In this document: piece by piece, positions 1 to 64,000 of the stretch
Layout: each line of letters begins with the position of its first letter
Position numbering within the stretch: position 1 is the first letter of the stretch
Assembly (NCBI GenBank): GCA_902616645.1
Contig: CACMTO010000003.1
Location: 1 to 64,000 of the forward strand
From: an uncultured Pelagibacteraceae bacterium
Lineage (GTDB): Bacteria; Pseudomonadota; Alphaproteobacteria; Pelagibacterales; Pelagibacteraceae
Length of the DNA: 64,000 nt
Direction: 5' to 3'
Position numbers and translations under genes: made by a program
Notes under the pieces: generated by a model
Seen by the model: only the letters and a program-made list of their open reading frames with translations
The model's database searches: none
Told to the model about the DNA's origin: nothing

Positions 1-213
1 TATGAAATTTTCTAATACCAAAAATTCATTTGACATTACCTCATAATATTTTTTTCCAATTTCATTAGTATTTAAGAAGAACCTAGTTATTAAATTTGAA
101 AATATATATCTTCCAAATAATTTTCTTATTCTAATTAAAAAATTTCCAGCAAGTTCTATTCTTTGCAAGACAGCTAATCTTGCTGCCTGTCTTGTAAGAA
201 TAAAATTATTCAC
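1..213 (-). CDS. Unidentified protein, N-terminal part, runs off left edge
   Basis: An open frame starts at a GTG at 213 and stays open to base 1, giving the first 71 residues of a longer protein. A stop lies in frame five codons upstream, so GTG is the only usual start. It begins nine bases after the nrdB stop and is read the same way, so it is probably co-transcribed with nrdAB. The visible part is basic and rich in aromatic residues (starts MNNFILTRQAARLAV). I do not recognise the family. No Shine-Dalgarno is evident, suggesting coupling to nrdB translation. Confidence 0.55.
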   Translation of the reverse strand, partial: MNNFILTRQAARLAVLQRIELAGNFLIRIRKLFGRYIFSNLITRFFLNTNEIGKKYYEVMSNEFLVLENFI

Positions 214-221
214 TAGTTTTT

Positions 222-1238
222 TTAACTAAATGCGTCTACCCAGGTTCCTTGTGTTGAGGCTTTAGAATATTCTGTAGCACGACCTTCAAAAAAGTTCATG
301 TGTTCTACGGCATTTAACATTGTGTCCAACCAGCCAAGAGGATTTTTTTCAACATCATATATTGGTTCTAAACCCAGCTGAACTAACCTTCTATTACCTA
401 TAAATCTTATATAGTCTTTGACTTCTTGAGCTGTTAAGCCTTCCATTGGGCCCATCTCAAACGCTAAGTCAATAAATGCATCCTCATGCTCAACAATTGT
501 TCTGCAAGCTTCGTAAAGTTCTTTTTTAAGTTTAGGTGTCCAAATTTCTGGATTTTCTTTTATGAATTCCTTAAAAATTCTTATCATAGAGTTACAATGA
601 AGGGTTTCATCTCTAACTGACCAAGTTACGATTTGGCCCATCCCTTTAAGTTTATTATGTCTAGGAAAATTTAAGAGTATTGCAAAACTAGCAAACAACT
701 GCAGACCTTCAGTAAATGCACTAAATACTGCTACAGTCTTTGCTATATCTTCTTTAGAGTTAACATTGAACCCTTGCATATAATCATATTTATCTTTCAT
801 TTCTTTGTACTTCATAAATGCAGAATATTCCGACTCTGGCATACCAATCGTGTCTAATAAATGTGAATACGCTGCTACATGAACTGTTTCCATTGCTGCG
901 AAGGCTGTCATCATCATCAAGACTTCAGTTGGTTTAAAAACAGTTGTATAATGTCTCAAATAACAATTATTAACCTCAACATCAGCTTGTGTAAAAAATC
1001 TAAAGATTTGCGTAACTAGGTTCTTTTCTGGTTGAGATAAATTTTTTTGCCAATCTCTAACATCATCTCCAAGAGGAACTTCTTCGGGTAACCAGTGAAT
1101 ACGTTGTTGGGTTAACCATGCATCATAACACCATGGATATCTAAATGGTTTATAGACTGGGTTTTCTACCAATAAACCCATTTTTTTCGGTTGTATTATT
1201 TCTTTTTTTTCTACTTTAATTTTATCTACTACTGACAT
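222..1238 (-). CDS. nrdB: Class I ribonucleoside-diphosphate reductase, beta subunit
   Basis: This is the radical-generating small subunit of class I ribonucleotide reductase, partner of the alpha subunit encoded just upstream. The 338-residue ferritin-like protein carries metal ligands D86, E117 and H120 plus the later E and the RDETLH pair. The radical tyrosine is present at Y124 (ETVHVAAY), matching D84/E115/H118/Y122 of E. coli R2, so a normal tyrosyl-radical enzyme is expected. I chose the ATG at 1238 over a GTG at 1247 because GGAG sits about eight bases upstream of it. The start overlaps the nrdA stop by ten bases, indicating translational coupling. Confidence 0.95.
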   Translation of the reverse strand: MSVVDKIKVEKKEIIQPKKMGLLVENPVYKPFRYPWCYDAWLTQQRIHWLPEEVPLGDDVRDWQKNLSQPEKNLVTQIFRFFTQADVEVNNCYLRHYTTVFKPTEVLMMMTAFAAMETVHVAAYSHLLDTIGMPESEYSAFMKYKEMKDKYDYMQGFNVNSKEDIAKTVAVFSAFTEGLQLFASFAILLNFPRHNKLKGMGQIVTWSVRDETLHCNSMIRIFKEFIKENPEIWTPKLKKELYEACRTIVEHEDAFIDLAFEMGPMEGLTAQEVKDYIRFIGNRRLVQLGLEPIYDVEKNPLGWLDTMLNAVEHMNFFEGRATEYSKASTQGTWVDAFS

Positions 1239-3169
1239 GATAAGCACTCCTCGTATTCTGGTTGTTCGTTAGTTTGTTGATTCTTAGACTTATATACATT
1301 GGCTGTAATATCAGTAGATTTAGCATTATTGATATTTTCAGCTCTTTGAATTGATTTTGATCTGCAGTAATAAAGGCTCTTTAGCCCTTTTTTCCATGCA
1401 TCAAAATGAATTCTATGTAATTCTCTTTTATGGACATCCGCTGGAAGAAAAAGATTGACTGATTGTGCTTGAGAAATAAATGGTGTTCTATCCCCACTTA
1501 ATTCTATGATCCATTTTTGATTTAATTCAAAAGCAGTTTTAAAGACATCTTTTTCTAGATCAGTTAAGAAATCTAGATGTGAAACTGAACCTTGATTTGT
1601 TGTAATCGTTGACCAAGTTTCGTCATCATTTTTACCATGCTCTTCCAAAATTTCCTCTAAATATCTATTTCTGACATTAAATGATCCTGATAAAGTTTTA
1701 TGTGTATAACTATTAGCTGCTATTGGTTCAACTCCAGGTGAGGCACCTCCACATATTATTGAAATAGATGCTGTTGGAGCAATAGCTGTCTTATTCGAGA
1801 ATCTCTCCTGAAAGCCATATTCTGCGGCATCTGGACAAGCCCCTCTTTCTTTAGCCAAATTTTTTGAAGCTTGATTAACTTGTTCATCAATTTGTTTAAA
1901 TATTTTTTTGTTCCAAGATTTTGCCATTACTGACTCGAGTGGAATTCTATTTTTTTGTAAAAAAGAATGAAAACCCATAACACCCAATCCTACACTTCTT
2001 TCTCTTTCAGCAGAATATTTTGCATCTTTAAATTGTTCTGGTGCTTTATTAATAAAATCAGATAATACATTATCTAAAAATCTCATTACATCTCCAATCA
2101 TATTTGGATCGTCTTTCCACTCATCGTATTTTTCAAGATTTAGTGACGATAAACAGCAAACTGCAGTTCTATCTCTACCATCTTTATCTATCCCTGTTGG
2201 TAAAGTAATTTCACTACATAGATTAGAAGTCTTAACAGTCAAGTTTGCTAATTTATGATGTTGAGGAATTTGTCTATTAACAGTATCAATATAAATTATG
2301 TAAGGTTCACCTGTTTCTATCCTTGCGGTCAATAACCTTATCCATAAGTTTCTTGCAGATATAGTTTGTTGAATAGTTCCATCTGCCGGACTTTTTAATG
2401 CCCATTGTTCATCATTCTCAACAGCTCTCATGAAAGCATCAGAAACCAAAACACCATGATGTAAATTTAATGCCTTTCTATTAGGATCACCTCCTGTTGG
2501 TCTTCTCATTTCCATAAACTCTTCTATTTCAGGGTGGTCAATTGGAAGATAACAAGCAGCCGAACCTCTTCTTAATGAACCCTGACTAATTGCCATAGTT
2601 AAAGAATCCATCACTTTAATGAATGGAATTATTCCAGAAGTTTTTCCAACTTTGCCAATTTTTTCTCCTATTGATCTTAAATTACCCCAGTAACTTCCAA
2701 TGCCCCCTCCTTTTGCTGCTAGCCAAACATTCTCACTCCATAAATCTAAAATACCACCTAGACTATCTGATGCTTCATTTAAAAAACAAGATATTGGTAA
2801 ACCTCTTTTAGTTCCACCATTAGATAGGACTGGTGTTGCAGGCATGAACCAAAGATTACTTATATAATTATAAATTCTTTGAGCATGCAAATTGTCGTCT
2901 GAATAAGTGCTAGCTACCCTGGCAAATAAATCTTGGTAAGATTCATTGTGACCAAGATATCTATCTTTTAAAGTTGCCTTACCAAAATCTGTTAAATTAG
3001 TGTCTCTTGAACGATCTATCTTGATTATAATGCCCTTTTCATTTTGGAAAAGTTCAGTTTCATTGTTTAAAGAAAATAAGTCTGGTCTATTGTCTTTTTG
3101 AAGCTCATTTACTGCTGGGCTATATTCTGAGACAGCTTTCTTTAAGGCTTGTGATAGGTTTTTATTCAT
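1229..3169 (-). CDS. nrdA: Class I ribonucleoside-diphosphate reductase, alpha subunit
   Basis: Catalytic large subunit that reduces ribonucleoside diphosphates. The 646-residue protein has the active-site cysteine in PISCFLNE (C128), the NLCSEI motif holding the catalytic Asn/Cys/Glu, a second redox cysteine in TAVCCLSSLNL, and the C-terminal shuttle pair CLSCQ. It is shorter than E. coli NrdA (761) and has no recognisable N-terminal ATP-cone, so dATP overall-activity control may be absent. I start at the ATG at 3169; a longer frame to 3226 would run through a regulatory box. No Shine-Dalgarno is seen; a possible -10 (TATAAT, 3179-3184) lies so close that a nearly leaderless transcript is possible. 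Confidence 0.95.
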   Translation of the reverse strand: MNKNLSQALKKAVSEYSPAVNELQKDNRPDLFSLNNETELFQNEKGIIIKIDRSRDTNLTDFGKATLKDRYLGHNESYQDLFARVASTYSDDNLHAQRIYNYISNLWFMPATPVLSNGGTKRGLPISCFLNEASDSLGGILDLWSENVWLAAKGGGIGSYWGNLRSIGEKIGKVGKTSGIIPFIKVMDSLTMAISQGSLRRGSAACYLPIDHPEIEEFMEMRRPTGGDPNRKALNLHHGVLVSDAFMRAVENDEQWALKSPADGTIQQTISARNLWIRLLTARIETGEPYIIYIDTVNRQIPQHHKLANLTVKTSNLCSEITLPTGIDKDGRDRTAVCCLSSLNLEKYDEWKDDPNMIGDVMRFLDNVLSDFINKAPEQFKDAKYSAERERSVGLGVMGFHSFLQKNRIPLESVMAKSWNKKIFKQIDEQVNQASKNLAKERGACPDAAEYGFQERFSNKTAIAPTASISIICGGASPGVEPIAANSYTHKTLSGSFNVRNRYLEEILEEHGKNDDETWSTITTNQGSVSHLDFLTDLEKDVFKTAFELNQKWIIELSGDRTPFISQAQSVNLFLPADVHKRELHRIHFDAWKKGLKSLYYCRSKSIQRAENINNAKSTDITANVYKSKNQQTNEQPEYEECLSCQ

Positions 3170-3203
3170 AAATTTTGTATTATATTTGTTATATTTACGT
3201 AAA

Positions 3204-3250
3204 CAACTATATGTTGTGTGCGTCAAATACTAATATACTATATAAACAGT
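3204..3250 (-). promoter_or_regulatory. Pair of NrdR-type boxes upstream of nrdAB
   Basis: Two 16-base elements at 3204-3219 (CAACTATATGTTGTGT) and 3235-3250 (ATACTATATAAACAGT) resemble the NrdR box ACACWATATATWGTGT. By hand the second matches at about 12 of 16 positions, and the first matches the E. coli nrdH-type box ACCCAATATGTTGTAT at about 11 of 16. The start-to-start spacing is 31 bases, about three helical turns, as in known paired NrdR operators. They lie 35-80 bases upstream of the nrdA start, in the spacer shared with the divergent phosphohexomutase gene. Repression by NrdR is inferred. Confidence 0.65.
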
Positions 3251-3327
3251 AAATCAATAGAACATTTATAGAACAGTATTAAAATAATTCAACCTTAAAA
3301 TTAAAAAAAAGGTAAGTAATTAACAGC

Positions 3328-4782
3328 ATGAATCAATCAATAAAAATTGACCCTTATGGCTTTCGAGAATATGACGCACGGTGGCTTTATGAAAAAGACA
3401 TCAATTTAGAGGGAATCAAAAATCTTGGTAAGGGTTTAGGAACTCAAATTATTAATCATACAAAAATAAGTAACCCAAGAATAATCGTCGGGCATGATTA
3501 TAGATCTTATAGTGAAGAAATAAAAAACGGACTAAAAGAAGGATTAATCTCAACAGGGTGTTTTGTAGAAGACATTGGTTTATCTTTATCACCAATGGTT
3601 TATTTTGCACAATTTAATTTAAATGCTGACGCAGTAGCAATGGTGACTGCTAGCCATAACGAGAATGGTTGGACTGGTGTAAAAATGGGTATTTCAAAAG
3701 GTTTAACACACGCTCCTGAGGAAATGAAAGAATTAAAAGAAATTACTCTTAATAAAAAATTTATAAGCGGAAAAGGTACTGAAAAATTAATTAAGAATTT
3801 TAAAGAAGTTTATGAAAGAAACTTAATAGATAAAAATAGAATTAATAAAAAAATTAAAGCTGTTGTCGCATGTGGAAATGGGACTGCAGGTATTTTTGCT
3901 CCAGAAATATTGAAAGGAATTGGTTGCGAAGTAATTGAATTAGATTGTGAATTAGATTGGTCTTTTCCAAAATATAATCCAAACCCAGAGGATCTGGAAA
4001 TGCTGCATGCGATAGCACAGGCTGTAAAGAAAAACAATGCAGATATTGGTTTTGGTTTCGATGGAGATGGAGATAGAGTTGGAGTTATTGATAATTTAGG
4101 TAATGAAATTTTCTCCGATAAGATAGGTTTATTGATAGCAAGAAACCTTTCTACTAAATATCAAAATTCAAAATTTATAGTTGATGTAAAATCGACTGGG
4201 TTGTTTAAAAAAGATAAAGTTCTATTAAATAACAAATGTGAAACAATTTATTGGAAAACTGGACATTCACATATTAAAAGAAAAGTTAACAATGAAAAAG
4301 CTCTTGCTGGTTTCGAAAAAAGTGGACACTTTTTTTTCAATCCTCCACTAGGTTATGGATACGACGACGGTATTAATTCAGCTATTCAAATTTGTCACTT
4401 ATTAGATAATCAAAATAAAAAAATGAGTGACATACTAAAGGATTTACCAACTACCTACCAATCCCCTACTATGGCACCTTATTGCAAAGATGAAGAAAAA
4501 TATAAAGTTGTCGAAGAAGTCGTAAAAAAGATTAATGATATAAAAAATAATAATATAAAGATAGATGGTCAAGAAATTCAAGAAATATTGACTGTGAACG
4601 GAGTAAGATTTTCCTTTGCTGATGGTTCTTGGGGATTAATTAGAGCTTCCTCTAATAAACCTTCATTAGTAGTAGTTACTGAAAGTCCTGTTTCTGATGA
4701 TAGAAAAAAAAAGATTTTTGAGTTTATTGATAAATTACTACAAAAAACTGGCAAAATCGGAGAATACGATCAAAAAATTTGA
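3328..4782 (+). CDS. Phosphomannomutase/phosphoglucomutase
   Basis: A 484-residue alpha-D-phosphohexomutase that interconverts hexose 1- and 6-phosphates for surface polysaccharide or central carbon use. The phosphoserine loop is TASHNENGW with S109, the magnesium loop is DGDGDRVG starting at D245, and the sugar-binding loop is the variant GFEKSGH. The C-terminal phosphate-binding region (around RASSNKPSLVVVTES) is intact. It is divergent from nrdA and convergent with an SGNH hydrolase gene. The AlgC/ManB type is likely; glucose versus mannose preference cannot be read from sequence. Confidence 0.88.
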   Translation: MNQSIKIDPYGFREYDARWLYEKDINLEGIKNLGKGLGTQIINHTKISNPRIIVGHDYRSYSEEIKNGLKEGLISTGCFVEDIGLSLSPMVYFAQFNLNADAVAMVTASHNENGWTGVKMGISKGLTHAPEEMKELKEITLNKKFISGKGTEKLIKNFKEVYERNLIDKNRINKKIKAVVACGNGTAGIFAPEILKGIGCEVIELDCELDWSFPKYNPNPEDLEMLHAIAQAVKKNNADIGFGFDGDGDRVGVIDNLGNEIFSDKIGLLIARNLSTKYQNSKFIVDVKSTGLFKKDKVLLNNKCETIYWKTGHSHIKRKVNNEKALAGFEKSGHFFFNPPLGYGYDDGINSAIQICHLLDNQNKKMSDILKDLPTTYQSPTMAPYCKDEEKYKVVEEVVKKINDIKNNNIKIDGQEIQEILTVNGVRFSFADGSWGLIRASSNKPSLVVVTESPVSDDRKKKIFEFIDKLLQKTGKIGEYDQKI

Positions 4783-4801
4783 AAATCTTAAAGATTTTTT
4801 T
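4782..4801 (+). terminator. Weak bidirectional hairpin between convergent genes
   Basis: AAAATC (4782-4787) and GATTTT (4793-4798) can pair around a five-base loop and are followed by more T residues. The hairpin lies across the stop codons of the phosphohexomutase and the convergent SGNH gene, which are only five bases apart. The stem is short and AT-only, so function is uncertain. Confidence 0.3.
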
Positions 4802-5759
4802 GAATCTTATTAGCTATCTCAATATGTCCAATTTCGTTTGGATGCTCATCAATTATAAAAAAATCTTTTTTATCTAACTCAATTAAAATATATTCTATAT
4901 TTTCATTAGATATTGGAAAATTAGAAATCCTCATATTTGGTTCTTTTACAAAAAATACGATAATTTTCTTATTCAAGTAATCTAAATTATTATATATCAA
5001 TTTCTCTAATAATCTTATGTGTTCTTCAAAGTTAATATAATAATAATTTGCAGATGGATTTAATTTGTCAAATAAATCTGCAAATGATAATCTTAAGGAC
5101 GTTTTAAACATTTTTAGAAAAAATATTGTTTTATCTAATTTTGCTGTGTCAGATTTAAAATTCCTTTCAAATTCCTCTAAAGTATAAACATAATTGGCAT
5201 TTAAATACTTATTTTCAAATAAATCATTATAATGATATTGTATTAAAATTGTTTCGGAGCTTTCATAATAATTGCTATTTTTCAGTTTTTTAAGCTCTCT
5301 AACAGTTCCATAACTAGAGATGCCCATATTATAAACCCTTCTATTAGTTAATTTCTGCAAATGAGAAGCGAATGTTTGATTGTCATTTACACCCCAACCC
5401 ATAGCTATAGAATCACCTAATAAAATTATAGAATTTTTGTCAGTTAATGGAGGATTATCTCCGTTTGATCTTATGCCATTCTTAAAATTTAAAGTGGTCT
5501 TGAATTCAAAGTTATTAAAAACGCATTCACCATCTTTAGGAACATATAAAAGGTCTTTATCAAAATTTATGCAATTATTATCATATTGCCATATATTTCT
5601 TAATCCTCTCATATAAAGTTTCTCTTGAATATTTTTTACCCAGAAAAAATCGTAAGTTTTTCCATTAATTAGGGAAAAGTAACTAAAAAGAAATACTAAA
5701 AGAGTTAATAAGATATAATTTACAAATAAAGTTAAGAATAAGAATAAAGCTTTTTTCAT
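4788..5759 (-). CDS. Membrane-anchored SGNH/GDSL-like hydrolase
   Basis: A 323-residue protein with one N-terminal membrane segment (about residues 3-33) followed by a non-cytoplasmic domain. The domain has the GDS block (LLGDSIAMGWG) holding the presumed catalytic Ser and a late DEHPNEIGH holding the Asp/His pair typical of SGNH esterases. An NxD-like stretch (YHYNDLFEN) could supply the oxyanion Asn. The substrate is unknown; such proteins often act on acylated cell-surface glycans. It stands alone, convergent with the mutase gene. Confidence 0.6.
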   Translation of the reverse strand: MKKALFLFLTLFVNYILLTLLVFLFSYFSLINGKTYDFFWVKNIQEKLYMRGLRNIWQYDNNCINFDKDLLYVPKDGECVFNNFEFKTTLNFKNGIRSNGDNPPLTDKNSIILLGDSIAMGWGVNDNQTFASHLQKLTNRRVYNMGISSYGTVRELKKLKNSNYYESSETILIQYHYNDLFENKYLNANYVYTLEEFERNFKSDTAKLDKTIFFLKMFKTSLRLSFADLFDKLNPSANYYYINFEEHIRLLEKLIYNNLDYLNKKIIVFFVKEPNMRISNFPISNENIEYILIELDKKDFFIIDEHPNEIGHIEIANKIQKNL

Positions 5760-5809
5760 TCCTATTCTATTTAGGTAATTCTAGAGTTAAAAAACTCATT
5801 TTTTAGAAA

Positions 5810-7594
5810 TTAATTGTTTAAAGCAGCTTGTTTTTTCATATCTTCTTTTTTAATACCAGCTACTCTGACAGGTTTTTTCATTGCATCTCTTCTAAAAGGT
5901 TCTCCTAATTCTTGGTTTAAAATCACTTCGATAAATGTAGTTATCCCCTTCTTTTGATCTTCACAAGATTTTTTGATTGCAGAAGTTGTTTCCTCCATTG
6001 TTTTAACGGTTACTCCCTTTAAACCACATGCATCAGCAACTTTTGCGTAACTTAATTCTGGATCAAGCTCTGTTCCAACAAAATTATTATCAAACCAAAG
6101 TGTGGTATTTCTTTTTTCTGCGCCCCATTGATAATTTCTAAATATCACCATTGTAATTGCAGGCCACTCTTTACGTGCACAAGAACTCATTTCATTCATA
6201 CTTATTCCAAAAGCTCCATCACCAGCAAAACCAATTACAGGTGTGTCAGGACAGCCGATCTTTGCTCCAAGAATTGATGGAAAACCATATCCACAAGGTC
6301 CAAATAAACCTGGCGCTAAGTATTTTCTTGGTTTTTCAAAAGTTGGGTATGCATTTCCTATTGCACAATTATTTCCAATATCGCTTGAAATAATTACATC
6401 TTCTGGCATTCCTGCTTGTATTGCTCTCCAAGCTTGTCTTGGTGACATTCTATCTTTGTCTCTTTCTCTTGCCTCTTTATTCCATACCGTACCCTCATCG
6501 TCATCCTCATGATCTAAACTAGAAAGTTTCTGCAACCAGGCTGATTTTGTTTGATGAATTAAATCTTTTCTTTTCTGTCTGTCTATATCTCCAGCGTTAG
6601 AAGATAATTTATCAAATATTTGTTGAGCAACTAACTTTGCGTCACCGCTTATTCCAACTGTGACTTTTTTTGTTAAACCAATTCTATCAGGGTTAATATC
6701 CACTTGAATAATGCTTGCACTTTTTGGCCAATAATCAATTCCATACCCAGGTAAAGTTGAAAAAGGATTTAGTCTTGTTCCTAAAGCTAAAACAACATCT
6801 GCCTTAGAAATTAATTCCATTGCTGCTTTTGAGCCATTGTATCCTAATGGTCCAACAGCTAAAGGATGGCTTCCAGGGAAACTATCATTGTGTTGATACC
6901 CAGAACAAACAGGTGAGTCTAATTTTTCAGCGAGTTTTTTTGCCTCTTCGATTGCACTGCCTATTACAACTCCAGCTCCAGATAGAATTACAGGAAATTT
7001 CGCATTAGATAAAAGTTTTGCAGCTTTATTAATTGCTTCAGCGCCTCCACCTTGTCTTTCTAATCTTACAATTGGTGGTAATTCGATATCGACAACTTGT
7101 GTCCAATAATCTCTTGGTACATTTATCTGAGCAGGAGCAGAGCCTCTTATAGCTTTTTCTATAACTCTATTTAAAACTTCAGCCATTCTTGATGGGTCTC
7201 TTACTTCTTCTTGATAACAAACCATATCTTTAAATAAATTCATCTGTTCAACTTCTTGAAAACCTCCTTGGCCCATCGTTTTATTTGCAGCCTGAGGTGT
7301 TACAAGTAATAAAGGTGTGTGATTCCAATAAGCTGTTTTAATTGGTGTTACTAACCCAGTTATTCCTGGTCCATTTTGAGCAATTACCATAGACATTTTA
7401 CCAGTAGATCTAGTGTAACCATCTGCGATTAATCCACCGTTTGTTTCATGTGCAACGTCCCAAAAAGTTATTCCCGCATCAGGAAAGATATCAGAGATAG
7501 GCATGAATGCTGAACCAATAATACCAAAAGCATGTTCAATGCCATGCATTTGTAAAACTTTTACAAAAGCTTCTTCTGTTGTCATTTTTGTCAT
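5810..7594 (-). CDS. xsc: Sulfoacetaldehyde acetyltransferase (ThDP-dependent)
   Basis: Xsc converts sulfoacetaldehyde plus phosphate to acetyl phosphate and sulfite. The 594-residue protein has the three-domain ThDP layout: N-terminal PYR domain with catalytic Glu in VAHETNGG, a central domain, and a C-terminal PP domain with the GDGAFG...N cofactor motif. The IIGSAFMPISDIFP and NQELGEPFRRDAMKKP stretches and the length fit Xsc rather than acetolactate synthase. I start at ATG 7594, eight bases after AGAAAGG. It is divergent from suyAB. Its substrate would come from taurine via the aminotransferase at 43.6 kb, and its product feeds the Pta at 49.9 kb. Confidence 0.92.
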   Translation of the reverse strand: MTKMTTEEAFVKVLQMHGIEHAFGIIGSAFMPISDIFPDAGITFWDVAHETNGGLIADGYTRSTGKMSMVIAQNGPGITGLVTPIKTAYWNHTPLLLVTPQAANKTMGQGGFQEVEQMNLFKDMVCYQEEVRDPSRMAEVLNRVIEKAIRGSAPAQINVPRDYWTQVVDIELPPIVRLERQGGGAEAINKAAKLLSNAKFPVILSGAGVVIGSAIEEAKKLAEKLDSPVCSGYQHNDSFPGSHPLAVGPLGYNGSKAAMELISKADVVLALGTRLNPFSTLPGYGIDYWPKSASIIQVDINPDRIGLTKKVTVGISGDAKLVAQQIFDKLSSNAGDIDRQKRKDLIHQTKSAWLQKLSSLDHEDDDEGTVWNKEARERDKDRMSPRQAWRAIQAGMPEDVIISSDIGNNCAIGNAYPTFEKPRKYLAPGLFGPCGYGFPSILGAKIGCPDTPVIGFAGDGAFGISMNEMSSCARKEWPAITMVIFRNYQWGAEKRNTTLWFDNNFVGTELDPELSYAKVADACGLKGVTVKTMEETTSAIKKSCEDQKKGITTFIEVILNQELGEPFRRDAMKKPVRVAGIKKEDMKKQAALNN

Positions 7595-7648
7595 CAATAA
7601 AGCCTTTCTAAACTAGTAAGTGTAATAATCTTTTTATAAAACTATTTG

Positions 7649-7665
7649 TTAATTGTCGCGATTAA
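7649..7665. promoter_or_regulatory. Imperfect palindrome between xsc and suyA
   Basis: TTAATTGTCGCGATTAA is a 17-base near-palindrome with two mismatched pairs around a central C. It lies midway in the 125-base spacer between divergent xsc and suyA, where one regulator could control both genes. No matching copy was noticed in the tau intergenic region. Confidence 0.3.
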
Positions 7666-7719
7666 TATATAAGATTTCTGGAAATTCAAATAAACAAATC
7701 GACACTATATATATAATAT

Positions 7720-8004
7720 ATGGCCACAGACATCATAATTCACGATAAAAAAGACAATGTTGGGGTGGTTGTAATTGAAAAAATAACTCCAAAACAAGAT
7801 TGTAAATGTTGGATTATGGAAGATGATAGTTCAAAAAATATTCAATCAATGGATGAAATCCCATTAGGACATAAAATTGCAATGGTAGATCTTAATGAGG
7901 GTGATACGATTTTAAAATATGGCCATGATATTGGTAAAGTTATAAAATCAATCAAAAAAGGTGAACACGTTCACGTTCATAATGTAAAAACTAAGAAATG
8001 GTAA
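7720..8004 (+). CDS. suyA: (2R)-sulfolactate sulfo-lyase, small subunit
   Basis: A 94-residue SAF-domain protein matching the N-terminal lobe of the altronate-dehydratase (UxaA) family, with the [16 protein letters not shown] core and [11 protein letters not shown] tail. In sulfolactate sulfo-lyase this lobe is a separate subunit that works with SuyB to split sulfolactate to pyruvate and sulfite. It is separated from suyB by a single base. The split arrangement plus neighbouring Xsc and sulfite/sulfate carriers favour SuyA over altronate dehydratase. Confidence 0.85.
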
Positions 8005-8005
8005 A

Positions 8006-9172
8006 ATGGAAATTCCAAAAAGTTTTTTAGGTTATAAAAGAGAAAATGGAAGAGCAGGAACCAGAAACCATGTTATCATTTTACCTGTAGATGATATTTC
8101 TAATGCTTGTGCTGAGGCAGTAGCAAATAATATTAAAGGAACAATTGCTTTACCACACTCCTATGGCAGACTTCAATTCGGAGCAGATTTAGATTTACAT
8201 TTTAGAACTATGATTGGAACTGGTAGTAATCCCAATGTTGCTGCAGTGATAGTGATTGGAATAGAACCAAAGTGGACCAAAAGAATTGTAGATGGTATTG
8301 CAAAAACTGGAAAACCTGTTGAAGGTTTTCATATTGAGCGAACTGGCGATATTGGAACTGTGATGAAGGCTTCTAAAAAAGCACAAGAATTTTCACAATG
8401 GGCTTCTGAAAAGCAAAGGGAAGAATGTCCAATGAGTGATTTATGGATTTCTGTAAAGTGTGGAGAGTCTGATACTACGTCTGGATTAGCATCAAATCCA
8501 ACTGTAGGAAATTTAATGGAAAAATTAGAGCCTTTAGGTGTTCATTTGTGTTTTGGAGAAACCTCAGAGCTTACCGGCGCAGAACAAGTTTGTGCAACAA
8601 GAGGTGCAACTAAAGAAGCCTCAGATAAATTCATGAAAACTTGGAATGAATATAATGATTTTATTTTAAAGGAAGCAACTGATGATCTCTCAGAAAGTCA
8701 ACCAACAGCTGGAAATATAGCAGGAGGCTTAACAACAATTGAGGAAAAAGCTTTTGGAAATTTTCAAAAAATAGGAAATTTAAAATTTATAGATGTGCTT
8801 CAACCTGCTGAGGAACCAGCTAAAGGTCCGGGATTATATTTTATGGATACATCATCGGCTGCAGCAGAATGCATAACGCTTCAAGCTGCTGGTGGTTTTA
8901 ATATTCACTTATTTCCAACTGGCCAAGGAAATATAGTTGGAAACCCAATTGAACCTGTAGTTAAACTAACAGCGAATCCATTAACAGCAAAAAGTATGAG
9001 TGAACATGTAGATTGTGATGTATCTAAAATTCTTTCAAGAGAGATGAATTTATCTGAAGCGGGAGATAAGCTTATTGAGACTACTTTGAGAGTAGCAAAT
9101 GGAAGATTAACTTGTGCAGAAGCTTTAGGTCATAGAGAATTTGTCATGACTAAACTTTATCGAAGCGCCTAA
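8006..9172 (+). CDS. suyB: (2R)-sulfolactate sulfo-lyase, large subunit
   Basis: A 388-residue UxaA C-terminal-type protein, the catalytic partner of SuyA. It begins with the family signature [15 protein letters not shown] and has conserved [16 protein letters not shown] and [13 protein letters not shown] blocks, with cysteines suited to bind a metal. The length is that of known SuyB. The reaction gives pyruvate and sulfite, tying DHPS/sulfolactate use to the AprABM module downstream. The alternative of altronate or galactarate dehydratase cannot be fully excluded without an assay, but nothing around it concerns hexuronates. Confidence 0.87.
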
Positions 9173-9184
9173 TCAAAATTGAAA

Positions 9185-10255
9185 ATGATACTCAAAAAAT
9201 ATTTGGTAATTATACCAGGTATAATTTTAGCATTCGTGCTTTATACACTTTCTCAAGGCTTCAATAATATAATAGGTATAGAACTTTTGGGTTATACAAA
9301 AAGTCCGATTTCAACTGCAATGATAGCTATATTAATTGGAATATTTTTTGGAAATATTTTTAAAGTCAGAGACAGTTTTCAAAAAGGTTTAGATTTTACA
9401 AGAGAATATATTTTAAAACTTGGAATTATTTGTTTGGGAATTCAACTTAAGCCATTTGAATTTTTAGATTTTGGTAAACTTGCTATTCCATTAATATTAA
9501 TTTGTATCATTAGCGTATTAATAATAATAAAACTTTTGATAATAAAATTTAAGATACCCACAAGGATGGCTTATCTAATATCTATTGGAAGTACAGTTTG
9601 TGGTACAACCGCCATTATGGCTACAGCTCCAGTAATCAAAGCAAATAAAAATGAAATATCATATGCTATAGCAAATATCACTTTATTCGGTATAATGTCT
9701 ATGCTTCTTTACCCTTATTTTGCTAATTATTATTTTGATAATGATCCGTTATTTGTCGGACTTTTTTTAGGAACTTCAATTCATGAAACTTCTCAGGTTG
9801 CAGCAGCTGGTTTGATTTATGATCAACAGTTTAACAGTCCAGAAACTTTAAATATTGCTACTATTACAAAGCTTATAAGAAATACTTTTTTGATTATAAT
9901 GATCCCTTTATTTGCTTTTCTTTACAATAGAGGTCGTTCCAGTAGTAAAAGCTATTCAATATTAAAAATATTTCCTTACTTTGTTTTAGGATTTGTAGGA
10001 ATGATTATTCTTAGAAATACAGGTGATCAATTATTTGCCACTGACAACAGTAAATGGCTTGAAATAATTGAAATTATAAAATTTTCATCAAAGATTTTTT
10101 TGACAATGGCAATGGCCGCTATCGGTTTATCAACAGATTTAAAGGACGTTAAAAAAATGGGTTTTAAGCCCTTTTTTGTAGGTTTCATAGCTATGCTTAC
10201 TGTTGGTGTTATTTCTATTTTTACAATTGAGATTTATTTAAAATTTTTTATTTAG
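9185..10255 (+). CDS. YeiH/UPF0324-family putative sulfate or sulfite exporter
   Basis: A 356-residue membrane protein with about ten hydrophobic segments and the UPF0324 motifs TVCGTTAIMATAPVIKA and SIHETSQVAAAG. Members are proposed anion (sulfate/sulfite) exporters. I use ATG 9185 rather than TTG 9179. It follows suyB by twelve bases, so it is probably in the suyAB operon and could relieve sulfite pressure from sulfonate cleavage. It ends in an eight-base tail-to-tail overlap with the next gene. Direction and substrate of transport are inferred from context. Confidence 0.75.
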   Translation: MILKKYLVIIPGIILAFVLYTLSQGFNNIIGIELLGYTKSPISTAMIAILIGIFFGNIFKVRDSFQKGLDFTREYILKLGIICLGIQLKPFEFLDFGKLAIPLILICIISVLIIIKLLIIKFKIPTRMAYLISIGSTVCGTTAIMATAPVIKANKNEISYAIANITLFGIMSMLLYPYFANYYFDNDPLFVGLFLGTSIHETSQVAAAGLIYDQQFNSPETLNIATITKLIRNTFLIIMIPLFAFLYNRGRSSSKSYSILKIFPYFVLGFVGMIILRNTGDQLFATDNSKWLEIIEIIKFSSKIFLTMAMAAIGLSTDLKDVKKMGFKPFFVGFIAMLTVGVISIFTIEIYLKFFI

Positions 10256-11333
10256 CAGGTTTACTTTGGTATTTTTTTCTAAGGTCTGAAAGGAATCTTC
10301 TTATAAATGCAGCTGCCACTCCTAGTAAAATAGCAAACATAATAGAAAATAAACCATAAAAGAAAGCCATATCTTTTGAAAACTCAAGAATAAACTGAGA
10401 AAAGAAATTTAAATTTGCAGTTGATACTTTTGTAACTTCTTTTTGGATATGCTCCGCAAAAAAAGTATCATAAGCGATGGCAATACCAACTATCAAAAGT
10501 AAAATTGCGAGTAATGCTTTGAGCCCAGAACTATCAATTTTCTCACCTAATTTTTGACCGACCTGAACACCTATTATTGATCCGACAACTAACATGAAAA
10601 CTAGCATTAAATCTATAGAACCATAATTAAATGAATGTAGAAAAGTCACTATTACACTTACAAAGATAGTTACAAATAGAGATGTACCAGGAACAAGCCT
10701 CGTTGGCATTTTAATGATATAAATCATTGCAGGCACTAATATAAAAGCACCTCCAATACCCATGATTGCCGCTATAAATCCAACAACTAATCCAATTATA
10801 ATAGGTGTAAATATACTTTCATATAATTTTGACTTGGGAAATCTCATTCGAAAAGGGAGACCGTGAATCCAATAATGAACATGTAATTTTTTTTTCTCTA
10901 CTATGTTTTTTTTTGCTTTATCTATTTCACCAAGGCTCTCTACAAGCATTAAGGTGCCTATGATTGCTAAAATATACATATAAGCCAATGAAATAACTGT
11001 ATCTATTTTACCAATCCCTTTAAAATAACTAAATGTATAAATACCCAAAGCTGTTCCAATAGAACCACCAATGACAATTATAAAACCCATTTTATAATCT
11101 AACGTATTTTTTAGCCAATGAGTTGTAGATCCTGAAACAGATGTTGCTAAAATATTATTTGCTTCATTCGCAACTGCATATGCTGGGGGCACCCCTAAAA
11201 AAATCAAAAATGGTGTCATTAAAAATCCACCTCCAACACCAAATAAACCTGACAAAACTCCTACCAGAGCACTTAAAAAAAGGATTTCTATAGGATTTAT
11301 AAAAACTTGTGCAATAGGTAAAAAAACTTCCAT
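10248..11333 (-). CDS. TauE/SafE-family sulfite/anion exporter
   Basis: A 361-residue membrane protein built of two TauE repeats, with glycine signatures FGVGGGFLMTPFL near the N-terminus and IMGIGGAFILVPAM in the middle. The central cytoplasmic loop (around residues 130-165) is Lys/His-rich. TauE/SafE members export sulfite, sulfoacetate or other organosulfur anions. It lies between suyAB-yeiH and the apr genes, reads toward suyB, and a 44-codon membrane peptide gene sits just upstream, so a role in sulfite balance is likely. Confidence 0.8.
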   Translation of the reverse strand: MEVFLPIAQVFINPIEILFLSALVGVLSGLFGVGGGFLMTPFLIFLGVPPAYAVANEANNILATSVSGSTTHWLKNTLDYKMGFIIVIGGSIGTALGIYTFSYFKGIGKIDTVISLAYMYILAIIGTLMLVESLGEIDKAKKNIVEKKKLHVHYWIHGLPFRMRFPKSKLYESIFTPIIIGLVVGFIAAIMGIGGAFILVPAMIYIIKMPTRLVPGTSLFVTIFVSVIVTFLHSFNYGSIDLMLVFMLVVGSIIGVQVGQKLGEKIDSSGLKALLAILLLIVGIAIAYDTFFAEHIQKEVTKVSTANLNFFSQFILEFSKDMAFFYGLFSIMFAILLGVAAAFIRRFLSDLRKKYQSKPAK

Positions 11334-11360
11334 CTAATAATAAAAAAATTTTAATATTAA

Positions 11361-11495
11361 TTATTTAAAAGTTATAAAAGTCCCAAATAAGATAACGCTC
11401 CAACAAGCAAAAATCGCTGAAAAAATTCCAGTTTTAATAAAAGTTGTTTTCTTGTTGATAAGCTTATTTAGAATTTTTAAATATGAAACACGCAT
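11361..11495 (-). CDS. Predicted 44-residue single-span membrane peptide
   Basis: A short frame, ATG at 11495 to TAA at 11361, encodes a basic N-terminus (MRVSYLKILNKLINKK) followed by one hydrophobic helix of about 20 residues (residues 22-42) with a Cys-Trp pair at 31-32. It sits 44 bases before the apr-linked gene ends and 27 bases before the TauE gene, all on the same strand. The fit between genes and the positive-inside membrane layout support it as real, possibly a small accessory of the TauE carrier. No homologue is claimed. Confidence 0.5.
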   Translation of the reverse strand: MRVSYLKILNKLINKKTTFIKTGIFSAIFACWSVILFGTFITFK

Positions 11496-11539
11496 CTAAA
11501 CTACTGAATACACCCAGTAAAAAAATTGTCAAACTATAA

Positions 11540-11890
11540 TTAATAAATTGTTGCTCCAAAGATCTTTATCTCACCGTCCTCAACACCCAAGACTAACCTT
11601 CCTAAGAACTCTCCGGGTATTTCCCTATTTGTCTGTTTGATTAATACCGTTATGTGCTCACCACGTCTTAAAGTCCCGAAAGGTTTATAAGTTTCATTTA
11701 GATTTGTGATAATCTTATTGTTTGCCCATTGTTTTCCTAGTTCAACCTCATTAGCACCAAACAACATTTGAGTTGAAAAATCCTTAGTAAAACCACCATA
11801 ATCTTTCATATTCGAGGCTCTTACTAAATTATCCCAAAAAGGCTTGGCAATTACAAAAATCTCCTCATCCGATTTTTCTAAAAGATCCAT
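11540..11890 (-). CDS. Unidentified 116-residue protein next to aprA
   Basis: A soluble-looking protein with no signal peptide or membrane span. The pattern, an N-terminal helix (DEEIFVIAKPFWDNLVRA) followed by alternating strands, resembles small alpha/beta NTF2-like folds, but I cannot name a family. It follows aprA by 17 bases on the same strand, so it is probably the last gene of an aprM-aprB-aprA transcript. A role in Apr assembly or sulfite handling is only a guess from position. Confidence 0.7.
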   Translation of the reverse strand: MDLLEKSDEEIFVIAKPFWDNLVRASNMKDYGGFTKDFSTQMLFGANEVELGKQWANNKIITNLNETYKPFGTLRRGEHITVLIKQTNREIPGEFLGRLVLGVEDGEIKIFGATIY

Positions 11891-11907
11891 AAATTTAAAT
11901 TATAATA

Positions 11908-13767
11908 TTATGAGGCCTTCTTTTTCTCTTTTTCATCAACAATGTGATAAACAGGAACTTTTTCCAACGTAAATTTACCAGTTTTAGGATCTCTTCTTGA
12001 AACTGTTAAACAATGCCAATTTTCATCATCTAATTTCATGTGATCACCTCTGTAATAATAACCAGGCCAACGAGTTTCTTCCCTAAATAAAGTATGCTCG
12101 GTCACACATTGTGAAGTTAAAGCTCTATGTTTTAACTCCCAAGCTCTCATTAATTGATGATAGTCTTCTGCACCAACATGTTCTAAATCTTCTTGTAGCC
12201 ATGCTAAAAGCTCTAAAGCTTTTTTAAGTAAATTTCCGTTAGTCATATAATTTGAGGTAATACCCCCAACGTATTCATCCATAATCTTTTGAAGTCTTTG
12301 TAATCCTTGTATTGGGGAAATATAACTTGGAGAAACAGTTCCTCCAGTAATCTCATTCTGAGCTACAGTATAATTATCAAGTGGCTTGTAAACAGTTTTT
12401 TTGAAATCATCACACTGTTTATCTGAAACTTTAATTCCTTCTGCTTTTTGATCCTCAATATATTTTACAGCAGCTTTAGCAGCCAACCTTCCTTCGGTAA
12501 AAGATCCAGATGAAAATTTGTGAGCACTTCCACCTACAGTATCACCAGCTCCAAAAAGTCCATCAATCGTCAACATTCTATTATAGCCCCAGAAATATTC
12601 TGGTGGAGAAAGATCTTCAGGCCCACTCACCCATGCACCAGAACAAGTTGCATGAGATCCCATAACGTATGGTTCTGAGGTAGTTAATTCTGGATTTGTA
12701 TATTTAGGGTCAATATTTTGAGATGCCCAGACAACCGCTTGCCCTACAGTCATTCCTAAAAAATTTTCCCATCCCACTGTTTCTAAATGCGGATCTTGAA
12801 AAGCTTCTGTTGTGACCATATGAATCGGTCCATTACCTGAAGCTACTTCCTGAATAAAAGCATGGTTCCTCAAACATGTTGGAGTTGGGTGATGATCAAT
12901 ATAGTCTCCAACTAATTCTTTTGTTTGATCATACCATTTCTTTTCATAATTTTCTCCATTTGCATTTTGTGTGTATGTTTTTAAATGTAAAAAATATGCT
13001 CCAACAGGTCCATAGCCATCTTTAAATCTACATAAGACAATTCTATTTTCCATTTGAGTCATCTTCGCACCCGCCGCTATTGGTAATGCATAAGCGGAAC
13101 CATTACTCCATGGAGCGTACCAAGTTCTTCCCATACCTTCTCCAACCGCTCTTGGTTTAAAAATATGCGATGCTCCTCCAGCCGATACTATAACTGTTTT
13201 AGATCTAAATACATGAAAGTCACCCGTTCTCATATTGAATCCAACTGCGCCACCAATTCTATTCTCTTGATTTTCATCCATTAATAAATGAGTAACCATT
13301 ATTCTATTATAAATTTTATCAGCTGATTTTTTTGCAGCCTCAGCAACAATTGGTTTATAACTTTCGCCATGTATCATGATTTGCCATTTACCTTCTCTTA
13401 GATATCTTCCAGTTTTTTCATTTTTCATCATTGGAAGACCCCATTCATCAAACATGTGAACAGTTGAGTCTACATGACGAGCCATGTCGTAACCTAAATC
13501 TTCTCTAACCATTCCCATTAAATCATTTCTAGCATATCTAACATGGTCCTCAGGTTGATTTTCATCCCATTGCATACCCATGTAACAATTTATTGCGTAT
13601 AAACCTTGTGCGACTGCACCACTTCTATCAATGTTTGCTTTTTCAACGCAAACGATTTTTAAATCTCTTCCCCAATGTCTGGCTTCAAAAGTTGCTCCTG
13701 TACCAGCCATTCCGCCACCAACAACTAATACATCACATTCCTCGTAGTGTGTTTTATGCTTAGCCAT
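11908..13767 (-). CDS. aprA: Adenylylsulfate reductase, alpha subunit
   Basis: AprA is the FAD subunit that interconverts sulfite plus AMP and adenosine phosphosulfate. The 619-residue protein has an N-terminal dinucleotide motif (VVGGGMAGTGATFEA), the FAD/substrate region FKPRAVGEGMGRTW with YAPWSNGSAYALP, the HATCSGAWVSGPED block and a C-terminal helical domain. The length and motifs are those of AprA rather than succinate dehydrogenase. Its start shares one base with the aprB stop. With no dissimilatory sulfite reductase nearby, the sulfite-oxidising direction is inferred, fed by Xsc and SuyAB. Confidence 0.95.
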   Translation of the reverse strand: MAKHKTHYEECDVLVVGGGMAGTGATFEARHWGRDLKIVCVEKANIDRSGAVAQGLYAINCYMGMQWDENQPEDHVRYARNDLMGMVREDLGYDMARHVDSTVHMFDEWGLPMMKNEKTGRYLREGKWQIMIHGESYKPIVAEAAKKSADKIYNRIMVTHLLMDENQENRIGGAVGFNMRTGDFHVFRSKTVIVSAGGASHIFKPRAVGEGMGRTWYAPWSNGSAYALPIAAGAKMTQMENRIVLCRFKDGYGPVGAYFLHLKTYTQNANGENYEKKWYDQTKELVGDYIDHHPTPTCLRNHAFIQEVASGNGPIHMVTTEAFQDPHLETVGWENFLGMTVGQAVVWASQNIDPKYTNPELTTSEPYVMGSHATCSGAWVSGPEDLSPPEYFWGYNRMLTIDGLFGAGDTVGGSAHKFSSGSFTEGRLAAKAAVKYIEDQKAEGIKVSDKQCDDFKKTVYKPLDNYTVAQNEITGGTVSPSYISPIQGLQRLQKIMDEYVGGITSNYMTNGNLLKKALELLAWLQEDLEHVGAEDYHQLMRAWELKHRALTSQCVTEHTLFREETRWPGYYYRGDHMKLDDENWHCLTVSRRDPKTGKFTLEKVPVYHIVDEKEKKKAS

Positions 13768-14237
13768 TAATAGTAGACACCTTTTTTGAAAGATTCTTTT
13801 GGAACTGATGGTAATTCTTTATTAGTATTTAAACCCTCTGGCTCACTATATAGTCTCTGCGAGTTAATTTCTCCTTGATTAGGCGTATCGCCTTCAGCAA
13901 GCTTAGGTATAAATTTTCCCCATGGCTTAGTTGTTATTGGTGAAACAAAATTTTTCTCTGTTCCATTTCTGAATTTAATTTTCCAAGAGATAGTTCCTTT
14001 TTCCTCTTCTCTTCTAACTCTAACGCTATGACCCATCGGAGCAAAATCAGCATACCCTCTTACATCGATCGCATGATTAGGACATGCTTTGACACAAGAA
14101 TAACATTCCCAACAAAAATTTGGTTCAATATTTTTTGCTCTTCGAATATTTTCATCAATGTGCATTATGTCTGACGGACATATATCTACGCAGTGCCCAC
14201 AGCCATCACATCTTGTCATATATACAAAAGTTGACAT
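13767..14237 (-). CDS. aprB: Adenylylsulfate reductase, beta (iron-sulfur) subunit
   Basis: A 156-residue ferredoxin-type subunit that passes electrons between AprA and the membrane. Two [4Fe-4S] sites are visible: CDGCGHCVDICPS near the N-terminus and FCWECYSCVKACPNH about 30 residues later. The C-terminal half is the tail that wraps AprA in known structures. It lies between aprM and aprA in one transcript, overlapping aprA by one base. Confidence 0.95.
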   Translation of the reverse strand: MSTFVYMTRCDGCGHCVDICPSDIMHIDENIRRAKNIEPNFCWECYSCVKACPNHAIDVRGYADFAPMGHSVRVRREEEKGTISWKIKFRNGTEKNFVSPITTKPWGKFIPKLAEGDTPNQGEINSQRLYSEPEGLNTNKELPSVPKESFKKGVYY

Positions 14238-14270
14238 AATTTTTATTTTACTCCTTTTTCTATTATCATA

Positions 14271-15065
14271 TTAATAATGTTTTGACTCTTCTCTTTTTAT
14301 ACCTAGGCCAAATTGCTCAGGTGCATCAGCTGGAGGAGGAAGATTGTCTCTTGAGCCATCAGCTTCAGCTAGGTTTTTTTGTATTGCAGCTCCAGGTTTA
14401 TAAAACATATGAGCAAATTTAGACCAATAAACACCACCAAATAAAATTAAATTAGACACAACAAATAAAACTAAAAATAAATAGGATAAACCTGTTTGAC
14501 CATTAAATTGTGTATAAGACCAGGCTAACCCAAAAGTTGAACATGCAAGTAAAGCTAAAACAAATAAATCAGCTTTAATGATTCTATACCAAGGATGAGC
14601 TTCTGCTGATACATCAACTCTTAAAAAAAACCAAAACCAATATCCACCTAAACACGTTAATATAGCTCCTGCATGCCAAATCATTGACCAAGTTTGAGAA
14701 GTTGGTTTATCAGCACCTGTGTAACAAAAAACTAAAACAGCTGATGACACCCAAAATAAAATTGTTCCATACATTCCTAGAACGTGGGCTAATCTTCTTT
14801 TACCAAAACCTAATTCAGAAGTTGTTCCAATATCAACAACTGTTGTTTTAGCAATTACTGAAATTCTTTCTCCTGGTCCTAATTTTTTTGTTGCTGATAA
14901 TTTTGCTTTTTTTGCGTTATTAAAAAAATAAGTCAAATTTTTGTGATGTATCATTTGAATGATGGTCCCCACTGCAATCAATAAAACCATTACAACAAGG
15001 AAAGACTGCATAGCAAATGGTGAGATTGTTTCTGATAAAATTGAAAAAGGATTATTACTTAACAT
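14271..15065 (-). CDS. aprM: AprM-type membrane anchor of adenylylsulfate reductase
   Basis: A 264-residue integral membrane protein with about six hydrophobic segments, several histidines in or next to spans (IWHAGAI, RRLAHVLGMYG) that could bind haem, and a soluble C-terminal tail. Found first in the aprM-aprB-aprA order, it matches AprM, proposed to anchor AprAB and deliver electrons to the quinone pool in sulfite/sulfur-oxidising bacteria. The ATG has a good Shine-Dalgarno (AAAGGCGGAA) and a strong sigma70-like promoter upstream. Confidence 0.85.
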   Translation of the reverse strand: MLSNNPFSILSETISPFAMQSFLVVMVLLIAVGTIIQMIHHKNLTYFFNNAKKAKLSATKKLGPGERISVIAKTTVVDIGTTSELGFGKRRLAHVLGMYGTILFWVSSAVLVFCYTGADKPTSQTWSMIWHAGAILTCLGGYWFWFFLRVDVSAEAHPWYRIIKADLFVLALLACSTFGLAWSYTQFNGQTGLSYLFLVLFVVSNLILFGGVYWSKFAHMFYKPGAAIQKNLAEADGSRDNLPPPADAPEQFGLGIKREESKHY

Positions 15066-15118
15066 TTCCGCCTTTTGTTAAATTTTGAATTAATTTTAAC
15101 GTTTTATATATACTTGAA

Positions 15119-15147
15119 TTTATAGCGCAACCTCAAACTAGGGTCAA
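15119..15147 (-). promoter_or_regulatory. Sigma70-like promoter of aprMBA
   Basis: Read on the minus strand, TTGACC (15142-15147) and TATAAA (15119-15124) are separated by exactly 17 bases and lie 54 bases upstream of the aprM start. This is one of the best -35/-10 pairs in the window and implies high, possibly constitutive, expression of the apr genes. Confidence 0.65.
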
Positions 15148-15165
15148 TTTGTCATTTATAAGAGA

Positions 15166-15564
15166 TTATTTGTTTCTTTTATAATGTTGTTTATTTGGGA
15201 TCACAGACCGCACTCCTCCTTGAGGATTGTCAACATCACCGTATCTACGGGGAATCAAGTGAAGATGACAATGTAAAATAGATTGGCCAGAGACTTTTCC
15301 AATATTAGTTCCTAAGTTAAATCCTTTTACAGACGAGTCTTTTTTTGTTATTTCTTTTTTTAAAATTTTAATAAGATCATTACAAGCAAGCAACTCGTCG
15401 TTGGATAAATCAAAATAATCTTTTATATGTCTTTTGGGGATAATTAGACAATGATTCTTTGTAACTGGATATGAGTCATAACTTGCATAAGCTAATTCAT
15501 TTTCATGAATACATCCACTTTTTTTAATATTACAAAATAAACAAGGATTATTCGGATCTTTCAT
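15166..15564 (-). CDS. HIT-family nucleotide hydrolase/transferase
   Basis: A 132-residue histidine-triad protein with N-terminal CLFCNIKKSG, the catalytic HCHLHLIPR (HxHxH) loop and a C-terminal RYGDVDNPQGGVRSVIP extension seen in proteobacterial HIT proteins near folate genes. HIT proteins hydrolyse dinucleoside polyphosphates or nucleoside phosphoramidates. The gene abuts pabC, so it is probably the last gene of the pabB-pabA-pabC operon. Confidence 0.82.
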   Translation of the reverse strand: MKDPNNPCLFCNIKKSGCIHENELAYASYDSYPVTKNHCLIIPKRHIKDYFDLSNDELLACNDLIKILKKEITKKDSSVKGFNLGTNIGKVSGQSILHCHLHLIPRRYGDVDNPQGGVRSVIPNKQHYKRNK

Positions 15565-16341
15565 TCAATTAAATCTATAAGTATTACATTTATTTATTAC
15601 TAGATCGTAGTGTTTTGATAAAAACTTAAATTTTTCAAGATTTTTTCTTTTCCATTTAATCTCATCGATTGTTCTAACTGAAGTAACACCTTTTCCAGAG
15701 CCTACTAATAGTATTTCATCATAATTTTTAATTTCTTTAATAAGAATATCTTTTTTAATTATCTTTTTTATTTTTCTTTTAAAAAATTTATAAGTGTTCC
15801 CTTCGTAGAAATCTTTTTTTGGTGTAAAAAATTTTTGATCTTTAACAAATAATAAATTTGAAGTTCCAGTTTCTAATATTTTTTTATTAGATACCAATGC
15901 TATATCTGAACGGGAATTGTCTATTTTAGAGAGATATGATATTATTTTTTTGTATTTAAGATTTTTAAATTCTGGTTTTTCTCTTTTTAACTTAACTAAT
16001 TTTAAATTAAAATTTGATTTCGGCTTAACTCTCTTTCTTAAAGAGATTGATATAATTTTTTTATTTACAGCAATCCTCAATAAATGATTATATTTTTTCT
16101 TTTCAATTAAATTTTTATTAATTATTTTTAAAATATCTGATTTAAGAGATTTTTTTTTTATTTGATACTTTTTTAAAGACGATATTAAATTTTTTAAATG
16201 GTTTTCAAAAAATAAAATTTTTGCTGGTTTACCAAAAATCCACATAGTTGTAAAAATTCCATGATCTCCCCAAAGATCACTGAATTCTACCTGTTTAAGG
16301 TCTTTAAGCTGATAAGATTTTTTTAATAAGTATGTTACCAT
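15565..16341 (-). CDS. pabC: Class IV aminotransferase, likely aminodeoxychorismate lyase
   Basis: A 258-residue PLP fold-type IV protein. The presumed PLP lysine lies in KNLKYKKII and the cofactor-phosphate/Glu region in ILETGTSNLLFV, matching the VVEGTSSNLF pattern of PabC and branched-chain transaminases. Position directly after pabB and pabA supports release of pyruvate from aminodeoxychorismate to give p-aminobenzoate for folate. The only in-frame ATG that keeps the domain lies 38 bases inside pabA, an unusually long overlap. Divergence from textbook PabC leaves some doubt. Confidence 0.72.
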   Translation of the reverse strand: MVTYLLKKSYQLKDLKQVEFSDLWGDHGIFTTMWIFGKPAKILFFENHLKNLISSLKKYQIKKKSLKSDILKIINKNLIEKKKYNHLLRIAVNKKIISISLRKRVKPKSNFNLKLVKLKREKPEFKNLKYKKIISYLSKIDNSRSDIALVSNKKILETGTSNLLFVKDQKFFTPKKDFYEGNTYKFFKRKIKKIIKKDILIKEIKNYDEILLVGSGKGVTSVRTIDEIKWKRKNLEKFKFLSKHYDLVINKCNTYRFN

Positions 16342-16861
16342 TGATAGTTAAGAATGATTCTGGGTGAAATTGAAATCCATATATTTTTTCTTTATTATTT
16401 TCAAATGCCATCGCGATTTTAGAATTTAAACACCTCATAGTTATCTCAAAATTATTAGATTTGAAAGGTTCTTTTAATTTTAAAGAATGATACCTGCCGA
16501 CTTTAAATATTTGTCCTTTTTTAAATAAAGACTTGTTGCTAACTACTTTTACTTTTGATTGAAAGCCATGATAAATTTTTTTTTGTTCTATAATTTTAGC
16601 ACCCTCACAAAACAGAATGTGTTGGAAACCTAAACAAATCCCAATTATTTTTTTTTTTCTTTTAAATTTTTTATAAATTTTAGAAGTAGCTGGGTAATTT
16701 TTTGGATTACCTGGTCCAGGTGAGAGAATTATGGTTGATGCTTGTCTAATTTTATTTTCATTTATTTTATCATAATTATCACACTCAACATTATCAAATA
16801 AAGCAAATTGATGAACCACATTATGAGTAAAGGAATCGTTATGGTCTATTACATAAATCAT
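16304..16861 (-). CDS. pabA: Glutamine amidotransferase of PABA (or anthranilate) synthase
   Basis: A 185-residue class I amidotransferase providing ammonia to the chorismate enzyme. The nucleophile elbow is GICLGFQHI (Cys, Gln) and the His-Glu pair is in FQFHPESFLT; the oxyanion strand LSPGPGNPKN is present. It overlaps the pabB stop by four bases and extends 38 bases into pabC. Family members serve TrpE or PabB; the pabC neighbour favours PABA. Confidence 0.85.
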   Translation of the reverse strand: MIYVIDHNDSFTHNVVHQFALFDNVECDNYDKINENKIRQASTIILSPGPGNPKNYPATSKIYKKFKRKKKIIGICLGFQHILFCEGAKIIEQKKIYHGFQSKVKVVSNKSLFKKGQIFKVGRYHSLKLKEPFKSNNFEITMRCLNSKIAMAFENNKEKIYGFQFHPESFLTINGNILIKKILSA

Positions 16862-18009
16862 TTAAATAAATCTATTAATGCTTTAGCTTTTATAAAATTT
16901 TCATTAAATTCATGATTTGCATTACTATCGACGACAACACCAGAGGCAACAGAAATTTCTGAAGTATTTTTAAAATTTAAAATTGAACGTATAATAATAT
17001 TAAATCTCATATCACCATTAAATTTTATGTAACCAAAACTTCCTGTATAAATATTTCTATTTTCTTTTTCCTGATTATTTAGCAGATTAAGTGTATTTAT
17101 CTTTGGACACCCAATAACAGAACCTCCTGGCATCATTGCTTTAATTATTTCAAAATTATTTATATTTTTTTTTAGTTTACCTTTAATTAGACTAACATAG
17201 TGAAAAAGATCTTTATATTCCTCTACAATTTTTTGTTTGGATAATTTAACTGAACCCACCTTGCAGATTCTTGATAAATCATTTCTTTCCATGTCAACAA
17301 TCATGTTATGCTCTTTTGTTTCCTTAAGGTTTTTTCTAAAATAATTTAATGCTTTTGTTCTATTTAAGTATTTTGTTTTTTTTACAGTTCCAGCTATTGG
17401 TTTTGTAGATATATCAGTCCCCTCTTTTGTAATTAGATTTTCTGGGGAACAGCTAATTATTGAGTAGTTATCGTCTTTAATCATAAAAGCCTCTGGGGCT
17501 AAATTAGTTTTTGATAACCTTGAAAAAAAATCTAAAGGATTTATTTTTGAGTGAGTTTTGTATTTAGTGCAAATTTTTATTTGATAAGTTTCACCACTTT
17601 TTATTTTTTTTTTGAATTTATTAAATATCTTAGTGTAATTTTTTTTATTTATATTAATTTTAAAATTTCCAGATTGAAAATTTCTAAGATCATAAGTGAA
17701 ATTATTACTAAGTTTAATTTTTTTTTCTGGTTTATAGAAAATACCCTTAGGAAAATTAGAATTTTTTTGTTTTGGAACTTTTATGTCGATCAAATTATTT
17801 AATAACTCATATCCAAAGAAGCCAATAAAAAGATCAGTATTTTTTGATTTTTTTTTATTTTTTTTAAGTAAAAAACTTTTAATATTTTTATTACTTAAAA
17901 TAATTTTTTTTGAAAAATCAGTATAAAGATTAAATCCCTTCTTAGATTTGTAAATAATATAGGCTTTCCCAGACTTATGTATTTCTTTTAAATGATTTAA
18001 TTTGTTCAA
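16858..18009 (-). CDS. pabB: Chorismate-binding PABA synthase component I
   Basis: A 383-residue chorismate-utilising enzyme containing mainly the C-terminal chorismate-binding domain, with a short N-terminal part. Motifs seen are STKPIAGTVKK, MIVDMERNDLSRI and PGGSVIGCPK. In most PabB proteins the first is PIKGT, whose Lys is used in catalysis; here it is Ala, as in anthranilate synthase, and the usual TGAPK is IGCPK. Context (PabA, PabC) still argues for PABA/folate synthesis. It ends four bases inside pabA and follows the MFS gene closely. Confidence 0.75.
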   Translation of the reverse strand: MNKLNHLKEIHKSGKAYIIYKSKKGFNLYTDFSKKIILSNKNIKSFLLKKNKKKSKNTDLFIGFFGYELLNNLIDIKVPKQKNSNFPKGIFYKPEKKIKLSNNFTYDLRNFQSGNFKININKKNYTKIFNKFKKKIKSGETYQIKICTKYKTHSKINPLDFFSRLSKTNLAPEAFMIKDDNYSIISCSPENLITKEGTDISTKPIAGTVKKTKYLNRTKALNYFRKNLKETKEHNMIVDMERNDLSRICKVGSVKLSKQKIVEEYKDLFHYVSLIKGKLKKNINNFEIIKAMMPGGSVIGCPKINTLNLLNNQEKENRNIYTGSFGYIKFNGDMRFNIIIRSILNFKNTSEISVASGVVVDSNANHEFNENFIKAKALIDLFK

Positions 18010-18010
18010 T

Positions 18011-19231
18011 TTATTCTGTTTTTAATCTTAATACTGGTTCTTCCTTAATTGGTAAGTGAATTATTGCTGCAAATACGGATAAAGCAATGGCTAAATACCA
18101 CGCGTAATCATATGACCCATAGTTGTCATAAAATAAACCTCCTAGATACGCTCCAAAAAAAGAACCAAATTGATGGCTTAAAAAAACAATTCCGTATAAA
18201 AGTCCTAAATACTTAGTTCCAAATAAATGCGCCACAATCCCGCTTGTTGCAGGAACTGTAGACAGCCATAAAAAACCAAAGCTTGCTCCAAATAAAAATG
18301 CATTTATGTTGCTTGCAGGTGCAAATATAAAAAAAATTATGGTAATGCCTCTTAAAAAATAAATTGAACTTAGTATAATCTTTTTACTCATCTTCACTGA
18401 AAGATAACCACTCAATAGTGAACCAAAAATATTAAAAATTCCAATGAGTGACAGAATAGCTGCAGCAGTCCAATCCTCTAGACCTCTATCAACAACATAT
18501 TTTGGCACATGTGTTCCAACTAAAGTTATATGAAAACCACAAACAAAAAAACCAGATACTAGTAAAATATAACTTTTAGTTTTAAAAGCCTCACTAAGAG
18601 CCTCTTTGAATGACTGACTTGATGTTTTCTCAACATTTTCAGTTTCTAAGGGAGATCTTACAAAAAAAGCTGCAACTAGACCTGATAGCAAAAATAAACA
18701 AAAAACAAATAACGTATAGTTCCAACCAAATTCAGATAAGGAATAATTAGTAAAAATCGGAGAAAGAAAATAACCAAAAGATCCAACCGCTGTGACAAAA
18801 CTCATTGCTATTGTTCTTGTTGAAAGCGGAAAATGCTTACCAACAATTGACATTGGGATACTAATCGCTGTTCCACCTAGTCCAATTCCAACTAATAAAC
18901 CCATATGGATTTGAAAAAAAATTCCTGTATTAGGACCAATTTGTAAGAAATATATTCCTAGTGTGTAAAATATAAATGCTAGGGTTATAGCTATATGACC
19001 ACCATATTTGTCTGCTATTGCTCCAAAAATTGGACCAGTCAATCCCCACATCAACATTTGTATGCCGATAGCTAGACCAAATGCGGTATTACTAATATTT
19101 AAGCTTTCATTAAAATCTATAAAAAATAAACCAAAGGTTTGCCTTACTCCAAGGGAAATTAAGACAACAAAACATGCGGCTATTAAAGTTATTACCGCTG
19201 TTCTTGAATGAAAAAATTTTTCTGAGATCAT
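18011..19231 (-). CDS. Major facilitator superfamily transporter
   Basis: A 406-residue carrier with about twelve hydrophobic segments, the MFS loop motif GAIADKYGG between helices 2 and 3, and a mid-protein charged loop (around residues 190-215). The N-terminal helix LGVRQTFGLFFIDF is reminiscent of monocarboxylate/oxalate-formate antiporter-type MFS members. It overlaps the stop of the metC-like gene upstream by four bases (ATGA), so the two are coupled. Substrate unknown. Confidence 0.8.
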   Translation of the reverse strand: MISEKFFHSRTAVITLIAACFVVLISLGVRQTFGLFFIDFNESLNISNTAFGLAIGIQMLMWGLTGPIFGAIADKYGGHIAITLAFIFYTLGIYFLQIGPNTGIFFQIHMGLLVGIGLGGTAISIPMSIVGKHFPLSTRTIAMSFVTAVGSFGYFLSPIFTNYSLSEFGWNYTLFVFCLFLLSGLVAAFFVRSPLETENVEKTSSQSFKEALSEAFKTKSYILLVSGFFVCGFHITLVGTHVPKYVVDRGLEDWTAAAILSLIGIFNIFGSLLSGYLSVKMSKKIILSSIYFLRGITIIFFIFAPASNINAFLFGASFGFLWLSTVPATSGIVAHLFGTKYLGLLYGIVFLSHQFGSFFGAYLGGLFYDNYGSYDYAWYLAIALSVFAAIIHLPIKEEPVLRLKTE

Positions 19232-20403
19232 TTTAGATATCTCATTGCCTGCTTAATATCAGCAATTAAATCTTTTGGATCTTCCAGACCAATATGGAAC
19301 CTAACCAAATGTTCATTTTTAGCAAGCTTCATATATTTTCTTTTACCAGTCTCTCTAAATTCTTGATGCATGGCTAAACTTTCAAAACCACCCCAACTAT
19401 AACCATATCCAAAAAGTTTTAAAGCGTTTACAAATTTTTTTACTGAGGAGGTATTTTTGCTCTTTATCTTAAGACCCATTAAACCGGATGCACCTAAGTA
19501 ATATTTTTTCCACATTTTAAAATTTAATGAATTTTTTTTATAAGGATAAAGTAATTCGAACTTTTTTTTTTTAGATAAAAAAGCTGCTACTTTTTTTGCA
19601 TTTTCGCTGTGACGATCTAATCTAATATCTAAAGTCCTTAAACCTCTTGTAATTAAGTATGCGTCATCTGGTGACAATCTTAATCCAGTTATTTTCTCGG
19701 TAGCTTTAACTCTGTTAAAAACTCTTTTATTTACTGCTAGACTTCCTCCCATTACATCAGAGTGTCCAGAATAGTATTTTGTGGCAGAGACAATGGACAT
19801 ATCAAAACCAAATTTAATTGGTTTAAAATAATATGGTGTTGCCCAAGTATTGTCTATTATTGAAATAATCTTATTTTTTTTTGCTATTGAAATAATTTTT
19901 CTTAGATCTTGAAATTCAAATGAATTACTACCAGGATTTTCAACAAAAATAAGTTTTGTTTTTTTAGAAATATTTTTTTGTAATGTTTTCAAATCACGGG
20001 GGTTATAAAAAATAGTTCTTATATTAAACTCTTTAAGATAATTTTCTGTCAATATTCTTGTTGGGCTATAAACAGGATCAGAAACTATTATTTCATCTCC
20101 TGGTCTAACGATACTAAAGATTGCTAAAAAGACAGAACCGAATCCAGTTGGAGTGGTAAAAACATGATAACTTTCCTCAAGTTTGGATAAAATTTTTTGT
20201 AACACATGTGTTGTGGACGTACCTTGTCTTCCATAATCATAATGACCGCCTGTTGGATCTTTTTGAGCCTTTTGTTGAGTCTTTCTAATATGCTCAATTG
20301 ACTTAAATATAATTGTTGAAGCTCTTACAACAGGTGGATTTACTGACTGATTATGAAAATCCTTAGCAGTATGTTTAAGAAAAGTTTTAAAAGATTTTGA
20401 CAT
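19228..20403 (-). CDS. metC: Cystathionine beta-lyase-like PLP enzyme
   Basis: A 391-residue Cys/Met-metabolism PLP enzyme. The Schiff-base lysine is in SATKYYSGHSDVMGG, the cofactor tyrosine region is GGHYDYGRQGTSTTH, and the C-terminal substrate-binding Arg is in LVRFHIGLEDP. The SGHSDVMGG form is typical of proteobacterial MetC, which splits cystathionine to homocysteine, pyruvate and ammonia. I start at ATG 20403; an upstream TTG would add nine residues. Methionine gamma-lyase or another C-S lyase activity is possible, and the coupled MFS gene suggests handling of an organosulfur or keto-acid compound. Confidence 0.78.
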   Translation of the reverse strand: MSKSFKTFLKHTAKDFHNQSVNPPVVRASTIIFKSIEHIRKTQQKAQKDPTGGHYDYGRQGTSTTHVLQKILSKLEESYHVFTTPTGFGSVFLAIFSIVRPGDEIIVSDPVYSPTRILTENYLKEFNIRTIFYNPRDLKTLQKNISKKTKLIFVENPGSNSFEFQDLRKIISIAKKNKIISIIDNTWATPYYFKPIKFGFDMSIVSATKYYSGHSDVMGGSLAVNKRVFNRVKATEKITGLRLSPDDAYLITRGLRTLDIRLDRHSENAKKVAAFLSKKKKFELLYPYKKNSLNFKMWKKYYLGASGLMGLKIKSKNTSSVKKFVNALKLFGYGYSWGGFESLAMHQEFRETGKRKYMKLAKNEHLVRFHIGLEDPKDLIADIKQAMRYLK

Positions 20404-20477
20404 AAAAAATTTGATAACTCTTGTGGACAATGCTATATCCCATCAATAATTTCAATTAAATTATAACAAAGGAAAAA

Positions 20478-20561
20478 ATGGGATATCCAAAAAAACATAG
20501 GGGCCGAAGGAAAATGGGCTCCAAAAAAAGAAGAGCAAGAAAAAAAAATAAAAAGAAATAA
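20478..20561 (+). CDS. 27-residue highly basic protein, THX-like
   Basis: ATG at 20478 has an AAAGGA five bases upstream and opens a 27-codon frame ending in TAA at 20561. The product is almost entirely Lys/Arg/Gly (MGYPKKHRGRRKMGSKKRRA and a KKNKKK tail). Its size and composition resemble the small-subunit ribosomal protein THX (S31) found in some bacteria, though identity is only by composition. It ends seven bases before the next gene, suggesting co-translation. Confidence 0.5.
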   Translation: MGYPKKHRGRRKMGSKKRRARKKNKKK

Positions 20562-20567
20562 TTAATA

Positions 20568-21278
20568 ATGGATCAGATCAATAAGGTTAAATCCATAAGT
20601 ATCTGGATATTCATCATACCATTTATAGCAGTCAACACATGCTTGATAATGATAACTCAGTTCCAAGGTCTTTATCCAAATCAAGAAGATATTATACATA
20701 ACACAATCCCATATATTGATGGTGGTGCCTCGATAAGTAGGACGGCTAGACCTTACCCTTCATGGCTAATATTTAAACCATCAATGTTTTTGACATCTTT
20801 TCTTTTGATTAAGTATTGGCTTTTTAATAAAGAAATAATTAATTTTTTTCATAAAAATCATAAGCACATTAAAAAAATTGTTTTTTTTGGTATTGCGTCT
20901 GCTATAGCGTTAACTGTTCACTCAATATTTCTTGGAATAAAATTTGATAACAGTTTTTATAAACTTTTCAGAAGAGTAATTATGTTAATGTTTATCATTT
21001 TTGAAATAACAGCCCAAGCTTATTTAGTTGCTACATTATATTCCTTAAAAAATAATTTAACAAAATATATAAATCTTGAAATTTTAAAACTAAAATTAAT
21101 ATTAATTTCAATTTTAATAATAGTCGCTTTAGTAAGCATTCCTATAATCAGCTTACCAGGAAATAATTTTTTGGGTTTTAACCTAAAATTCTTCAAGCAT
21201 GCACTCGAGTGGGATTATTTCATTGGAGTTATCTCTTTTTATTTATTGACTTTTTTTATGTGGAAAAAAATCAATTAG
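20568..21278 (+). CDS. Integral membrane protein, possibly Frag1/DRAM/Sfk1-like
   Basis: A 236-residue protein with about six hydrophobic segments. Between helices 1 and 2 there is a loop with PYIDGGASISRTARPYPS followed by IFKPSMFLTSFLL, and the last helix is preceded by HALEWDYFIGVISFY. This resembles the SxxPYISDxG...P...F and LEW patterns of the Frag1/DRAM/Sfk1 family, but the match is loose. It directly follows the 27-residue basic gene and meets the VTC-domain gene tail to tail with a four-base overlap. Confidence 0.5.
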   Translation: MDQINKVKSISIWIFIIPFIAVNTCLIMITQFQGLYPNQEDIIHNTIPYIDGGASISRTARPYPSWLIFKPSMFLTSFLLIKYWLFNKEIINFFHKNHKHIKKIVFFGIASAIALTVHSIFLGIKFDNSFYKLFRRVIMLMFIIFEITAQAYLVATLYSLKNNLTKYINLEILKLKLILISILIIVALVSIPIISLPGNNFLGFNLKFFKHALEWDYFIGVISFYLLTFFMWKKIN

Positions 21279-21922
21279 ATACGAGCATTTTCATTAATTT
21301 CTAAGAAAGAATTTACATACTTTGAAAATTTTTGATTTCTATTACTTAATTTATTTTCTTTAATAAAAGCATTAACAAATAAAGAATTTTCAACTGAATA
21401 TTTTAATTCAACAATACATTTATCAATATTTATAAAATTATTTGGAAAATTTTGAAAAATTTTTAAATCTCTATCTATTGTAACTCTTAATTTTTTATTA
21501 GGTAATTCAAAATAATTTCTATGATATTGAATAAATAATATTTTTTTTAAATTCATTTTCTTTTTCATCAATAAATTTGAATTTAGGTATTTTTCTTCAT
21601 TTATAAAAAGATCTAAATCATTAAAATTTTTAAAAAAACCCAAATTTTCTTTATGTTTTTGTGTAACAAATCCTATTTTTTTTTTTAATTCAACAGATGC
21701 TGAAAAATTATTTGCATCATTATACCATCGTATCCTTATTTTCTTTCTTTTACCAAAACCATTAATATTATCCCAGGCATCTTGGTAAACATCGTTGTCA
21801 AAATAAATTGAGTTCACAATTCTTTTTGGATAATTTTCTTTAAACATACCGGAAATTAAAAAATATCTATAAGATTCATCTCCATTTTGATAAACAAATT
21901 TTTTTTCTAATCTATTTTCCAT
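21275..21922 (-). CDS. VTC-domain (polyphosphate polymerase-like) protein
   Basis: A 215-residue protein with the tunnel-fold VTC pattern of alternating basic/acidic strands: RLEKKFVY at the N-terminus, a KRKKIRIRWYND strand, SVELKKK, RVTIDRDLKIF and CIVELKYSVEN. These charged residues bind nucleotide/metal in yeast Vtc4. It ends three bases before the CotH-like gene begins upstream and is third in a DUF4956-CotH-VTC transcript. Whether it makes polyphosphate is unknown. Confidence 0.75.
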   Translation of the reverse strand: MENRLEKKFVYQNGDESYRYFLISGMFKENYPKRIVNSIYFDNDVYQDAWDNINGFGKRKKIRIRWYNDANNFSASVELKKKIGFVTQKHKENLGFFKNFNDLDLFINEEKYLNSNLLMKKKMNLKKILFIQYHRNYFELPNKKLRVTIDRDLKIFQNFPNNFINIDKCIVELKYSVENSLFVNAFIKENKLSNRNQKFSKYVNSFLEINENARI

Positions 21923-21924
21923 AA

Positions 21925-24513
21925 TTAATAGATCTTAGAATTTATAAAATCATCTTCAAACTTACCTTCGTAACTTTTATCATTTATCAGTAAGCTTGTT
22001 TCATTTGATTGAAGTATCTTATTTTCATTAATTCGATTTATGTTTTCTACTCTTAGACTTGGTTTCAAAAATTCATACTTCTTATTAAAAAGAACTATGT
22101 CATAATTATTATTATCTAAAAAAACATCTTTAAAATAAGCTTTCGATCCATCTTTTACTGCTAGTGCTATATTATTATTTAAAATTTTGATTTGATTTAC
22201 TTTGACCGAAGAATTTTCTCCAACGCTAATACCTTTATCTAAAACATCTTTTGTTATCAATTCATTACCTTCCACAGTTGCACCAGAAATATCTAAACAA
22301 TCATTATTAATATTTGAACAATTTATATTATGAAAATTCAACTTTCCAAAATCAATGTCAAATGCATCTGCTTTGATATTTTCAAAATAAATATTTGAAA
22401 TATCGCTTTTAGAATTAATCAAATTTAAACCATCCTCATTCATTGAATTTCTAAGAAAAATGTTATCAAGTTTAACTTTTGAATTAATAAAGTTTACACC
22501 TCCATAAAGAATATAATTATCTAGTTTAGGTTTGGATAAATTTCTAATATCTAAATTTTTAAAATTATAATCGTTATTTATAAATATCAATGACCCAGTG
22601 TTATCTTCTGAATAAATTTTACTTAAATTATTTTTATCATTTATAAAATCAATATCACCTTCAACGAATAAAGTTGAGCCATTAATAATATTAAGCGAAA
22701 TATTTTTTTCAAAAATAAATTTTTCATTTTGATTTATAATTGAATTTTTCTTTATTATTACATTTTGGATTGTTTTATAACTATTTTTTGAAACTTTTGA
22801 AAAACTTGGATTTTTACTTAAAAGGTTGAATTCTTTTTTTGAATAAATATTTTTATCTGACATTATCCTAATATTTTCTTTAAGTTTAAAAGATTTAAAC
22901 TCACCATTATAAGCTAAAAATTTAATTGTTTTACAAGTTGACTCAAAATCGATGGACATTTTACCTGCAAAAAAATAATTTTTTTCATCACTTTTTTTTT
23001 CACAATCTTTTGTTTGTGCTAAAAATGGAAAATTAGAAAAACTGTAATCTTCGTAAAAAAATTTTTTTTCCGACTTAGAAATTTCTATCTTATCTAAATC
23101 TGTAGAATTGATCCTACCCTTAATCAATTTTGCTCTATTAAACAAATAACTATCATCATATACAAAAAAACCTGCTCCAGTCCATCTCACTATATCTGTT
23201 TTTGAATAATCTTTATAGATAGCGTTATTGTATTTAGTTAATTCCTTTTGATATATCGATATAAAATTAACTATAAATTCTTCAGAACTATATTCTATCA
23301 AATAATCAATATATTTTTTTACAAATTCAAAGTTTATCTCACCATTATCTAATTTTAAAAATTTTAAATACCAGTCTTTGTGATTACAAATAAAACTACA
23401 TGCTACTTTTGAATCTTTTGTTTCCTCCTGAAGAAAATCAAGTAATATAAAGTTCCCAAATATACCTGCACCTTTGTGAAGATCATATCCTATAGGTTCA
23501 AATAATGCTGTTGTGGGATTATAAAATAATTTTACACTTTTTAATAAAGATCCATGATAAGCACCCGTTAGATCCATTATAGCAAAATATTTTGCCCATT
23601 TATCAATGTCAAAATGATTATTAATTTCAAACTTTTCTTCTTTAAGATTATTAAGAATAGCAAATGAATTTTTTATAAGATTTGGATACTCTTTTATCCA
23701 AAAATTATCAGAATATAACTCATAACTAACGTTTGGGAAATATTCTCCAATTTCATCCTTCAATGAAAAAATTGGACCATTTCTTTTTTTTTGTCCCTCT
23801 ACTAATTCCTTAGAAAAACTTTCCTCAACTGCATAAACTCCTTGGCTTTGATCATTCAAATATAAATTAACAAAAAAATATTTGATATTTAATAAACCAA
23901 CATGTCCAAGTAAATTATGAAATAAATATTCATATGTGTAATTTCTAGTTATTGGTTTTTGAAAAGAAAATTCTTCCATGCCCCACAATCTTTTTTCTCC
24001 TCTAATATCTACTTTGTAAGAAGTTGCGTCCTTATTATTCCAATGAATGCGTCTAACGCCTTTAGTTCTGATCTTTACGTTGTAATTTTCATTATTAAAT
24101 TTAATTCTTGCTGGAAGATAAATTTTTTCCTCATCTGTAAGTTCGCCTCCACTTTCAGACCTTAATTTTCTCTGTAGCTCCAAACCTAAAATCGATTCCT
24201 GATTTATCTCTAAATAAACAGTTTCTAATTTATTTGATGTAAGACTTCCTATAATATTCAATTTTATTATTTCAAGATAATTTAATGATTGCGTTAAATC
24301 AAAACCAATGTATCTCTTTAATACTTTTTCATTGACCTGCTTTACCACTGCAGCTGGGCTATAAAGTTTTTGTAGACCACTTGAGTAATAATAAAAACTG
24401 ATTAAAATAATAAAAAATAAGGATACTAATCCAAGAAAAAATATTAATCTTCTAAAATAAAATACCAACGGTTTAAAAAATTTAAGTTCTGATATTTTTT
24501 TTTTTATAATCAA
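21925..24513 (-). CDS. CotH-kinase-like surface protein with C-terminal beta-helix
   Basis: An 862-residue protein. An N-terminal cytoplasmic tail and one membrane span (about residues 20-45) are followed by a CotH-type kinase-fold region (roughly 95-450) with KIRTKGVRRIHWNN, YAVEESFSKELVEG and GYDLHKGAG. The last 300 residues are Asn/Asp/Ile repeats typical of a right-handed beta-helix. The start is a TTG at 24513 with weak signals. It lies between DUF4956 and VTC genes. CotH proteins phosphorylate spore-coat proteins in Bacillus; here a surface-polymer or protein-modifying role outside the cell is inferred. Confidence 0.75.
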   Translation of the reverse strand: MIIKKKISELKFFKPLVFYFRRLIFFLGLVSLFFIILISFYYYSSGLQKLYSPAAVVKQVNEKVLKRYIGFDLTQSLNYLEIIKLNIIGSLTSNKLETVYLEINQESILGLELQRKLRSESGGELTDEEKIYLPARIKFNNENYNVKIRTKGVRRIHWNNKDATSYKVDIRGEKRLWGMEEFSFQKPITRNYTYEYLFHNLLGHVGLLNIKYFFVNLYLNDQSQGVYAVEESFSKELVEGQKKRNGPIFSLKDEIGEYFPNVSYELYSDNFWIKEYPNLIKNSFAILNNLKEEKFEINNHFDIDKWAKYFAIMDLTGAYHGSLLKSVKLFYNPTTALFEPIGYDLHKGAGIFGNFILLDFLQEETKDSKVACSFICNHKDWYLKFLKLDNGEINFEFVKKYIDYLIEYSSEEFIVNFISIYQKELTKYNNAIYKDYSKTDIVRWTGAGFFVYDDSYLFNRAKLIKGRINSTDLDKIEISKSEKKFFYEDYSFSNFPFLAQTKDCEKKSDEKNYFFAGKMSIDFESTCKTIKFLAYNGEFKSFKLKENIRIMSDKNIYSKKEFNLLSKNPSFSKVSKNSYKTIQNVIIKKNSIINQNEKFIFEKNISLNIINGSTLFVEGDIDFINDKNNLSKIYSEDNTGSLIFINNDYNFKNLDIRNLSKPKLDNYILYGGVNFINSKVKLDNIFLRNSMNEDGLNLINSKSDISNIYFENIKADAFDIDFGKLNFHNINCSNINNDCLDISGATVEGNELITKDVLDKGISVGENSSVKVNQIKILNNNIALAVKDGSKAYFKDVFLDNNNYDIVLFNKKYEFLKPSLRVENINRINENKILQSNETSLLINDKSYEGKFEDDFINSKIY

Positions 24514-24528
24514 TTTTTAACCAATTTT

Positions 24529-25257
24529 CTATTCGTATACACCCGATCTTGAAAAAATTTGTATCTTTATTGATTTATTTTCTGAGGTAATTTTTTCAAT
24601 ATTGTTCAAAAGAATATCTACTTTGTTTTTATCCACATCGAACCAAAAATTAAATTGATTTAGTTCATTATCAGATGAGAAGGATTTTAAATTAAGATAA
24701 TTTACGTTTTTTTTAATTGTTTCTATTATCTTATCACTTTTTGGATCCTGCCCAGTTATTTGGATTTGAAGAATATTTGTTGAACTATCAATTAAATCTG
24801 TTTTATTAAATTTATCATTATAAATTTTTCTAAAATAAAGAATAAAAATTGTTATAAAAGTTGCTATAATTGCTATAAAAAATTGATTTGCTCCTGCAGC
24901 GAGACCTACACCAATTATGAAAAATAAATATACCAACTCTTCTGGTTCTTTTATTGCAGCTCTAAATCTTACTATAGATAATGCACCAACTAACCCTAAA
25001 GAAAGTGCCAGCGAAAATTTAACTACGGTAATTACAAGAGTAGTTATAATTGCTAAAGGTACGAAAGTTTCTGAAAAATGCTCTTTATCATTTAAGCTTT
25101 TTGATATTTTTACATAAGTTAATTTAATTAGAAATGCTAAAGCTGCAGACAGAATTATTGCTACTATAAAATTACCTATGTTGATTTCAACATTAGAATT
25201 TATAAAAAAGTTTTCTATTTGCTGTCTGCTAAAATCTGAAACTGAGTTATTTTCCAT
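24529..25257 (-). CDS. DUF4956 membrane protein
   Basis: A 242-residue protein with an N-terminal soluble stretch, about four hydrophobic helices between residues 27 and 145, and a C-terminal cytoplasmic ferredoxin-like domain. The family signature SLALSLGLVGALSIVRFRAAIKEPEE is evident (quoted in parts: SLGLVGALSIVRFR, AAIKEPEELVYLF). DUF4956 genes repeatedly neighbour VTC and CotH genes in other bacteria, as here. It is the first gene of the trio. Biochemical function is unknown. Confidence 0.78.
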   Translation of the reverse strand: MENNSVSDFSRQQIENFFINSNVEINIGNFIVAIILSAALAFLIKLTYVKISKSLNDKEHFSETFVPLAIITTLVITVVKFSLALSLGLVGALSIVRFRAAIKEPEELVYLFFIIGVGLAAGANQFFIAIIATFITIFILYFRKIYNDKFNKTDLIDSSTNILQIQITGQDPKSDKIIETIKKNVNYLNLKSFSSDNELNQFNFWFDVDKNKVDILLNNIEKITSENKSIKIQIFSRSGVYE

Positions 25258-25342
25258 AAAATCTTATTTTTTTTATCGATCGTGAAGATGCTAACATTAA
25301 ACAAAAAAAAATAAAAGTAATCAATTAGAATAATTAAGATGT

Positions 25343-26461
25343 TTAAAGAGTAATCCATCCTCCACCAAGTACTTTATATCCAACATGATCTTTCTTATAA
25401 AAAACACAAGCTTGTCCAGGTGATATACCATCTTCTGGTACATCTAAAATAACCTCAGCTTTATTCATACTTTTTAAATTTAGTTTTGCATTTAAAAGTT
25501 TACCAGTCGATCTAACTTTAACTAAAAGATCTTTTTCAAATCTTTTTTTATTTCCTAAAAGATTTACTTGTTTAAGTAAAATTTTTTTTTTGCCTAATTT
25601 TTCTTTTGGACCAACTGTGATTTCATTTTTGATCGAATCAATTTTGATTACATAAAGAGGCTCTTTATCTGAGACCTTTATTCCTTTTCTCTGCCCTATA
25701 GTAAAATTAACAATACCATCATGAACACCTATCACCTTTCCATTCAAATCTTTTATATTTCCTTTTTTAAAAGACTCTGGTTTGAATTTTTGTATTACTG
25801 ATGTATAATTTCCGTTTGGTACAAAGCATATATCCTGGCTATCAGGCTTATCTGCAACATTTAGTTGAAGAGTTTTTGCAATATTTCTTGTTTGATCTTT
25901 CAGTAGTCCTCCGAGAGGAAACCTAAGATAATTTAATTGATCTTGAGTTGTATTAAATAAGAAGTAACTTTGGTCTCTATTTTCATCTACGGCTCTATAC
26001 ATACTGGTCTCTTGACCTGATGTAATACTTTTAACATAATGACCAGTTATCATAGCATCTGCATTTAAATCTTTAGATACTTCAAATAAATCTTTAAACT
26101 TCACCGTTTGATTGCATTGTACACAGGGAATAGGAGTTTCTCCTTTTAGATAACTACTTACAAAATTATCTATCACACTCTGTTTAAATCTATTTTGATA
26201 ATATAGAATTTTGTGTTCAATATTCAATTTTTGAGCTACACGCTTTGCATCCATTATATCTTGTCCAGAACAGCACTGTTTAGATGCTACTACCTCTTTA
26301 CCATCATCATACAGTTTTAAAGTGACACCAATAACTTTATATCCATCTTTTTTCATCATACCCGCAACAGTCGATGAGTCTACACCACCTGACATAGCTA
26401 CAACTACAGTCGTATCAGAAGGTTTTTTATCTAAACCAATAGAATTTATTTCTTTTTTCAT
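25343..26461 (-). CDS. mnmA: tRNA-specific 2-thiouridylase
   Basis: MnmA adds sulfur to U34 of tRNA-Lys/Glu/Gln using ATP and a relay persulfide. The 372-residue protein has the PP-loop [12 protein letters not shown], the first catalytic cysteine in [11 protein letters not shown], the second in DICFVPNG and the C-terminal beta-barrel with [10 protein letters not shown] start at ATG 26461; a longer frame is antisense to the divergent DUF3553 gene. Sulfur supply links it loosely to the window's cysteine and rhodanese genes. Confidence 0.95.
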
Positions 26462-26502
26462 TATGTGGTATTTATACTTATTTCCTTTATAAGTTAAACT
26501 AA

Positions 26503-26679
26503 ATGATTTTTGATTTTGAGCCAGGTGACAAAGTTTATAATCCACAAAATAAAAATTGGGGTATCGGTCAAGTTCAATCAATAATTAAAGGCAAAGTTAC
26601 GGTAAACTTCCAAAATGTCGGCAAAAAAGTAATTTACGGAGAAAATATAGAATTAAAAAAGATAGATGATCAAAATTAA
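26503..26679 (+). CDS. DUF3553 small protein
   Basis: A 58-residue protein whose pattern [20 protein letters not shown] and [14 protein letters not shown] is that of DUF3553, a Tudor/SH3-like barrel family common in alphaproteobacteria, and similar to the CarD/UvrD-tail type of fold. The ATG at 26503 is divergent from mnmA with a 41-base spacer. Its stop lies 14 bases inside the next gene, so the two are coupled. Function unknown; nucleic-acid or polymerase binding is a fold-based guess. Confidence 0.8.
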
Positions 26680-27439
26680 TATTAAACAAATAATTGAAGA
26701 TTTAGTTGATACCTTTTTAGATGCAGGTAAAATTTCACTAGAGCTAAGAGAAAAAGGTCTCAAAAAAAAAATTAAAAAAGATAACACACCTGTTACTAAC
26801 GGGGATATAGAGGTCAATGAAATAGTTACAAAAAAAATAACTAAATTATTACCAAGTTTGCCAATTATTTCTGAGGAGTCATCTGATAATAAATCCTCGA
26901 ATAATTTAAAAAATTTTTGGTTGATTGATCCTATTGATGGAACACATGACTATATAAATAATCTTGATGAATTCACTATAAATGCAGGCTTAATAATTGA
27001 TAGGTTGCCAGTTGCTGGCTTAATTTTTGCCCCTGCAAAAAAAAGAATGTTTTACACATATGGTAATGAATTATCTTTCGAATTAATAGATAATAAAGCT
27101 GTGAAACTCGACTGCACAAAAAACTTTGATAAAAATGAGATTAAATTTGTATCATATTCTAATAATATTAAACCTGAAATAGACATAATTCATAAAAAGT
27201 TGAATGTAAAAAAATTTGTTAGAATGAAGAGCTCTCTTAAATTTTGTGTAATCGCAACAGGTGAGTATGATGGATACGTAGCAGAACCTAGAGCATGTGA
27301 ATGGGACATTGCTGCGGGACACGCAATATTGCAAAATGCTGGAGGTAAAATAACTGATTTTGATGGGAACGAGATATTATACGGTAAAAAGGATTTTAAA
27401 AATCCAAGTTTAATTTTAAAAAATAAAAATCTTTTATGA
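26666..27439 (+). CDS. cysQ: 3'(2'),5'-bisphosphate nucleotidase, CysQ-like
   Basis: A 257-residue inositol-monophosphatase-superfamily enzyme. Metal ligands are in SEESS, the DPIDGTHDY loop and WDIAAGHAIL. The loop sequence and length match CysQ, which removes phosphate from PAP/PAPS, rather than inositol phosphatase. It begins 14 bases inside the DUF3553 gene and its stop overlaps the next small gene (ATGA), so three genes are coupled. If the cell lacks assimilatory sulfate reduction, PAP from acyl-carrier-protein synthesis would be a reasonable substrate (inference). Confidence 0.8.
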   Translation: MIKINIKQIIEDLVDTFLDAGKISLELREKGLKKKIKKDNTPVTNGDIEVNEIVTKKITKLLPSLPIISEESSDNKSSNNLKNFWLIDPIDGTHDYINNLDEFTINAGLIIDRLPVAGLIFAPAKKRMFYTYGNELSFELIDNKAVKLDCTKNFDKNEIKFVSYSNNIKPEIDIIHKKLNVKKFVRMKSSLKFCVIATGEYDGYVAEPRACEWDIAAGHAILQNAGGKITDFDGNEILYGKKDFKNPSLILKNKNLL

Positions 27440-27582
27440 TTGATGATCAAATAAGAATTATCTTGATAATTATAGTTTCGGTGTCAATTTTTGGTTTATT
27501 GGTATTTGTTTTTGTAAAAAACTATATAAAAAATAAAATCAATTTACTTGTTAAACAAGAAAAAGAGAGAAAATCAAAGTAA
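27436..27582 (+). CDS. 48-residue single-span membrane peptide
   Basis: The start overlaps the cysQ stop as ATGA and the frame ends at TAA 27580-27582, nine bases inside the convergent recX gene. The product has one hydrophobic helix (about residues 8-27) and a basic C-terminal tail (KQEKERKSK). Clean fit, four-base start/stop overlap and membrane topology make it a credible gene. The layout resembles CcoQ/YajC-like small membrane proteins but no family is recognised. Confidence 0.6.
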   Translation: MIDDQIRIILIIIVSVSIFGLLVFVFVKNYIKNKINLLVKQEKERKSK

Positions 27583-28137
27583 TTTAATAATTTTTATAAA
27601 ATCCTCTTTTTTAATATTCATAACTTTTTTAGATGTTTCGAAATCAAATCCATTTCTAGCTAATAATGAAATATCTTTTTTATAAAATAAAGCTCTGTTA
27701 TCCTCAGTTCTAGCAGGTCCGATTCTTTTTTTTTTACAAATTTTAATTGCAGAAAAAAAATCTTGATCTGAATTATCATCATTTATTTTACTAATAGTTT
27801 CCTTGATAAATTGATCTTTTATTCCTTTACCAACCAGATAACTTCTCACTTTATTAATAGAGCTACCTCTTTGGATCATGCTCTTTGCTTTGCTTTCTGA
27901 ATAGAATTTGTCATTTATAAATTTATTTTTCTCTAAATCAGAGAGAACAATGTCTATCAGATCTGATACATCTTTTTTTTTAATACTTGAAATAGATGTT
28001 TTAAGATATTTTTTTAAGAGGTAGGTTCGAAGTTGTTGCTTTGATGGTGCATATTTTTCAATGTAAATAAAAGCAAAATTTCTCATTTCCTCAACAGTTA
28101 CTTTTAATGTTTTTTTTTTATTTCTTATAGGAATCAT
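27574..28137 (-). CDS. recX: RecX-family regulatory protein
   Basis: A 187-residue all-helical protein with the RecX three-helix repeats, for example YIEKYAPSKQQLRTYLLKKY and IQRGSSINKVRSYLVGKGI. RecX modulates RecA filaments. It is basic and somewhat diverged. It is not next to recA here. Its 3' end overlaps the small membrane gene by nine bases and its start nearly touches the divergent ABA4-like gene. Confidence 0.78.
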   Translation of the reverse strand: MIPIRNKKKTLKVTVEEMRNFAFIYIEKYAPSKQQLRTYLLKKYLKTSISSIKKKDVSDLIDIVLSDLEKNKFINDKFYSESKAKSMIQRGSSINKVRSYLVGKGIKDQFIKETISKINDDNSDQDFFSAIKICKKKRIGPARTEDNRALFYKKDISLLARNGFDFETSKKVMNIKKEDFIKIIKLL

Positions 28138-28165
28138 GGTCAGATTTAATATAATATATTATAAA

Positions 28166-28639
28166 ATGATTGAACAAATTTATAATTATTTTTCATTTGA
28201 TATACTTTATTACTGGGTAAATTTAGGAGTTCTGCCTTTTTGGTTAATATTAATTTTCTTTCCAAATTTTCAAATTACGAAAATTTTTGTTACATCTATT
28301 TTCCCAATTTTTCTATTGAGTGGTGCATACATCTTAATGCTTTACAAATCTTATTTAAGTTCTTACAATTTTTTAGAAAATTTTAATCTTTATTTAAGCA
28401 TAAATGATCTCACAAGCTTATTTTCCAATCAGCCTTTCCTAATATTATTTTGGATACACTTTATCTCTATTAATCTTTTTACAGGAGGCTGGATTGTAAA
28501 TAATGCCCAAAAATATTCGATTAATAAAACACTTTTATCAATACCATTAATTGTTGTTTATCTTATTGGTCCAATTGGATTGTTTATTTATTGGATTATC
28601 AAAATTTTTTATTCAAAAAGTATTAATCTATATGACTAA
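28166..28639 (+). CDS. ABA4-like (DUF4281) membrane protein
   Basis: A 157-residue membrane protein with four hydrophobic segments. The HFISINLFTGGWIVNNA block and the final PIGLFIYWIIK helix fit the DUF4281/ABA4-like family, named for a plant neoxanthin-synthesis protein. In bacteria its role is unknown. I prefer the ATG at 28166, because the upstream ATG at 28136 would overlap recX. Its stop overlaps the next gene by eight bases. Confidence 0.65.
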   Translation: MIEQIYNYFSFDILYYWVNLGVLPFWLILIFFPNFQITKIFVTSIFPIFLLSGAYILMLYKSYLSSYNFLENFNLYLSINDLTSLFSNQPFLILFWIHFISINLFTGGWIVNNAQKYSINKTLLSIPLIVVYLIGPIGLFIYWIIKIFYSKSINLYD

Positions 28640-29216
28640 ATCATTGGATTTTTATTTTGATTTTATAAGTCCTTACTCATTTATTGCTCATAAAAAAATA
28701 GAAAAAATAAGAAAAAAAAAAATTATAAATATAAACTATAAACCTATTTTATTAGGGGGTCTTCATAACCTAGGAGGAATAACAGCTCCTGCGTTTAACG
28801 AACGTAAAATGAAAAATATGAAAAATGATTGTGTTTTAATTTCTTTGAAGAACGACATTGATTTTATCTGGAATTCTAAATTTCCAATTAATAGTTTATA
28901 TCTTATGAGGGGTTACCTTGCTATTGATGAAAAAGTAAAAAAAAATTTTTTTAATAGGTGTTTTGACGCTTATTGGAAAGAAAATATTGATATTTCCTTG
29001 GAAAAGAATGTAATTAATATTTTAAATTCCTGTGGCTTAAATAAAAATGTTTACTTTGAAGATATCAAAAAACAAGAAATCAAAGATAAACTGAAAAATT
29101 ATACAAACAATGCGTTTCAAAAAGATATTTTTGGTGCTCCAACATTCGTAGTGAATAATAAAATTTTTTGGGGGCAGGATCGATTAGAATATGCTCTAGA
29201 TGAGTATAATCTTTAA
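28632..29216 (+). CDS. 2-hydroxychromene-2-carboxylate isomerase-like (kappa GST/DsbA fold)
   Basis: A 194-residue thioredoxin-fold protein. The N-terminus LDFYFDFISPYSFIAHKK carries the active-site Ser of HCCA isomerases in place of a CxxC, and the C-terminal FGAPTFVVNNKIFWGQDRLE is the cis-proline and glutathione-site region. It starts at ATG 28632, eight bases inside the ABA4-like gene. A second protein of the same length and type is encoded at 59340-59924. The substrate is unknown; glutathione-dependent isomerisation is inferred. Confidence 0.78.
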   Translation: MTKSLDFYFDFISPYSFIAHKKIEKIRKKKIININYKPILLGGLHNLGGITAPAFNERKMKNMKNDCVLISLKNDIDFIWNSKFPINSLYLMRGYLAIDEKVKKNFFNRCFDAYWKENIDISLEKNVINILNSCGLNKNVYFEDIKKQEIKDKLKNYTNNAFQKDIFGAPTFVVNNKIFWGQDRLEYALDEYNL

Positions 29217-29596
29217 ACTATCTTAAATTTACTATTTCTAATCGCACCAAAACCACCATCTATGTGTGAAATTTTTTCAAAACCCATGTCTTGAAGAGAT
29301 TTTGCAGCTAATGCGGATCTCAACCCTCCTGCACAAAATAAAATAATTTCCTTATCTTGGTTTAACTTCCCTTCCTTGAAATAAGCACTTTCTGGATCAA
29401 GCCAAAATTCTAACATACCTCTAGGAATATGATGGGCTCCTTCTACTCTACCTTCCTTTTGAAGCTCTCTAATATCCCGAATATCGATAAGATTAGATTT
29501 TCCTTCGATAATTTTTAAATAAGCTTCATCCGGTGTTATAGTTTTAATTTCCTTTAAAGCATTACTAACTAATTCAGCTGAAGAAGTTATTTTCAT
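29213..29596 (-). CDS. Rhodanese-like sulfurtransferase
   Basis: A 127-residue single rhodanese domain with DIRDIRELQKEGRVEGA and the active-site loop FCAGGLRSA holding the persulfide Cys. The C-terminal GGFGAIRN matches the family end. It could move sulfane sulfur, for instance thiosulfate or persulfides arising from sulfonate or cysteine metabolism. It meets the isomerase gene tail to tail, sharing a TTAA that contains both stops. Confidence 0.82.
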   Translation of the reverse strand: MKITSSAELVSNALKEIKTITPDEAYLKIIEGKSNLIDIRDIRELQKEGRVEGAHHIPRGMLEFWLDPESAYFKEGKLNQDKEIILFCAGGLRSALAAKSLQDMGFEKISHIDGGFGAIRNSKFKIV

Positions 29597-29642
29597 TGTA
29601 TATTTTTAAGTTAAATATAACTATAAAACAATAATTAATTTA

Positions 29643-30686
29643 ATGAAAAAAAAAAGTGTAAAGAAAAAATCTTTTTTAACAAAATTATTTACTAAAATTG
29701 TAAGAAAATTTGGGTATGAAATAATTGATCAAGCAAATCTTGATGTTTTAACAAGTGATAAAAATGCTTCTCAAAATCTAAGCGAAGCAGGAGTAAAATC
29801 TATAAATGTTCCATTGGGATCAACGAATGTTAAAAATAAAATTAATAGTTTAACAATTATAATAAGATCTTATACTTTTGGTGATATTAATGATGACAAA
29901 GTATTACTTGATCAAAATAAAAAAAGAATTTTTGAATTACCAAAAATAGAATATACATTAAGGACTATTAAGTCTGTTATCCACTCTTGTGAAGAGTCTT
30001 TAAGATTTTTCAAAGAACTTGATATAAATATTATAGTTACAGATGATAAATCCAACGATCAAAATCTAAAAAAAATAAGTGATTTATTAGAGAACACAAA
30101 AATTCAAACTAAAATTATTAACTTAAAGGATAATGAATTTGATGGTCAAATAAATCAAAAAGATATTAATGGAAATCAAATCTCAAAAAATATGATTTCG
30201 AATATGAGAAATATCTTAAAGTCTATTGAAATTTCTGAAAAAAATAATTCTGATTTAATTTATTTTTTAGAGGATGATTATGTGCATACTAAAGATGCAA
30301 TTACAGAAATGTTATTTACTTATGAAAAACTATCCTCTCAACTAAATTGCGATTTATTTTTATGTCCTGCTGATTATCCCTATTTATACTCAAATATAAG
30401 CGATACTAAAATTTTTTTCGGAAATAGAATTCATTGGCGTACAGTTAAAGAGTCATTGATTACATTTATGACAAGCAAGAAGATGATAACAAAATATTTA
30501 GAAGATTTGAAAACTATGGGGCAGTTAAGGCATCATCCCATGGAATATAAACTTCATCGTATTTATGAAAAAGAGTATTGCTTATCCCCCATTCCATCTC
30601 TTGCAATGCATGCAACAAATATTAATTCTATATACGGTATTCCGCCTAATTTTAATTGGAAAAAAATTTGGGATGAAAATAATTAA
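29643..30686 (+). CDS. Putative GT-A-fold glycosyltransferase
   Basis: A 347-residue soluble protein with a basic start (MKKKSVKKKSFLTKLFTK). The middle shows a nucleotide-binding-like strand IIVTDDKSNDQNLKKIS and a YFLEDDYVHTKDA block resembling the DxD region of GT-A transferases, followed by a stretch with GNRIHWRTVKES and RHHPMEYKLHRIY. I do not recognise a precise family. It is a single gene, followed by a clear terminator. Confidence 0.5.
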   Translation: MKKKSVKKKSFLTKLFTKIVRKFGYEIIDQANLDVLTSDKNASQNLSEAGVKSINVPLGSTNVKNKINSLTIIIRSYTFGDINDDKVLLDQNKKRIFELPKIEYTLRTIKSVIHSCEESLRFFKELDINIIVTDDKSNDQNLKKISDLLENTKIQTKIINLKDNEFDGQINQKDINGNQISKNMISNMRNILKSIEISEKNNSDLIYFLEDDYVHTKDAITEMLFTYEKLSSQLNCDLFLCPADYPYLYSNISDTKIFFGNRIHWRTVKESLITFMTSKKMITKYLEDLKTMGQLRHHPMEYKLHRIYEKEYCLSPIPSLAMHATNINSIYGIPPNFNWKKIWDENN

Positions 30687-30687
30687 T

Positions 30688-30717
30688 AAAGCCCCTTGAG
30701 GGAGGGGCTTTATTTTT
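30688..30717 (+). terminator. Rho-independent terminator after the glycosyltransferase gene
   Basis: AAAGCCCCT (30688-30696) pairs perfectly with AGGGGCTTT (30703-30711) around a six-base loop and is followed by TATTTTTT. This GC-containing stem is one of the strongest intrinsic terminators in the window. Confidence 0.85.
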
Positions 30718-30739
30718 TAACTAACTTAAGAGAGAGTTT

Positions 30740-30790
30740 AAGAGGTTCTTTGATGAGTAATATTGATTTACAGAGAGCAAAGAACCTCTT
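30740..30790. terminator. Perfect 13-bp hairpin between glycosyltransferase and amtB
   Basis: AAGAGGTTCTTTG (30740-30752) is exactly complementary to CAAAGAACCTCTT (30778-30790), with a 25-base loop. It lies 20 bases beyond the amtB stop on the opposite side from the T-tailed terminator. It may terminate or stabilise amtB mRNA; on the minus strand there is no long U run after it, so processing or mRNA protection is equally possible. Confidence 0.55.
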
Positions 30791-30809
30791 TATTGTTATT
30801 GTTTAACAA

Positions 30810-32111
30810 TTAGTCACGGATAGCGTAAGCAATTACGCCTGTCTCAGTAACGTCAGTGCCTTTAGTTTCACCTTCTTTACTTAACCTTAGACCAATCGTT
30901 GCTTTAATAGCGCTAAAGACAATGTATGCGACTACAAAAACAAAAATGTTTACTGACAATACTCCGATTAATTGAGTGCTAAACGATGCGTCACCGTTAG
31001 TTGCTGGTACAATCAAAGTACCCCATATACCTGCGAATAAGTGCGCTGGTATAGCTCCTACTACATCGTCAATTTGTAATGAGAAAAGTAACTTTGTTCC
31101 ATAAACAACTATTAAACCACCTACAGCACCTATTAAAATAGCTGCAAATGGTGATGGAGCTAATGGTTCAGCTGTTATAGCAACTAATCCACCAATACAT
31201 CCATTCAACATTTGAATAACATCAGTTTTACCAAAATGTAATCTTGTAATTGTTGCAGCACCAAGAACTCCTCCGGCACCTGCTAAAAATGTATTCATGA
31301 AAATTGTTGATACTGCAACAGCATCATCTTTTGTTCCCATTGCTAATTGTGAACCACCGTTAAAACCAAACCAACCTAGCCATAATATAAATACTCCTAT
31401 TGTGACTAATGGAATTGAAGAAGCAGCAAATGGCTTCAATGGCGCTGGAGCTCCAGACTTTGTAAATCTTCCAAGCCTTGGCCCAATTATCATAGCACCT
31501 GCAAGAGCAGCTGCACCACCAGTTGAGTGTACAAGAGTTGATCCAGCAAAATCAGAAAAACCTAATTCAGCTAACCAGCCTCCACCCCACTGCCAACCCA
31601 TTACGATTGGATAAATAATTCCTGAAAGTATCGCTGCGAACGTAAAAAATGGCCATAATTTAATTCTTTCAGCCATAGTTCCGGACACGATAGAAACTGT
31701 TGTTGCACAAAAAACCATCTGGAAATACCAGTCTGACCCATCTGAATAACCAGTATCTAATTTACTAGCATCAGACCAAGGTATAAAACTACCAATATAA
31801 CCACCTTCTGGTATACCATAGGCTAGATTATAACCTACCATCCAAAACATAATTCCTGCAATTGAAAATAATCCTATATTTTTTGCACAAATTACGGACA
31901 CGCTTTTTGATGTAACCATACCTGACTCTAACATTGCAAATCCTGCTGCCATAAACATGACAAGGAATCCACAAATCAAAAAGAGCAAGGTATTAAATAT
32001 AAATCCTACTTCAGCAGAAACTGTAGTATCTGCCATACCTGCACTACTCATGTTTAATAAAAAAATTAAACTTATAAGTGGCACACTTATTTTGTTTATT
32101 AATTTAGTCAT
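30810..32111 (-). CDS. amtB: Ammonium transporter
   Basis: A 433-residue Amt/Mep/Rh channel with an N-terminal signal-like helix and about eleven membrane spans. Family signatures include DFAGSTLVHSTGGAAALAGA (with the pore His) and HLFAGIWGTLIVP (second pore His). The Shine-Dalgarno CAGGGAGGTC is strong, consistent with high expression. No glnK is adjacent. It would import ammonium for biosynthesis and can complement nitrogen released from taurine through alanine dehydrogenase. Confidence 0.93.
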   Translation of the reverse strand: MTKLINKISVPLISLIFLLNMSSAGMADTTVSAEVGFIFNTLLFLICGFLVMFMAAGFAMLESGMVTSKSVSVICAKNIGLFSIAGIMFWMVGYNLAYGIPEGGYIGSFIPWSDASKLDTGYSDGSDWYFQMVFCATTVSIVSGTMAERIKLWPFFTFAAILSGIIYPIVMGWQWGGGWLAELGFSDFAGSTLVHSTGGAAALAGAMIIGPRLGRFTKSGAPAPLKPFAASSIPLVTIGVFILWLGWFGFNGGSQLAMGTKDDAVAVSTIFMNTFLAGAGGVLGAATITRLHFGKTDVIQMLNGCIGGLVAITAEPLAPSPFAAILIGAVGGLIVVYGTKLLFSLQIDDVVGAIPAHLFAGIWGTLIVPATNGDASFSTQLIGVLSVNIFVFVVAYIVFSAIKATIGLRLSKEGETKGTDVTETGVIAYAIRD

Positions 32112-32187
32112 AAGACCTCCCTGTTAAAAAAAGAATCTTATATTTTTAAAAAAAATTAAAAACTAACGTTGTTTAGGAAAACGGGGT

Positions 32188-32241
32188 ATGCAAAAATTGC
32201 ATGTAGTAACAGCCTTAATGATAAATTCATTAAGGCTGTTA
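32188..32241. terminator. Hairpins between hup and amtB
   Basis: TAACAGCCTTAATGA (32207-32221) pairs perfectly with TCATTAAGGCTGTTA (32227-32241) around a five-base loop, just after the HU gene stop, and is likely its terminator on the minus strand. Beside it ATGCAA-AAA-TTGCAT (32188-32202) forms a smaller palindrome, which could be a short hairpin or an operator in the amtB leader. Confidence 0.6.
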
Positions 32242-32248
32242 ATATATG

Positions 32249-32524
32249 TTATTTATTAAATACTTCTTTTAAAGCTTTAGCAGGCAGAAATTTTACTTTT
32301 TGAGATGCAGCAATCTGTATCTGCTCACCAGTTCTTGGGTTTCTTCCAACTCTAGCTTTTCTTTTAGCGACTTTATAAGTACCAAATCCAGCGATTTTTA
32401 CTGAATCATCAGCTTTTAAAGCGTCTAAAATAGTGTTGGTAATTGTGTCAAAAGTTCTCTCAGCATCAGCCTTACTTAGATTTAAAGCTCCTGAAAGCTT
32501 GACAACTAACTGTTTTTTATTCAT
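32249..32524 (-). CDS. hup: HU-family DNA-binding protein
   Basis: A 91-residue HU/IHF protein with the full DNA-clasping arm region GFGTYKVAKRKARVGRNPRTG and the N-terminal dimer helices (NKKQLVVKLSGALNLSKADA). It compacts the nucleoid. The start has GGAG seven bases upstream (CCGGAGCTAAA). It is flanked by its own hairpin terminator and a 155-base upstream spacer that probably holds its promoter. Confidence 0.95.
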   Translation of the reverse strand: MNKKQLVVKLSGALNLSKADAERTFDTITNTILDALKADDSVKIAGFGTYKVAKRKARVGRNPRTGEQIQIAASQKVKFLPAKALKEVFNK

Positions 32525-32679
32525 TTTAGCTCCGGTTTATTAGGTTATTTACCATCTTTATCAAAAGCCCCAATAAATCAAGCGTTTTTTTAGTGTAATA
32601 TAAAAAGTTATACACAATATATTGTAGAAAGAGAAAAAATCCCTATTTTGCTTACTTTTTTAAGATTTTTTGCAAATTT

Positions 32680-33792
32680 TTAATTGAGTAAACCAAGGTC
32701 TTTAAGGTCATTAATTGTTGTAAATAACATTAGGGTGATAAGTAAAAACATGCCGATTCGAAGAAAACCTTCTTGTGTTTTTTGAGATAATGGACGACCT
32801 AAAATACTTTCAAATGCATAAAACATTAAATGTCCTCCATCTAGAAGTGGAATTGGAAATAAATTAACAAGCCCTAAACTTATTGAAATGTAAGCCATCA
32901 TGCTAATAAAAGCTAGAACACCAAACTCAGCGACTTGACCTGAGATTTTTGCTATTCTTATTGGGCCACCTAACTGAGAAGTATCCGCTTTATCAAATAT
33001 CATTGCACCTATGTATTTTAAAGATGAAACACTGACATAATACACCTCATTAGCAGCATGATAAATTGACTGTGCAGGACCCAGCTTTACATGATTTATT
33101 TCATTGTTATATGCTCCTAATTTAATACCAACAATTCTCTTATTTATTTTATTTCCTAAACCATCCTCTCCTAAAATCATATTAGGTTTAATTTTTAATA
33201 TAAACTCTTCATATGAACGTTTGACTTTAAAATCTATAAGATCATCTGTTGACATTGTGATATATTTTGAGACGTCAAGAATACTTTTAACTTTATTTCC
33301 ATCTATTTCTAAGATTATATCATTTTGTTTTAAACCACCCACCATAGCTGGACTATCTTTTTGCACCTCGTTTATAATTGCTGGTGTGAAATCTTTACCT
33401 ACAAATGTGTAAATTGAGAAAAAAATAACAAAAGCTAATAAAAAATTTGCTAAAGGACCCCCAAACACAATTAAAACTCTTTGATACAAAGGTTTTAAAA
33501 TAAACAGTTTTTTACGCTCTTCCTCACTATATTTTTTAAGTACTTCTTCATGATCAGCTTGTGAAAATACATTACGATCACCAAAGAATTTTACATAGCC
33601 TCCTAAAGGTATCCAACAAATTTTCCAGCGAGTTCCTGATTTATCGTTCCATCCAAAAATTTCTTTACCAAACCCTATAGAGAAATCAGTTACACCAACC
33701 CCGTATTTTTTTGCAAAATAATAATGACCATATTCATGAATAAAGACAACAATTAAAATAAGAACTAAAAAAGGAATCAAAAAATTTAACAT
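32680..33792 (-). CDS. rseP: RseP-type site-2 membrane metalloprotease
   Basis: A 370-residue M50 intramembrane protease. The zinc motif HEYGHYYFAKKYGVG is in the first membrane helix, a PDZ domain with GGPLANFLLAFV and DSPAMVGGLKQNDIILEIDG follows, and the second metal motif NLFPIPLLDGGHL precedes the last helices. It cleaves membrane proteins such as anti-sigma factors or leftover signal peptides. Here it follows a SHOCT-tailed secreted-protein gene by four bases, not the dxr-rseP-bamA order common in proteobacteria. Confidence 0.9.
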   Translation of the reverse strand: MLNFLIPFLVLILIVVFIHEYGHYYFAKKYGVGVTDFSIGFGKEIFGWNDKSGTRWKICWIPLGGYVKFFGDRNVFSQADHEEVLKKYSEEERKKLFILKPLYQRVLIVFGGPLANFLLAFVIFFSIYTFVGKDFTPAIINEVQKDSPAMVGGLKQNDIILEIDGNKVKSILDVSKYITMSTDDLIDFKVKRSYEEFILKIKPNMILGEDGLGNKINKRIVGIKLGAYNNEINHVKLGPAQSIYHAANEVYYVSVSSLKYIGAMIFDKADTSQLGGPIRIAKISGQVAEFGVLAFISMMAYISISLGLVNLFPIPLLDGGHLMFYAFESILGRPLSQKTQEGFLRIGMFLLITLMLFTTINDLKDLGLLN

Positions 33793-33796
33793 ATAA

Positions 33797-34516
33797 TTAA
33801 TCTAGAATTTTTTTTTTAGCTTTATCAAATTCTTCTTTAGTTAACACTCCTGATTGAAATAATTCATTCAAATCTTTTAATTTTTTAACAACATCATTGT
33901 CTTGTTTTTTTTCAGAAGTTGTTTTTTTTATAATTTTTGGTTTTTTTTCTTCATTACTTTTTAAAACTTTAGAACTAATTTTTTCACCGGTAATTTTTCT
34001 CGATTTATCCACTAAACCTGTTTCATAATCAAAAAATGGTAATTCAGATATATCATCATCATAAAATCCAATTTGTTGCAGTCTCTGAGCAATTAAATAT
34101 GGGTCCTTTAAATATTTTCTTGGAATATTTCTTAACCTAGAACTAGATCCGTTGTTCCATACAATTCTATTTGCTTTTGCAAAAATATAGCAAGGAGATC
34201 CACGCGATCCTTTTTGGCATCTTGAAATTGCTTGACCTATTGCGGATGAGTCTCTCTCTGCCGCATCTTGACATTGGGTAATAGTAGCTGGACAGAAAAA
34301 ATAGTATGACCATCTTCCATTTTTTGAAACACTCATTAGATAAGGATTATTTTTTTTATTTTTACCCTCTGAAAATTTATCGTTTGAACCATACAGATAA
34401 GCGATAAAGTGAGTCATTGTACCTTTATCTAATTTTATTTCGCCCTTACCGTTTTTAGCACTTAAATTTGTAACGGATAATGAAAAAAAAATGGTGATAA
34501 TTATAAATTTTTTCAT
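33797..34516 (-). CDS. Secreted protein with C-terminal SHOCT motif
   Basis: About 239 residues. A signal peptide (KKFIIITIFFSLSVTNLSA) precedes a domain with paired cysteines (FFCPATITQCQDAA and RCQKGSRGSPCYIFA), likely disulfide-bonded in the periplasm, then a Lys-rich linker and a final LNELFQSGVLTKEEFDKAK, the SHOCT oligomerisation motif. I start at ATG 34516 so the signal peptide is N-terminal and the overlap with the next gene is minimal. The coupled rseP suggests an envelope role. Confidence 0.65.
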   Translation of the reverse strand: MKKFIIITIFFSLSVTNLSAKNGKGEIKLDKGTMTHFIAYLYGSNDKFSEGKNKKNNPYLMSVSKNGRWSYYFFCPATITQCQDAAERDSSAIGQAISRCQKGSRGSPCYIFAKANRIVWNNGSSSRLRNIPRKYLKDPYLIAQRLQQIGFYDDDISELPFFDYETGLVDKSRKITGEKISSKVLKSNEEKKPKIIKKTTSEKKQDNDVVKKLKDLNELFQSGVLTKEEFDKAKKKILD

Positions 34517-34524
34517 TTTACTTA

Positions 34525-35478
34525 TTATACTTGTTTTAACCAACCTTCCATCAAATTAGATATCTTATAAGATTCTTCAATATCTACTAAAAAATTATTT
34601 TCAATTTTATTGTTATTAAAGATTAATGACACTTTTTTAAGCTGATGAGTATAGACATTTTTATCAGTATTAATGAATTCTTTAAAATATCTTCCTTTAG
34701 TCTCTATTTCTAAAAAGGTTTTTTCGGGTGGTAACCATGGAGATGTAACTATAATGGTAGCATTTTTACAATATATTTTACAGATATTGTCTAAATTCTC
34801 AGCAAGACTCACCTTTCCTATTGCATCAATTTTATTATTTATTTTTAAATGAATTTCCCCATCAATATCAACGTCTGTTTCACACAAGTTAAATTCTGAT
34901 TTTACAATTTCAATATCTTCTAATTTATTTGCAAAGAGAGAAAAAAAACTAATTGGATAACAACCTAAATCTAAAATAGAACCACCACCTAAATCTTTAT
35001 TAAATAATCTTGAATCTTTTTTAATTCTTTTATTTTTAAATCCGAAATTTGCCTCTATTTTAACAATTTCTCCAAAATTTTGGTTTCTTAATAGCTCCAA
35101 CAATTTAATAGTTTGGGGATGAGATCTGTAAGCCAAAGCTTCAAAAAAAACATCATTTTTATCTTTTATTATATTATAAATTTCTTTAACTTCTTTGAAA
35201 TTTAAACCTAAAGGCTTCTCACACAAAACTTTTTTATTTTTCTTAATAGATTTTATTACTAAATCTTTGTGAGTATTGTTTAATGTTGAAATATATACAG
35301 CATCTATTTCTGAGGAATTGATTATATCATCATAACTTTTATATTTTTTTAGATTTGTATTCGTATCTGTGGATATACTTGCAAATCCTTTTAACACAAA
35401 ATCTTTATTAGTATGGTTAAAACAATTGGCAAAGGTTTTTCCCATTCTGCCAAATCCTATAACACCCCAGCTTATCAT
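34525..35478 (-). CDS. Gfo/Idh/MocA-family oxidoreductase
   Basis: A 317-residue NAD(P)-dependent sugar or cyclitol dehydrogenase. The Rossmann start is VIGFGRMGKTFANC, the family signature with catalytic Lys is KKVLCEKPLGLN, and a late GGGSILDLGCYPISFFS block forms the second domain. It sits four bases after the GT17 gene, suggesting a glycan-precursor role. The exact substrate is unknown. Confidence 0.82.
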   Translation of the reverse strand: MISWGVIGFGRMGKTFANCFNHTNKDFVLKGFASISTDTNTNLKKYKSYDDIINSSEIDAVYISTLNNTHKDLVIKSIKKNKKVLCEKPLGLNFKEVKEIYNIIKDKNDVFFEALAYRSHPQTIKLLELLRNQNFGEIVKIEANFGFKNKRIKKDSRLFNKDLGGGSILDLGCYPISFFSLFANKLEDIEIVKSEFNLCETDVDIDGEIHLKINNKIDAIGKVSLAENLDNICKIYCKNATIIVTSPWLPPEKTFLEIETKGRYFKEFINTDKNVYTHQLKKVSLIFNNNKIENNFLVDIEESYKISNLMEGWLKQV

Positions 35479-35482
35479 TTAA

Positions 35483-36367
35483 TTAATCGAACCATTGTTT
35501 AAACTTTGGTTTATTTTCAATTAAGTATTTAGGTAAAAATATATCATCCATTTTTTTTAATTTATAATCATAATCCCACCTTGATTTATCTTTTTTGTCT
35601 GCGAAATGATTGTAAAGAACTTCTTTATTTCTAATTTTTTTTTTAAGTTTTTCTAAATTCAAATTAGATATTTCAAATTCGTCATAATGCCCAAAATTAC
35701 TTAATTTAACAAAAAGTTCTTCGGGTGTTTTTACATTGGTAAAATGCCATCCTCCGTTACTTATAATCTTCAAATTTGTTTGTTTTATTTTTGAAAAATA
35801 AGTATCTATCCTCCAAAAAGGATACTTCTTATTTTTAAGATTTCTTAAATCACTTAAACTTGTCAAATTTTTTTTCTTACAAGCTTTTGTACCTGACCAT
35901 TTTAATTTATCGTAAATTAAATTAAATTTGTAATAAAAAAATAATTGTTCGAAAATTATAAAATTATTTTTTATCTCATTTAAATTGATTGCTTCTAAGT
36001 TTGGTATTTCATCATTATCACTCAACATAATTAAATCATTATCTTGAGCATCTTTTAAACCAAAGGACATATAATCGTAAGATTGTTCTATTCTTTTTAT
36101 GCTATTCAGTCTTTTGTTCAATTCATTTTTTTTGATCTGATTTTCTTTTATTAAATTTTCAGGCTCACGCTCTATTACAATATGCTCGATTTTGTCTTTA
36201 AAATTTGGGTAATCAGTTTTTTTAAAATTAATTTTTTTTTTTTGACCGCTATGAGAAAATAAGGACTCTACAACTATAAATTTATAAACGAATTTATTTA
36301 AAACATTAAACCTAATATCCATCATCATTTTTTCGTCAAAAAAGGTCGTACAATCAAATATCTTCAT
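35483..36367 (-). CDS. Glycosyltransferase family 17-like protein
   Basis: A 294-residue protein with the GT17 pattern: N-terminal MKIFDCTTFFDE, FIVVESLFSHSG, and the metal/nucleotide-sugar motif MLSDNDEIPNLEA, followed by GGWHFTNVKTPEE. GT17 includes the bisecting GlcNAc transferase of animals and many bacterial surface-glycan enzymes. It precedes the Gfo/Idh gene in one transcript. Acceptor unknown. Confidence 0.78.
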   Translation of the reverse strand: MKIFDCTTFFDEKMMMDIRFNVLNKFVYKFIVVESLFSHSGQKKKINFKKTDYPNFKDKIEHIVIEREPENLIKENQIKKNELNKRLNSIKRIEQSYDYMSFGLKDAQDNDLIMLSDNDEIPNLEAINLNEIKNNFIIFEQLFFYYKFNLIYDKLKWSGTKACKKKNLTSLSDLRNLKNKKYPFWRIDTYFSKIKQTNLKIISNGGWHFTNVKTPEELFVKLSNFGHYDEFEISNLNLEKLKKKIRNKEVLYNHFADKKDKSRWDYDYKLKKMDDIFLPKYLIENKPKFKQWFD

Positions 36368-36477
36368 AATAAGTATGTTTTTATATCTTAATTCTTATAA
36401 TTGATTTTGTTCTTTTTAAGAAATTATCGATGTTGAATTAATCAATAAATTAATGGTTTTTTGATAAATTTTGAACT

Positions 36478-36699
36478 TTATCCGAAGATTATTATGCCAA
36501 ATAAAACTAAACCTGTAGAGGCTAATGTGGAAAAAAATAATTTTTTTCTTTTTTCATTTTTTTCACTTAATTTTACTCTGTTTAGAAGAATATTGATATC
36601 AGTACTCTTGTGCTGATATTTTGTGATATCTTTTTCAAGATATTTTGCGATTAGCTTTTCTTTTAATTTGTCTTTTAAACTTAAGTTTGTATTTTTCAC
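36478..36699 (-). CDS. Tail-anchored mini-protein, paralogue 1
   Basis: A 73-residue protein: charged cytoplasmic N-terminal region, the segment TDINILLNRVKLSEKNEKRKK, and one C-terminal hydrophobic helix (about residues 54-73). The segment and topology are shared with the neighbouring 81-residue protein (DINVLKSKLQESESRQFKKN), so the two look like diverged tandem duplicates. No family recognised. Confidence 0.6.
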   Translation of the reverse strand: MKNTNLSLKDKLKEKLIAKYLEKDITKYQHKSTDINILLNRVKLSEKNEKRKKLFFSTLASTGLVLFGIIIFG

Positions 36700-36740
36700 A
36701 ATCTTATTTAATCATGTATTATTGAAGTTTGCAAATATAT

Positions 36741-36986
36741 CTAAAGAGATAGGTAAATTCCTAATACAGCTAATAAAAAAATTAGTGATGAAAGAATAAT
36801 TAAATTTTTTTTGAATTGTCTACTTTCTGACTCCTGTAGCTTAGACTTCAAAACATTAATATCTACTCTGTTAAACTTCTTTTGCTTTGTTTTTAAAGGC
36901 TTTTCAGAGAGCTCGACATTATTATTTGGGGTCGTCTCAATGTCTGAAATAGTATCTGTAAAGCCTTTATTATTCATAAAAGTCAT
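36741..36986 (-). CDS. Tail-anchored mini-protein, paralogue 2
   Basis: An 81-residue protein with a polar, Thr/Asn-rich N-terminus, the shared DINVLKSKLQESE helix and one C-terminal membrane span (residues 62-80). A second ATG at 36977 is possible. It lies 41 bases upstream of its paralogue and is divergent from the winged-helix gene at 37095. Function unknown. Confidence 0.6.
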   Translation of the reverse strand: MTFMNNKGFTDTISDIETTPNNNVELSEKPLKTKQKKFNRVDINVLKSKLQESESRQFKKNLIILSSLIFLLAVLGIYLSL

Positions 36987-37094
36987 ATATTAAAACATCA
37001 CAATATTTCTAATACAATTTTAAAAAAGTTCAAAGTGGGTCAGAATTCGATTGACACATGTCCATTTTGGGTTTCAAAATGATATTTTTAAATT

Positions 37095-38075
37095 ATGAGC
37101 TTAAGCCAAATTGATTTCTCAAAAGTTTTAAATGATGATCAGGTGTATGATCTTATGATGGCTAATTACGATCAATTAGGTAAAGATTGGATTGTTCATC
37201 AATGGAATTGGTTGAACGCTATTTATAAAGCTTTTAAAGATCATTATAAATATTTAATTGTAATTTCATTGATAGAGAAAACATTACAATTTTATGATAC
37301 GATGAACATCCAATTAAGTTTTGATCAATTCTACTCCAAGAACTACCTTCAAATTGAAAAATTCAGTATTACTGAACTTTGTAATAAGTTAAATTTACCT
37401 AAAGAAACAGTTAGAAGAAAAGTTTTAGAACTTGAAGAATTAGGTGTGCTGAAGAGACAAAAAAAAAAAATTCTTATAGATCGATCTATTTTTCCACAAG
37501 TAAAACCCGAGAGACAGATATCAATCACATCTAAATATATATATTTAGTTTCTCAAATCTTAATAAAAGAAAAAATTTTATCAAAAAACCATGATACAAA
37601 AAAAATTGAAACTGTAGTGAAAAAAAACTTCAGTATATGTTGGAGATGGTTTTATAGACTACAAATTCCTTTAGTTATTGGCTATCACGATATGTTTGGG
37701 GATTTAGCTACATATCATATTTGGGGTACAGTTGCTATGAACCAAGCTCTTAATTATAAAAGAGATAATATTAAAACAAATTTTTATAATTTAATTCCTG
37801 ATTATAAAACTTTTAATGAAAGTATCCTTGATGGAGAGGGAGCATCTATTGGAGTGAGCGCAATGTCTATTTCTGAAATGACAAATATTCCTCGAGCTAC
37901 GGTTATTCGTAAATGTAAATTTTTATTAAAAAATGATTACTTAAAATTGAATATGAAAAAACACTACATCTTAGGCTCAATGAACCGAACTAAAGTTTTG
38001 CCCTATCAAAAAAATGTTTTTAGACATAAGGCAAAATTTTTAAGAAAAATTATCAATCTTTTAACTATATCCTAG
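37095..38075 (+). CDS. Protein with two winged-helix-like segments, probable regulator
   Basis: A 326-residue soluble protein not assignable to a named family. Two helix-turn-helix stretches are visible: ITELCNKLNLPKETVRRKVL followed by EELGVLKRQ (about residues 93-125), and MSISEMTNIPRATVIRKCKF with a following wing (about 257-290). The repeated TxR(R/K)K spacing suggests an internally duplicated DNA-binding protein. A possible promoter TTGACA lies about 45 bases upstream. It is followed by a BASS carrier gene 48 bases on, which it may control. Confidence 0.6.
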   Translation: MSLSQIDFSKVLNDDQVYDLMMANYDQLGKDWIVHQWNWLNAIYKAFKDHYKYLIVISLIEKTLQFYDTMNIQLSFDQFYSKNYLQIEKFSITELCNKLNLPKETVRRKVLELEELGVLKRQKKKILIDRSIFPQVKPERQISITSKYIYLVSQILIKEKILSKNHDTKKIETVVKKNFSICWRWFYRLQIPLVIGYHDMFGDLATYHIWGTVAMNQALNYKRDNIKTNFYNLIPDYKTFNESILDGEGASIGVSAMSISEMTNIPRATVIRKCKFLLKNDYLKLNMKKHYILGSMNRTKVLPYQKNVFRHKAKFLRKIINLLTIS

Positions 38076-38123
38076 CATCGTTTTTTTTGTTATATAGTAA
38101 CAATTTACTTTGAAGGAAAAATT

Positions 38124-38975
38124 ATGGGAATAGTAACGACTATAGCACCAATAGCTTTAGCTTTAATAATGTTGGGGCTCGGAGCATCTTTAACTGTAAA
38201 AGATTTTACGAGAGTGGCTCAAAATCCAAAAGAATTTTTTGTTGGTTTGGTCTGTCAATTAGTTTTACTTCCAATCATAGCGTATCTTTTAATAATTATT
38301 CTAAAAACTCCAATTGAATTAGCATTAGGTGTTATGTTAATTGCTGCAGCGCCAGGTGGCGTGACGTCTAATGTATTAACAAAATTTGCTGATGGCGATG
38401 TCGCTTTATCAATTTCTTTAACTGCAATTACTAGTTTAATAAGTATTGTTTCAGTTCCTTATGTAGTATTTTTATCAATAGAAATATTTAATGTTGATTA
38501 CATCAGTGGTGACGTCTCTATGCTTGGAATATCGCTAAAAATGTTTTTTGTAGTAACTGTTCCAGTGTTAATTGGAATGATTATTAGAAAATTAGCAAAT
38601 GATTTTATCGAAAATAATATGAAAATAATTCAAAGATTATCGATCGGATTATTTACTATTATCTTTATTGCTATCTATATTGAAGAATGGGATAGCATTA
38701 TTATGTTTTTAAATACCGCCGGAACGATAGCTTTAATTCTAAATGTTACAATGATGGTAGTTGGTTTTTATGTCGCTAAATTTTTTGCCTCAGGAATAGC
38801 ACAAAGAAGATGTATATCTTTAGAGTGTGGTCTACAAAATGGTACGCTTGCTGTATTCGTAGGAACTCAATTATTTGGAAATGAAATGAATTACATGGTG
38901 CCTACAGCTGCATATGCCCTAATCATGATGGCAACATCTGTAATATTTGTTTTAATCTTAAGAAAACAGACGTGA
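38124..38975 (+). CDS. Bile acid:sodium symporter (BASS) family carrier
   Basis: A 283-residue membrane protein with about nine or ten spans and the BASS signatures ALGVMLIAAAPGGVTSNVLT (sodium-site crossover) and ECGLQNGTLAVFVGTQLF (second crossover). BASS proteins move organic anions such as pyruvate, pantoate or glucosinolate precursors with sodium. The ATG has GAAGGA upstream. Its stop abuts the convergent dehydrogenase gene with no gap. Substrate unknown. Confidence 0.82.
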   Translation: MGIVTTIAPIALALIMLGLGASLTVKDFTRVAQNPKEFFVGLVCQLVLLPIIAYLLIIILKTPIELALGVMLIAAAPGGVTSNVLTKFADGDVALSISLTAITSLISIVSVPYVVFLSIEIFNVDYISGDVSMLGISLKMFFVVTVPVLIGMIIRKLANDFIENNMKIIQRLSIGLFTIIFIAIYIEEWDSIIMFLNTAGTIALILNVTMMVVGFYVAKFFASGIAQRRCISLECGLQNGTLAVFVGTQLFGNEMNYMVPTAAYALIMMATSVIFVLILRKQT

Positions 38976-41420
38976 TTATAAATTTTTAAAATCTGTCTGT
39001 TTAAGCGCCTTTTTTTGAAGAATTATAGAGTATTTCTTTTTTTCAACTTCAATATATAGCTTTTTAGATTCTAGTTCTTCATCAGGAGTATCATTTTCAA
39101 TATAACCAAAAACTAAATTCTTTTTAAAATTGAATGAATAGTTCCCAGATGTTGATCTTCCAATAATTTTATCTTCTAAATAGATTGGCTCATCGTGAAG
39201 TAATAAAGGTTTGCCTGGTTCACTTTTTTCTAATGTGAACATTGCAAATCTACTTTTTGTTTTTTCTTTTTTGATTTTTTCTAATGCCTTTTTACCAATA
39301 AAGTCTACCCCTTTTTTATTACTAATTGTGAATGATAATCCAGCTTGATATTGATTTTCCTCAGGTGAAATATCATGTCCCCAATGTAAGAAACCGCTTT
39401 CCATTCTCATAATATCCAAAGCATGCATGCCACAATTAGAAAGATTAAAATTTTTACCCTTTTCTATGAGCAAATCGTATATTTTTTTTGCATCTTTAAA
39501 ATCTACATATAATTCGTAACCCAATTCACCTACATAAGACAATCTTTGAGCCCAAATTTTTGATCCATCTATAGTAATGTATTTTGCTGTTCCAAACTTA
39601 AAATTATCATTTTCAAAATTATCCTTTGAAATTGTTTTTATCAATTGTCTACTTTTTGGACCAAATAATCCAAATACACAATATTCATCAGTAATATCAA
39701 TCAATTCTATTTCCTTTGAAAGATGTTTTCTTATGTGAAATTTATCTCTTTCTCTAGTTGCAGCAGAACTAAAAATTCTAAAATGATTTTCATTAACACA
39801 CACAACTGTTAAATCGGTCTCAATACCACCATCTGAATTTAACATTTGAGTGTATGTGCACCTTCCAGCTTCTTTCTTAATGTTTGCAGTGCAAATTCTT
39901 TGTAATTCATTATGTGCTTTTTCTGATTTAATCTCAAATTTAGAGAAAGCCGTTAAATCAAATAAACCAACATTTTTCACAGTATTACTTGTCTCATATT
40001 CTGCAGACGGGTACCAATTTTGATAGTTGTAGCTATATTCATAGTTAGATATTTCTCCATCTAATGCGAACCACATTGGTCTCTCATAACCCCCTGAAAC
40101 ACCAAAACACGCTCCAAAACTTTTAAGTTCGTCATGATAAGGTAAAGTTTTAACATTCCTAGACGTCTTGTGTTGTTTAAAGGGCCAATGCATCCCATAT
40201 AAATCACCTAATGACTCTGTAATTCTTTTTTTGATAAAACCTAACTCTGAGTGAAATTTTTGAAATCTTTTTATATCGTAGCTAAAAATATCTTCATTGA
40301 TGTGACCATTTATCAACCATTCAGCAGTAACTTTACCAACACCTCCACCAGTTCCAATTCCAACACTATTTAAGCCACAACACACAAAAAAATTCTTAAT
40401 TTCAGGGACTTCACCTAATAAAGCATTAGTGTCTGGAGTAAAAGACTCTGGTCCTGAAAAAAATTTTCTTATACCTGCGGTTTCTAGAATAGGAAATCTT
40501 TTGACTGCTGATTCTAAGTAAGGTTCAAAATGTTCAAAATTTTCTTGAAATTCACCAAATGAAAAATTTTCTGGGACCTTATTAGTTTTATTCCAAGCAG
40601 GAATTGAATTGCCTTCAAAGATGCCAACTAATATTTTACCTGCATCTTCTTTAATATAAGTACGATTATCAAAATCTCTTACAACTGGTAATGTTTTGGA
40701 TAAGTCATCTATTGGTTCTGTAATGATATAAAAATGTTCCGCAGGATATAATGGAACACTTACTCCAAGTTTTTGCGCTATTTGTCTTGACCACATTCCT
40801 GAGGCTAAAACTATATACTCACAGTCAATTTCTTTTCCGTTGACTTTTACTCCTGAAATTTTTCCATTTTTTGTTAAAATTTCTTCAACAGGAGATTTTT
40901 CAAAAATTTTTGCCCCCTCCATTCTTGCTGCTTTTGCTAACATGTGCGTTACACCTGATGGATCAGCAGCACCATCACCTGGCATTAATATACCACCGAC
41001 TACATCATCAGTATTTATTATTGGATAATCTTTTTTAATTTGATCTTTATTTAAAATTCTAACATCAACATCATAAAGTTGTGCAGTTGTAGCTTGTCTT
41101 TGTAATTCTTGCCATCTCCCTTTAGTTTCTGCAATAGAGAGAGCGCCATTCAATCTTAGCCCAGCTGAGTGATCAACTTTCCTCTCAAGTTCTTTATATA
41201 AGTCTAAGGTGTATTTTCTTATTTTTGTTATTGCTGCAGAAGGACCTAATTGACTTACAAGTCCTGCAGCATGCCAGGTTGTTCCTGAAGTTAATTGATC
41301 TCTCTCTAAAAGAATTGTATCTTTCCACCCAAATTTAGCTAGATGATAAGCAACAGAGCACCCTACTACTCCACCACCGATAACTACTACTTTAGTTGTT
41401 TTAGGAATTTCTTTATTCAC
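38976..41420 (-). CDS. Dimethylglycine/sarcosine dehydrogenase-like flavoprotein
   Basis: An 814-residue fusion of an N-terminal FAD amine oxidase (VVVIGGGVVGCSVAYHLAK; GTTWHAAGLVSQ with the His that binds flavin covalently in DMGDH) and a C-terminal GcvT-like tetrahydrofolate domain (from about residue 430, with GLFGPKSRQL and YVGELGYELYV). It oxidatively demethylates an N-methyl amino acid and passes the C1 unit to folate. In this lineage it is likely part of betaine to glycine degradation. The closest substrate (dimethylglycine versus sarcosine) is not readable. Confidence 0.85.
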   Translation of the reverse strand: MNKEIPKTTKVVVIGGGVVGCSVAYHLAKFGWKDTILLERDQLTSGTTWHAAGLVSQLGPSAAITKIRKYTLDLYKELERKVDHSAGLRLNGALSIAETKGRWQELQRQATTAQLYDVDVRILNKDQIKKDYPIINTDDVVGGILMPGDGAADPSGVTHMLAKAARMEGAKIFEKSPVEEILTKNGKISGVKVNGKEIDCEYIVLASGMWSRQIAQKLGVSVPLYPAEHFYIITEPIDDLSKTLPVVRDFDNRTYIKEDAGKILVGIFEGNSIPAWNKTNKVPENFSFGEFQENFEHFEPYLESAVKRFPILETAGIRKFFSGPESFTPDTNALLGEVPEIKNFFVCCGLNSVGIGTGGGVGKVTAEWLINGHINEDIFSYDIKRFQKFHSELGFIKKRITESLGDLYGMHWPFKQHKTSRNVKTLPYHDELKSFGACFGVSGGYERPMWFALDGEISNYEYSYNYQNWYPSAEYETSNTVKNVGLFDLTAFSKFEIKSEKAHNELQRICTANIKKEAGRCTYTQMLNSDGGIETDLTVVCVNENHFRIFSSAATRERDKFHIRKHLSKEIELIDITDEYCVFGLFGPKSRQLIKTISKDNFENDNFKFGTAKYITIDGSKIWAQRLSYVGELGYELYVDFKDAKKIYDLLIEKGKNFNLSNCGMHALDIMRMESGFLHWGHDISPEENQYQAGLSFTISNKKGVDFIGKKALEKIKKEKTKSRFAMFTLEKSEPGKPLLLHDEPIYLEDKIIGRSTSGNYSFNFKKNLVFGYIENDTPDEELESKKLYIEVEKKKYSIILQKKALKQTDFKNL

Positions 41421-41449
41421 TTTAGTGTTATATTAAATATTAGAAAAAA

Positions 41450-42457
41450 ATGAAAACAAAATTATTTATAACAGGTTCGTCAGGTTTTATTGGTTTTCAT
41501 GTTGCCAAAAGATATTTGGACAAGGGGTATATAGTGCATGGGCTTGACTCAATGAATAATTTTTATGACATTAAATTAAAAAAATCTAGATTAAAAATCC
41601 TGAAAAGATATAAAAATTTTTCATTCACTAAAGGAAATTTAGAAAATCAAACAATCCTAAATAATTCTTTAAATAAATTTAAACCTTCATTGATTATTCA
41701 TTTAGCCGCACAGGCGGGTGTCAGGTATAGTATAAAAAATCCAAAAGTTTATTTAAATTCAAATATAACTGGAACTTTTCATATTATTGAAGCTGCAAGA
41801 AAATTTAAAATCAAGCATCTTATTATTGGCTCCAGCTCATCGGTTTACGGGGCTAATAAAAAGTTCCCGTTTCGCGAAATTGATAAAACAGATAATCAGA
41901 TTAGTTTTTATGCTGCTACAAAAAAATCTACAGAGAATTTAGCACATTCTTATTCTAGCTTATGGAAAACACCAATAACAGTGCTAAGATTTTTTACAGT
42001 TTATGGTCCATGGGGTAGACCAGATATGGCTTATTTCAAATTTACAAAAAACATCTTAAGTGGAAGGAAAATAGATATTTATAATAAAGGAAAAATGTAT
42101 AGAGACTATACTTACATTGATGACATAGTCGATGGAATATTTAAATTAACTAATAAAATTCCAAAATTAAATTCATTAAAAAAATATAAAAATGATAGTC
42201 TTTCTCATGTTGCACCTATAAGAATTTTAAACATAGGGAACACAGAAAAAATTCTTCTTTCAGATTTTATAAATACTCTTGAAAAAGAGTTAGGGAAAAA
42301 AGCGATTAAAAAATTCCTACCTATGCAAAAAGGTGATGTTTATTCAACTTTATCTGACACAAAACTTTTAACAAGGATAACTGGTTATAAACCTAAAACA
42401 AAATACAAAGAAGGAATTAAGAAGTTTTTAAACTGGTACTTAAACTATTATAATTAA
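41450..42457 (+). CDS. NAD-dependent epimerase, UDP-glucuronate 4-epimerase type
   Basis: A 335-residue extended SDR. The NAD loop is TGSSGFIGFHVAKRY, the catalytic site is SSSSVYGANKKFPF plus YAATKKSTE (YxxxK), and RFFTVYGPWGRPDMAYFKFT is the hallmark of the UDP-glucuronate/UDP-galacturonate epimerases. It probably supplies uronic acids for surface glycans. It is divergent from the flavoprotein gene with only 29 bases between and ends overlapping ald by four bases. Confidence 0.85.
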   Translation: MKTKLFITGSSGFIGFHVAKRYLDKGYIVHGLDSMNNFYDIKLKKSRLKILKRYKNFSFTKGNLENQTILNNSLNKFKPSLIIHLAAQAGVRYSIKNPKVYLNSNITGTFHIIEAARKFKIKHLIIGSSSSVYGANKKFPFREIDKTDNQISFYAATKKSTENLAHSYSSLWKTPITVLRFFTVYGPWGRPDMAYFKFTKNILSGRKIDIYNKGKMYRDYTYIDDIVDGIFKLTNKIPKLNSLKKYKNDSLSHVAPIRILNIGNTEKILLSDFINTLEKELGKKAIKKFLPMQKGDVYSTLSDTKLLTRITGYKPKTKYKEGIKKFLNWYLNYYN

Positions 42458-43566
42458 AGTGATGATAAAGGATCAACATATTCATAGCCAAATGTATCAG
42501 CAACTGCTTTATATGTTACTTGACCTTTGTGAATGTTAAGTCCTGCTAAAAAATTTTTATCGTCACATAATGCTTTTTGATAACCTTTATTCGCTAATTT
42601 GACTAAATAAGGAAGTGTTACTTTATTTAATGCAATAGTTGAGGTTCTAGGAACTCCTCCCGGCATGTTAGCCACACAATAATGAACAACATTATCAACT
42701 ATAAAAGTTGGATCATTAAAGGTTGTTGGTTTACTTGTTTCTACACAACCGCCTTGATCGATTGCAACATCAACAATAACTGAGCCTCTTTTCATTAATT
42801 TTAACATATCTTTAGTAACTAACTTTGGCGCCTCTGCTCCGGGGATTAAAACTCCTCCTACTATTAAATCTGCTTCAGCTACTAACTTTTTTAAATCTAT
42901 TTTTTCACTCTGTTCCGGAATAATTTTATCACCGAAAATTTCAACTAATTGTTTTAGTCTTGCCTCAGATTTATCTACAATGTGAACTTTAGCCCGCATT
43001 CCAGTTGCTATAATTGCAGCATTTTCTCCTACTACACCTCCCCCTAAAATTAAAACATTTGCCGGTTCACCACCAGGAGCTCCACCTAACAATACTCCTC
43101 TACCTTTTTGGTTTTTTTCTAAACAATGTGCTCCTGCCTGAACTGACATACGTCCCGCTACAGCACTCATGGGTGCAAGTAAAGGAAGTTTTCCATTATC
43201 ATCAGTGATCGTTTCATAAGCTATATTAATACTTTTTGATTTTACTAAGCCCTCAGTCAATTCTTTTGCGGCAGCTAAATGTAAATAGGTATATACAATT
43301 TGATTTTCTTTAATCATTTCAACCTCAACTTTTTGAGGTTCTTTAACTTTAACAATTATTTCAGCATCATTAAAAATATCAGTGGCTTTTTCTATAATTT
43401 TAGCACCAGCATTTTTGTACTGATCATTTTCAAAGCCCGCTTCAAAGCCTCCATTATTTTCGACTAATACTTCATGTCCTTCAGAGACAAGGGTTTTTAC
43501 ACTATCTGGTGTTAAGCCTATTCTATTTTCTTGAGGTTTAATTTCTTTAGGTACGCCAATTCTCAT
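42454..43566 (-). CDS. ald: Alanine dehydrogenase
   Basis: A 370-residue NAD-dependent enzyme interconverting alanine and pyruvate plus ammonium. It has N-terminal RIGVPKEIKPQENRIGLTP, VKVKEPQ, NAD site LILGGGVVGENAA, and NMPGGVPRTST near the end, all typical of Ald. It follows the aminotransferase gene by nine bases, so the pair can recycle alanine formed by taurine:pyruvate transamination back to pyruvate and release ammonium. This pairing is known from taurine-degrading bacteria. Confidence 0.93.
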   Translation of the reverse strand: MRIGVPKEIKPQENRIGLTPDSVKTLVSEGHEVLVENNGGFEAGFENDQYKNAGAKIIEKATDIFNDAEIIVKVKEPQKVEVEMIKENQIVYTYLHLAAAKELTEGLVKSKSINIAYETITDDNGKLPLLAPMSAVAGRMSVQAGAHCLEKNQKGRGVLLGGAPGGEPANVLILGGGVVGENAAIIATGMRAKVHIVDKSEARLKQLVEIFGDKIIPEQSEKIDLKKLVAEADLIVGGVLIPGAEAPKLVTKDMLKLMKRGSVIVDVAIDQGGCVETSKPTTFNDPTFIVDNVVHYCVANMPGGVPRTSTIALNKVTLPYLVKLANKGYQKALCDDKNFLAGLNIHKGQVTYKAVADTFGYEYVDPLSSL

Positions 43567-43575
43567 TAACGAAAT

Positions 43576-44922
43576 TTAATTCTTTTTACTTTTTGCGTAA
43601 TTAGTTATTCCAGCTCTTAATTTTTCTATAATTTCGTCAATATGTTTTTTTTCACAAATAAACATTGGCGCTATAATTAAACAATCACCAGTGGCTTTAA
43701 AATTCACTCCTGCATCATAACAATGTTTAAAAGTGGCTAAGCCTGCTTTACCAGGCCTTCCATCAGTTTTAATATCTATACCGCCCATCATTCCATAGCC
43801 TCTAATGTTATCGACTACATCAATATCTTTTAGAGAAAATAGACCTTCTTGAAAATAAGGAGCTAGTTCTTTTGCTCTATTAAAAATATCATCTTTTTCA
43901 AAAATATCTTGAACAGCTAATGCTGCTGCAACAGAAACTGGTATTCCTGAATAAGTGTAACCATGAAATAACTCTATTGCACCTTTTGGAGAATTATCCA
44001 TAACTGCGTCATAAATTTCTTCTTTACAAGCAACCACACCAAATGGAACTATTCCATTAGTTGTTGCTTTTGCCATTGTCATTATGTCAGGTGTTACTCC
44101 AAACTCCTGAGCTCCAAAAGCTGAACCAGTTCGTCCCCATCCAGTGATAACTTCGTCAAAAATCAAAAGTATTTTATGTTTATCACAAAGTTCTCTTAAT
44201 CTTTGTAAATATCCAACAGGAGGAACTAAAGTTCCCGTTGAGCCAGCAATCGGTTCAACAATACAGGCTGCGATATTCTCTGAACCAAAATTAGTACAAA
44301 TTCTCTCTAAGTCATTTGCAATTTCAGCCCCTGTTTCAGGTTGACCGGATATAAATTTATGTTCATCTAAATGTGTATGTCTCATATGAACAACACCTGG
44401 CATTAATACACTTGCATAAGCTTTAACATTATTTATCATTCCACCCACTGATGTCGCTCCAATATTCATTCCATGATAAGCACGTTCTCTTCCAACAAAT
44501 CTGAACCTTTGTCCTTCGCCTCTTGCTTTGTGGTAAGCAATACTAATTTTAATCGCTGTCTCAACTGCAGTAGATCCGCAAATTGTATAAAAAATTTTAT
44601 TTAAATTTCCCGGTGTGTGTTTTGAAATTCTAGTTGCTAATTCGAAAGATCCACCAAATCCTTGTTGGAAAGGTTGGCAATAATCTAAAGTTTGTAATTG
44701 ATTTGTTATTGCTTCAATGATTTCTTTTCTGCCATGTCCCAAAGGATTACAGAACAATCCTGAGCTGGCATCAATTTGAGTTTTACCTTGGTGATTTTTT
44801 AAATATACACCTTTTGCTTCTACTATGAGTTTTGGATTTTCCTTAAAATCTTTATTGGATGTAAAAGGCATCCAATGTTCATTTAAAGAATTAGGTACAG
44901 ATGTTCTTTTTTCTGAGCTCAT
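43576..44922 (-). CDS. Omega-aminotransferase, probable taurine:pyruvate type
   Basis: A 448-residue class III PLP aminotransferase. The cofactor region is LIFDEVITGWGRTG, followed by MTMAKATTNGIVPFG with the PLP lysine. The start NEHWMPFTSNKDF and LDYCQPFQ pattern is that of the beta-alanine/taurine:pyruvate group. Position next to ald and divergent from tauABC favours taurine to sulfoacetaldehyde conversion (Tpa), which would feed Xsc. Beta-alanine:pyruvate activity is the main alternative, and the enzyme could do both. Confidence 0.78.
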   Translation of the reverse strand: MSSEKRTSVPNSLNEHWMPFTSNKDFKENPKLIVEAKGVYLKNHQGKTQIDASSGLFCNPLGHGRKEIIEAITNQLQTLDYCQPFQQGFGGSFELATRISKHTPGNLNKIFYTICGSTAVETAIKISIAYHKARGEGQRFRFVGRERAYHGMNIGATSVGGMINNVKAYASVLMPGVVHMRHTHLDEHKFISGQPETGAEIANDLERICTNFGSENIAACIVEPIAGSTGTLVPPVGYLQRLRELCDKHKILLIFDEVITGWGRTGSAFGAQEFGVTPDIMTMAKATTNGIVPFGVVACKEEIYDAVMDNSPKGAIELFHGYTYSGIPVSVAAALAVQDIFEKDDIFNRAKELAPYFQEGLFSLKDIDVVDNIRGYGMMGGIDIKTDGRPGKAGLATFKHCYDAGVNFKATGDCLIIAPMFICEKKHIDEIIEKLRAGITNYAKSKKN

Positions 44923-44994
44923 ATTAAAGTTTTAAAATGTTAATTTAATTAATCCTTAGACTAATTAAGTCCAATAAACCACCAAAATAATTGT

Positions 44995-45011
44995 CACAAC
45001 TTAAAGTTGTG
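44995..45011. promoter_or_regulatory. Perfect 17-base palindrome upstream of tauA
   Basis: CACAACTT-A-AAGTTGTG is an exact inverted repeat in the 175-base spacer between the divergent aminotransferase gene and tauA, 87 bases before the tauA start. Symmetry, length and position fit a dimeric repressor or activator site controlling both directions. No regulator gene is nearby. Confidence 0.5.
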
Positions 45012-45097
45012 TAACTAGAATGGGCATTTTTTTGTTTTACATATAGGTCAAATTAATCTTAAAATTGAAACATATAAATAAACAAGGAAGAGGAAAA

Positions 45098-46039
45098 ATG
45101 AAAAAAATAATTAGTTTTATTCTTGGATGTTTTGTAGCTCTTAACCTTTCAATAACAGTTGCTAATTCAGCTGCTAATGAAGTTAGAGTCGCTTACTTTT
45201 TAGAATGGCCTAGTCCAAACCTAGAGGACATGCATAAGAAAAGTTTTGCTAAAGCTTTAGGTGTGCCGGTTAAATGGACCAACTTCACAAATGGTGGAGC
45301 AATGACTGATGCTATGTTAGCTGGAGACATTGATATTTCTTATTCACAAGGATTAGTACCTTTCATAAATGCAGTTAAATCTAAAGCACCTATCAAGCTT
45401 GTAGATATAGCTATGGAATATGGGATGGGTGGAACAACTTGTGTAACTTCAAATGCATCAGGTATTACTAAAGCAAATGCCACTGAGCTAGAAGGTAAAA
45501 AAGTTGCTGTTCCACTTGGAACAATGGCTGAATACGTTTTTGATGAAAGTATGAAAGTTGTTGGAGCTGATAGAAAAAAAATGGATATAATCCAAATGGA
45601 TCCTGAAGAAGGCGCTGCAGCACTTGTAAGTGGCGATGTTGTGATGGCTTGCTTATTTGGTGGTAACTCAATTAAAGCTGCTACTGCAGTTGGATCTAGA
45701 TTACTAACAGTTCAAGAAGCTAGAGACGCTGGTATTTTAGGTATTGATATTACTTCTGTAACTACAAAGTTCATGAAAGAAAATCCTGGAATGCTAAGAA
45801 CTTTTATTGAAGTAACTCATGAGGCAAATGCTAGATATAGAGCTGGCAAAAGCGATTTGAACGCAATGTCAAAAGAATCTGAAATGAAAGTTAGTGATAT
45901 GAAAGAAACTTTGAGTGGTTTTAAATTCTTAACACCTGAAGAAACTGAAAAATCTATGAAAAGTGGAAATCTTGATGCTTTCTTAAAAGGAATGGGAACA
46001 CCAAGAGGAAATGTAGACACTAGTTTCTTACCTTTATAA
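45098..46039 (+). CDS. tauA: Taurine-type ABC transporter substrate-binding protein
   Basis: A 313-residue periplasmic binding protein of the NitT/TauT type. A signal peptide (KKIISFILGCFVALNLSITV, cleaved near ANSA) precedes EVRVAYFLEWPSP and VPLGTMAEYVFDE domains. The ATG 45098 has GGAAGAGG upstream; a TTG at 45065 would bury the signal. It heads tauA-tauB-tauC. Taurine is inferred from family and the Tpa/Xsc genes; DHPS or other sulfonates are possible given the downstream HpsN. Confidence 0.85.
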   Translation: MKKIISFILGCFVALNLSITVANSAANEVRVAYFLEWPSPNLEDMHKKSFAKALGVPVKWTNFTNGGAMTDAMLAGDIDISYSQGLVPFINAVKSKAPIKLVDIAMEYGMGGTTCVTSNASGITKANATELEGKKVAVPLGTMAEYVFDESMKVVGADRKKMDIIQMDPEEGAAALVSGDVVMACLFGGNSIKAATAVGSRLLTVQEARDAGILGIDITSVTTKFMKENPGMLRTFIEVTHEANARYRAGKSDLNAMSKESEMKVSDMKETLSGFKFLTPEETEKSMKSGNLDAFLKGMGTPRGNVDTSFLPL

Positions 46040-46061
46040 TATAAGGGTATTTAAATTTAAT

Positions 46062-46099
46062 TAGGCGCCGATTTTTTATAAATTGGCGCCTATTTTTTT
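46062..46099 (+). terminator. Intercistronic hairpin between tauA and tauB
   Basis: TAGGCGCCGAT (46062-46072) pairs with ATTGGCGCCTA (46082-46092), with one G-T pair, and is followed by TTTTTTT. It lies 22 bases after the tauA stop and 25 before tauB. It probably stops most transcripts or protects the tauA mRNA 3' end, so binding protein exceeds the membrane components. Confidence 0.85.
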
Positions 46100-46123
46100 A
46101 TTAATGCTAATATAAATTTTTTT

Positions 46124-46921
46124 ATGAGTGATTTAGTTTCTCAAAATCTTAACATGATTTTTAAAACTCCCAAAGGTGAAACTGTTCATGCTCTTAAAGA
46201 TTTAAATTTTACTTTAAAAAAAGGAGAGCTTTTAACAGTTCTCGGTCCATCAGGATGTGGAAAAACAACTTTGCTGAATATAACTGCTGGATTTATCAGA
46301 CCAACATCAGGAAGTATTACTTTAAACTACAAAGAAATAGATGGTCCAGGAGTAGAAAGAGGAATGGTCTTTCAACAAGGAGCTTTATTTGAATGGTTGA
46401 CTGTGGCTGAAAATGTAAATTTTGGGCTAAGAATGAAAAATGAAGATCCAATAAAAACTCAGAATAAAGTTGATGAGTGGCTAGAGATAGTTGGACTCAA
46501 AGGATTTGGTAACACGCCAACTTATCAATTATCTGGTGGGATGCAGCAAAGAGTTGCTCTTGCAAGATGTTTAATTAACGATCCAGACTTAATTTTAATG
46601 GACGAACCATTAGGGGCGTTAGATGCATTAACGAGAGAAAAGATGCAATCATTAGTTCTTAAAATTTGGAAAGAAACTGGAAAAACTATTATTTTAATTA
46701 CACACTCAGTTGAAGAAGCTTTATTGCTTGGGCAAAGGTTATATGTGATGGCGCCGAGACCCGGACGGATACATAAAGAATACAATCTTCCATTCGCATC
46801 AATGGGCTTAAGAGAAGACTTAAGAGAAATAAAAAAGAACAAAGAATTTTCAAGTAAACGAGAAGAAATTTTAGAAATGATTTGGAATATGGAAGAAGAG
46901 ATAATGGGGAAAGAAAATTAG
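46124..46921 (+). CDS. tauB: Taurine-type ABC transporter ATP-binding protein
   Basis: A 265-residue ATPase with Walker A GPSGCGKTT, Q-loop FQQGALFEWLT, signature LSGGMQQRVALAR, Walker B LILMDEPLGALD and switch His in ITHSVEEALLL. It is of the NitT/TauT subfamily. It lies after the intercistronic hairpin and its stop abuts the tauC start directly, so tauB and tauC are coupled. Confidence 0.93.
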   Translation: MSDLVSQNLNMIFKTPKGETVHALKDLNFTLKKGELLTVLGPSGCGKTTLLNITAGFIRPTSGSITLNYKEIDGPGVERGMVFQQGALFEWLTVAENVNFGLRMKNEDPIKTQNKVDEWLEIVGLKGFGNTPTYQLSGGMQQRVALARCLINDPDLILMDEPLGALDALTREKMQSLVLKIWKETGKTIILITHSVEEALLLGQRLYVMAPRPGRIHKEYNLPFASMGLREDLREIKKNKEFSSKREEILEMIWNMEEEIMGKEN

Positions 46922-48847
46922 ATGTTAACACAAATTATAACTTTTCTCATATTTTTTGCTGTAATTGGTTGTATTCTTTATGGAAGAAGATTAATTAAAA
47001 CAGAAAAGGTAGATGCAGTATTTGGCAATCCTGAAAGAGCATTAGGTGGAACACATTGGGTCATTGTTGGAAGCAGTTTTCTCCTTCTTATTTGGCTTTA
47101 TTATTCTTGGGATATCGCTAAAGGTTTTTATCCAAAATCTGCTAATGAACTATGTCAAGTGGGAAAAGTAAACGACTCTTTATTAGGATTAAAATATCAA
47201 TTTCCTATAGAAGAAAGAGAATTTAAAAGTACTTCTCAAATAAAAAAAGAAAATAATCACTTAAAGAAGCTTTCAATTGAAATAGGAAATTCTAAAGAGC
47301 TGAATAATGAACAGAAGATAATTCTTGTAAGTTTTGTAAATAAAACAAATCAATTAATTCCTTTATTGACAAATGAGGACTTACTTGAAAATGAAACTAG
47401 AAAAAAAATTGAGGAGATAACTGGTAAAATTAATCTTTTAACTGAAAATTTTCAAAAACCTGATTATCCGTTTGAAACAGAACAAGAGCTAAATGAAAGA
47501 CTTAAGGCAGTAAGCGAGGAAGGTGGATGGGGTATAACAAAGATTGATGCTGGATCAGGAAGTATTGAAAATACATTAGAAGTTCCTCTTGTACCAGCTA
47601 CAAGTAGAGGCTTAAAGTTTCATGCTGCAGCTCAAGAATTAAATTTAATTAGTGATGAATTTTTTAAACTAAGAAATCATAATCCAGAATTCAAAAATAA
47701 AATTAAAGAAATAAAAGACGAAATCAAAATATACAGAAATGATTTAAATGATGACGAAGAAATCGCTTCAACTTATGCTAAAAATATTGTCAAAATTGCA
47801 AGAAGAATAGAGTTTGCAAGTATTTATCCTCCTAAAGCATTAAATGAAATGCAAAATGCTATTATCAAATTTGACAATGCGCAAATTATAGCTCAAGGCG
47901 GCTTGAGATTTATTGATATTTTTTTATTTCCAGCTGGAACTATTGTTGCAAGTGGACCAAATTGTTCAGAACAGGGTTCTGGAAGATGGCTACCTAAACC
48001 ATCAGATACTTTCAAGAAATTTGTACTAATGTCTAAACCAAGCGTCGGTTATAAAGATATTCCTCTTTTATGGGTAAAAATGGTTGATTTAAGTAATGTA
48101 GTTGGTTTTATTTTTCCTGATTGGATAGCAGATATACTACCAGGTGAATATCCTGTTCATAACAAAGAAGGGGTCGTTAAACAAAACTTTAAAGGTGCAG
48201 TTTTAAAATTTGTTACAGGTGACTTTAAATTATTAAAAGTACCTGTTCCTTATGGACATATATGGGATTCATTTATGAGAGTTTTTTTAGGACTAATTTT
48301 TGGAATTATTATAGGGGTTCCATTAGGTTTATTTATGGGATTGAATAGGTTCGCTAAAGGTTTTTTTGATCCATTAATAGAATTATATAGACCTGTCCCC
48401 CCATTGGCATGGGCGCCTCTTATCATATCAGTTTTAGGGATTGATAACACAGGAAAAGTATTTTTATTATTTATGGTCTCATTATCTATTATGATCATTT
48501 CAGCAAGAGCTGGTGCTTCGGGCACTCAATTGTCAAAAATACACGCAGCACATTCTTTAGGGGCATCCAAGAAACAAATTTTACGATATGTAATTTTTCC
48601 TAACTCTTTACCTGAGATTTTAACTGGAATAAGGGTCGCTGTAGGTATGTGTTGGGGAACTTTAGTGGCTGCTGAATTTTTAGCAGGAACAACTGGCATT
48701 GGATTTGTGGAAAATGTTGCTAAAAAATACTTTCAGTACGAAGTTATTTGGATCACTATTTTCATAATGGGAATGCTAGGTCTATTGTTTGATATAACTT
48801 TAAGAAAAATAATAGATAAAACTATTCCATGGCGTGGAAAAGGATAA
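46922..48847 (+). CDS. tauC: Taurine-type ABC permease with long N-terminal extension
   Basis: At 641 residues this is more than twice a standard TauC (about 270). The last 200 residues are a normal permease domain (from about residue 440: WDSFMRVFLGLIFGIIIG, RPVPPLAWAPLI, and the EAA loop AHSLGASKKQILRYVIFP). The first 70 residues hold two membrane spans (2-20, 46-66), followed by about 300 mostly helical, charged residues (coiled-coil-like around 75-330) that should lie outside the membrane, then a LPKPSDT linker like that of ordinary permeases. There is no sign of frameshift. The extension may form a periplasmic docking domain. Confidence 0.85.
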   Translation: MLTQIITFLIFFAVIGCILYGRRLIKTEKVDAVFGNPERALGGTHWVIVGSSFLLLIWLYYSWDIAKGFYPKSANELCQVGKVNDSLLGLKYQFPIEEREFKSTSQIKKENNHLKKLSIEIGNSKELNNEQKIILVSFVNKTNQLIPLLTNEDLLENETRKKIEEITGKINLLTENFQKPDYPFETEQELNERLKAVSEEGGWGITKIDAGSGSIENTLEVPLVPATSRGLKFHAAAQELNLISDEFFKLRNHNPEFKNKIKEIKDEIKIYRNDLNDDEEIASTYAKNIVKIARRIEFASIYPPKALNEMQNAIIKFDNAQIIAQGGLRFIDIFLFPAGTIVASGPNCSEQGSGRWLPKPSDTFKKFVLMSKPSVGYKDIPLLWVKMVDLSNVVGFIFPDWIADILPGEYPVHNKEGVVKQNFKGAVLKFVTGDFKLLKVPVPYGHIWDSFMRVFLGLIFGIIIGVPLGLFMGLNRFAKGFFDPLIELYRPVPPLAWAPLIISVLGIDNTGKVFLLFMVSLSIMIISARAGASGTQLSKIHAAHSLGASKKQILRYVIFPNSLPEILTGIRVAVGMCWGTLVAAEFLAGTTGIGFVENVAKKYFQYEVIWITIFIMGMLGLLFDITLRKIIDKTIPWRGKG

Positions 48848-49853
48848 TTTGAAAACAAAAAATTTAAAAAAAGAAGTTATCAAAATATTTAAAAAATTTG
48901 GTTTAAGTGGAGATCATGCGTCTATATCAGCAAATGCTTTAATTAATGCTGAGTTAGTTGGTGCTTATGGACATGGCTTATCAAGATTAAAAATGTATTG
49001 TGATAGAATTTCTAAAAAAGTAATTAATCCAAAGCCACAAATAAAAATCAAAAAAATATCTGGATCTATTTCCCATGTTGATGCAGATGATAGTATAGGT
49101 TTTGTAGCTGCTGATATTGCAATCAAAAAGGCAATTGAGAATGCAAAAAAAACAGGTATTGGATTAGTTGCTGTAAAAAATAGTGGTCACTATGGTTTGT
49201 CAGGATACTATGCGGAACAAGCAGTAAAAAAGAATCTTGTCACAATGATTTATACCAATGCTCCTCCAGCAGTTGCACCACACGGTTCTTTGAAAAGTTT
49301 ATTTGGAACAAACCCAATATGTTTCGGTACTCCAACTGGATCGAAAATCCCTTTTATTCTAGATACCTCAATTTCAATGATTAACAGAGGTAAGATTAGA
49401 GTTGCAGCAAGAAACAATCAAAAAATTCCCGAAGGTGTAGCACTAGATAAATTAGGTAGGATGACAACAGATGCTAAAAAAGCACTTCAAGGTGTACAGC
49501 TTCCTATTGCTGGATTTAGAGGTTCAGGTTTAGCTTGGATGGTTGACATATTGAGCGGTGTATTGACTGGAGGAAATCATGCAGGCAGGGTTAAAGATCC
49601 ATTTGATGATTTTTCTGGTCCACAAAATATTGGACATTTGTTTATCACATTTAAAACAAATTTATTTGTCAAAAACTATAATAATAGAATTAGAGAAAAC
49701 ATTAGAAAAATAACAAGATTACCTAAAATTAAAGGAGTAAAAGAAATAGTGTATCCTGGACAAAATAAATATAAAAGATTTAAAATGAATTCAAAAAAGG
49801 AAATTGAGTTATCAAAAATGATCAAAAATGATTTGGAATTTTTAAAGAATTAA
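48834..49853 (+). CDS. Malate/L-lactate dehydrogenase (Ldh2) family enzyme, possibly sulfolactate dehydrogenase
   Basis: A 339-residue Ldh2-type NAD(P) oxidoreductase with ELVGAYGHGLSR (catalytic His), VKNSGHYGLSGYYAEQA, NPICFGTPT and GFRGSGLAWMVDILSGV. ComC-type (R)-sulfolactate dehydrogenase belongs to this family, and the HpsN, SuyAB and Tau neighbours make sulfolactate/sulfopyruvate a reasonable substrate; malate, lactate or ureidoglycolate are alternatives. Start is uncertain: GTG 48834 overlaps tauC by 14 bases, while TTG 48849 follows an AGGA by four bases. Confidence 0.72.
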   Translation: MEKDNLKTKNLKKEVIKIFKKFGLSGDHASISANALINAELVGAYGHGLSRLKMYCDRISKKVINPKPQIKIKKISGSISHVDADDSIGFVAADIAIKKAIENAKKTGIGLVAVKNSGHYGLSGYYAEQAVKKNLVTMIYTNAPPAVAPHGSLKSLFGTNPICFGTPTGSKIPFILDTSISMINRGKIRVAARNNQKIPEGVALDKLGRMTTDAKKALQGVQLPIAGFRGSGLAWMVDILSGVLTGGNHAGRVKDPFDDFSGPQNIGHLFITFKTNLFVKNYNNRIRENIRKITRLPKIKGVKEIVYPGQNKYKRFKMNSKKEIELSKMIKNDLEFLKN

Positions 49854-49855
49854 AT

Positions 49856-50767
49856 ATGTTGTCGAATAAAGAAATTGTTTGTCCTAATAATTTACTAAAT
49901 GCTGCACATAAAAAAAAAGGTGTTAAGGTAGGGATCGTAAATGCAGGAAAGCCATTACCGATGCTGTCAGTTCATGATGCAGTAAATGAAAATTTAATTG
50001 AACCAATTTTTATTGGAGATGAAAAAGAAATCCAAAAATGTGCACAAGATTTGAAATGGGATATTTCAAAATATGAAATTATTCATGAACCTATAGAAAA
50101 TAATACTGCTAATATCGCAGCTAAACTTGCTAGTGAGAAAAAAATTAGAATTATAGTAAAAGGTCATATTCATACAGATATTTTAATGAAAGAGGTTTTA
50201 AAAAGAGAGTATAATTTACTAGGTAAAACAAGATTAAGTCATATTTGGCACATGACTTTGGGCAAAGAAGATAAACCATTAATGATTACTGATGGTGCAT
50301 TGAATGTTTTACCTAATGTAAAAACAAAAATGCACATTCTTAAAAATGTAATAAATTTTTCTAATAGAATTGGAATAGAAAGACCAAAAATTGCAATTTT
50401 ATCTGCTACTGAAGAAGTTTTGGATAGTGTACCCAGTTCTAAAGAAGCATCTGAGCTAACAAAATTAGCTAAAAAAGAAAATTTAAAAGCAGATGTATTT
50501 GGGCCTTTGGCTTTTGATAATAGTGTTTCAAAGAAATCTTCTACTATAAAAGGAATTAAAAATGAAGTAGCAGGTATGGCTGATGTTTTATTAGTTCCAA
50601 GTGTTGAAACTGGCAACGGCCTTGTTAAAATGCTCATTTACTTTTGTGGAGCTTGTGCAGCTGGGGTAGTTGTTGGTGGAAAAGTTCCAGTCGTGATTAC
50701 TAGTCGTTCTGATGAGGCACCAGCGAGATTAGCCTCTATCGCTGCTGCAGTAGTTGCTTTGGATTAA
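49856..50767 (+). CDS. pta: Phosphate acetyltransferase (PTA/PTB family)
   Basis: A 303-residue single-domain phosphate acyltransferase with PMLSVHDAVNENLIEPIFIG, a central VKGHIHTDILMKEVL and FGPLAFDNSVSKKS, and the C-terminal VVGGKVPVVITSRSDEAPAR phosphate-site region. It would turn acetyl phosphate from Xsc into acetyl-CoA, the usual last step of taurine dissimilation. It begins two bases after the Ldh2 gene. Phosphate butyryltransferase is the alternative; no acetate kinase is nearby. Confidence 0.82.
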   Translation: MLSNKEIVCPNNLLNAAHKKKGVKVGIVNAGKPLPMLSVHDAVNENLIEPIFIGDEKEIQKCAQDLKWDISKYEIIHEPIENNTANIAAKLASEKKIRIIVKGHIHTDILMKEVLKREYNLLGKTRLSHIWHMTLGKEDKPLMITDGALNVLPNVKTKMHILKNVINFSNRIGIERPKIAILSATEEVLDSVPSSKEASELTKLAKKENLKADVFGPLAFDNSVSKKSSTIKGIKNEVAGMADVLLVPSVETGNGLVKMLIYFCGACAAGVVVGGKVPVVITSRSDEAPARLASIAAAVVALD

Positions 50768-50818
50768 TACTTTGATTGCAATAAAATCAAAATTGACTTA
50801 AAAAACTAAAAAAAATTA

Positions 50819-52105
50819 ATGTCAATTACATATTTAAAAAAATCTCCAAAAACATCATCGACTGATGATACAAAAACAACAGGAATAGTTCAAAATTTAT
50901 TAAAAGATTTAGAAAAAACCAAAGAACAAGGTTGCATCGATTTAACAAAAAAATTTGATAAATACGAAGGTGATATAGTTGTTTCAAAAGATAGAATTGA
51001 AGAAATAAAAAAAACTTTAGATCAAAAGACAAAAGATGATATTCGTTTTTCACATGAAAGAGTAAAAAAGTTTGCTGAAGCTCAGCTTAAAAATTATGGT
51101 CAGGATTTCGAGGTTGAATTATCTGATGGTCTTTATGCAGGTCAAAAACTAGTGCCCGTAAATACAGCTGGATGTTATATTCCTGGTGGAAGATATGCAC
51201 ATATAGCCTCGGCTGTTATGAGTGTTACTACTGCAAAAGTAGCAGGTGTAAAAAATATTATAGCATGTAGCCCTCCTAAAGAAGGTGTTGGTGCCCATCC
51301 TGCTATTATTTATACAGCTGATCTTTGTGGAGCAGATGTAATTTTAAATTTAGGTGGAGTACCTGCAGTTGCAGCAATGACTAATGGTTTATTTAAAAAT
51401 TCTCCTGCAGATATAATTGTTGGTCCTGGAAATCAATTTGTTGCTGAGGCAAAAAGAATTTTATATGGAAAAGTTGGTATTGATTTATTTGCAGGTCCTA
51501 CAGAAATAGGAATTATTGCAGACTCTAAGGCAGATCCAGAAATCATTGCTGTAGATCTAGTTGGCCAAGCCGAGCATGGATATAATTCACCTTGTTGGTT
51601 ATATACAACTAGCAAACAGATAGCAGAAAAGGTTATTAAAAGAGTTCCTGAGCTGATTGCTGAACTCCCAGAGATTCCAAGAGCAAGTGCAGATGCTGCT
51701 TGGAGAGATTATGGAGAAGTAATACTTTGTGATACTGATGATGAGATAGTAAGGATTAGCGATCAATATGCTCCTGAACATTTAGAAGTTCAAACAGAAA
51801 ACTTAAAATGGTTTTATGATAGATTAACAAATTATGGATCATTGTTCATGGGTGAGGAGACAACAGTTGCTTATGGAGACAAATGCTCAGGTACAAACCA
51901 TATTTTACCAACTAAAGGTGCAGGAAAATATACTGGTGGTTTATTTGTAGGAAAATTTATAAAAACTTTAACTTTTCAAAGAATGACCAAAGAATCCACC
52001 AAACTTGTAGGCGCTACAGCTGCAAGGATATCAAGATATGAAGGAATGGAAGCTCATGCAAGGACTGGTGATGTAAGACTTCGAAAATATGGTTATTCGA
52101 ATTAG
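50819..52105 (+). CDS. hpsN: HpsN-like sulfopropanediol dehydrogenase (histidinol dehydrogenase family)
   Basis: A 428-residue HisD homologue with VNTAGCYIPGGRYAHIASAV, GPTEIGIIAD, the zinc/active region GQAEHGYNSPC and the catalytic pair E320-H321 in QYAPEHLEV. The GGRYAH and DVRLRKYGY features and the sulfonate neighbours fit HpsN, which oxidises (R)-2,3-dihydroxypropane-1-sulfonate to (R)-sulfolactate, the SuyAB substrate. No histidine-synthesis gene is adjacent (a HisN-like phosphatase lies 8 kb away), but true histidinol dehydrogenase cannot be wholly ruled out. Confidence 0.82.
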   Translation: MSITYLKKSPKTSSTDDTKTTGIVQNLLKDLEKTKEQGCIDLTKKFDKYEGDIVVSKDRIEEIKKTLDQKTKDDIRFSHERVKKFAEAQLKNYGQDFEVELSDGLYAGQKLVPVNTAGCYIPGGRYAHIASAVMSVTTAKVAGVKNIIACSPPKEGVGAHPAIIYTADLCGADVILNLGGVPAVAAMTNGLFKNSPADIIVGPGNQFVAEAKRILYGKVGIDLFAGPTEIGIIADSKADPEIIAVDLVGQAEHGYNSPCWLYTTSKQIAEKVIKRVPELIAELPEIPRASADAAWRDYGEVILCDTDDEIVRISDQYAPEHLEVQTENLKWFYDRLTNYGSLFMGEETTVAYGDKCSGTNHILPTKGAGKYTGGLFVGKFIKTLTFQRMTKESTKLVGATAARISRYEGMEAHARTGDVRLRKYGYSN

Positions 52106-52545
52106 TGGCAAGAAATATTAAATTTTTTCAATCTCCAATAATTATAAGGCCAAGGTGTTACAAAACCTACAATCAACATTAGTGGCACAACCCACCAAGT
52201 TAATACTGCCCCGCCTGTTAAAAGATAATCAGTTAAATTCATTGCGATTTCCATACTGATCATTGATATGAAACTCATCCCTATCGCAGTATTGAATGCT
52301 TTTCTAAAATCAAAATTTTGTCTCATTAATATAATTGTTTCCAAAATTATACTTGTGATTAATCCGTTAATAATTGCCAGGATCATTATTCCTAGAACTG
52401 GAAATGGAATTTTACTCAATTGAAAAAACAAAATTGTTCCTAAATCACCAATAGAACATCCAAGTAAACACCATGCAGTATTTTTCGCACTTCTTTTCCA
52501 TGTGTGTTTACAAGACCAACTAAACGTTAAACTTTCTGAACTCAT
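52102..52545 (-). CDS. DUF4396 membrane protein
   Basis: A 147-residue protein with four hydrophobic segments. The N-terminal CKHTWKRSAKNTAWCLLGCS followed by IGDL and the ending VGFVTPWPYNYWRLKKF match DUF4396. The conserved Cys/His could bind copper, which would suit its position after a cupredoxin gene, but this is inference. It meets hpsN tail to tail with a four-base overlap. Confidence 0.7.
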   Translation of the reverse strand: MSSESLTFSWSCKHTWKRSAKNTAWCLLGCSIGDLGTILFFQLSKIPFPVLGIMILAIINGLITSIILETIILMRQNFDFRKAFNTAIGMSFISMISMEIAMNLTDYLLTGGAVLTWWVVPLMLIVGFVTPWPYNYWRLKKFNISCH

Positions 52546-52568
52546 TTAAAAAAATACTTTTAGTAAAG

Positions 52569-53078
52569 TTACTCTAACTCTACTTTAGCTATCATTCCAA
52601 TTTGATAATGACCAGGTACATTACATGCAATCTCAATATTCATTGCATTGTCAAATTTCCAGACTAAGTCTCCTTTTTCATTTGGAGCTAAAAGAACACT
52701 ATTGCTATGTGAGTGTCCCATTGCTTTATCCATTTTCGCCATTTTTTTCATTTTTTCTTTATCAATCGAATCCGCTAATAAAATTTCATTCTCAACCATT
52801 TTTTCCATTTCTGGCTGATGTTTTTTATGCATCATCGCATTAGCTATATTAAATTCGTGAACAAGGTTACCTACATTAATCACTTCAAATTTTATTGTCT
52901 CACCTTTTTTGATATTAAAAGATTTTGGTTCATAGTAGTTGTCATACATCTTAACTATTATTGTTCTATCTACTTCACTAAGTTTTCCTTTTGAGCCAAT
53001 TTTCATATTCTTATCTGCTAATGAAGCTGACATAAAAATAAAAAATACTGTTAAAATATAAATATAAATTTTTTTCAT
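52569..53078 (-). CDS. Secreted cupredoxin-like copper protein
   Basis: A 169-residue exported protein. A signal peptide (KKIYIYILTVFFIFMSASLA) precedes a plastocyanin-like domain with type-1 copper ligands in LVHEFN (His) and CNVPGHYQIGM (Cys, His, Met). A Met/His/Lys-rich insert (about residues 85-125, AMMHKKHQPEMEKM and KAMGHSHSN) may bind additional copper. It starts next to the alternative oxidase gene on the same strand. Confidence 0.8.
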   Translation of the reverse strand: MKKIYIYILTVFFIFMSASLADKNMKIGSKGKLSEVDRTIIVKMYDNYYEPKSFNIKKGETIKFEVINVGNLVHEFNIANAMMHKKHQPEMEKMVENEILLADSIDKEKMKKMAKMDKAMGHSHSNSVLLAPNEKGDLVWKFDNAMNIEIACNVPGHYQIGMIAKVELE

Positions 53079-53080
53079 AA

Positions 53081-53761
53081 CTAATTGTTTTCTCCTAAAT
53101 TTTTATTCGGTTTTAGTTGTTTTTCGCTTGAGTTAATTTTTTCTTTCATTTTTCTTTCGTCTATAACATTAGCAAAGCTATGATTTACATCTCTATGTCC
53201 TGCTTCATCATCTCTAATAACTTTTACAACGTCTTTTAGTGTTGCATGCAAAGGTAAGTTCCAATACTTAATTGCAACTGATGGAGCAGGTTGATCTTTA
53301 ATTTTGCCAGTTTCTAGTTCATACAAGTATTCTGTGTAACTTCTAACAGCTTCTTCCTCAAAATAACCGACTATTCTATGCGCAGTTCTTTGAGAAATAA
53401 TATAAATGATTGCGTAAGTTACTAAGAATATAAATTGAGCAATCATAATTATTATTCTTTCAATAAAAGTTGGTTTTGCAATATGAATGAAAGTCATTAA
53501 ATGCATTCTCTCATTTTCCGCTTCATCTAAAAGAGTTTTAATCCATCCTTTATCATCTTCCATTTTTCTAAGAGACTTTAAATGGATAAGCATACCAGCA
53601 ACCATACCTGGGACCGCAGCTACTGTTTCCAAAACAACAGCTCTATGTCCATATCTTTTTTTAAAAAAAGTATCTGCAAGAAACCTTAAAAATTTTGTGA
53701 AAGATAAAGCTACTTTATCACTTAAATTACTTGGTTTGTAATGATTATCTAAGTTGATCAT
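53081..53761 (-). CDS. aox: Alternative oxidase
   Basis: A 226-residue di-iron ubiquinol oxidase that passes electrons from quinol to oxygen without proton pumping. All ligand motifs are present: LET (E45), NERMHL (E84, H87), FEEEAVRSYTEY (E135-137) and RDDEAGHRDVNH (E186, H189). Compared with the usual EEEAVHSYTEY and DEAHHRDVNH, His is replaced by Arg and Gly at non-ligand positions. Two hydrophobic helices fit monotopic membrane binding. ATG 53761 is preferred; a start at 53785 is possible. It leads a transcript with the cupredoxin and DUF4396 genes. Confidence 0.9.
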   Translation of the reverse strand: MINLDNHYKPSNLSDKVALSFTKFLRFLADTFFKKRYGHRAVVLETVAAVPGMVAGMLIHLKSLRKMEDDKGWIKTLLDEAENERMHLMTFIHIAKPTFIERIIIMIAQFIFLVTYAIIYIISQRTAHRIVGYFEEEAVRSYTEYLYELETGKIKDQPAPSVAIKYWNLPLHATLKDVVKVIRDDEAGHRDVNHSFANVIDERKMKEKINSSEKQLKPNKNLGENN

Positions 53762-53820
53762 ACGTTCTATATAATAACTTATCAAAAAAAACCAATGGGA
53801 CTAAATTGCATTTAAAAGTA

Positions 53821-54474
53821 TCATTTTTTCTTATTTATTACTAAAAACAATTTTCTAGGGAAACTACCTTCATTAAAATTTTCAATATTTAAATTTATAA
53901 ATCCGTCTAAAAGTTTCTTTACTTTGTTTTCTGAAAAATAATGAACAATAAAACCGTTCATTTCATACATATCTTCTCCTCTATGGACACCTTTTTTAAA
54001 ATCACCATCTGTTTGATTTCGCACAGTATAGATATTTATTCCGTCTTTTTTTAAAATTCTGCCAATTTCTTTATTTAAATCTTTTAAATTTTGATTAGTA
54101 AGAGCCATACAAAAAAGCATGTGAGAGTAACATGCTTGGAAGCTTTGATTATCAAAATTAAGTTTTTGTCTTATGTCGTAATTCTGAACTTTTATAAATT
54201 TTTCTAGATTATTTTCTTCAGATCTTTTTTTTATTATATTTGTTGCCGACAAACTGTAATCAATAGCATGGACATAAATTCCATTTTGTGCAAAAAAAAT
54301 TGTATCTCTTCCAAGGCCCGCACCAAGCTCAAGAATATTTTTAATTTTATTTTTTTTAAAAACCTCGAGAGCTATTTTTGCTGAGTAACTTGGTTCAAGA
54401 CCGAACATTACAGGCTTACTTGAGAAATTACTTTCCCAATGTTCAGACTGTTGGTTTAAAATTTTTTTATCCAA
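53821..54474 (-). CDS. Class I SAM-dependent methyltransferase
   Basis: A 217-residue Rossmann methyltransferase with motif I ILELGAGLGRDTIFFA, the acidic ribose site VHAIDYS and motif IV-like QACYSHMLFCMAL. The start HWESNFSSKPVMFG resembles tellurite-resistance TehB-type or thiol methyltransferases, without certainty. It ends one base from the peroxiredoxin gene, with which it is co-transcribed. Confidence 0.75.
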   Translation of the reverse strand: MDKKILNQQSEHWESNFSSKPVMFGLEPSYSAKIALEVFKKNKIKNILELGAGLGRDTIFFAQNGIYVHAIDYSLSATNIIKKRSEENNLEKFIKVQNYDIRQKLNFDNQSFQACYSHMLFCMALTNQNLKDLNKEIGRILKKDGINIYTVRNQTDGDFKKGVHRGEDMYEMNGFIVHYFSENKVKKLLDGFINLNIENFNEGSFPRKLFLVINKKK

Positions 54475-54475
54475 T

Positions 54476-55138
54476 CTATTTAGACGGATCTGGAACTTTT
54501 CTTAAATAAGGTTTAACCGCATTCCAACCTTTGGGAAACAGCTTTTTAGCTTCATCATCCTTAACGGCAGGTACAATAATAACTTCCTCACCTTTTTTCC
54601 AATCAGCTGGAGTCGCTACTTTATGTTTAGCTGTGAGCTGCATTGAGTCTATTGATCTTAATAACTCCATAAAATTACGTCCAGTTGCCATTGGATAAGT
54701 TAAAAACAATCCAATTCTTTTATCCGGTCTTATAATAAAAACTGTTCTGACTGTTTGATTATCAACTGCTGTTCTACCCATTGATGTAGTCCCAGCATCT
54801 CCCTCTAACATATTATATAGTTTTGCGATTTTTAGATCCTCATCTGCAATAATTGGATAATCAGGTTTCATGCCTGTTACATCTTTAATATCATCCAACC
54901 ATTTAACGTGATCTACAACTGGGTCAACACTTAAGCCAATTACTTTTACATTTCTCTTATCAAATTCAGGTTTCATTTTAGCTAATGACCCCAACTCAGT
55001 AGTACAAACTGGCGTGAAATCTTTTGGGTGTGAAAATAAAACTCCCCAACTATCTCCTAGCCATTCATGAAATGATATATCTCCTATAGTTGTTTTTGCT
55101 TTAAAGTCAGGTGCTAAACTATTAATTTTTAAAGTCAT
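54476..55138 (-). CDS. 1-Cys peroxiredoxin (Prx6 type)
   Basis: A 220-residue peroxidase with the active-site FSHPKDFTPVCTTELG (peroxidatic Cys near residue 47) and the Prx6-type C-terminal extension with TPADWKKGEEVIIVPA. There is no resolving CxxC. It reduces hydrogen peroxide and organic peroxides. It has a good SD (AGGAGAAG-like) upstream and is divergent from the ETHE1-like gene, both fitting an oxidative/sulfane-sulfur stress role. Confidence 0.9.
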   Translation of the reverse strand: MTLKINSLAPDFKAKTTIGDISFHEWLGDSWGVLFSHPKDFTPVCTTELGSLAKMKPEFDKRNVKVIGLSVDPVVDHVKWLDDIKDVTGMKPDYPIIADEDLKIAKLYNMLEGDAGTTSMGRTAVDNQTVRTVFIIRPDKRIGLFLTYPMATGRNFMELLRSIDSMQLTAKHKVATPADWKKGEEVIIVPAVKDDEAKKLFPKGWNAVKPYLRKVPDPSK

Positions 55139-55214
55139 TTACTTCTCCTTTTTATTAAACAAATTATATGTAAGATTGATTTGCTATGCAATTTTTTATA
55201 AAGTGTTTAATAAT

Positions 55215-55910
55215 ATGATTTTTGAACAATTATTTGATGATAAATCTTCAACCTACACGTACATATTATCAAGTGGAAAAGGAAGAGAAGCTTTAATTAT
55301 TGATCCAGTTTTAGAACACACTGAGCGTTATTTAAATCTTTTAACTAAATTAGAATTAAAGTTGGTAAAAGTAATTGATACACATATTCACGCGGATCAT
55401 ATAACCGGATTAAATGAATTAAGCAAAAGAACGAAGTGTACGAAAATCATGGGAGATAATTCAAAGTCTGAAGTCGTTGATTTAAGAGTAAAAGAAAATG
55501 AAAATATTAAAATTGATAATATTGATTTAAAAGTAATGTACACACCAGGACATACTGACTGCTCGTATAGTTTCTTAATGAACGATAGAATATTTACCGG
55601 GGACATACTATTAATAAATGGAACTGGTAGGACTGACTTTCAAAATGGAGATCCTTACCAATCATATGACTCCATTTTTAATAAGATTTTAAAACTTCCA
55701 GAAAAAACTTTGGTTTTCCCTGCTCATGACTATAACGGTAAAAAGTATTCAACGATTAAAAATGAAAAAAAAAATAATCCAAGACTTCAAGTTTCCTCTG
55801 CGAATGAATACGCTGAAATAATGAATAATTTAAATCTTGAAAATCCAAAAATGATGGATATAGCCGTACCCGCTAATGTTAAAGGAGTGACATTAAACCA
55901 AGCAAATTAG
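55215..55910 (+). CDS. ETHE1-like persulfide dioxygenase / MBL-fold hydrolase
   Basis: A 231-residue metallo-beta-lactamase-fold protein with [11 protein letters not shown] metal motif, [28 protein letters not shown] and PAHDYNG. The [11 protein letters not shown] block marks the ETHE1 branch, which oxidises glutathione persulfide to sulfite, rather than glyoxalase II. I start at ATG 55215. Sulfite from this enzyme could also enter AprABM. It leads into cysE and cysK. Confidence 0.85.
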
Positions 55911-55947
55911 GTTTAAATTTAGTAAAAAACAATTATATAGCGTCACT

Positions 55948-56514
55948 ATGAATGAATTTTTGCAATCAATAATAGATAGAGATCCTGCAGCAAAATCAAA
56001 AATAAGCCTGGTGTTAACTTATCCTGGTATTAAAGCTATTTTTTTTCACAAGATTGCAAATTTTTTTGCAATAGCAAAATTTGAATTAATTGCGAGAATT
56101 ATTTCTCAGCTTTCAAGATTTTTAACCGGTATTGAAATTCATCCTAGAGCTAAAATTGGAAAAAATTTATTTATTGATCATGGAATGGGAGTAGTAATTG
56201 GTGAAACGTCAGAAATTGGTGATAATGTTACAATTTATCATAACGTCACTCTTGGTGGAGTCTCCCCAAGCATTAATGCAATCGAACAAAGAGATTTAAA
56301 AAGACATCCTACATTACAAGATAATGTTGTAGTTGGTTCTGGGGCGCAGATTTTAGGGCCTATAGTGGTTGGAAAAAATTCTTTAATTGGTTCTAACGCT
56401 GTTGTTACTAAAGACGTTCCTGAAAAATCAATAATGGTTGGAAATCCTGCTAAAAGAGTTGGAGATGCTACAAAAGGATTTAAACCTTATGCTGTTACTG
56501 ATAAAGATGAATAA
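55948..56514 (+). CDS. cysE: Serine O-acetyltransferase
   Basis: A 188-residue left-handed beta-helix acetyltransferase. The helical N-terminus is short (EpsC/SrpH-like), followed by hexapeptide repeats with [36 protein letters not shown] and a C-terminal [10 protein letters not shown]. It makes O-acetylserine for the cysteine synthase whose gene overlaps by one base (TAATGA). Confidence 0.92.
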
Positions 56515-57515
56515 TGACTAAAATTAGAAATAATTTTATTGAGTCAATTGGAAATACTCCACTCATAAAATTAAAAGCAGCCTCAGAGTTAACTGGATGC
56601 AATATATTTGGTAAAGCAGAATTTATGAATCCTGGCGGTTCTGTTAAAGATAGAGCTGCCCTTGCTTTACTTAAAGATGCTCAAGAAAAAAAATTAATTA
56701 CAAAAGGTGGGATAGTCGTTGAGGGAACAGCAGGTAATACAGGAATTGGTTTAGGATTGCTAGGTAACTCGTTAGGTTATAAAACAATTATTGTGATGAA
56801 TGATAATCAAACGCAAGAAAAAAAAGATACAATCCGAAATTTAGGGGCTGAATTAAGATTAGTGCCCGCCAAACCATATAAAGATGAAAATAATTTTGTT
56901 AAAATAGCAGGAAGACTTGCTGAGGAATTGAAACCAACAAATAATAATGGTGTAGTATGGGCTAATCAATTTGATAATACAGCTAATGCTAAAGGTCATT
57001 ACGAGGGCACAGGTAAAGAAATTTGGGAACAAACTGATGGTAAAGTTGATGGATTCGTTTGCTCATCTGGTACTGGGGGTACTATCTCAGGTGTGAGTAA
57101 TGCATTAAAAGAAAAAAATAAAAATATTAAAGTTTACTTATCAGATCCGAAAGGGTCAGCTCTTTACAATTATATAAAGAACGGTGAGTTAAAGTCCGAA
57201 GGTGGATCTATTACAGAAGGTATTGGATCAAGTCGTATAACAAAAAATTTTGAAAACGCAAAAATTGATGATGCGTATTCAATAGAGGATAACGAGGCAC
57301 TCCCAATTCTTTACAATTTAATTCAAAACGAGGGCTTAAGTCTTGGAACTAGTTGTGGAATTAATATTGCGGGTGCAATCAGATTAGGGAAAGAACTTGG
57401 CCCGGGAAAAACGATAGTTACAATTCTTTGCGATAAATCGGATAAATACAACTCTAAGATGTTTAACAAAACATTTTTAAAAGATAAAAATCTACCTATT
57501 CCGAGCTGGTTATAA
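56514..57515 (+). CDS. cysK: Cysteine synthase
   Basis: A 333-residue fold-type II PLP enzyme that makes cysteine from O-acetylserine and sulfide. It has the PLP lysine in NPGGSVKDRAAL, EGTAGNTGIGLGL, the cofactor-phosphate loop SSGTGGTISG and GLSLGTSCGINIAGA. It is slightly longer than typical CysK (about 310), with a C-terminal tail PIPSWL resembling cystathionine-beta-synthase-like members. Paired with cysE. Confidence 0.9.
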   Translation: MTKIRNNFIESIGNTPLIKLKAASELTGCNIFGKAEFMNPGGSVKDRAALALLKDAQEKKLITKGGIVVEGTAGNTGIGLGLLGNSLGYKTIIVMNDNQTQEKKDTIRNLGAELRLVPAKPYKDENNFVKIAGRLAEELKPTNNNGVVWANQFDNTANAKGHYEGTGKEIWEQTDGKVDGFVCSSGTGGTISGVSNALKEKNKNIKVYLSDPKGSALYNYIKNGELKSEGGSITEGIGSSRITKNFENAKIDDAYSIEDNEALPILYNLIQNEGLSLGTSCGINIAGAIRLGKELGPGKTIVTILCDKSDKYNSKMFNKTFLKDKNLPIPSWL

Positions 57516-57583
57516 TATCGCATACCAGGCATGTAACAAAACGGCTACATTTGGGATTAATTTGAAACTAATGATAAGGGGTT

Positions 57584-57955
57584 ATGAAAAAATTTATAAT
57601 AATTTTATCTTTTTTTATTTACAGTTCCGCTAACGCTGGAATGAGTAATGACGATAAATCAAGAGCTTGGGATTGTGTAGGAATTTATATGGCTAACTAC
57701 TTTCTTCCTTCAGGTGAGAAATTTGAATATGGGATGAAAGAAAAATCTATTTCGACCGTTAAAGTTCTAAAAACATATGCTCTTGAGTTAGGAATTCCTG
57801 AAAAAGATTGGGATGCTGGAGTTAACAAGGCAGTTGATAAACATTACGGTTCAAAATACGATAAAGCCAAAACTGATAAATGTCACTCATTTGTTGAAAC
57901 TTTAGTCCCTAATGGAGCTGAAAGAGTTAAAAAAGTAATTCAAACTTTATATTAA
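57584..57955 (+). CDS. Small secreted protein of unknown function
   Basis: A 123-residue protein with a signal peptide (KKFIIILSFFIYSSANA) and two cysteines (DCVGIYM and DKCHSFVE) likely joined in the periplasm. The mature part is helical and charged. It is the first of eight closely spaced small genes. No family recognised. Confidence 0.65.
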   Translation: MKKFIIILSFFIYSSANAGMSNDDKSRAWDCVGIYMANYFLPSGEKFEYGMKEKSISTVKVLKTYALELGIPEKDWDAGVNKAVDKHYGSKYDKAKTDKCHSFVETLVPNGAERVKKVIQTLY

Positions 57956-57969
57956 TTAAGGATAATAAA

Positions 57970-58257
57970 ATGAAAAACTATATGGTTACACACACTTTTA
58001 AATCAAAAGAAATGAAAGCTAAATTTAGTGAAACGGTTGCTTCAATGAAAATGGAAGATATTGTTAAATCGATGACAAGCGATAAGGCAGCATGTCAGAT
58101 GACTTGGAATACTCCAGGTGATACAATGGAAATGTTTTGCTGGTGGAAAGCAAACAGTGAAGCAGATATTAATAATCAATTAGGTCAAATGAATGATTTC
58201 TTTGAGCCTCATAAATTTACTGAGTGTACTGATCAAGTGATGGACTATAACGCTTAA
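57970..58257 (+). CDS. 95-residue protein, probable dimeric alpha/beta-barrel
   Basis: A soluble protein with YMVTHTFKSKEMKAKF at the start, an AACQMTWNTPGDTMEMFCWW centre and a HKFTECTDQVMDY end, a strand-helix-strand order suggestive of a ferredoxin-like dimer. Three to four cysteines and many methionines are notable. It lies 14 bases after the secreted-protein gene. Family unknown. Confidence 0.6.
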   Translation: MKNYMVTHTFKSKEMKAKFSETVASMKMEDIVKSMTSDKAACQMTWNTPGDTMEMFCWWKANSEADINNQLGQMNDFFEPHKFTECTDQVMDYNA

Positions 58258-58307
58258 GAGGAAGATTTATTAAGCAATCTTTATATTAATTTAATAAAGG
58301 AGACAAA

Positions 58308-58724
58308 ATGTTAGAAAAATTTAATGGGATATTTTATTTTATAATTTACTTAGTTCATTTTATTGGAGTTGGTGTTTACGCATTTCAAACTATTTTTGGC
58401 ACTAAAAGCTTCATGGAAAGATTTGGTATCGATCCAAGTGGAGCAATAATGATTAGGATGGCAGGAGCATTTATGCTTGCTGTTTTTTTAATGTCCATAT
58501 ATGTAGGTTTCATAAGACCTGATGGTTTAGAAAATACCTGGGGATTTTTAAATTTAGTTTTTATAAATAATTTATGTATTTTTTTATGTAATTTTTACTC
58601 TATTAAAATTAATAAAACTGGAGTGAACGAGAAAACCACAAACGAAGGTATTATTGCACCCTTTGTATTTACAGTCATGAGTGCAGTATTGTGTTATGGT
58701 TTGGCTGATAAAATCTATACCTGA
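58308..58724 (+). CDS. 138-residue four-span membrane protein
   Basis: Four hydrophobic helices (about residues 8-28, 47-68, 80-98, 116-135), with short loops and no recognised motif beyond FGTKSFMERFGIDPSG. An AAAGGAGA Shine-Dalgarno precedes the ATG. Its TGA stop shares one base with the start of the DUF1330 gene. Possibly DUF4345-like, low confidence. Confidence 0.6.
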   Translation: MLEKFNGIFYFIIYLVHFIGVGVYAFQTIFGTKSFMERFGIDPSGAIMIRMAGAFMLAVFLMSIYVGFIRPDGLENTWGFLNLVFINNLCIFLCNFYSIKINKTGVNEKTTNEGIIAPFVFTVMSAVLCYGLADKIYT

Positions 58725-59011
58725 TGTCTGGATTTGCGATATTCAACATAGAAGTAAAAAAACCTGAGGAATATAAAGAGTACGTAGAAAAAGTTAAGCT
58801 GATTGCTAAGAAATTTGGTGGTGAATATATCGTAAGAGGTGGTGAAACGAAAGTATTAGAGGGAACCTGGACATATCCTAGAACAGTAGTAATTAAGTTT
58901 CCAAGTTATGAAAAGGCTTTAGAATGGTATAATTCTGATGAGTATAAACCAGTAAAACAAATACGTTTAAATAACTCAGTTGGTAACGGTATAATAATTA
59001 AAGGAGTATAA
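58724..59011 (+). CDS. DUF1330 protein
   Basis: A 95-residue ferredoxin-like protein with the DUF1330 order: YVEKVKLIAKKFGGEYIVRG, VLEGTWTYPRTVVIKFPSYE and ALEWYNSDEYKP. Members are small dimers of unknown function. It overlaps the preceding stop by one base and is followed one base later by the SnoaL-like gene. Confidence 0.8.
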   Translation: MSGFAIFNIEVKKPEEYKEYVEKVKLIAKKFGGEYIVRGGETKVLEGTWTYPRTVVIKFPSYEKALEWYNSDEYKPVKQIRLNNSVGNGIIIKGV

Positions 59012-59012
59012 A

Positions 59013-59333
59013 ATGTCGATATTAAGAAGATATACTGATGCAATAGACAAGAAGGATGAAGCAACTATGAATGAGCTTTTACATGATGACTTCAAATTCA
59101 CAATGCATAAATCTGGAAATTCTTTAGGAAAAGCTGATGTTATTAAATGGGCGATGAGTGGTGATATAAATCAAGAAAAAGTGAGAATAATTTATGAAAA
59201 TAATGAAGTGGGTGTAAATCATTCATTTGTTAAATTTAATGATGGAAACATTGAAGCGGTGATGGCAGTTTATAAATATAAAGATGGAAAGATTATAAGT
59301 TTAGAAACTGGTGCAACTCCTATGTCAAAATAA
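59013..59333 (+). CDS. SnoaL/NTF2-like protein
   Basis: A 106-residue cone-fold protein: helix RRYTDAIDKKDEATMNELL followed by DDFKFTMHKSGNSLGKADV and alternating beta strands ending KYKDGKIISLETGATPM. NTF2-like proteins include small isomerases and binding proteins. It lies between DUF1330 and the isomerase gene. Confidence 0.7.
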   Translation: MSILRRYTDAIDKKDEATMNELLHDDFKFTMHKSGNSLGKADVIKWAMSGDINQEKVRIIYENNEVGVNHSFVKFNDGNIEAVMAVYKYKDGKIISLETGATPMSK

Positions 59334-59339
59334 GAGTAA

Positions 59340-59924
59340 ATGATTGACTTTTATTTTTCAATTGGAAGCACTTATACTTATTTAGCTGTCACTAGAATAC
59401 TTGATGTCGAAAAAAAATATCAAGTCCAGTTTAATTGGAAACCATTTAGTGTTCGGGCAATCATGAAAGAAATGAATAATATTCCATTTCCAAAGGAGAA
59501 GCTTAATAAGGTAAATTACATGTGGAGAGATATTGAAAGACGGGCTGAAGGTTATGGATTTTTTGCAAAAACACCTGTGCCTTACCCATTATCTGAATTT
59601 GACTTAGCAAATCAAATTGCGATACTTGGATTGGATAAGGGATGGGGTATAGATTATGTTAGACTGACTTATAAAAAATGGTTTCAAGAAGGAAAAGAAC
59701 CAGCGATAGAACCAAGTATTTCTGAGATATGTAAAGAATTAAAAATGAACAAAGATGATATAATTTCTGAGGCAAAAACAAAATTAATTGAGGATAAATA
59801 CCTAGCTAATACAAATTCTGCAAGAGAGAATAAAATCTTTGGTAGTCCAACTTTTGTCGTTAACAATGAGATATTTTGGGGTGATGATAGAATGGAAGAT
59901 GCAATCAAGTTCTTTAAAAAATGA
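59340..59924 (+). CDS. 2-hydroxychromene-2-carboxylate isomerase-like, second copy
   Basis: A 194-residue kappa-GST/DsbA-fold protein. It begins IDFYFSIGSTYTYLAVTR with the presumed active-site Ser and ends GSPTFVVNNEIFWGDDRME, closely like the protein at 28632. Most of the middle differs, so they are old paralogues. Its stop overlaps the DUF2798 start (ATGA). Glutathione-dependent isomerisation or conjugate processing is inferred. Confidence 0.8.
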   Translation: MIDFYFSIGSTYTYLAVTRILDVEKKYQVQFNWKPFSVRAIMKEMNNIPFPKEKLNKVNYMWRDIERRAEGYGFFAKTPVPYPLSEFDLANQIAILGLDKGWGIDYVRLTYKKWFQEGKEPAIEPSISEICKELKMNKDDIISEAKTKLIEDKYLANTNSARENKIFGSPTFVVNNEIFWGDDRMEDAIKFFKK

Positions 59925-60145
59925 TGTTACCTAAAAAATACTTTGATCTTATTTTTATTTTAATTATGGGTTTTGGTATGAGCTTACTTATGACACTTAT
60001 TATTACCTATATTAACACTGGAATGGACAAAGATTATATAAATAGATTCTTAAAAGCGTGGGTAGTTAGCTTACCTATAGCCATAATTGCTGCATTAATC
60101 CTTGGTCCACCTATTAAAAAATTGGTAGATAAAATTACTAAATAG
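59921..60145 (+). CDS. DUF2798 two-span membrane protein
   Basis: A 74-residue protein with two hydrophobic helices separated by NTGMDKDYINRFLKAW, ending in GPPIKKLVDKI, the DUF2798 pattern. The family is widespread and functionally unknown. It is coupled to the isomerase gene by a four-base overlap and followed by an SMR-like gene. Confidence 0.75.
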   Translation: MMLPKKYFDLIFILIMGFGMSLLMTLIITYINTGMDKDYINRFLKAWVVSLPIAIIAALILGPPIKKLVDKITK

Positions 60146-60159
60146 TCTTAAGTTTAATT

Positions 60160-60495
60160 GTGAGTAATTTACCAGGTTATATATTTCTTCTATTTGCAAT
60201 TGTTCTTGGAATAACCTCTAATGGTTTTTTAAAATCTACAAACGGTTTTACTAATATTGGTCCAACTATTTTTTGTATAGTTACTATGATTGCCTGTATA
60301 TTTTGTTTATCCAAAGCAATGAATATTATTCCAGTTGGTTTTACCTATGCAACATATGGAGGATTAACCATCACAGCTGTTACGTTGTTTGGCGTGTTTA
60401 AATATAATCAAATCCCTAACCTATATGGAATTATTGGGGTAATTTTAATCATTATTGGTGTGGTGTTGTTAAATACTCTTGGTAAGACTACTTAG
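60160..60495 (+). CDS. SMR-family membrane protein lacking the usual Glu
   Basis: A 111-residue, four-span protein of the small multidrug resistance fold, with YIFLLFAIVLG, FLKSTNGFTNIGP and PVGFTYATYGGLTI matching EmrE-like positions. Aligned through LKxxxGF, the proton/substrate Glu14 of EmrE is Gly17 and Trp63 is Tyr66. It is therefore unlikely to be a normal drug/proton antiporter; lipid or polyamine transport or a partner subunit are alternatives. The start is GTG. It is last in the small-gene operon and overlaps hisN tail to tail by eight bases. Confidence 0.75.
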   Translation: MSNLPGYIFLLFAIVLGITSNGFLKSTNGFTNIGPTIFCIVTMIACIFCLSKAMNIIPVGFTYATYGGLTITAVTLFGVFKYNQIPNLYGIIGVILIIIGVVLLNTLGKTT

Positions 60496-61294
60496 AGATA
60501 GGCTTAAGAATTTTTAGAAATTTATTATGAGTGCTTCTATTTGCGCTAGCAAGAATATTTCCAGCCTTTGAAGCACTTTCATTTTTCCAATTTGAAACTA
60601 CTCCACCTGCAGCCTCAATAATTGGTATTAATGGATGAATATCCCAAATTTTATTCGCACATTGAATTACAACATCAATTTTTCCTTCCGCAAAATGAGA
60701 ATAACTTAATGCATCAGCACAAGGAAATTGCATCATCTTTAATATTTTTGGAATTTTTTTTTGTTGATTTAGTGAAATACAACCATGAAATGCGGCGGAT
60801 AATTTAACATTTGAATATTTTGCTTTATAGTTAACTTTAATTTTTCTTTTTTTATTATCCTCAACTACAAAAGCAGACTTTGGAGAAGTATTATAATAAT
60901 ATTTTCTAAGAATTGGAAAATTGGCAAGACCTAAAACTGGATAACCTTTGTAATTTAAAGAAATTAAATTACTCCAAGTTGGATTTCCTATAACAAATGA
61001 TCTCGTTCCGTCAATTGGATCAATAACCCAAGTAAAATCACTTTTGTTTTTCTTCTGTCCAAATTCTTCTCCTTTAATTTGGTGTTTTGGAAATTTCTTT
61101 AATATTTCTCCTCTAATAAATTTCTCGAAAGACTTGTCAGCACTTGTAACTGGATCGTAACCTTTACCTTTTTCTTTATTTGAAACCTTGAAAGGTTTAT
61201 TTAATTTTAAATAATAATATTTGGTAAGTTTCTTTGCTAAATCATTTAGAAATTTAGAAAAAACTTTATAATTTGAAGAATTCAACTTTGACAC
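60488..61294 (-). CDS. hisN: Inositol-monophosphatase-family phosphatase, histidinol-phosphatase type
   Basis: A 268-residue Mg-dependent phosphatase with IKGEEFGQ, VIDPIDGTRSFVIGNPTWSN and the late WDIHPLIPIIEAAGG. The GTRSFVIGNPTW form is typical of HisN-type histidinol phosphatases, which remove phosphate from histidinol phosphate. It starts at a GTG (61294) and stands alone. Inositol or other sugar phosphates are possible substrates. Confidence 0.75.
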   Translation of the reverse strand: MSKLNSSNYKVFSKFLNDLAKKLTKYYYLKLNKPFKVSNKEKGKGYDPVTSADKSFEKFIRGEILKKFPKHQIKGEEFGQKKNKSDFTWVIDPIDGTRSFVIGNPTWSNLISLNYKGYPVLGLANFPILRKYYYNTSPKSAFVVEDNKKRKIKVNYKAKYSNVKLSAAFHGCISLNQQKKIPKILKMMQFPCADALSYSHFAEGKIDVVIQCANKIWDIHPLIPIIEAAGGVVSNWKNESASKAGNILASANRSTHNKFLKILKPISK

Positions 61295-61359
61295 AAAGGA
61301 CTAATACTATTTTATTACTATTGATTAAAGTAAAATTTTAAATAATCATCGATTTAGCC

Positions 61360-62460
61360 ATGAAAATAGAATTAAAAAATAACAAGGTATTTTTTGAAAA
61401 CCAGGGTCAGAAAAAAGAGATTCATCCATTTTGGTTTAGGGAGAGAGTAAATGGTGAAAGTTTCATGGATAAAGGGACGCAACAAAGGTTATTTGACCCA
61501 ACAAAACTAGAAGAGGATATCAAAATAGATTCTCTGAATTTGTCAGATCAGTTTCTTGAAATTACTTTTAATGATGGTGCTTACTCAAAATTTTCAATTC
61601 CAAATATCTTTAGCGAATTTAATAATGAAGATGAGATTAAAAAAATCGAAAAAGTTGAATGGGACTCTTCTTTTAGAAATTTTAAGAATTTTAAGTTTGA
61701 AGATAATTTTTTTAATAAAAAAGTTATGTATGATGCCTTAATAGATTTTTATAAATTTGGATTTGTAATTTTTAAAAATGTACCGACTAAAAATAATTTT
61801 ATAATAAATTTTGCTAATTCTATCGGAAGTATAAGAAGAACAAATTTTGGAGAATTTTTTAATGTTAAATCAAAACCAAATCCAAATGATTTAGCTTATA
61901 CTTCATTAGCTTTAGCACCACACACAGACAATCCATATAGAAATCCTGTACCATGTATACAAATGTTACATTGTATTGAAAACGAAGTGAACGGAGGACT
62001 ATCTACTCTAGTAGATGGATTCACCGTTACAGAAAAACTCAAAAAAGATTTTCCAAATTATTATGATATTCTTACTAAAGTTAAAGTCAGATTTCAGTTT
62101 ATCGATCAATCAGTTATTTTAGAGGACTGGGCTGAAATGATTCAATTAAATGAACAACAAGGATTTAAGCAAGTCAGATTTAGTCCAAGATTAGATTTTG
62201 TACCTTTGATGGAAAAAAATAAACTTAAACTTTTTTATTCTGCAAGAAAAAAAATATCAGAACTTTATAATTCAGATCAATACAGAGTTGAATTTAGATT
62301 AAATCCTGGAGATTTACTTATGATGGATAATTATCGATTACTTCATGGCAGGACCTCATATGATGCAAATCAAGGAAATAGGTTTCTGCAAGGGTGTTAT
62401 ATTGATTACGATAGTACTGAGGGAAAATTAAAACATTTGAAAAGAAAATTTAATCTCTAA
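61360..62460 (+). CDS. Gamma-butyrobetaine/trimethyllysine dioxygenase-like enzyme
   Basis: A 366-residue Fe(II)/2-oxoglutarate oxygenase. The N-terminal GBBH-specific domain has EIHPFWFRERVNGESF; the catalytic TauD-like domain has HTDNPYRNPVPC (iron His and Asp) and LLHGRTSY with the distal His and the 2-oxoglutarate Arg after it (GNRFLQGCY). The two-domain build matches gamma-butyrobetaine hydroxylase rather than taurine dioxygenase. It may open carnitine-type quaternary amines. Confidence 0.8.
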   Translation: MKIELKNNKVFFENQGQKKEIHPFWFRERVNGESFMDKGTQQRLFDPTKLEEDIKIDSLNLSDQFLEITFNDGAYSKFSIPNIFSEFNNEDEIKKIEKVEWDSSFRNFKNFKFEDNFFNKKVMYDALIDFYKFGFVIFKNVPTKNNFIINFANSIGSIRRTNFGEFFNVKSKPNPNDLAYTSLALAPHTDNPYRNPVPCIQMLHCIENEVNGGLSTLVDGFTVTEKLKKDFPNYYDILTKVKVRFQFIDQSVILEDWAEMIQLNEQQGFKQVRFSPRLDFVPLMEKNKLKLFYSARKKISELYNSDQYRVEFRLNPGDLLMMDNYRLLHGRTSYDANQGNRFLQGCYIDYDSTEGKLKHLKRKFNL

Positions 62461-63038
62461 GTTATATTTTTTATTTGTTCTTCTGCATCTCTAATAGATT
62501 TTTCATAATCTAATGACATTTGATCTGCACAAATAGTTTTAATTTCTTCTATACCAAAAAAATTTAAGATGAACTTTAACCAAGGAGTAAGAAAATCTTC
62601 TTTACTGTTTAATTTTGTACCTCCTGATGTTATAACTAAGTAAGCTTTTTTATTTTTTAACAATCCCTCTCTTCTGCCATCAGGTCTAAATTTGAAAGTT
62701 TCCCCTACTCTTGCCGCAAGATCTGACCAGGCTTTTAAAGTAGCTGGAGGTCCATAATTATAAATTGGTGCTGAGATTATTATTATATCACTCTGCTTCA
62801 ATTCTTTGACTAACTTATCTGATAGTTCAAACATTTTTTTATGATGTTCGGTTTGATCTTTTTTGTCAATTTTCATACCAGATTCTGTTAATCCTGATAC
62901 AAAAACCATTTCATCATCTAAATCTCTATAGAGTATTTCATCATCTGGACTCTTAATTTTTTCTAATAATTTTTTTGCCAAGGCCCTAGATGTAGAACCT
63001 TCTTTTCTAGCGCTAGAGTCAATTTGATATATTCTCAT
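62457..63038 (-). CDS. azoR: FMN-dependent NADH-azoreductase / quinone reductase
   Basis: A 193-residue flavodoxin-like protein with SSARKEGSTSRALAKKLL at the FMN phosphate site, APIYNYGPPATLKAWSD and VITSGGTKLNS. This is the AzoR family of FMN-dependent NADH:quinone or azo reductases. It follows ccdA by five bases and meets the dioxygenase gene with interlocked stop codons. Confidence 0.85.
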   Translation of the reverse strand: MRIYQIDSSARKEGSTSRALAKKLLEKIKSPDDEILYRDLDDEMVFVSGLTESGMKIDKKDQTEHHKKMFELSDKLVKELKQSDIIIISAPIYNYGPPATLKAWSDLAARVGETFKFRPDGRREGLLKNKKAYLVITSGGTKLNSKEDFLTPWLKFILNFFGIEEIKTICADQMSLDYEKSIRDAEEQIKNIT

Positions 63039-63043
63039 AAATC

Positions 63044-63751
63044 TTATCCAAAATTCTGTAAGAATGGAAATATGTTCAATAAATAATATCCCAAAGCTTG
63101 TAATTGATTAGTTAATATTAAAATACCAGTAATTAAAAGAATTATTCCTCCAATTTTTGATACTAAATGAATATTTTTTTTAAAATTTTTTGAGAAAATT
63201 AAAAATTTTTGTATTAAATATCCAGATAAAATAAAAGGAACGGCCAAACCTAAAGAGTAGGAAAACAATAAAAGAATACCCTTATTTAAACTTTCTTCTG
63301 TTGCTGCAAGCACTAAAATCGAACCAAGTATCGGACCAATACAAGGTGTCCACCCAAATGCAAATGCCATACCAATCATTATTGGGCTATAAATATTACT
63401 ATTAAAATTAGTTTGTATTCTTTTCTCATAATTTAATAACTTGATGTTAATTATTCCAATTATGTGTAATGAGAGTAAAATTATAATTGAACCTGCAAAT
63501 ATTCTTAGTTCATATGAATTTTGAAGTAATATTTTTCCTAAATAAGTTGATGCAGCACCAAAAATAATAAAAACTATTGAAAATCCAACAGTGAATAATA
63601 AGATTGGAAAAAGATTTATATTTTTTTTTTCAACTAATTCGTTAATTGAACTTCCTGAAATGTAAGAAATATAACCAGGAATTAAAGGTAAAACACATGG
63701 TGATAAAAAACTTATTAAGCCAGCTCCAAGTGCTACGATTAATTCTATCAT
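63044..63751 (-). CDS. ccdA: Cytochrome c biogenesis protein CcdA
   Basis: A 235-residue membrane protein with six spans and the two redox cysteines in SFLSPCVLPLIPGY (span 1) and GWTPCIGPILGS (span 4). It carries electrons from cytoplasmic thioredoxin to periplasmic thiol proteins for haem attachment and disulfide reduction. It follows an aldehyde dehydrogenase gene by twelve bases and precedes azoR. Confidence 0.92.
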   Translation of the reverse strand: MIELIVALGAGLISFLSPCVLPLIPGYISYISGSSINELVEKKNINLFPILLFTVGFSIVFIIFGAASTYLGKILLQNSYELRIFAGSIIILLSLHIIGIINIKLLNYEKRIQTNFNSNIYSPIMIGMAFAFGWTPCIGPILGSILVLAATEESLNKGILLLFSYSLGLAVPFILSGYLIQKFLIFSKNFKKNIHLVSKIGGIILLITGILILTNQLQALGYYLLNIFPFLQNFG

Positions 63752-63763
63752 CTTTTTTTTGAT

Positions 63764-64000
63764 TTAACCTTTTAAACCTAGGTGTGTGTACTTAACATTA
63801 AGATAATCTTTAATTGCCATTGATCCGCCTTCTCGACCATAACCAGCTTGTTTAATTCCACCAAATGGTGCTTCAGCTATTGCAACTAAAGGTGTATTAA
63901 CAGCAACTGTTCCAGTTTCCATTAACTCTGAAGCTTTATGAGCTTTCTCCATAGAATTCGTACAAATATAACTAGAAAGACCAAGGTCGTGATTATTGGC
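63764..64000 (-). CDS. Aldehyde dehydrogenase, C-terminal part (succinate-semialdehyde type)
   Basis: The frame is open from the right edge to the stop at 63764, giving the last 78 residues. ANNHDLGLSSYICTNS, the cofactor region and APFGGIKQAGYGREGG with SMAIKDYLNVKYTHLG are the end of a class I aldehyde dehydrogenase, closest in style to GabD succinate-semialdehyde dehydrogenase. The catalytic Cys and Glu lie outside the window. Confidence 0.88.
   Translation of the reverse strand, partial: ANNHDLGLSSYICTNSMEKAHKASELMETGTVAVNTPLVAIAEAPFGGIKQAGYGREGGSMAIKDYLNVKYTHLGLKG

Follow-up and report, generated by a model that had tools for sequence, protein, structure and literature searches.

The closest described systems to the gene presented here are the TauC/SsuC/NrtB/CmpB-type permeases, and CmpB and the nitrate permease are the nearest solved relatives of its core. 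Another point of comparison is the maltose permease, in which the MalF-P2 region has an Ig-like fold and sits between TM3 and TM4. A part of this periplasmic region touches the binding protein (PMC3150292). A third is offered by the sensor domains of TorS, McpS and PilJ; the title of a structure entry describes TorS in complex with TorT, a periplasmic protein. Field work shows that SAR11 bacteria take up taurine and account for a large share of the cells doing so, particularly near the surface (PMC6647121).

Here we describe a tauC gene of an uncultured SAR11 bacterium (Pelagibacteraceae), located in a stretch of 64,000 nucleotides which was analysed as a whole and is referred to as the window. 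The encoded permease carries an insert that is a real, conserved feature of SAR11 TauC on a known kind of importer. As the preliminary description stated, the gene is one uninterrupted open frame, and its ATG starts at the first base past the tauB stop. Its parts are as follows.

46922..48847, + strand: tauC, whole gene, 641 aa (open reading frame with Pfam and NCBIfam matches)
46922..46993, + strand: TM0, residues 1-24, an extra N-terminal span (hydrophobicity, alignment)
46994..47056, + strand: residues 25-45, loop of positive charge carrying VFGNPER, probably on the cytoplasmic side
47057..47125, + strand: residues 46-68, apparent counterpart of the ordinary TM1 (profile comparison with insert-less relatives)
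47126..47986, + strand: main insert, residues 69-355 (about 285-287 aa), predicted to be nearly all-helical and probably periplasmic
47153..47155, + strand: codon of the invariant Cys78 (100 of 100 loci; 9 of 9 in a diverse set)
47963..47965, + strand: codon of the invariant Cys348 (likewise 100 of 100 and 9 of 9)
47987..48007, + strand: WLPKPSD, residues 356-362, matching the LPxP motif of short TauC proteins
48038..48241, + strand: second, smaller insertion, residues 373-440 (about 65 aa), preceding TM2
48254..48844, + strand: ordinary permease core, residues 445-641 (Pfam 465-628; NCBIfam TauC 445-640)

The ordinary nature of the core, also recognized earlier, rests on BPD_transp_1, the sole Pfam family above cut-off in TauC (residues 465-628, 89.2 bits against 26.4). 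The best-scoring NCBIfam model was the TauC equivalog PRK10160, but its 181.4 bits stay under the curated cut-off of 342, and for this reason we call the gene a TauC-type permease and not a PRK10160 equivalog. Ahead of the core, an N-terminal extension of about 370 residues with two extra spans had been proposed, and this part has to be redrawn. On our reading of the alignments, the extra material consists of one N-terminal span, TM0, and of two insertions flanking the LPxP motif, the main one placed after TM1 and the second past LPKP; residues of about 46-68 line up with TM1 of insert-less relatives, which leaves TM0 alone as extra.

When the profile comparison was limited to the N-terminus, VFGNPER and the span that follows it aligned with the corresponding motif and TM1 in the group lacking an insert (P 1.1e-4, probability 57%); with the Paracoccaceae-type inserted group the N-terminal comparison was weak (P 0.048). 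WLPKPSD was aligned with the LPxP motif of short TauC proteins inside a longer match also spanning TM2 (P 3.2e-11). Since full-length (local) comparisons put TM1 of the short proteins just before or just after the motif, and not at residues 46-68, the assignment was based on the N-terminal comparison together with the motif order, and we identify residues 46-68 as the ordinary TM1 with moderate confidence. The second insertion contains a hydrophobic stretch (residues 380-398), which we treated as interfacial because, taken as a span, it would break the topology. Internal duplication of the main insert was considered and rejected, as its halves fail to align (hhalign probability 0.4%).

To define the occurrence of this form, residues 1-429 or a profile of residues 1-444 were searched for in other genomes. 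The insert-bearing form is the usual TauC of the genus: residues 1-429 were matched in 107 of the 151 congeneric genomes, and in 20 of 22 when only genomes with completeness of 90% or more and contamination of 5% or less were counted. The genus match rows were free of internal stops in 107 of 108 cases, the exception being one broken copy (G439). With the same residues, 9 of 385 genomes (6 of 276 genera) were matched in a sample of the class, where two genomes from another genus of the own family gave no match, and the phylum-wide sample returned 1 of 398, the own genome alone. The profile reached further: 35 of 61 genomes of family f109, probably SAR116 (21 of the 28 good ones; 9 of 11 genera), and 7 of 11 genomes, including 5 of 5 good ones, in a small third order (families f117, f162 and f238). 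The insert is not confined to this genome, and insert-bearing TauC is present in five families of the class, the own one and four others. Homologues with only 30-34% identity over residues 1-444 still have a total length of 638-644 aa, and the nearest named relatives, among the best 80 of 533, are Pelagibacteraceae (SAR11) proteins up to 94% identical. Residues 1-429 gave no match on the plasmids searched, and 46 pattern matches on viral contigs included no relative.

For residue-level comparisons 131 loci were fetched, 31 of which were dropped (frame cut, non-ATG start or outside the length filter); the 100 kept are mostly SAR11, and some represent the same gene fetched twice. Further candidates for a long TauC were frames of 619-802 aa, including those of 619, 662, 691 (L179) and 802 aa (L178). 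L179 was rejected as such, as it has an arginine- and alanine-rich stretch without spans ahead of a short TauC.

The preliminary description expected the extra domain to face the periplasm, which we find probable, and knew of no described function for it. In 100 of 100 sequences Lys+Arg in the TM0-TM1 loop exceeds that of the segment before TM0 as well as that of the first 20 residues past TM1, so by the positive-inside rule the insert is expected to lie outside. This charge distribution and the two invariant cysteines suggest a periplasmic main insert. Situated near the insert ends, Cys78 and Cys348 probably form a disulfide, although Cys348 falls where the model has low confidence. Two genes of the own genome exceed the Pfam cut-off for the DsbA family, both inside the window (28551-29216 and 59340-59924).

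AlphaFold2 prediction of whole TauC with 64 close sequences was poor (mean pLDDT 51.9), with ten-residue blocks at 101-200 and 221-330 helical at block means of pLDDT 67-88. When residues 66-362 were modelled on their own, the top model out of five reached a mean pLDDT of 74.5 and pTM of 0.68, the others a mean pLDDT of 58.9-68.2; it is nearly all helix with two short strands, and its last 33 residues, including Cys348, have pLDDT <50. In both models the main insert is predicted to be mostly helical.

No described domain was matched by residues 1-444 in Pfam or PDB profiles, and the insert model had no significant match in the structure library. Pfam scanning of nine insert-bearing members gave weak or single-member helical matches only, the best being LRS4 (4.6e-4, in 1 of 9), and the PDB profile search gave 13 matches at E <=1, all to coiled-coil, bundle or similar helical proteins (best 0.0012). 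A permease fused to a substrate-binding domain, of the OpuA/GlnPQ kind, was rejected: no such family is found in residues 1-444, the predicted fold is helical and TauA has a gene of its own. No description of the domain was found in the literature listings searched on it and on SAR11 taurine and transport proteins, which cover a minority of subscription papers. In the libraries and literature covered, the main insert is apparently undescribed.

Other TauC proteins help to locate the insertion site. Short relatives have TM1, the LPxP motif and then TM2; an insert-less group (f35, f66, f82, f89, f166) has a TVKFGD or TVTFGD motif ahead of TM1. Another inserted group, comprising two named Paracoccaceae plasmid proteins (Paracoccus seriniphilus, 408 aa; Rhodobacteraceae bacterium SC52, 420 aa) and members of f23 and f155, has, in this order, TM0, TVTFGD, TM1, 106-122 inserted residues and LPxPE (TauC loci L031 5365-6591, L032 5251-6513 and L187-L189). 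Homology of the helical insert with the Paracoccaceae-type one was not detected (probability 0.2%). Both Paracoccaceae-type members scanned (L187 of f23 and L188 of f155) gave a bacterial Ig domain match just over the Pfam cut-off, of 25 residues; the match being marginal, with no stretch passing on its own, the Ig-like label is tentative. We also noticed that short TauC proteins of f49 (L170, L171, L172) have a small two-cysteine insertion between LPxP and TM2.

The window places tauC in the order tauA-tauB-tauC, within the following set of genes.

42454..43566, − strand: alanine dehydrogenase
43576..44922, − strand: AptA-family omega-aminotransferase (565 bits against a cut-off of 500), with a putative role in taurine use
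45065..46039, + strand: tauA-like substrate-binding protein (313 aa if begun at the later ATG, 45098)
46124..46921, + strand: tauB-like ATPase
48834..49853, + strand: Ldh_2 family dehydrogenase, overlapping the tauC end (nearest to L-sulfolactate dehydrogenase, under its cut-off)
49856..50767, + strand: phosphate acetyl/butyryl transferase
50819..52105, + strand: histidinol-dehydrogenase family protein, possibly a sulfonate dehydrogenase, which we take to be a candidate HpsN
5810..7597, − strand: xsc, sulfoacetaldehyde acetyltransferase (968.8 bits against a cut-off of 676.4, at 5861-7588)

The cluster at 42454-52105, together with xsc elsewhere in the window, fits the use of taurine and perhaps of other sulfonates. 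TauB best matches a taurine ATPase model and TauA the SsuA family, each with a score under the cut-off of that model. As TauA, TauB and TauC all stay under the taurine-model cut-offs, with TauA best as SsuA family, we leave the probable substrate at taurine or a related sulfonate. The genes tauA, tauB and tauC adjoin in all 12 insert-bearing neighbourhoods examined, and in three of four other SAR11 neighbourhoods tauC starts at the base after the tauB stop, the fourth being one base off. In 2 of the 12 they are followed by an aminotransferase gene and by an open frame of some 600 aa, and the one such frame checked is xsc. Some SAR11 genomes have sugar-related genes between tauC and the Ldh_2 gene: one (L038 9948-11767) carries a glycosyltransferase 17 and a GFO/IDH/MocA oxidoreductase, and another (L060 9939-10817) an NAD-dependent epimerase encoded on the opposite strand.

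In trees of the TauC core, TauB and TauA, ten insert-bearing systems form one clade each (100/100, 100/99 and 100/99, respectively); the five systems with the Paracoccaceae-type insert also group together in each of the three trees, while the insert-less group does not. SAR11 was represented there by L012 and L013, not by the window's own copies, all three trees were midpoint-rooted, and those of TauC and TauA were flagged for long branches. Median dN/dS (NG86, 150 SAR11 pairs) was 0.044 for residues 75-355, 0.011 for 362-440, 0.038 for 1-45 and 0.009 for the core, as obtained from 70 sequences, taking the most similar pairs with insert dS of 0.15-1.2, which are non-independent. The insert is under purifying selection and evolves faster than the core.

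We propose that the insert is a periplasmic docking domain for TauA, with a role comparable to that of MalF-P2, and assign to this reading a probability of roughly 0.45. An importer of the TauABC kind, presumably for taurine or a related sulfonate, would have gained in its permease a further span at the N-terminus and, between TM1 and LPxP, a periplasmic domain of alpha helices, the base of which is probably closed by the Cys78/Cys348 disulfide. If the permease is homodimeric, two inserts would stand at the pore mouth, where they may receive, orient and hold loaded TauA, and delivery might in this way stay efficient when substrate is scarce. Favouring the docking role are the unbroken insert in five families, the adjacency of tauA and tauB, the single clade for each protein and the low dN/dS; the charge pattern, the invariant cysteines, the helical models, the unrelated insert at the same site elsewhere and the MalF-P2 precedent point in the same direction. 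It is weakened by TauA, in which no obvious new surface stands out in insert-bearing systems; the differences amount to nine group-specific columns and an altered C-terminal end. It is weakened, too, by the moderate standing of the TM1 assignment and by the substrate models being under cut-off, and its topology would be upset if residues 380-398 were a span. As a separate observation, SAR11 TauA (L012 8082-9056, L013 11375-12316) aligns without a C-terminal stretch of about 15-25 residues found in other groups (L187, L188, L032 and L180-L185 in the comparison).

The conservation profile of the insert bears on docking and also on a structural role, in which the insert would stabilise the permease dimer, cap the pore or reach the cell wall or the outer membrane. 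Among 25 diverse sequences the membrane-proximal ends of the insert are the most conserved and its helices the least, which weakens docking and, along with the all-helical build, would suit a structural element as well. Apart from tauA and tauB, however, no partner gene is consistent across neighbourhoods, and co-inheritance with TauA and TauB fits either reading; we regard a structural role as rather unlikely.

A sensing domain, that is a periplasmic helical bundle like those of TorS, McpS and PilJ which on binding taurine or some other cue would modulate transport, would agree with the similar size of the insert and its position between two spans. A further fold search gave middling matches, led by a designed chimera, with the sensor bundles of McpS (Z 8.2, rmsd 9.3, 167 aligned), TorS (Z 7.9, rmsd 8.3, 161) and PilJ (Z 7.6, rmsd 9.2, 177) among them. 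Such Z scores with large rmsd are, however, in the range of common helical arrangements, and designed or unrelated bundles rank equally high. Moreover, Foldseek on the insert model returned 309 matches at E <=10 but none at E <=0.001, and Pfam detected no sensor family at E <=0.1 in the nine members, a scan from which distant members of such families could escape. A sensor therefore appears unlikely to us, somewhat more so than a structural element.

Faster evolution of the insert relative to the core (0.044 against 0.009) might also be read as a nearly neutral elaboration without a role of its own, but 0.044 is still strong constraint, the insert is retained although SAR11 genomes are small (20 of the 22 good ones have it) and both cysteines persist at every kept locus, so that this account is highly improbable. 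An artefact of assembly or gene calling, or a merger of two genes into one frame, hardly deserves consideration, as nothing but the broken copy G439 speaks for it, while several families show the equal, unbroken length in drafts as well as in single-contig genomes, the start directly follows the tauB stop here and in three of the four other SAR11 neighbourhoods, and conserved residues run from TM0 on.

Returning to docking, if the insert captures TauA, it would be a heritable importer part that could bear on affinity and on the amount of binding protein per tiny cell, and a shared need would have been answered in different lineages by unrelated domains placed at a single site. A broader and rather doubtful possibility is that in alphaproteobacterial TauC the loop following TM1 has repeatedly and independently received periplasmic domains of unrelated origin that serve to capture TauA, helical ones in SAR11, the probable SAR116 family and the third order, and possibly Ig-like ones in Paracoccaceae and their relatives. 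Abundant marine bacteria would then possess a type I importer with a binding-protein receptor of a kind not described before, fitted to sulfonate at very low levels.

Compared with known systems, SAR11 TauC shares with the TauC/SsuC/NrtB/CmpB-type permeases of type I ABC importers the permease core (residues 445-641) and the adjacent tauA and tauB, and differs from them by TM0, by the 287 residues inserted past TM1 and by the smaller insertion ahead of TM2. Paracoccaceae-type TauC resembles it in having TM0, an FGD motif, TM1 and an insert ahead of LPxP, but that insert is of 106-122 residues and possibly Ig-like, and there is no second insertion. With the TorS, McpS and PilJ sensor domains the SAR11 insert shares a helical periplasmic domain between two spans, as predicted here, while fold scores are middling, no sequence-family match was detected in the nine members scanned and the host is a transporter. 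With MalF-P2 it has in common a large region, in SAR11 TauC probably periplasmic, within a permease subunit, for which a similar role is proposed, whereas MalF-P2 is beta-rich and the SAR11 insert is modelled as nearly all helix, between TM1 and TM2.
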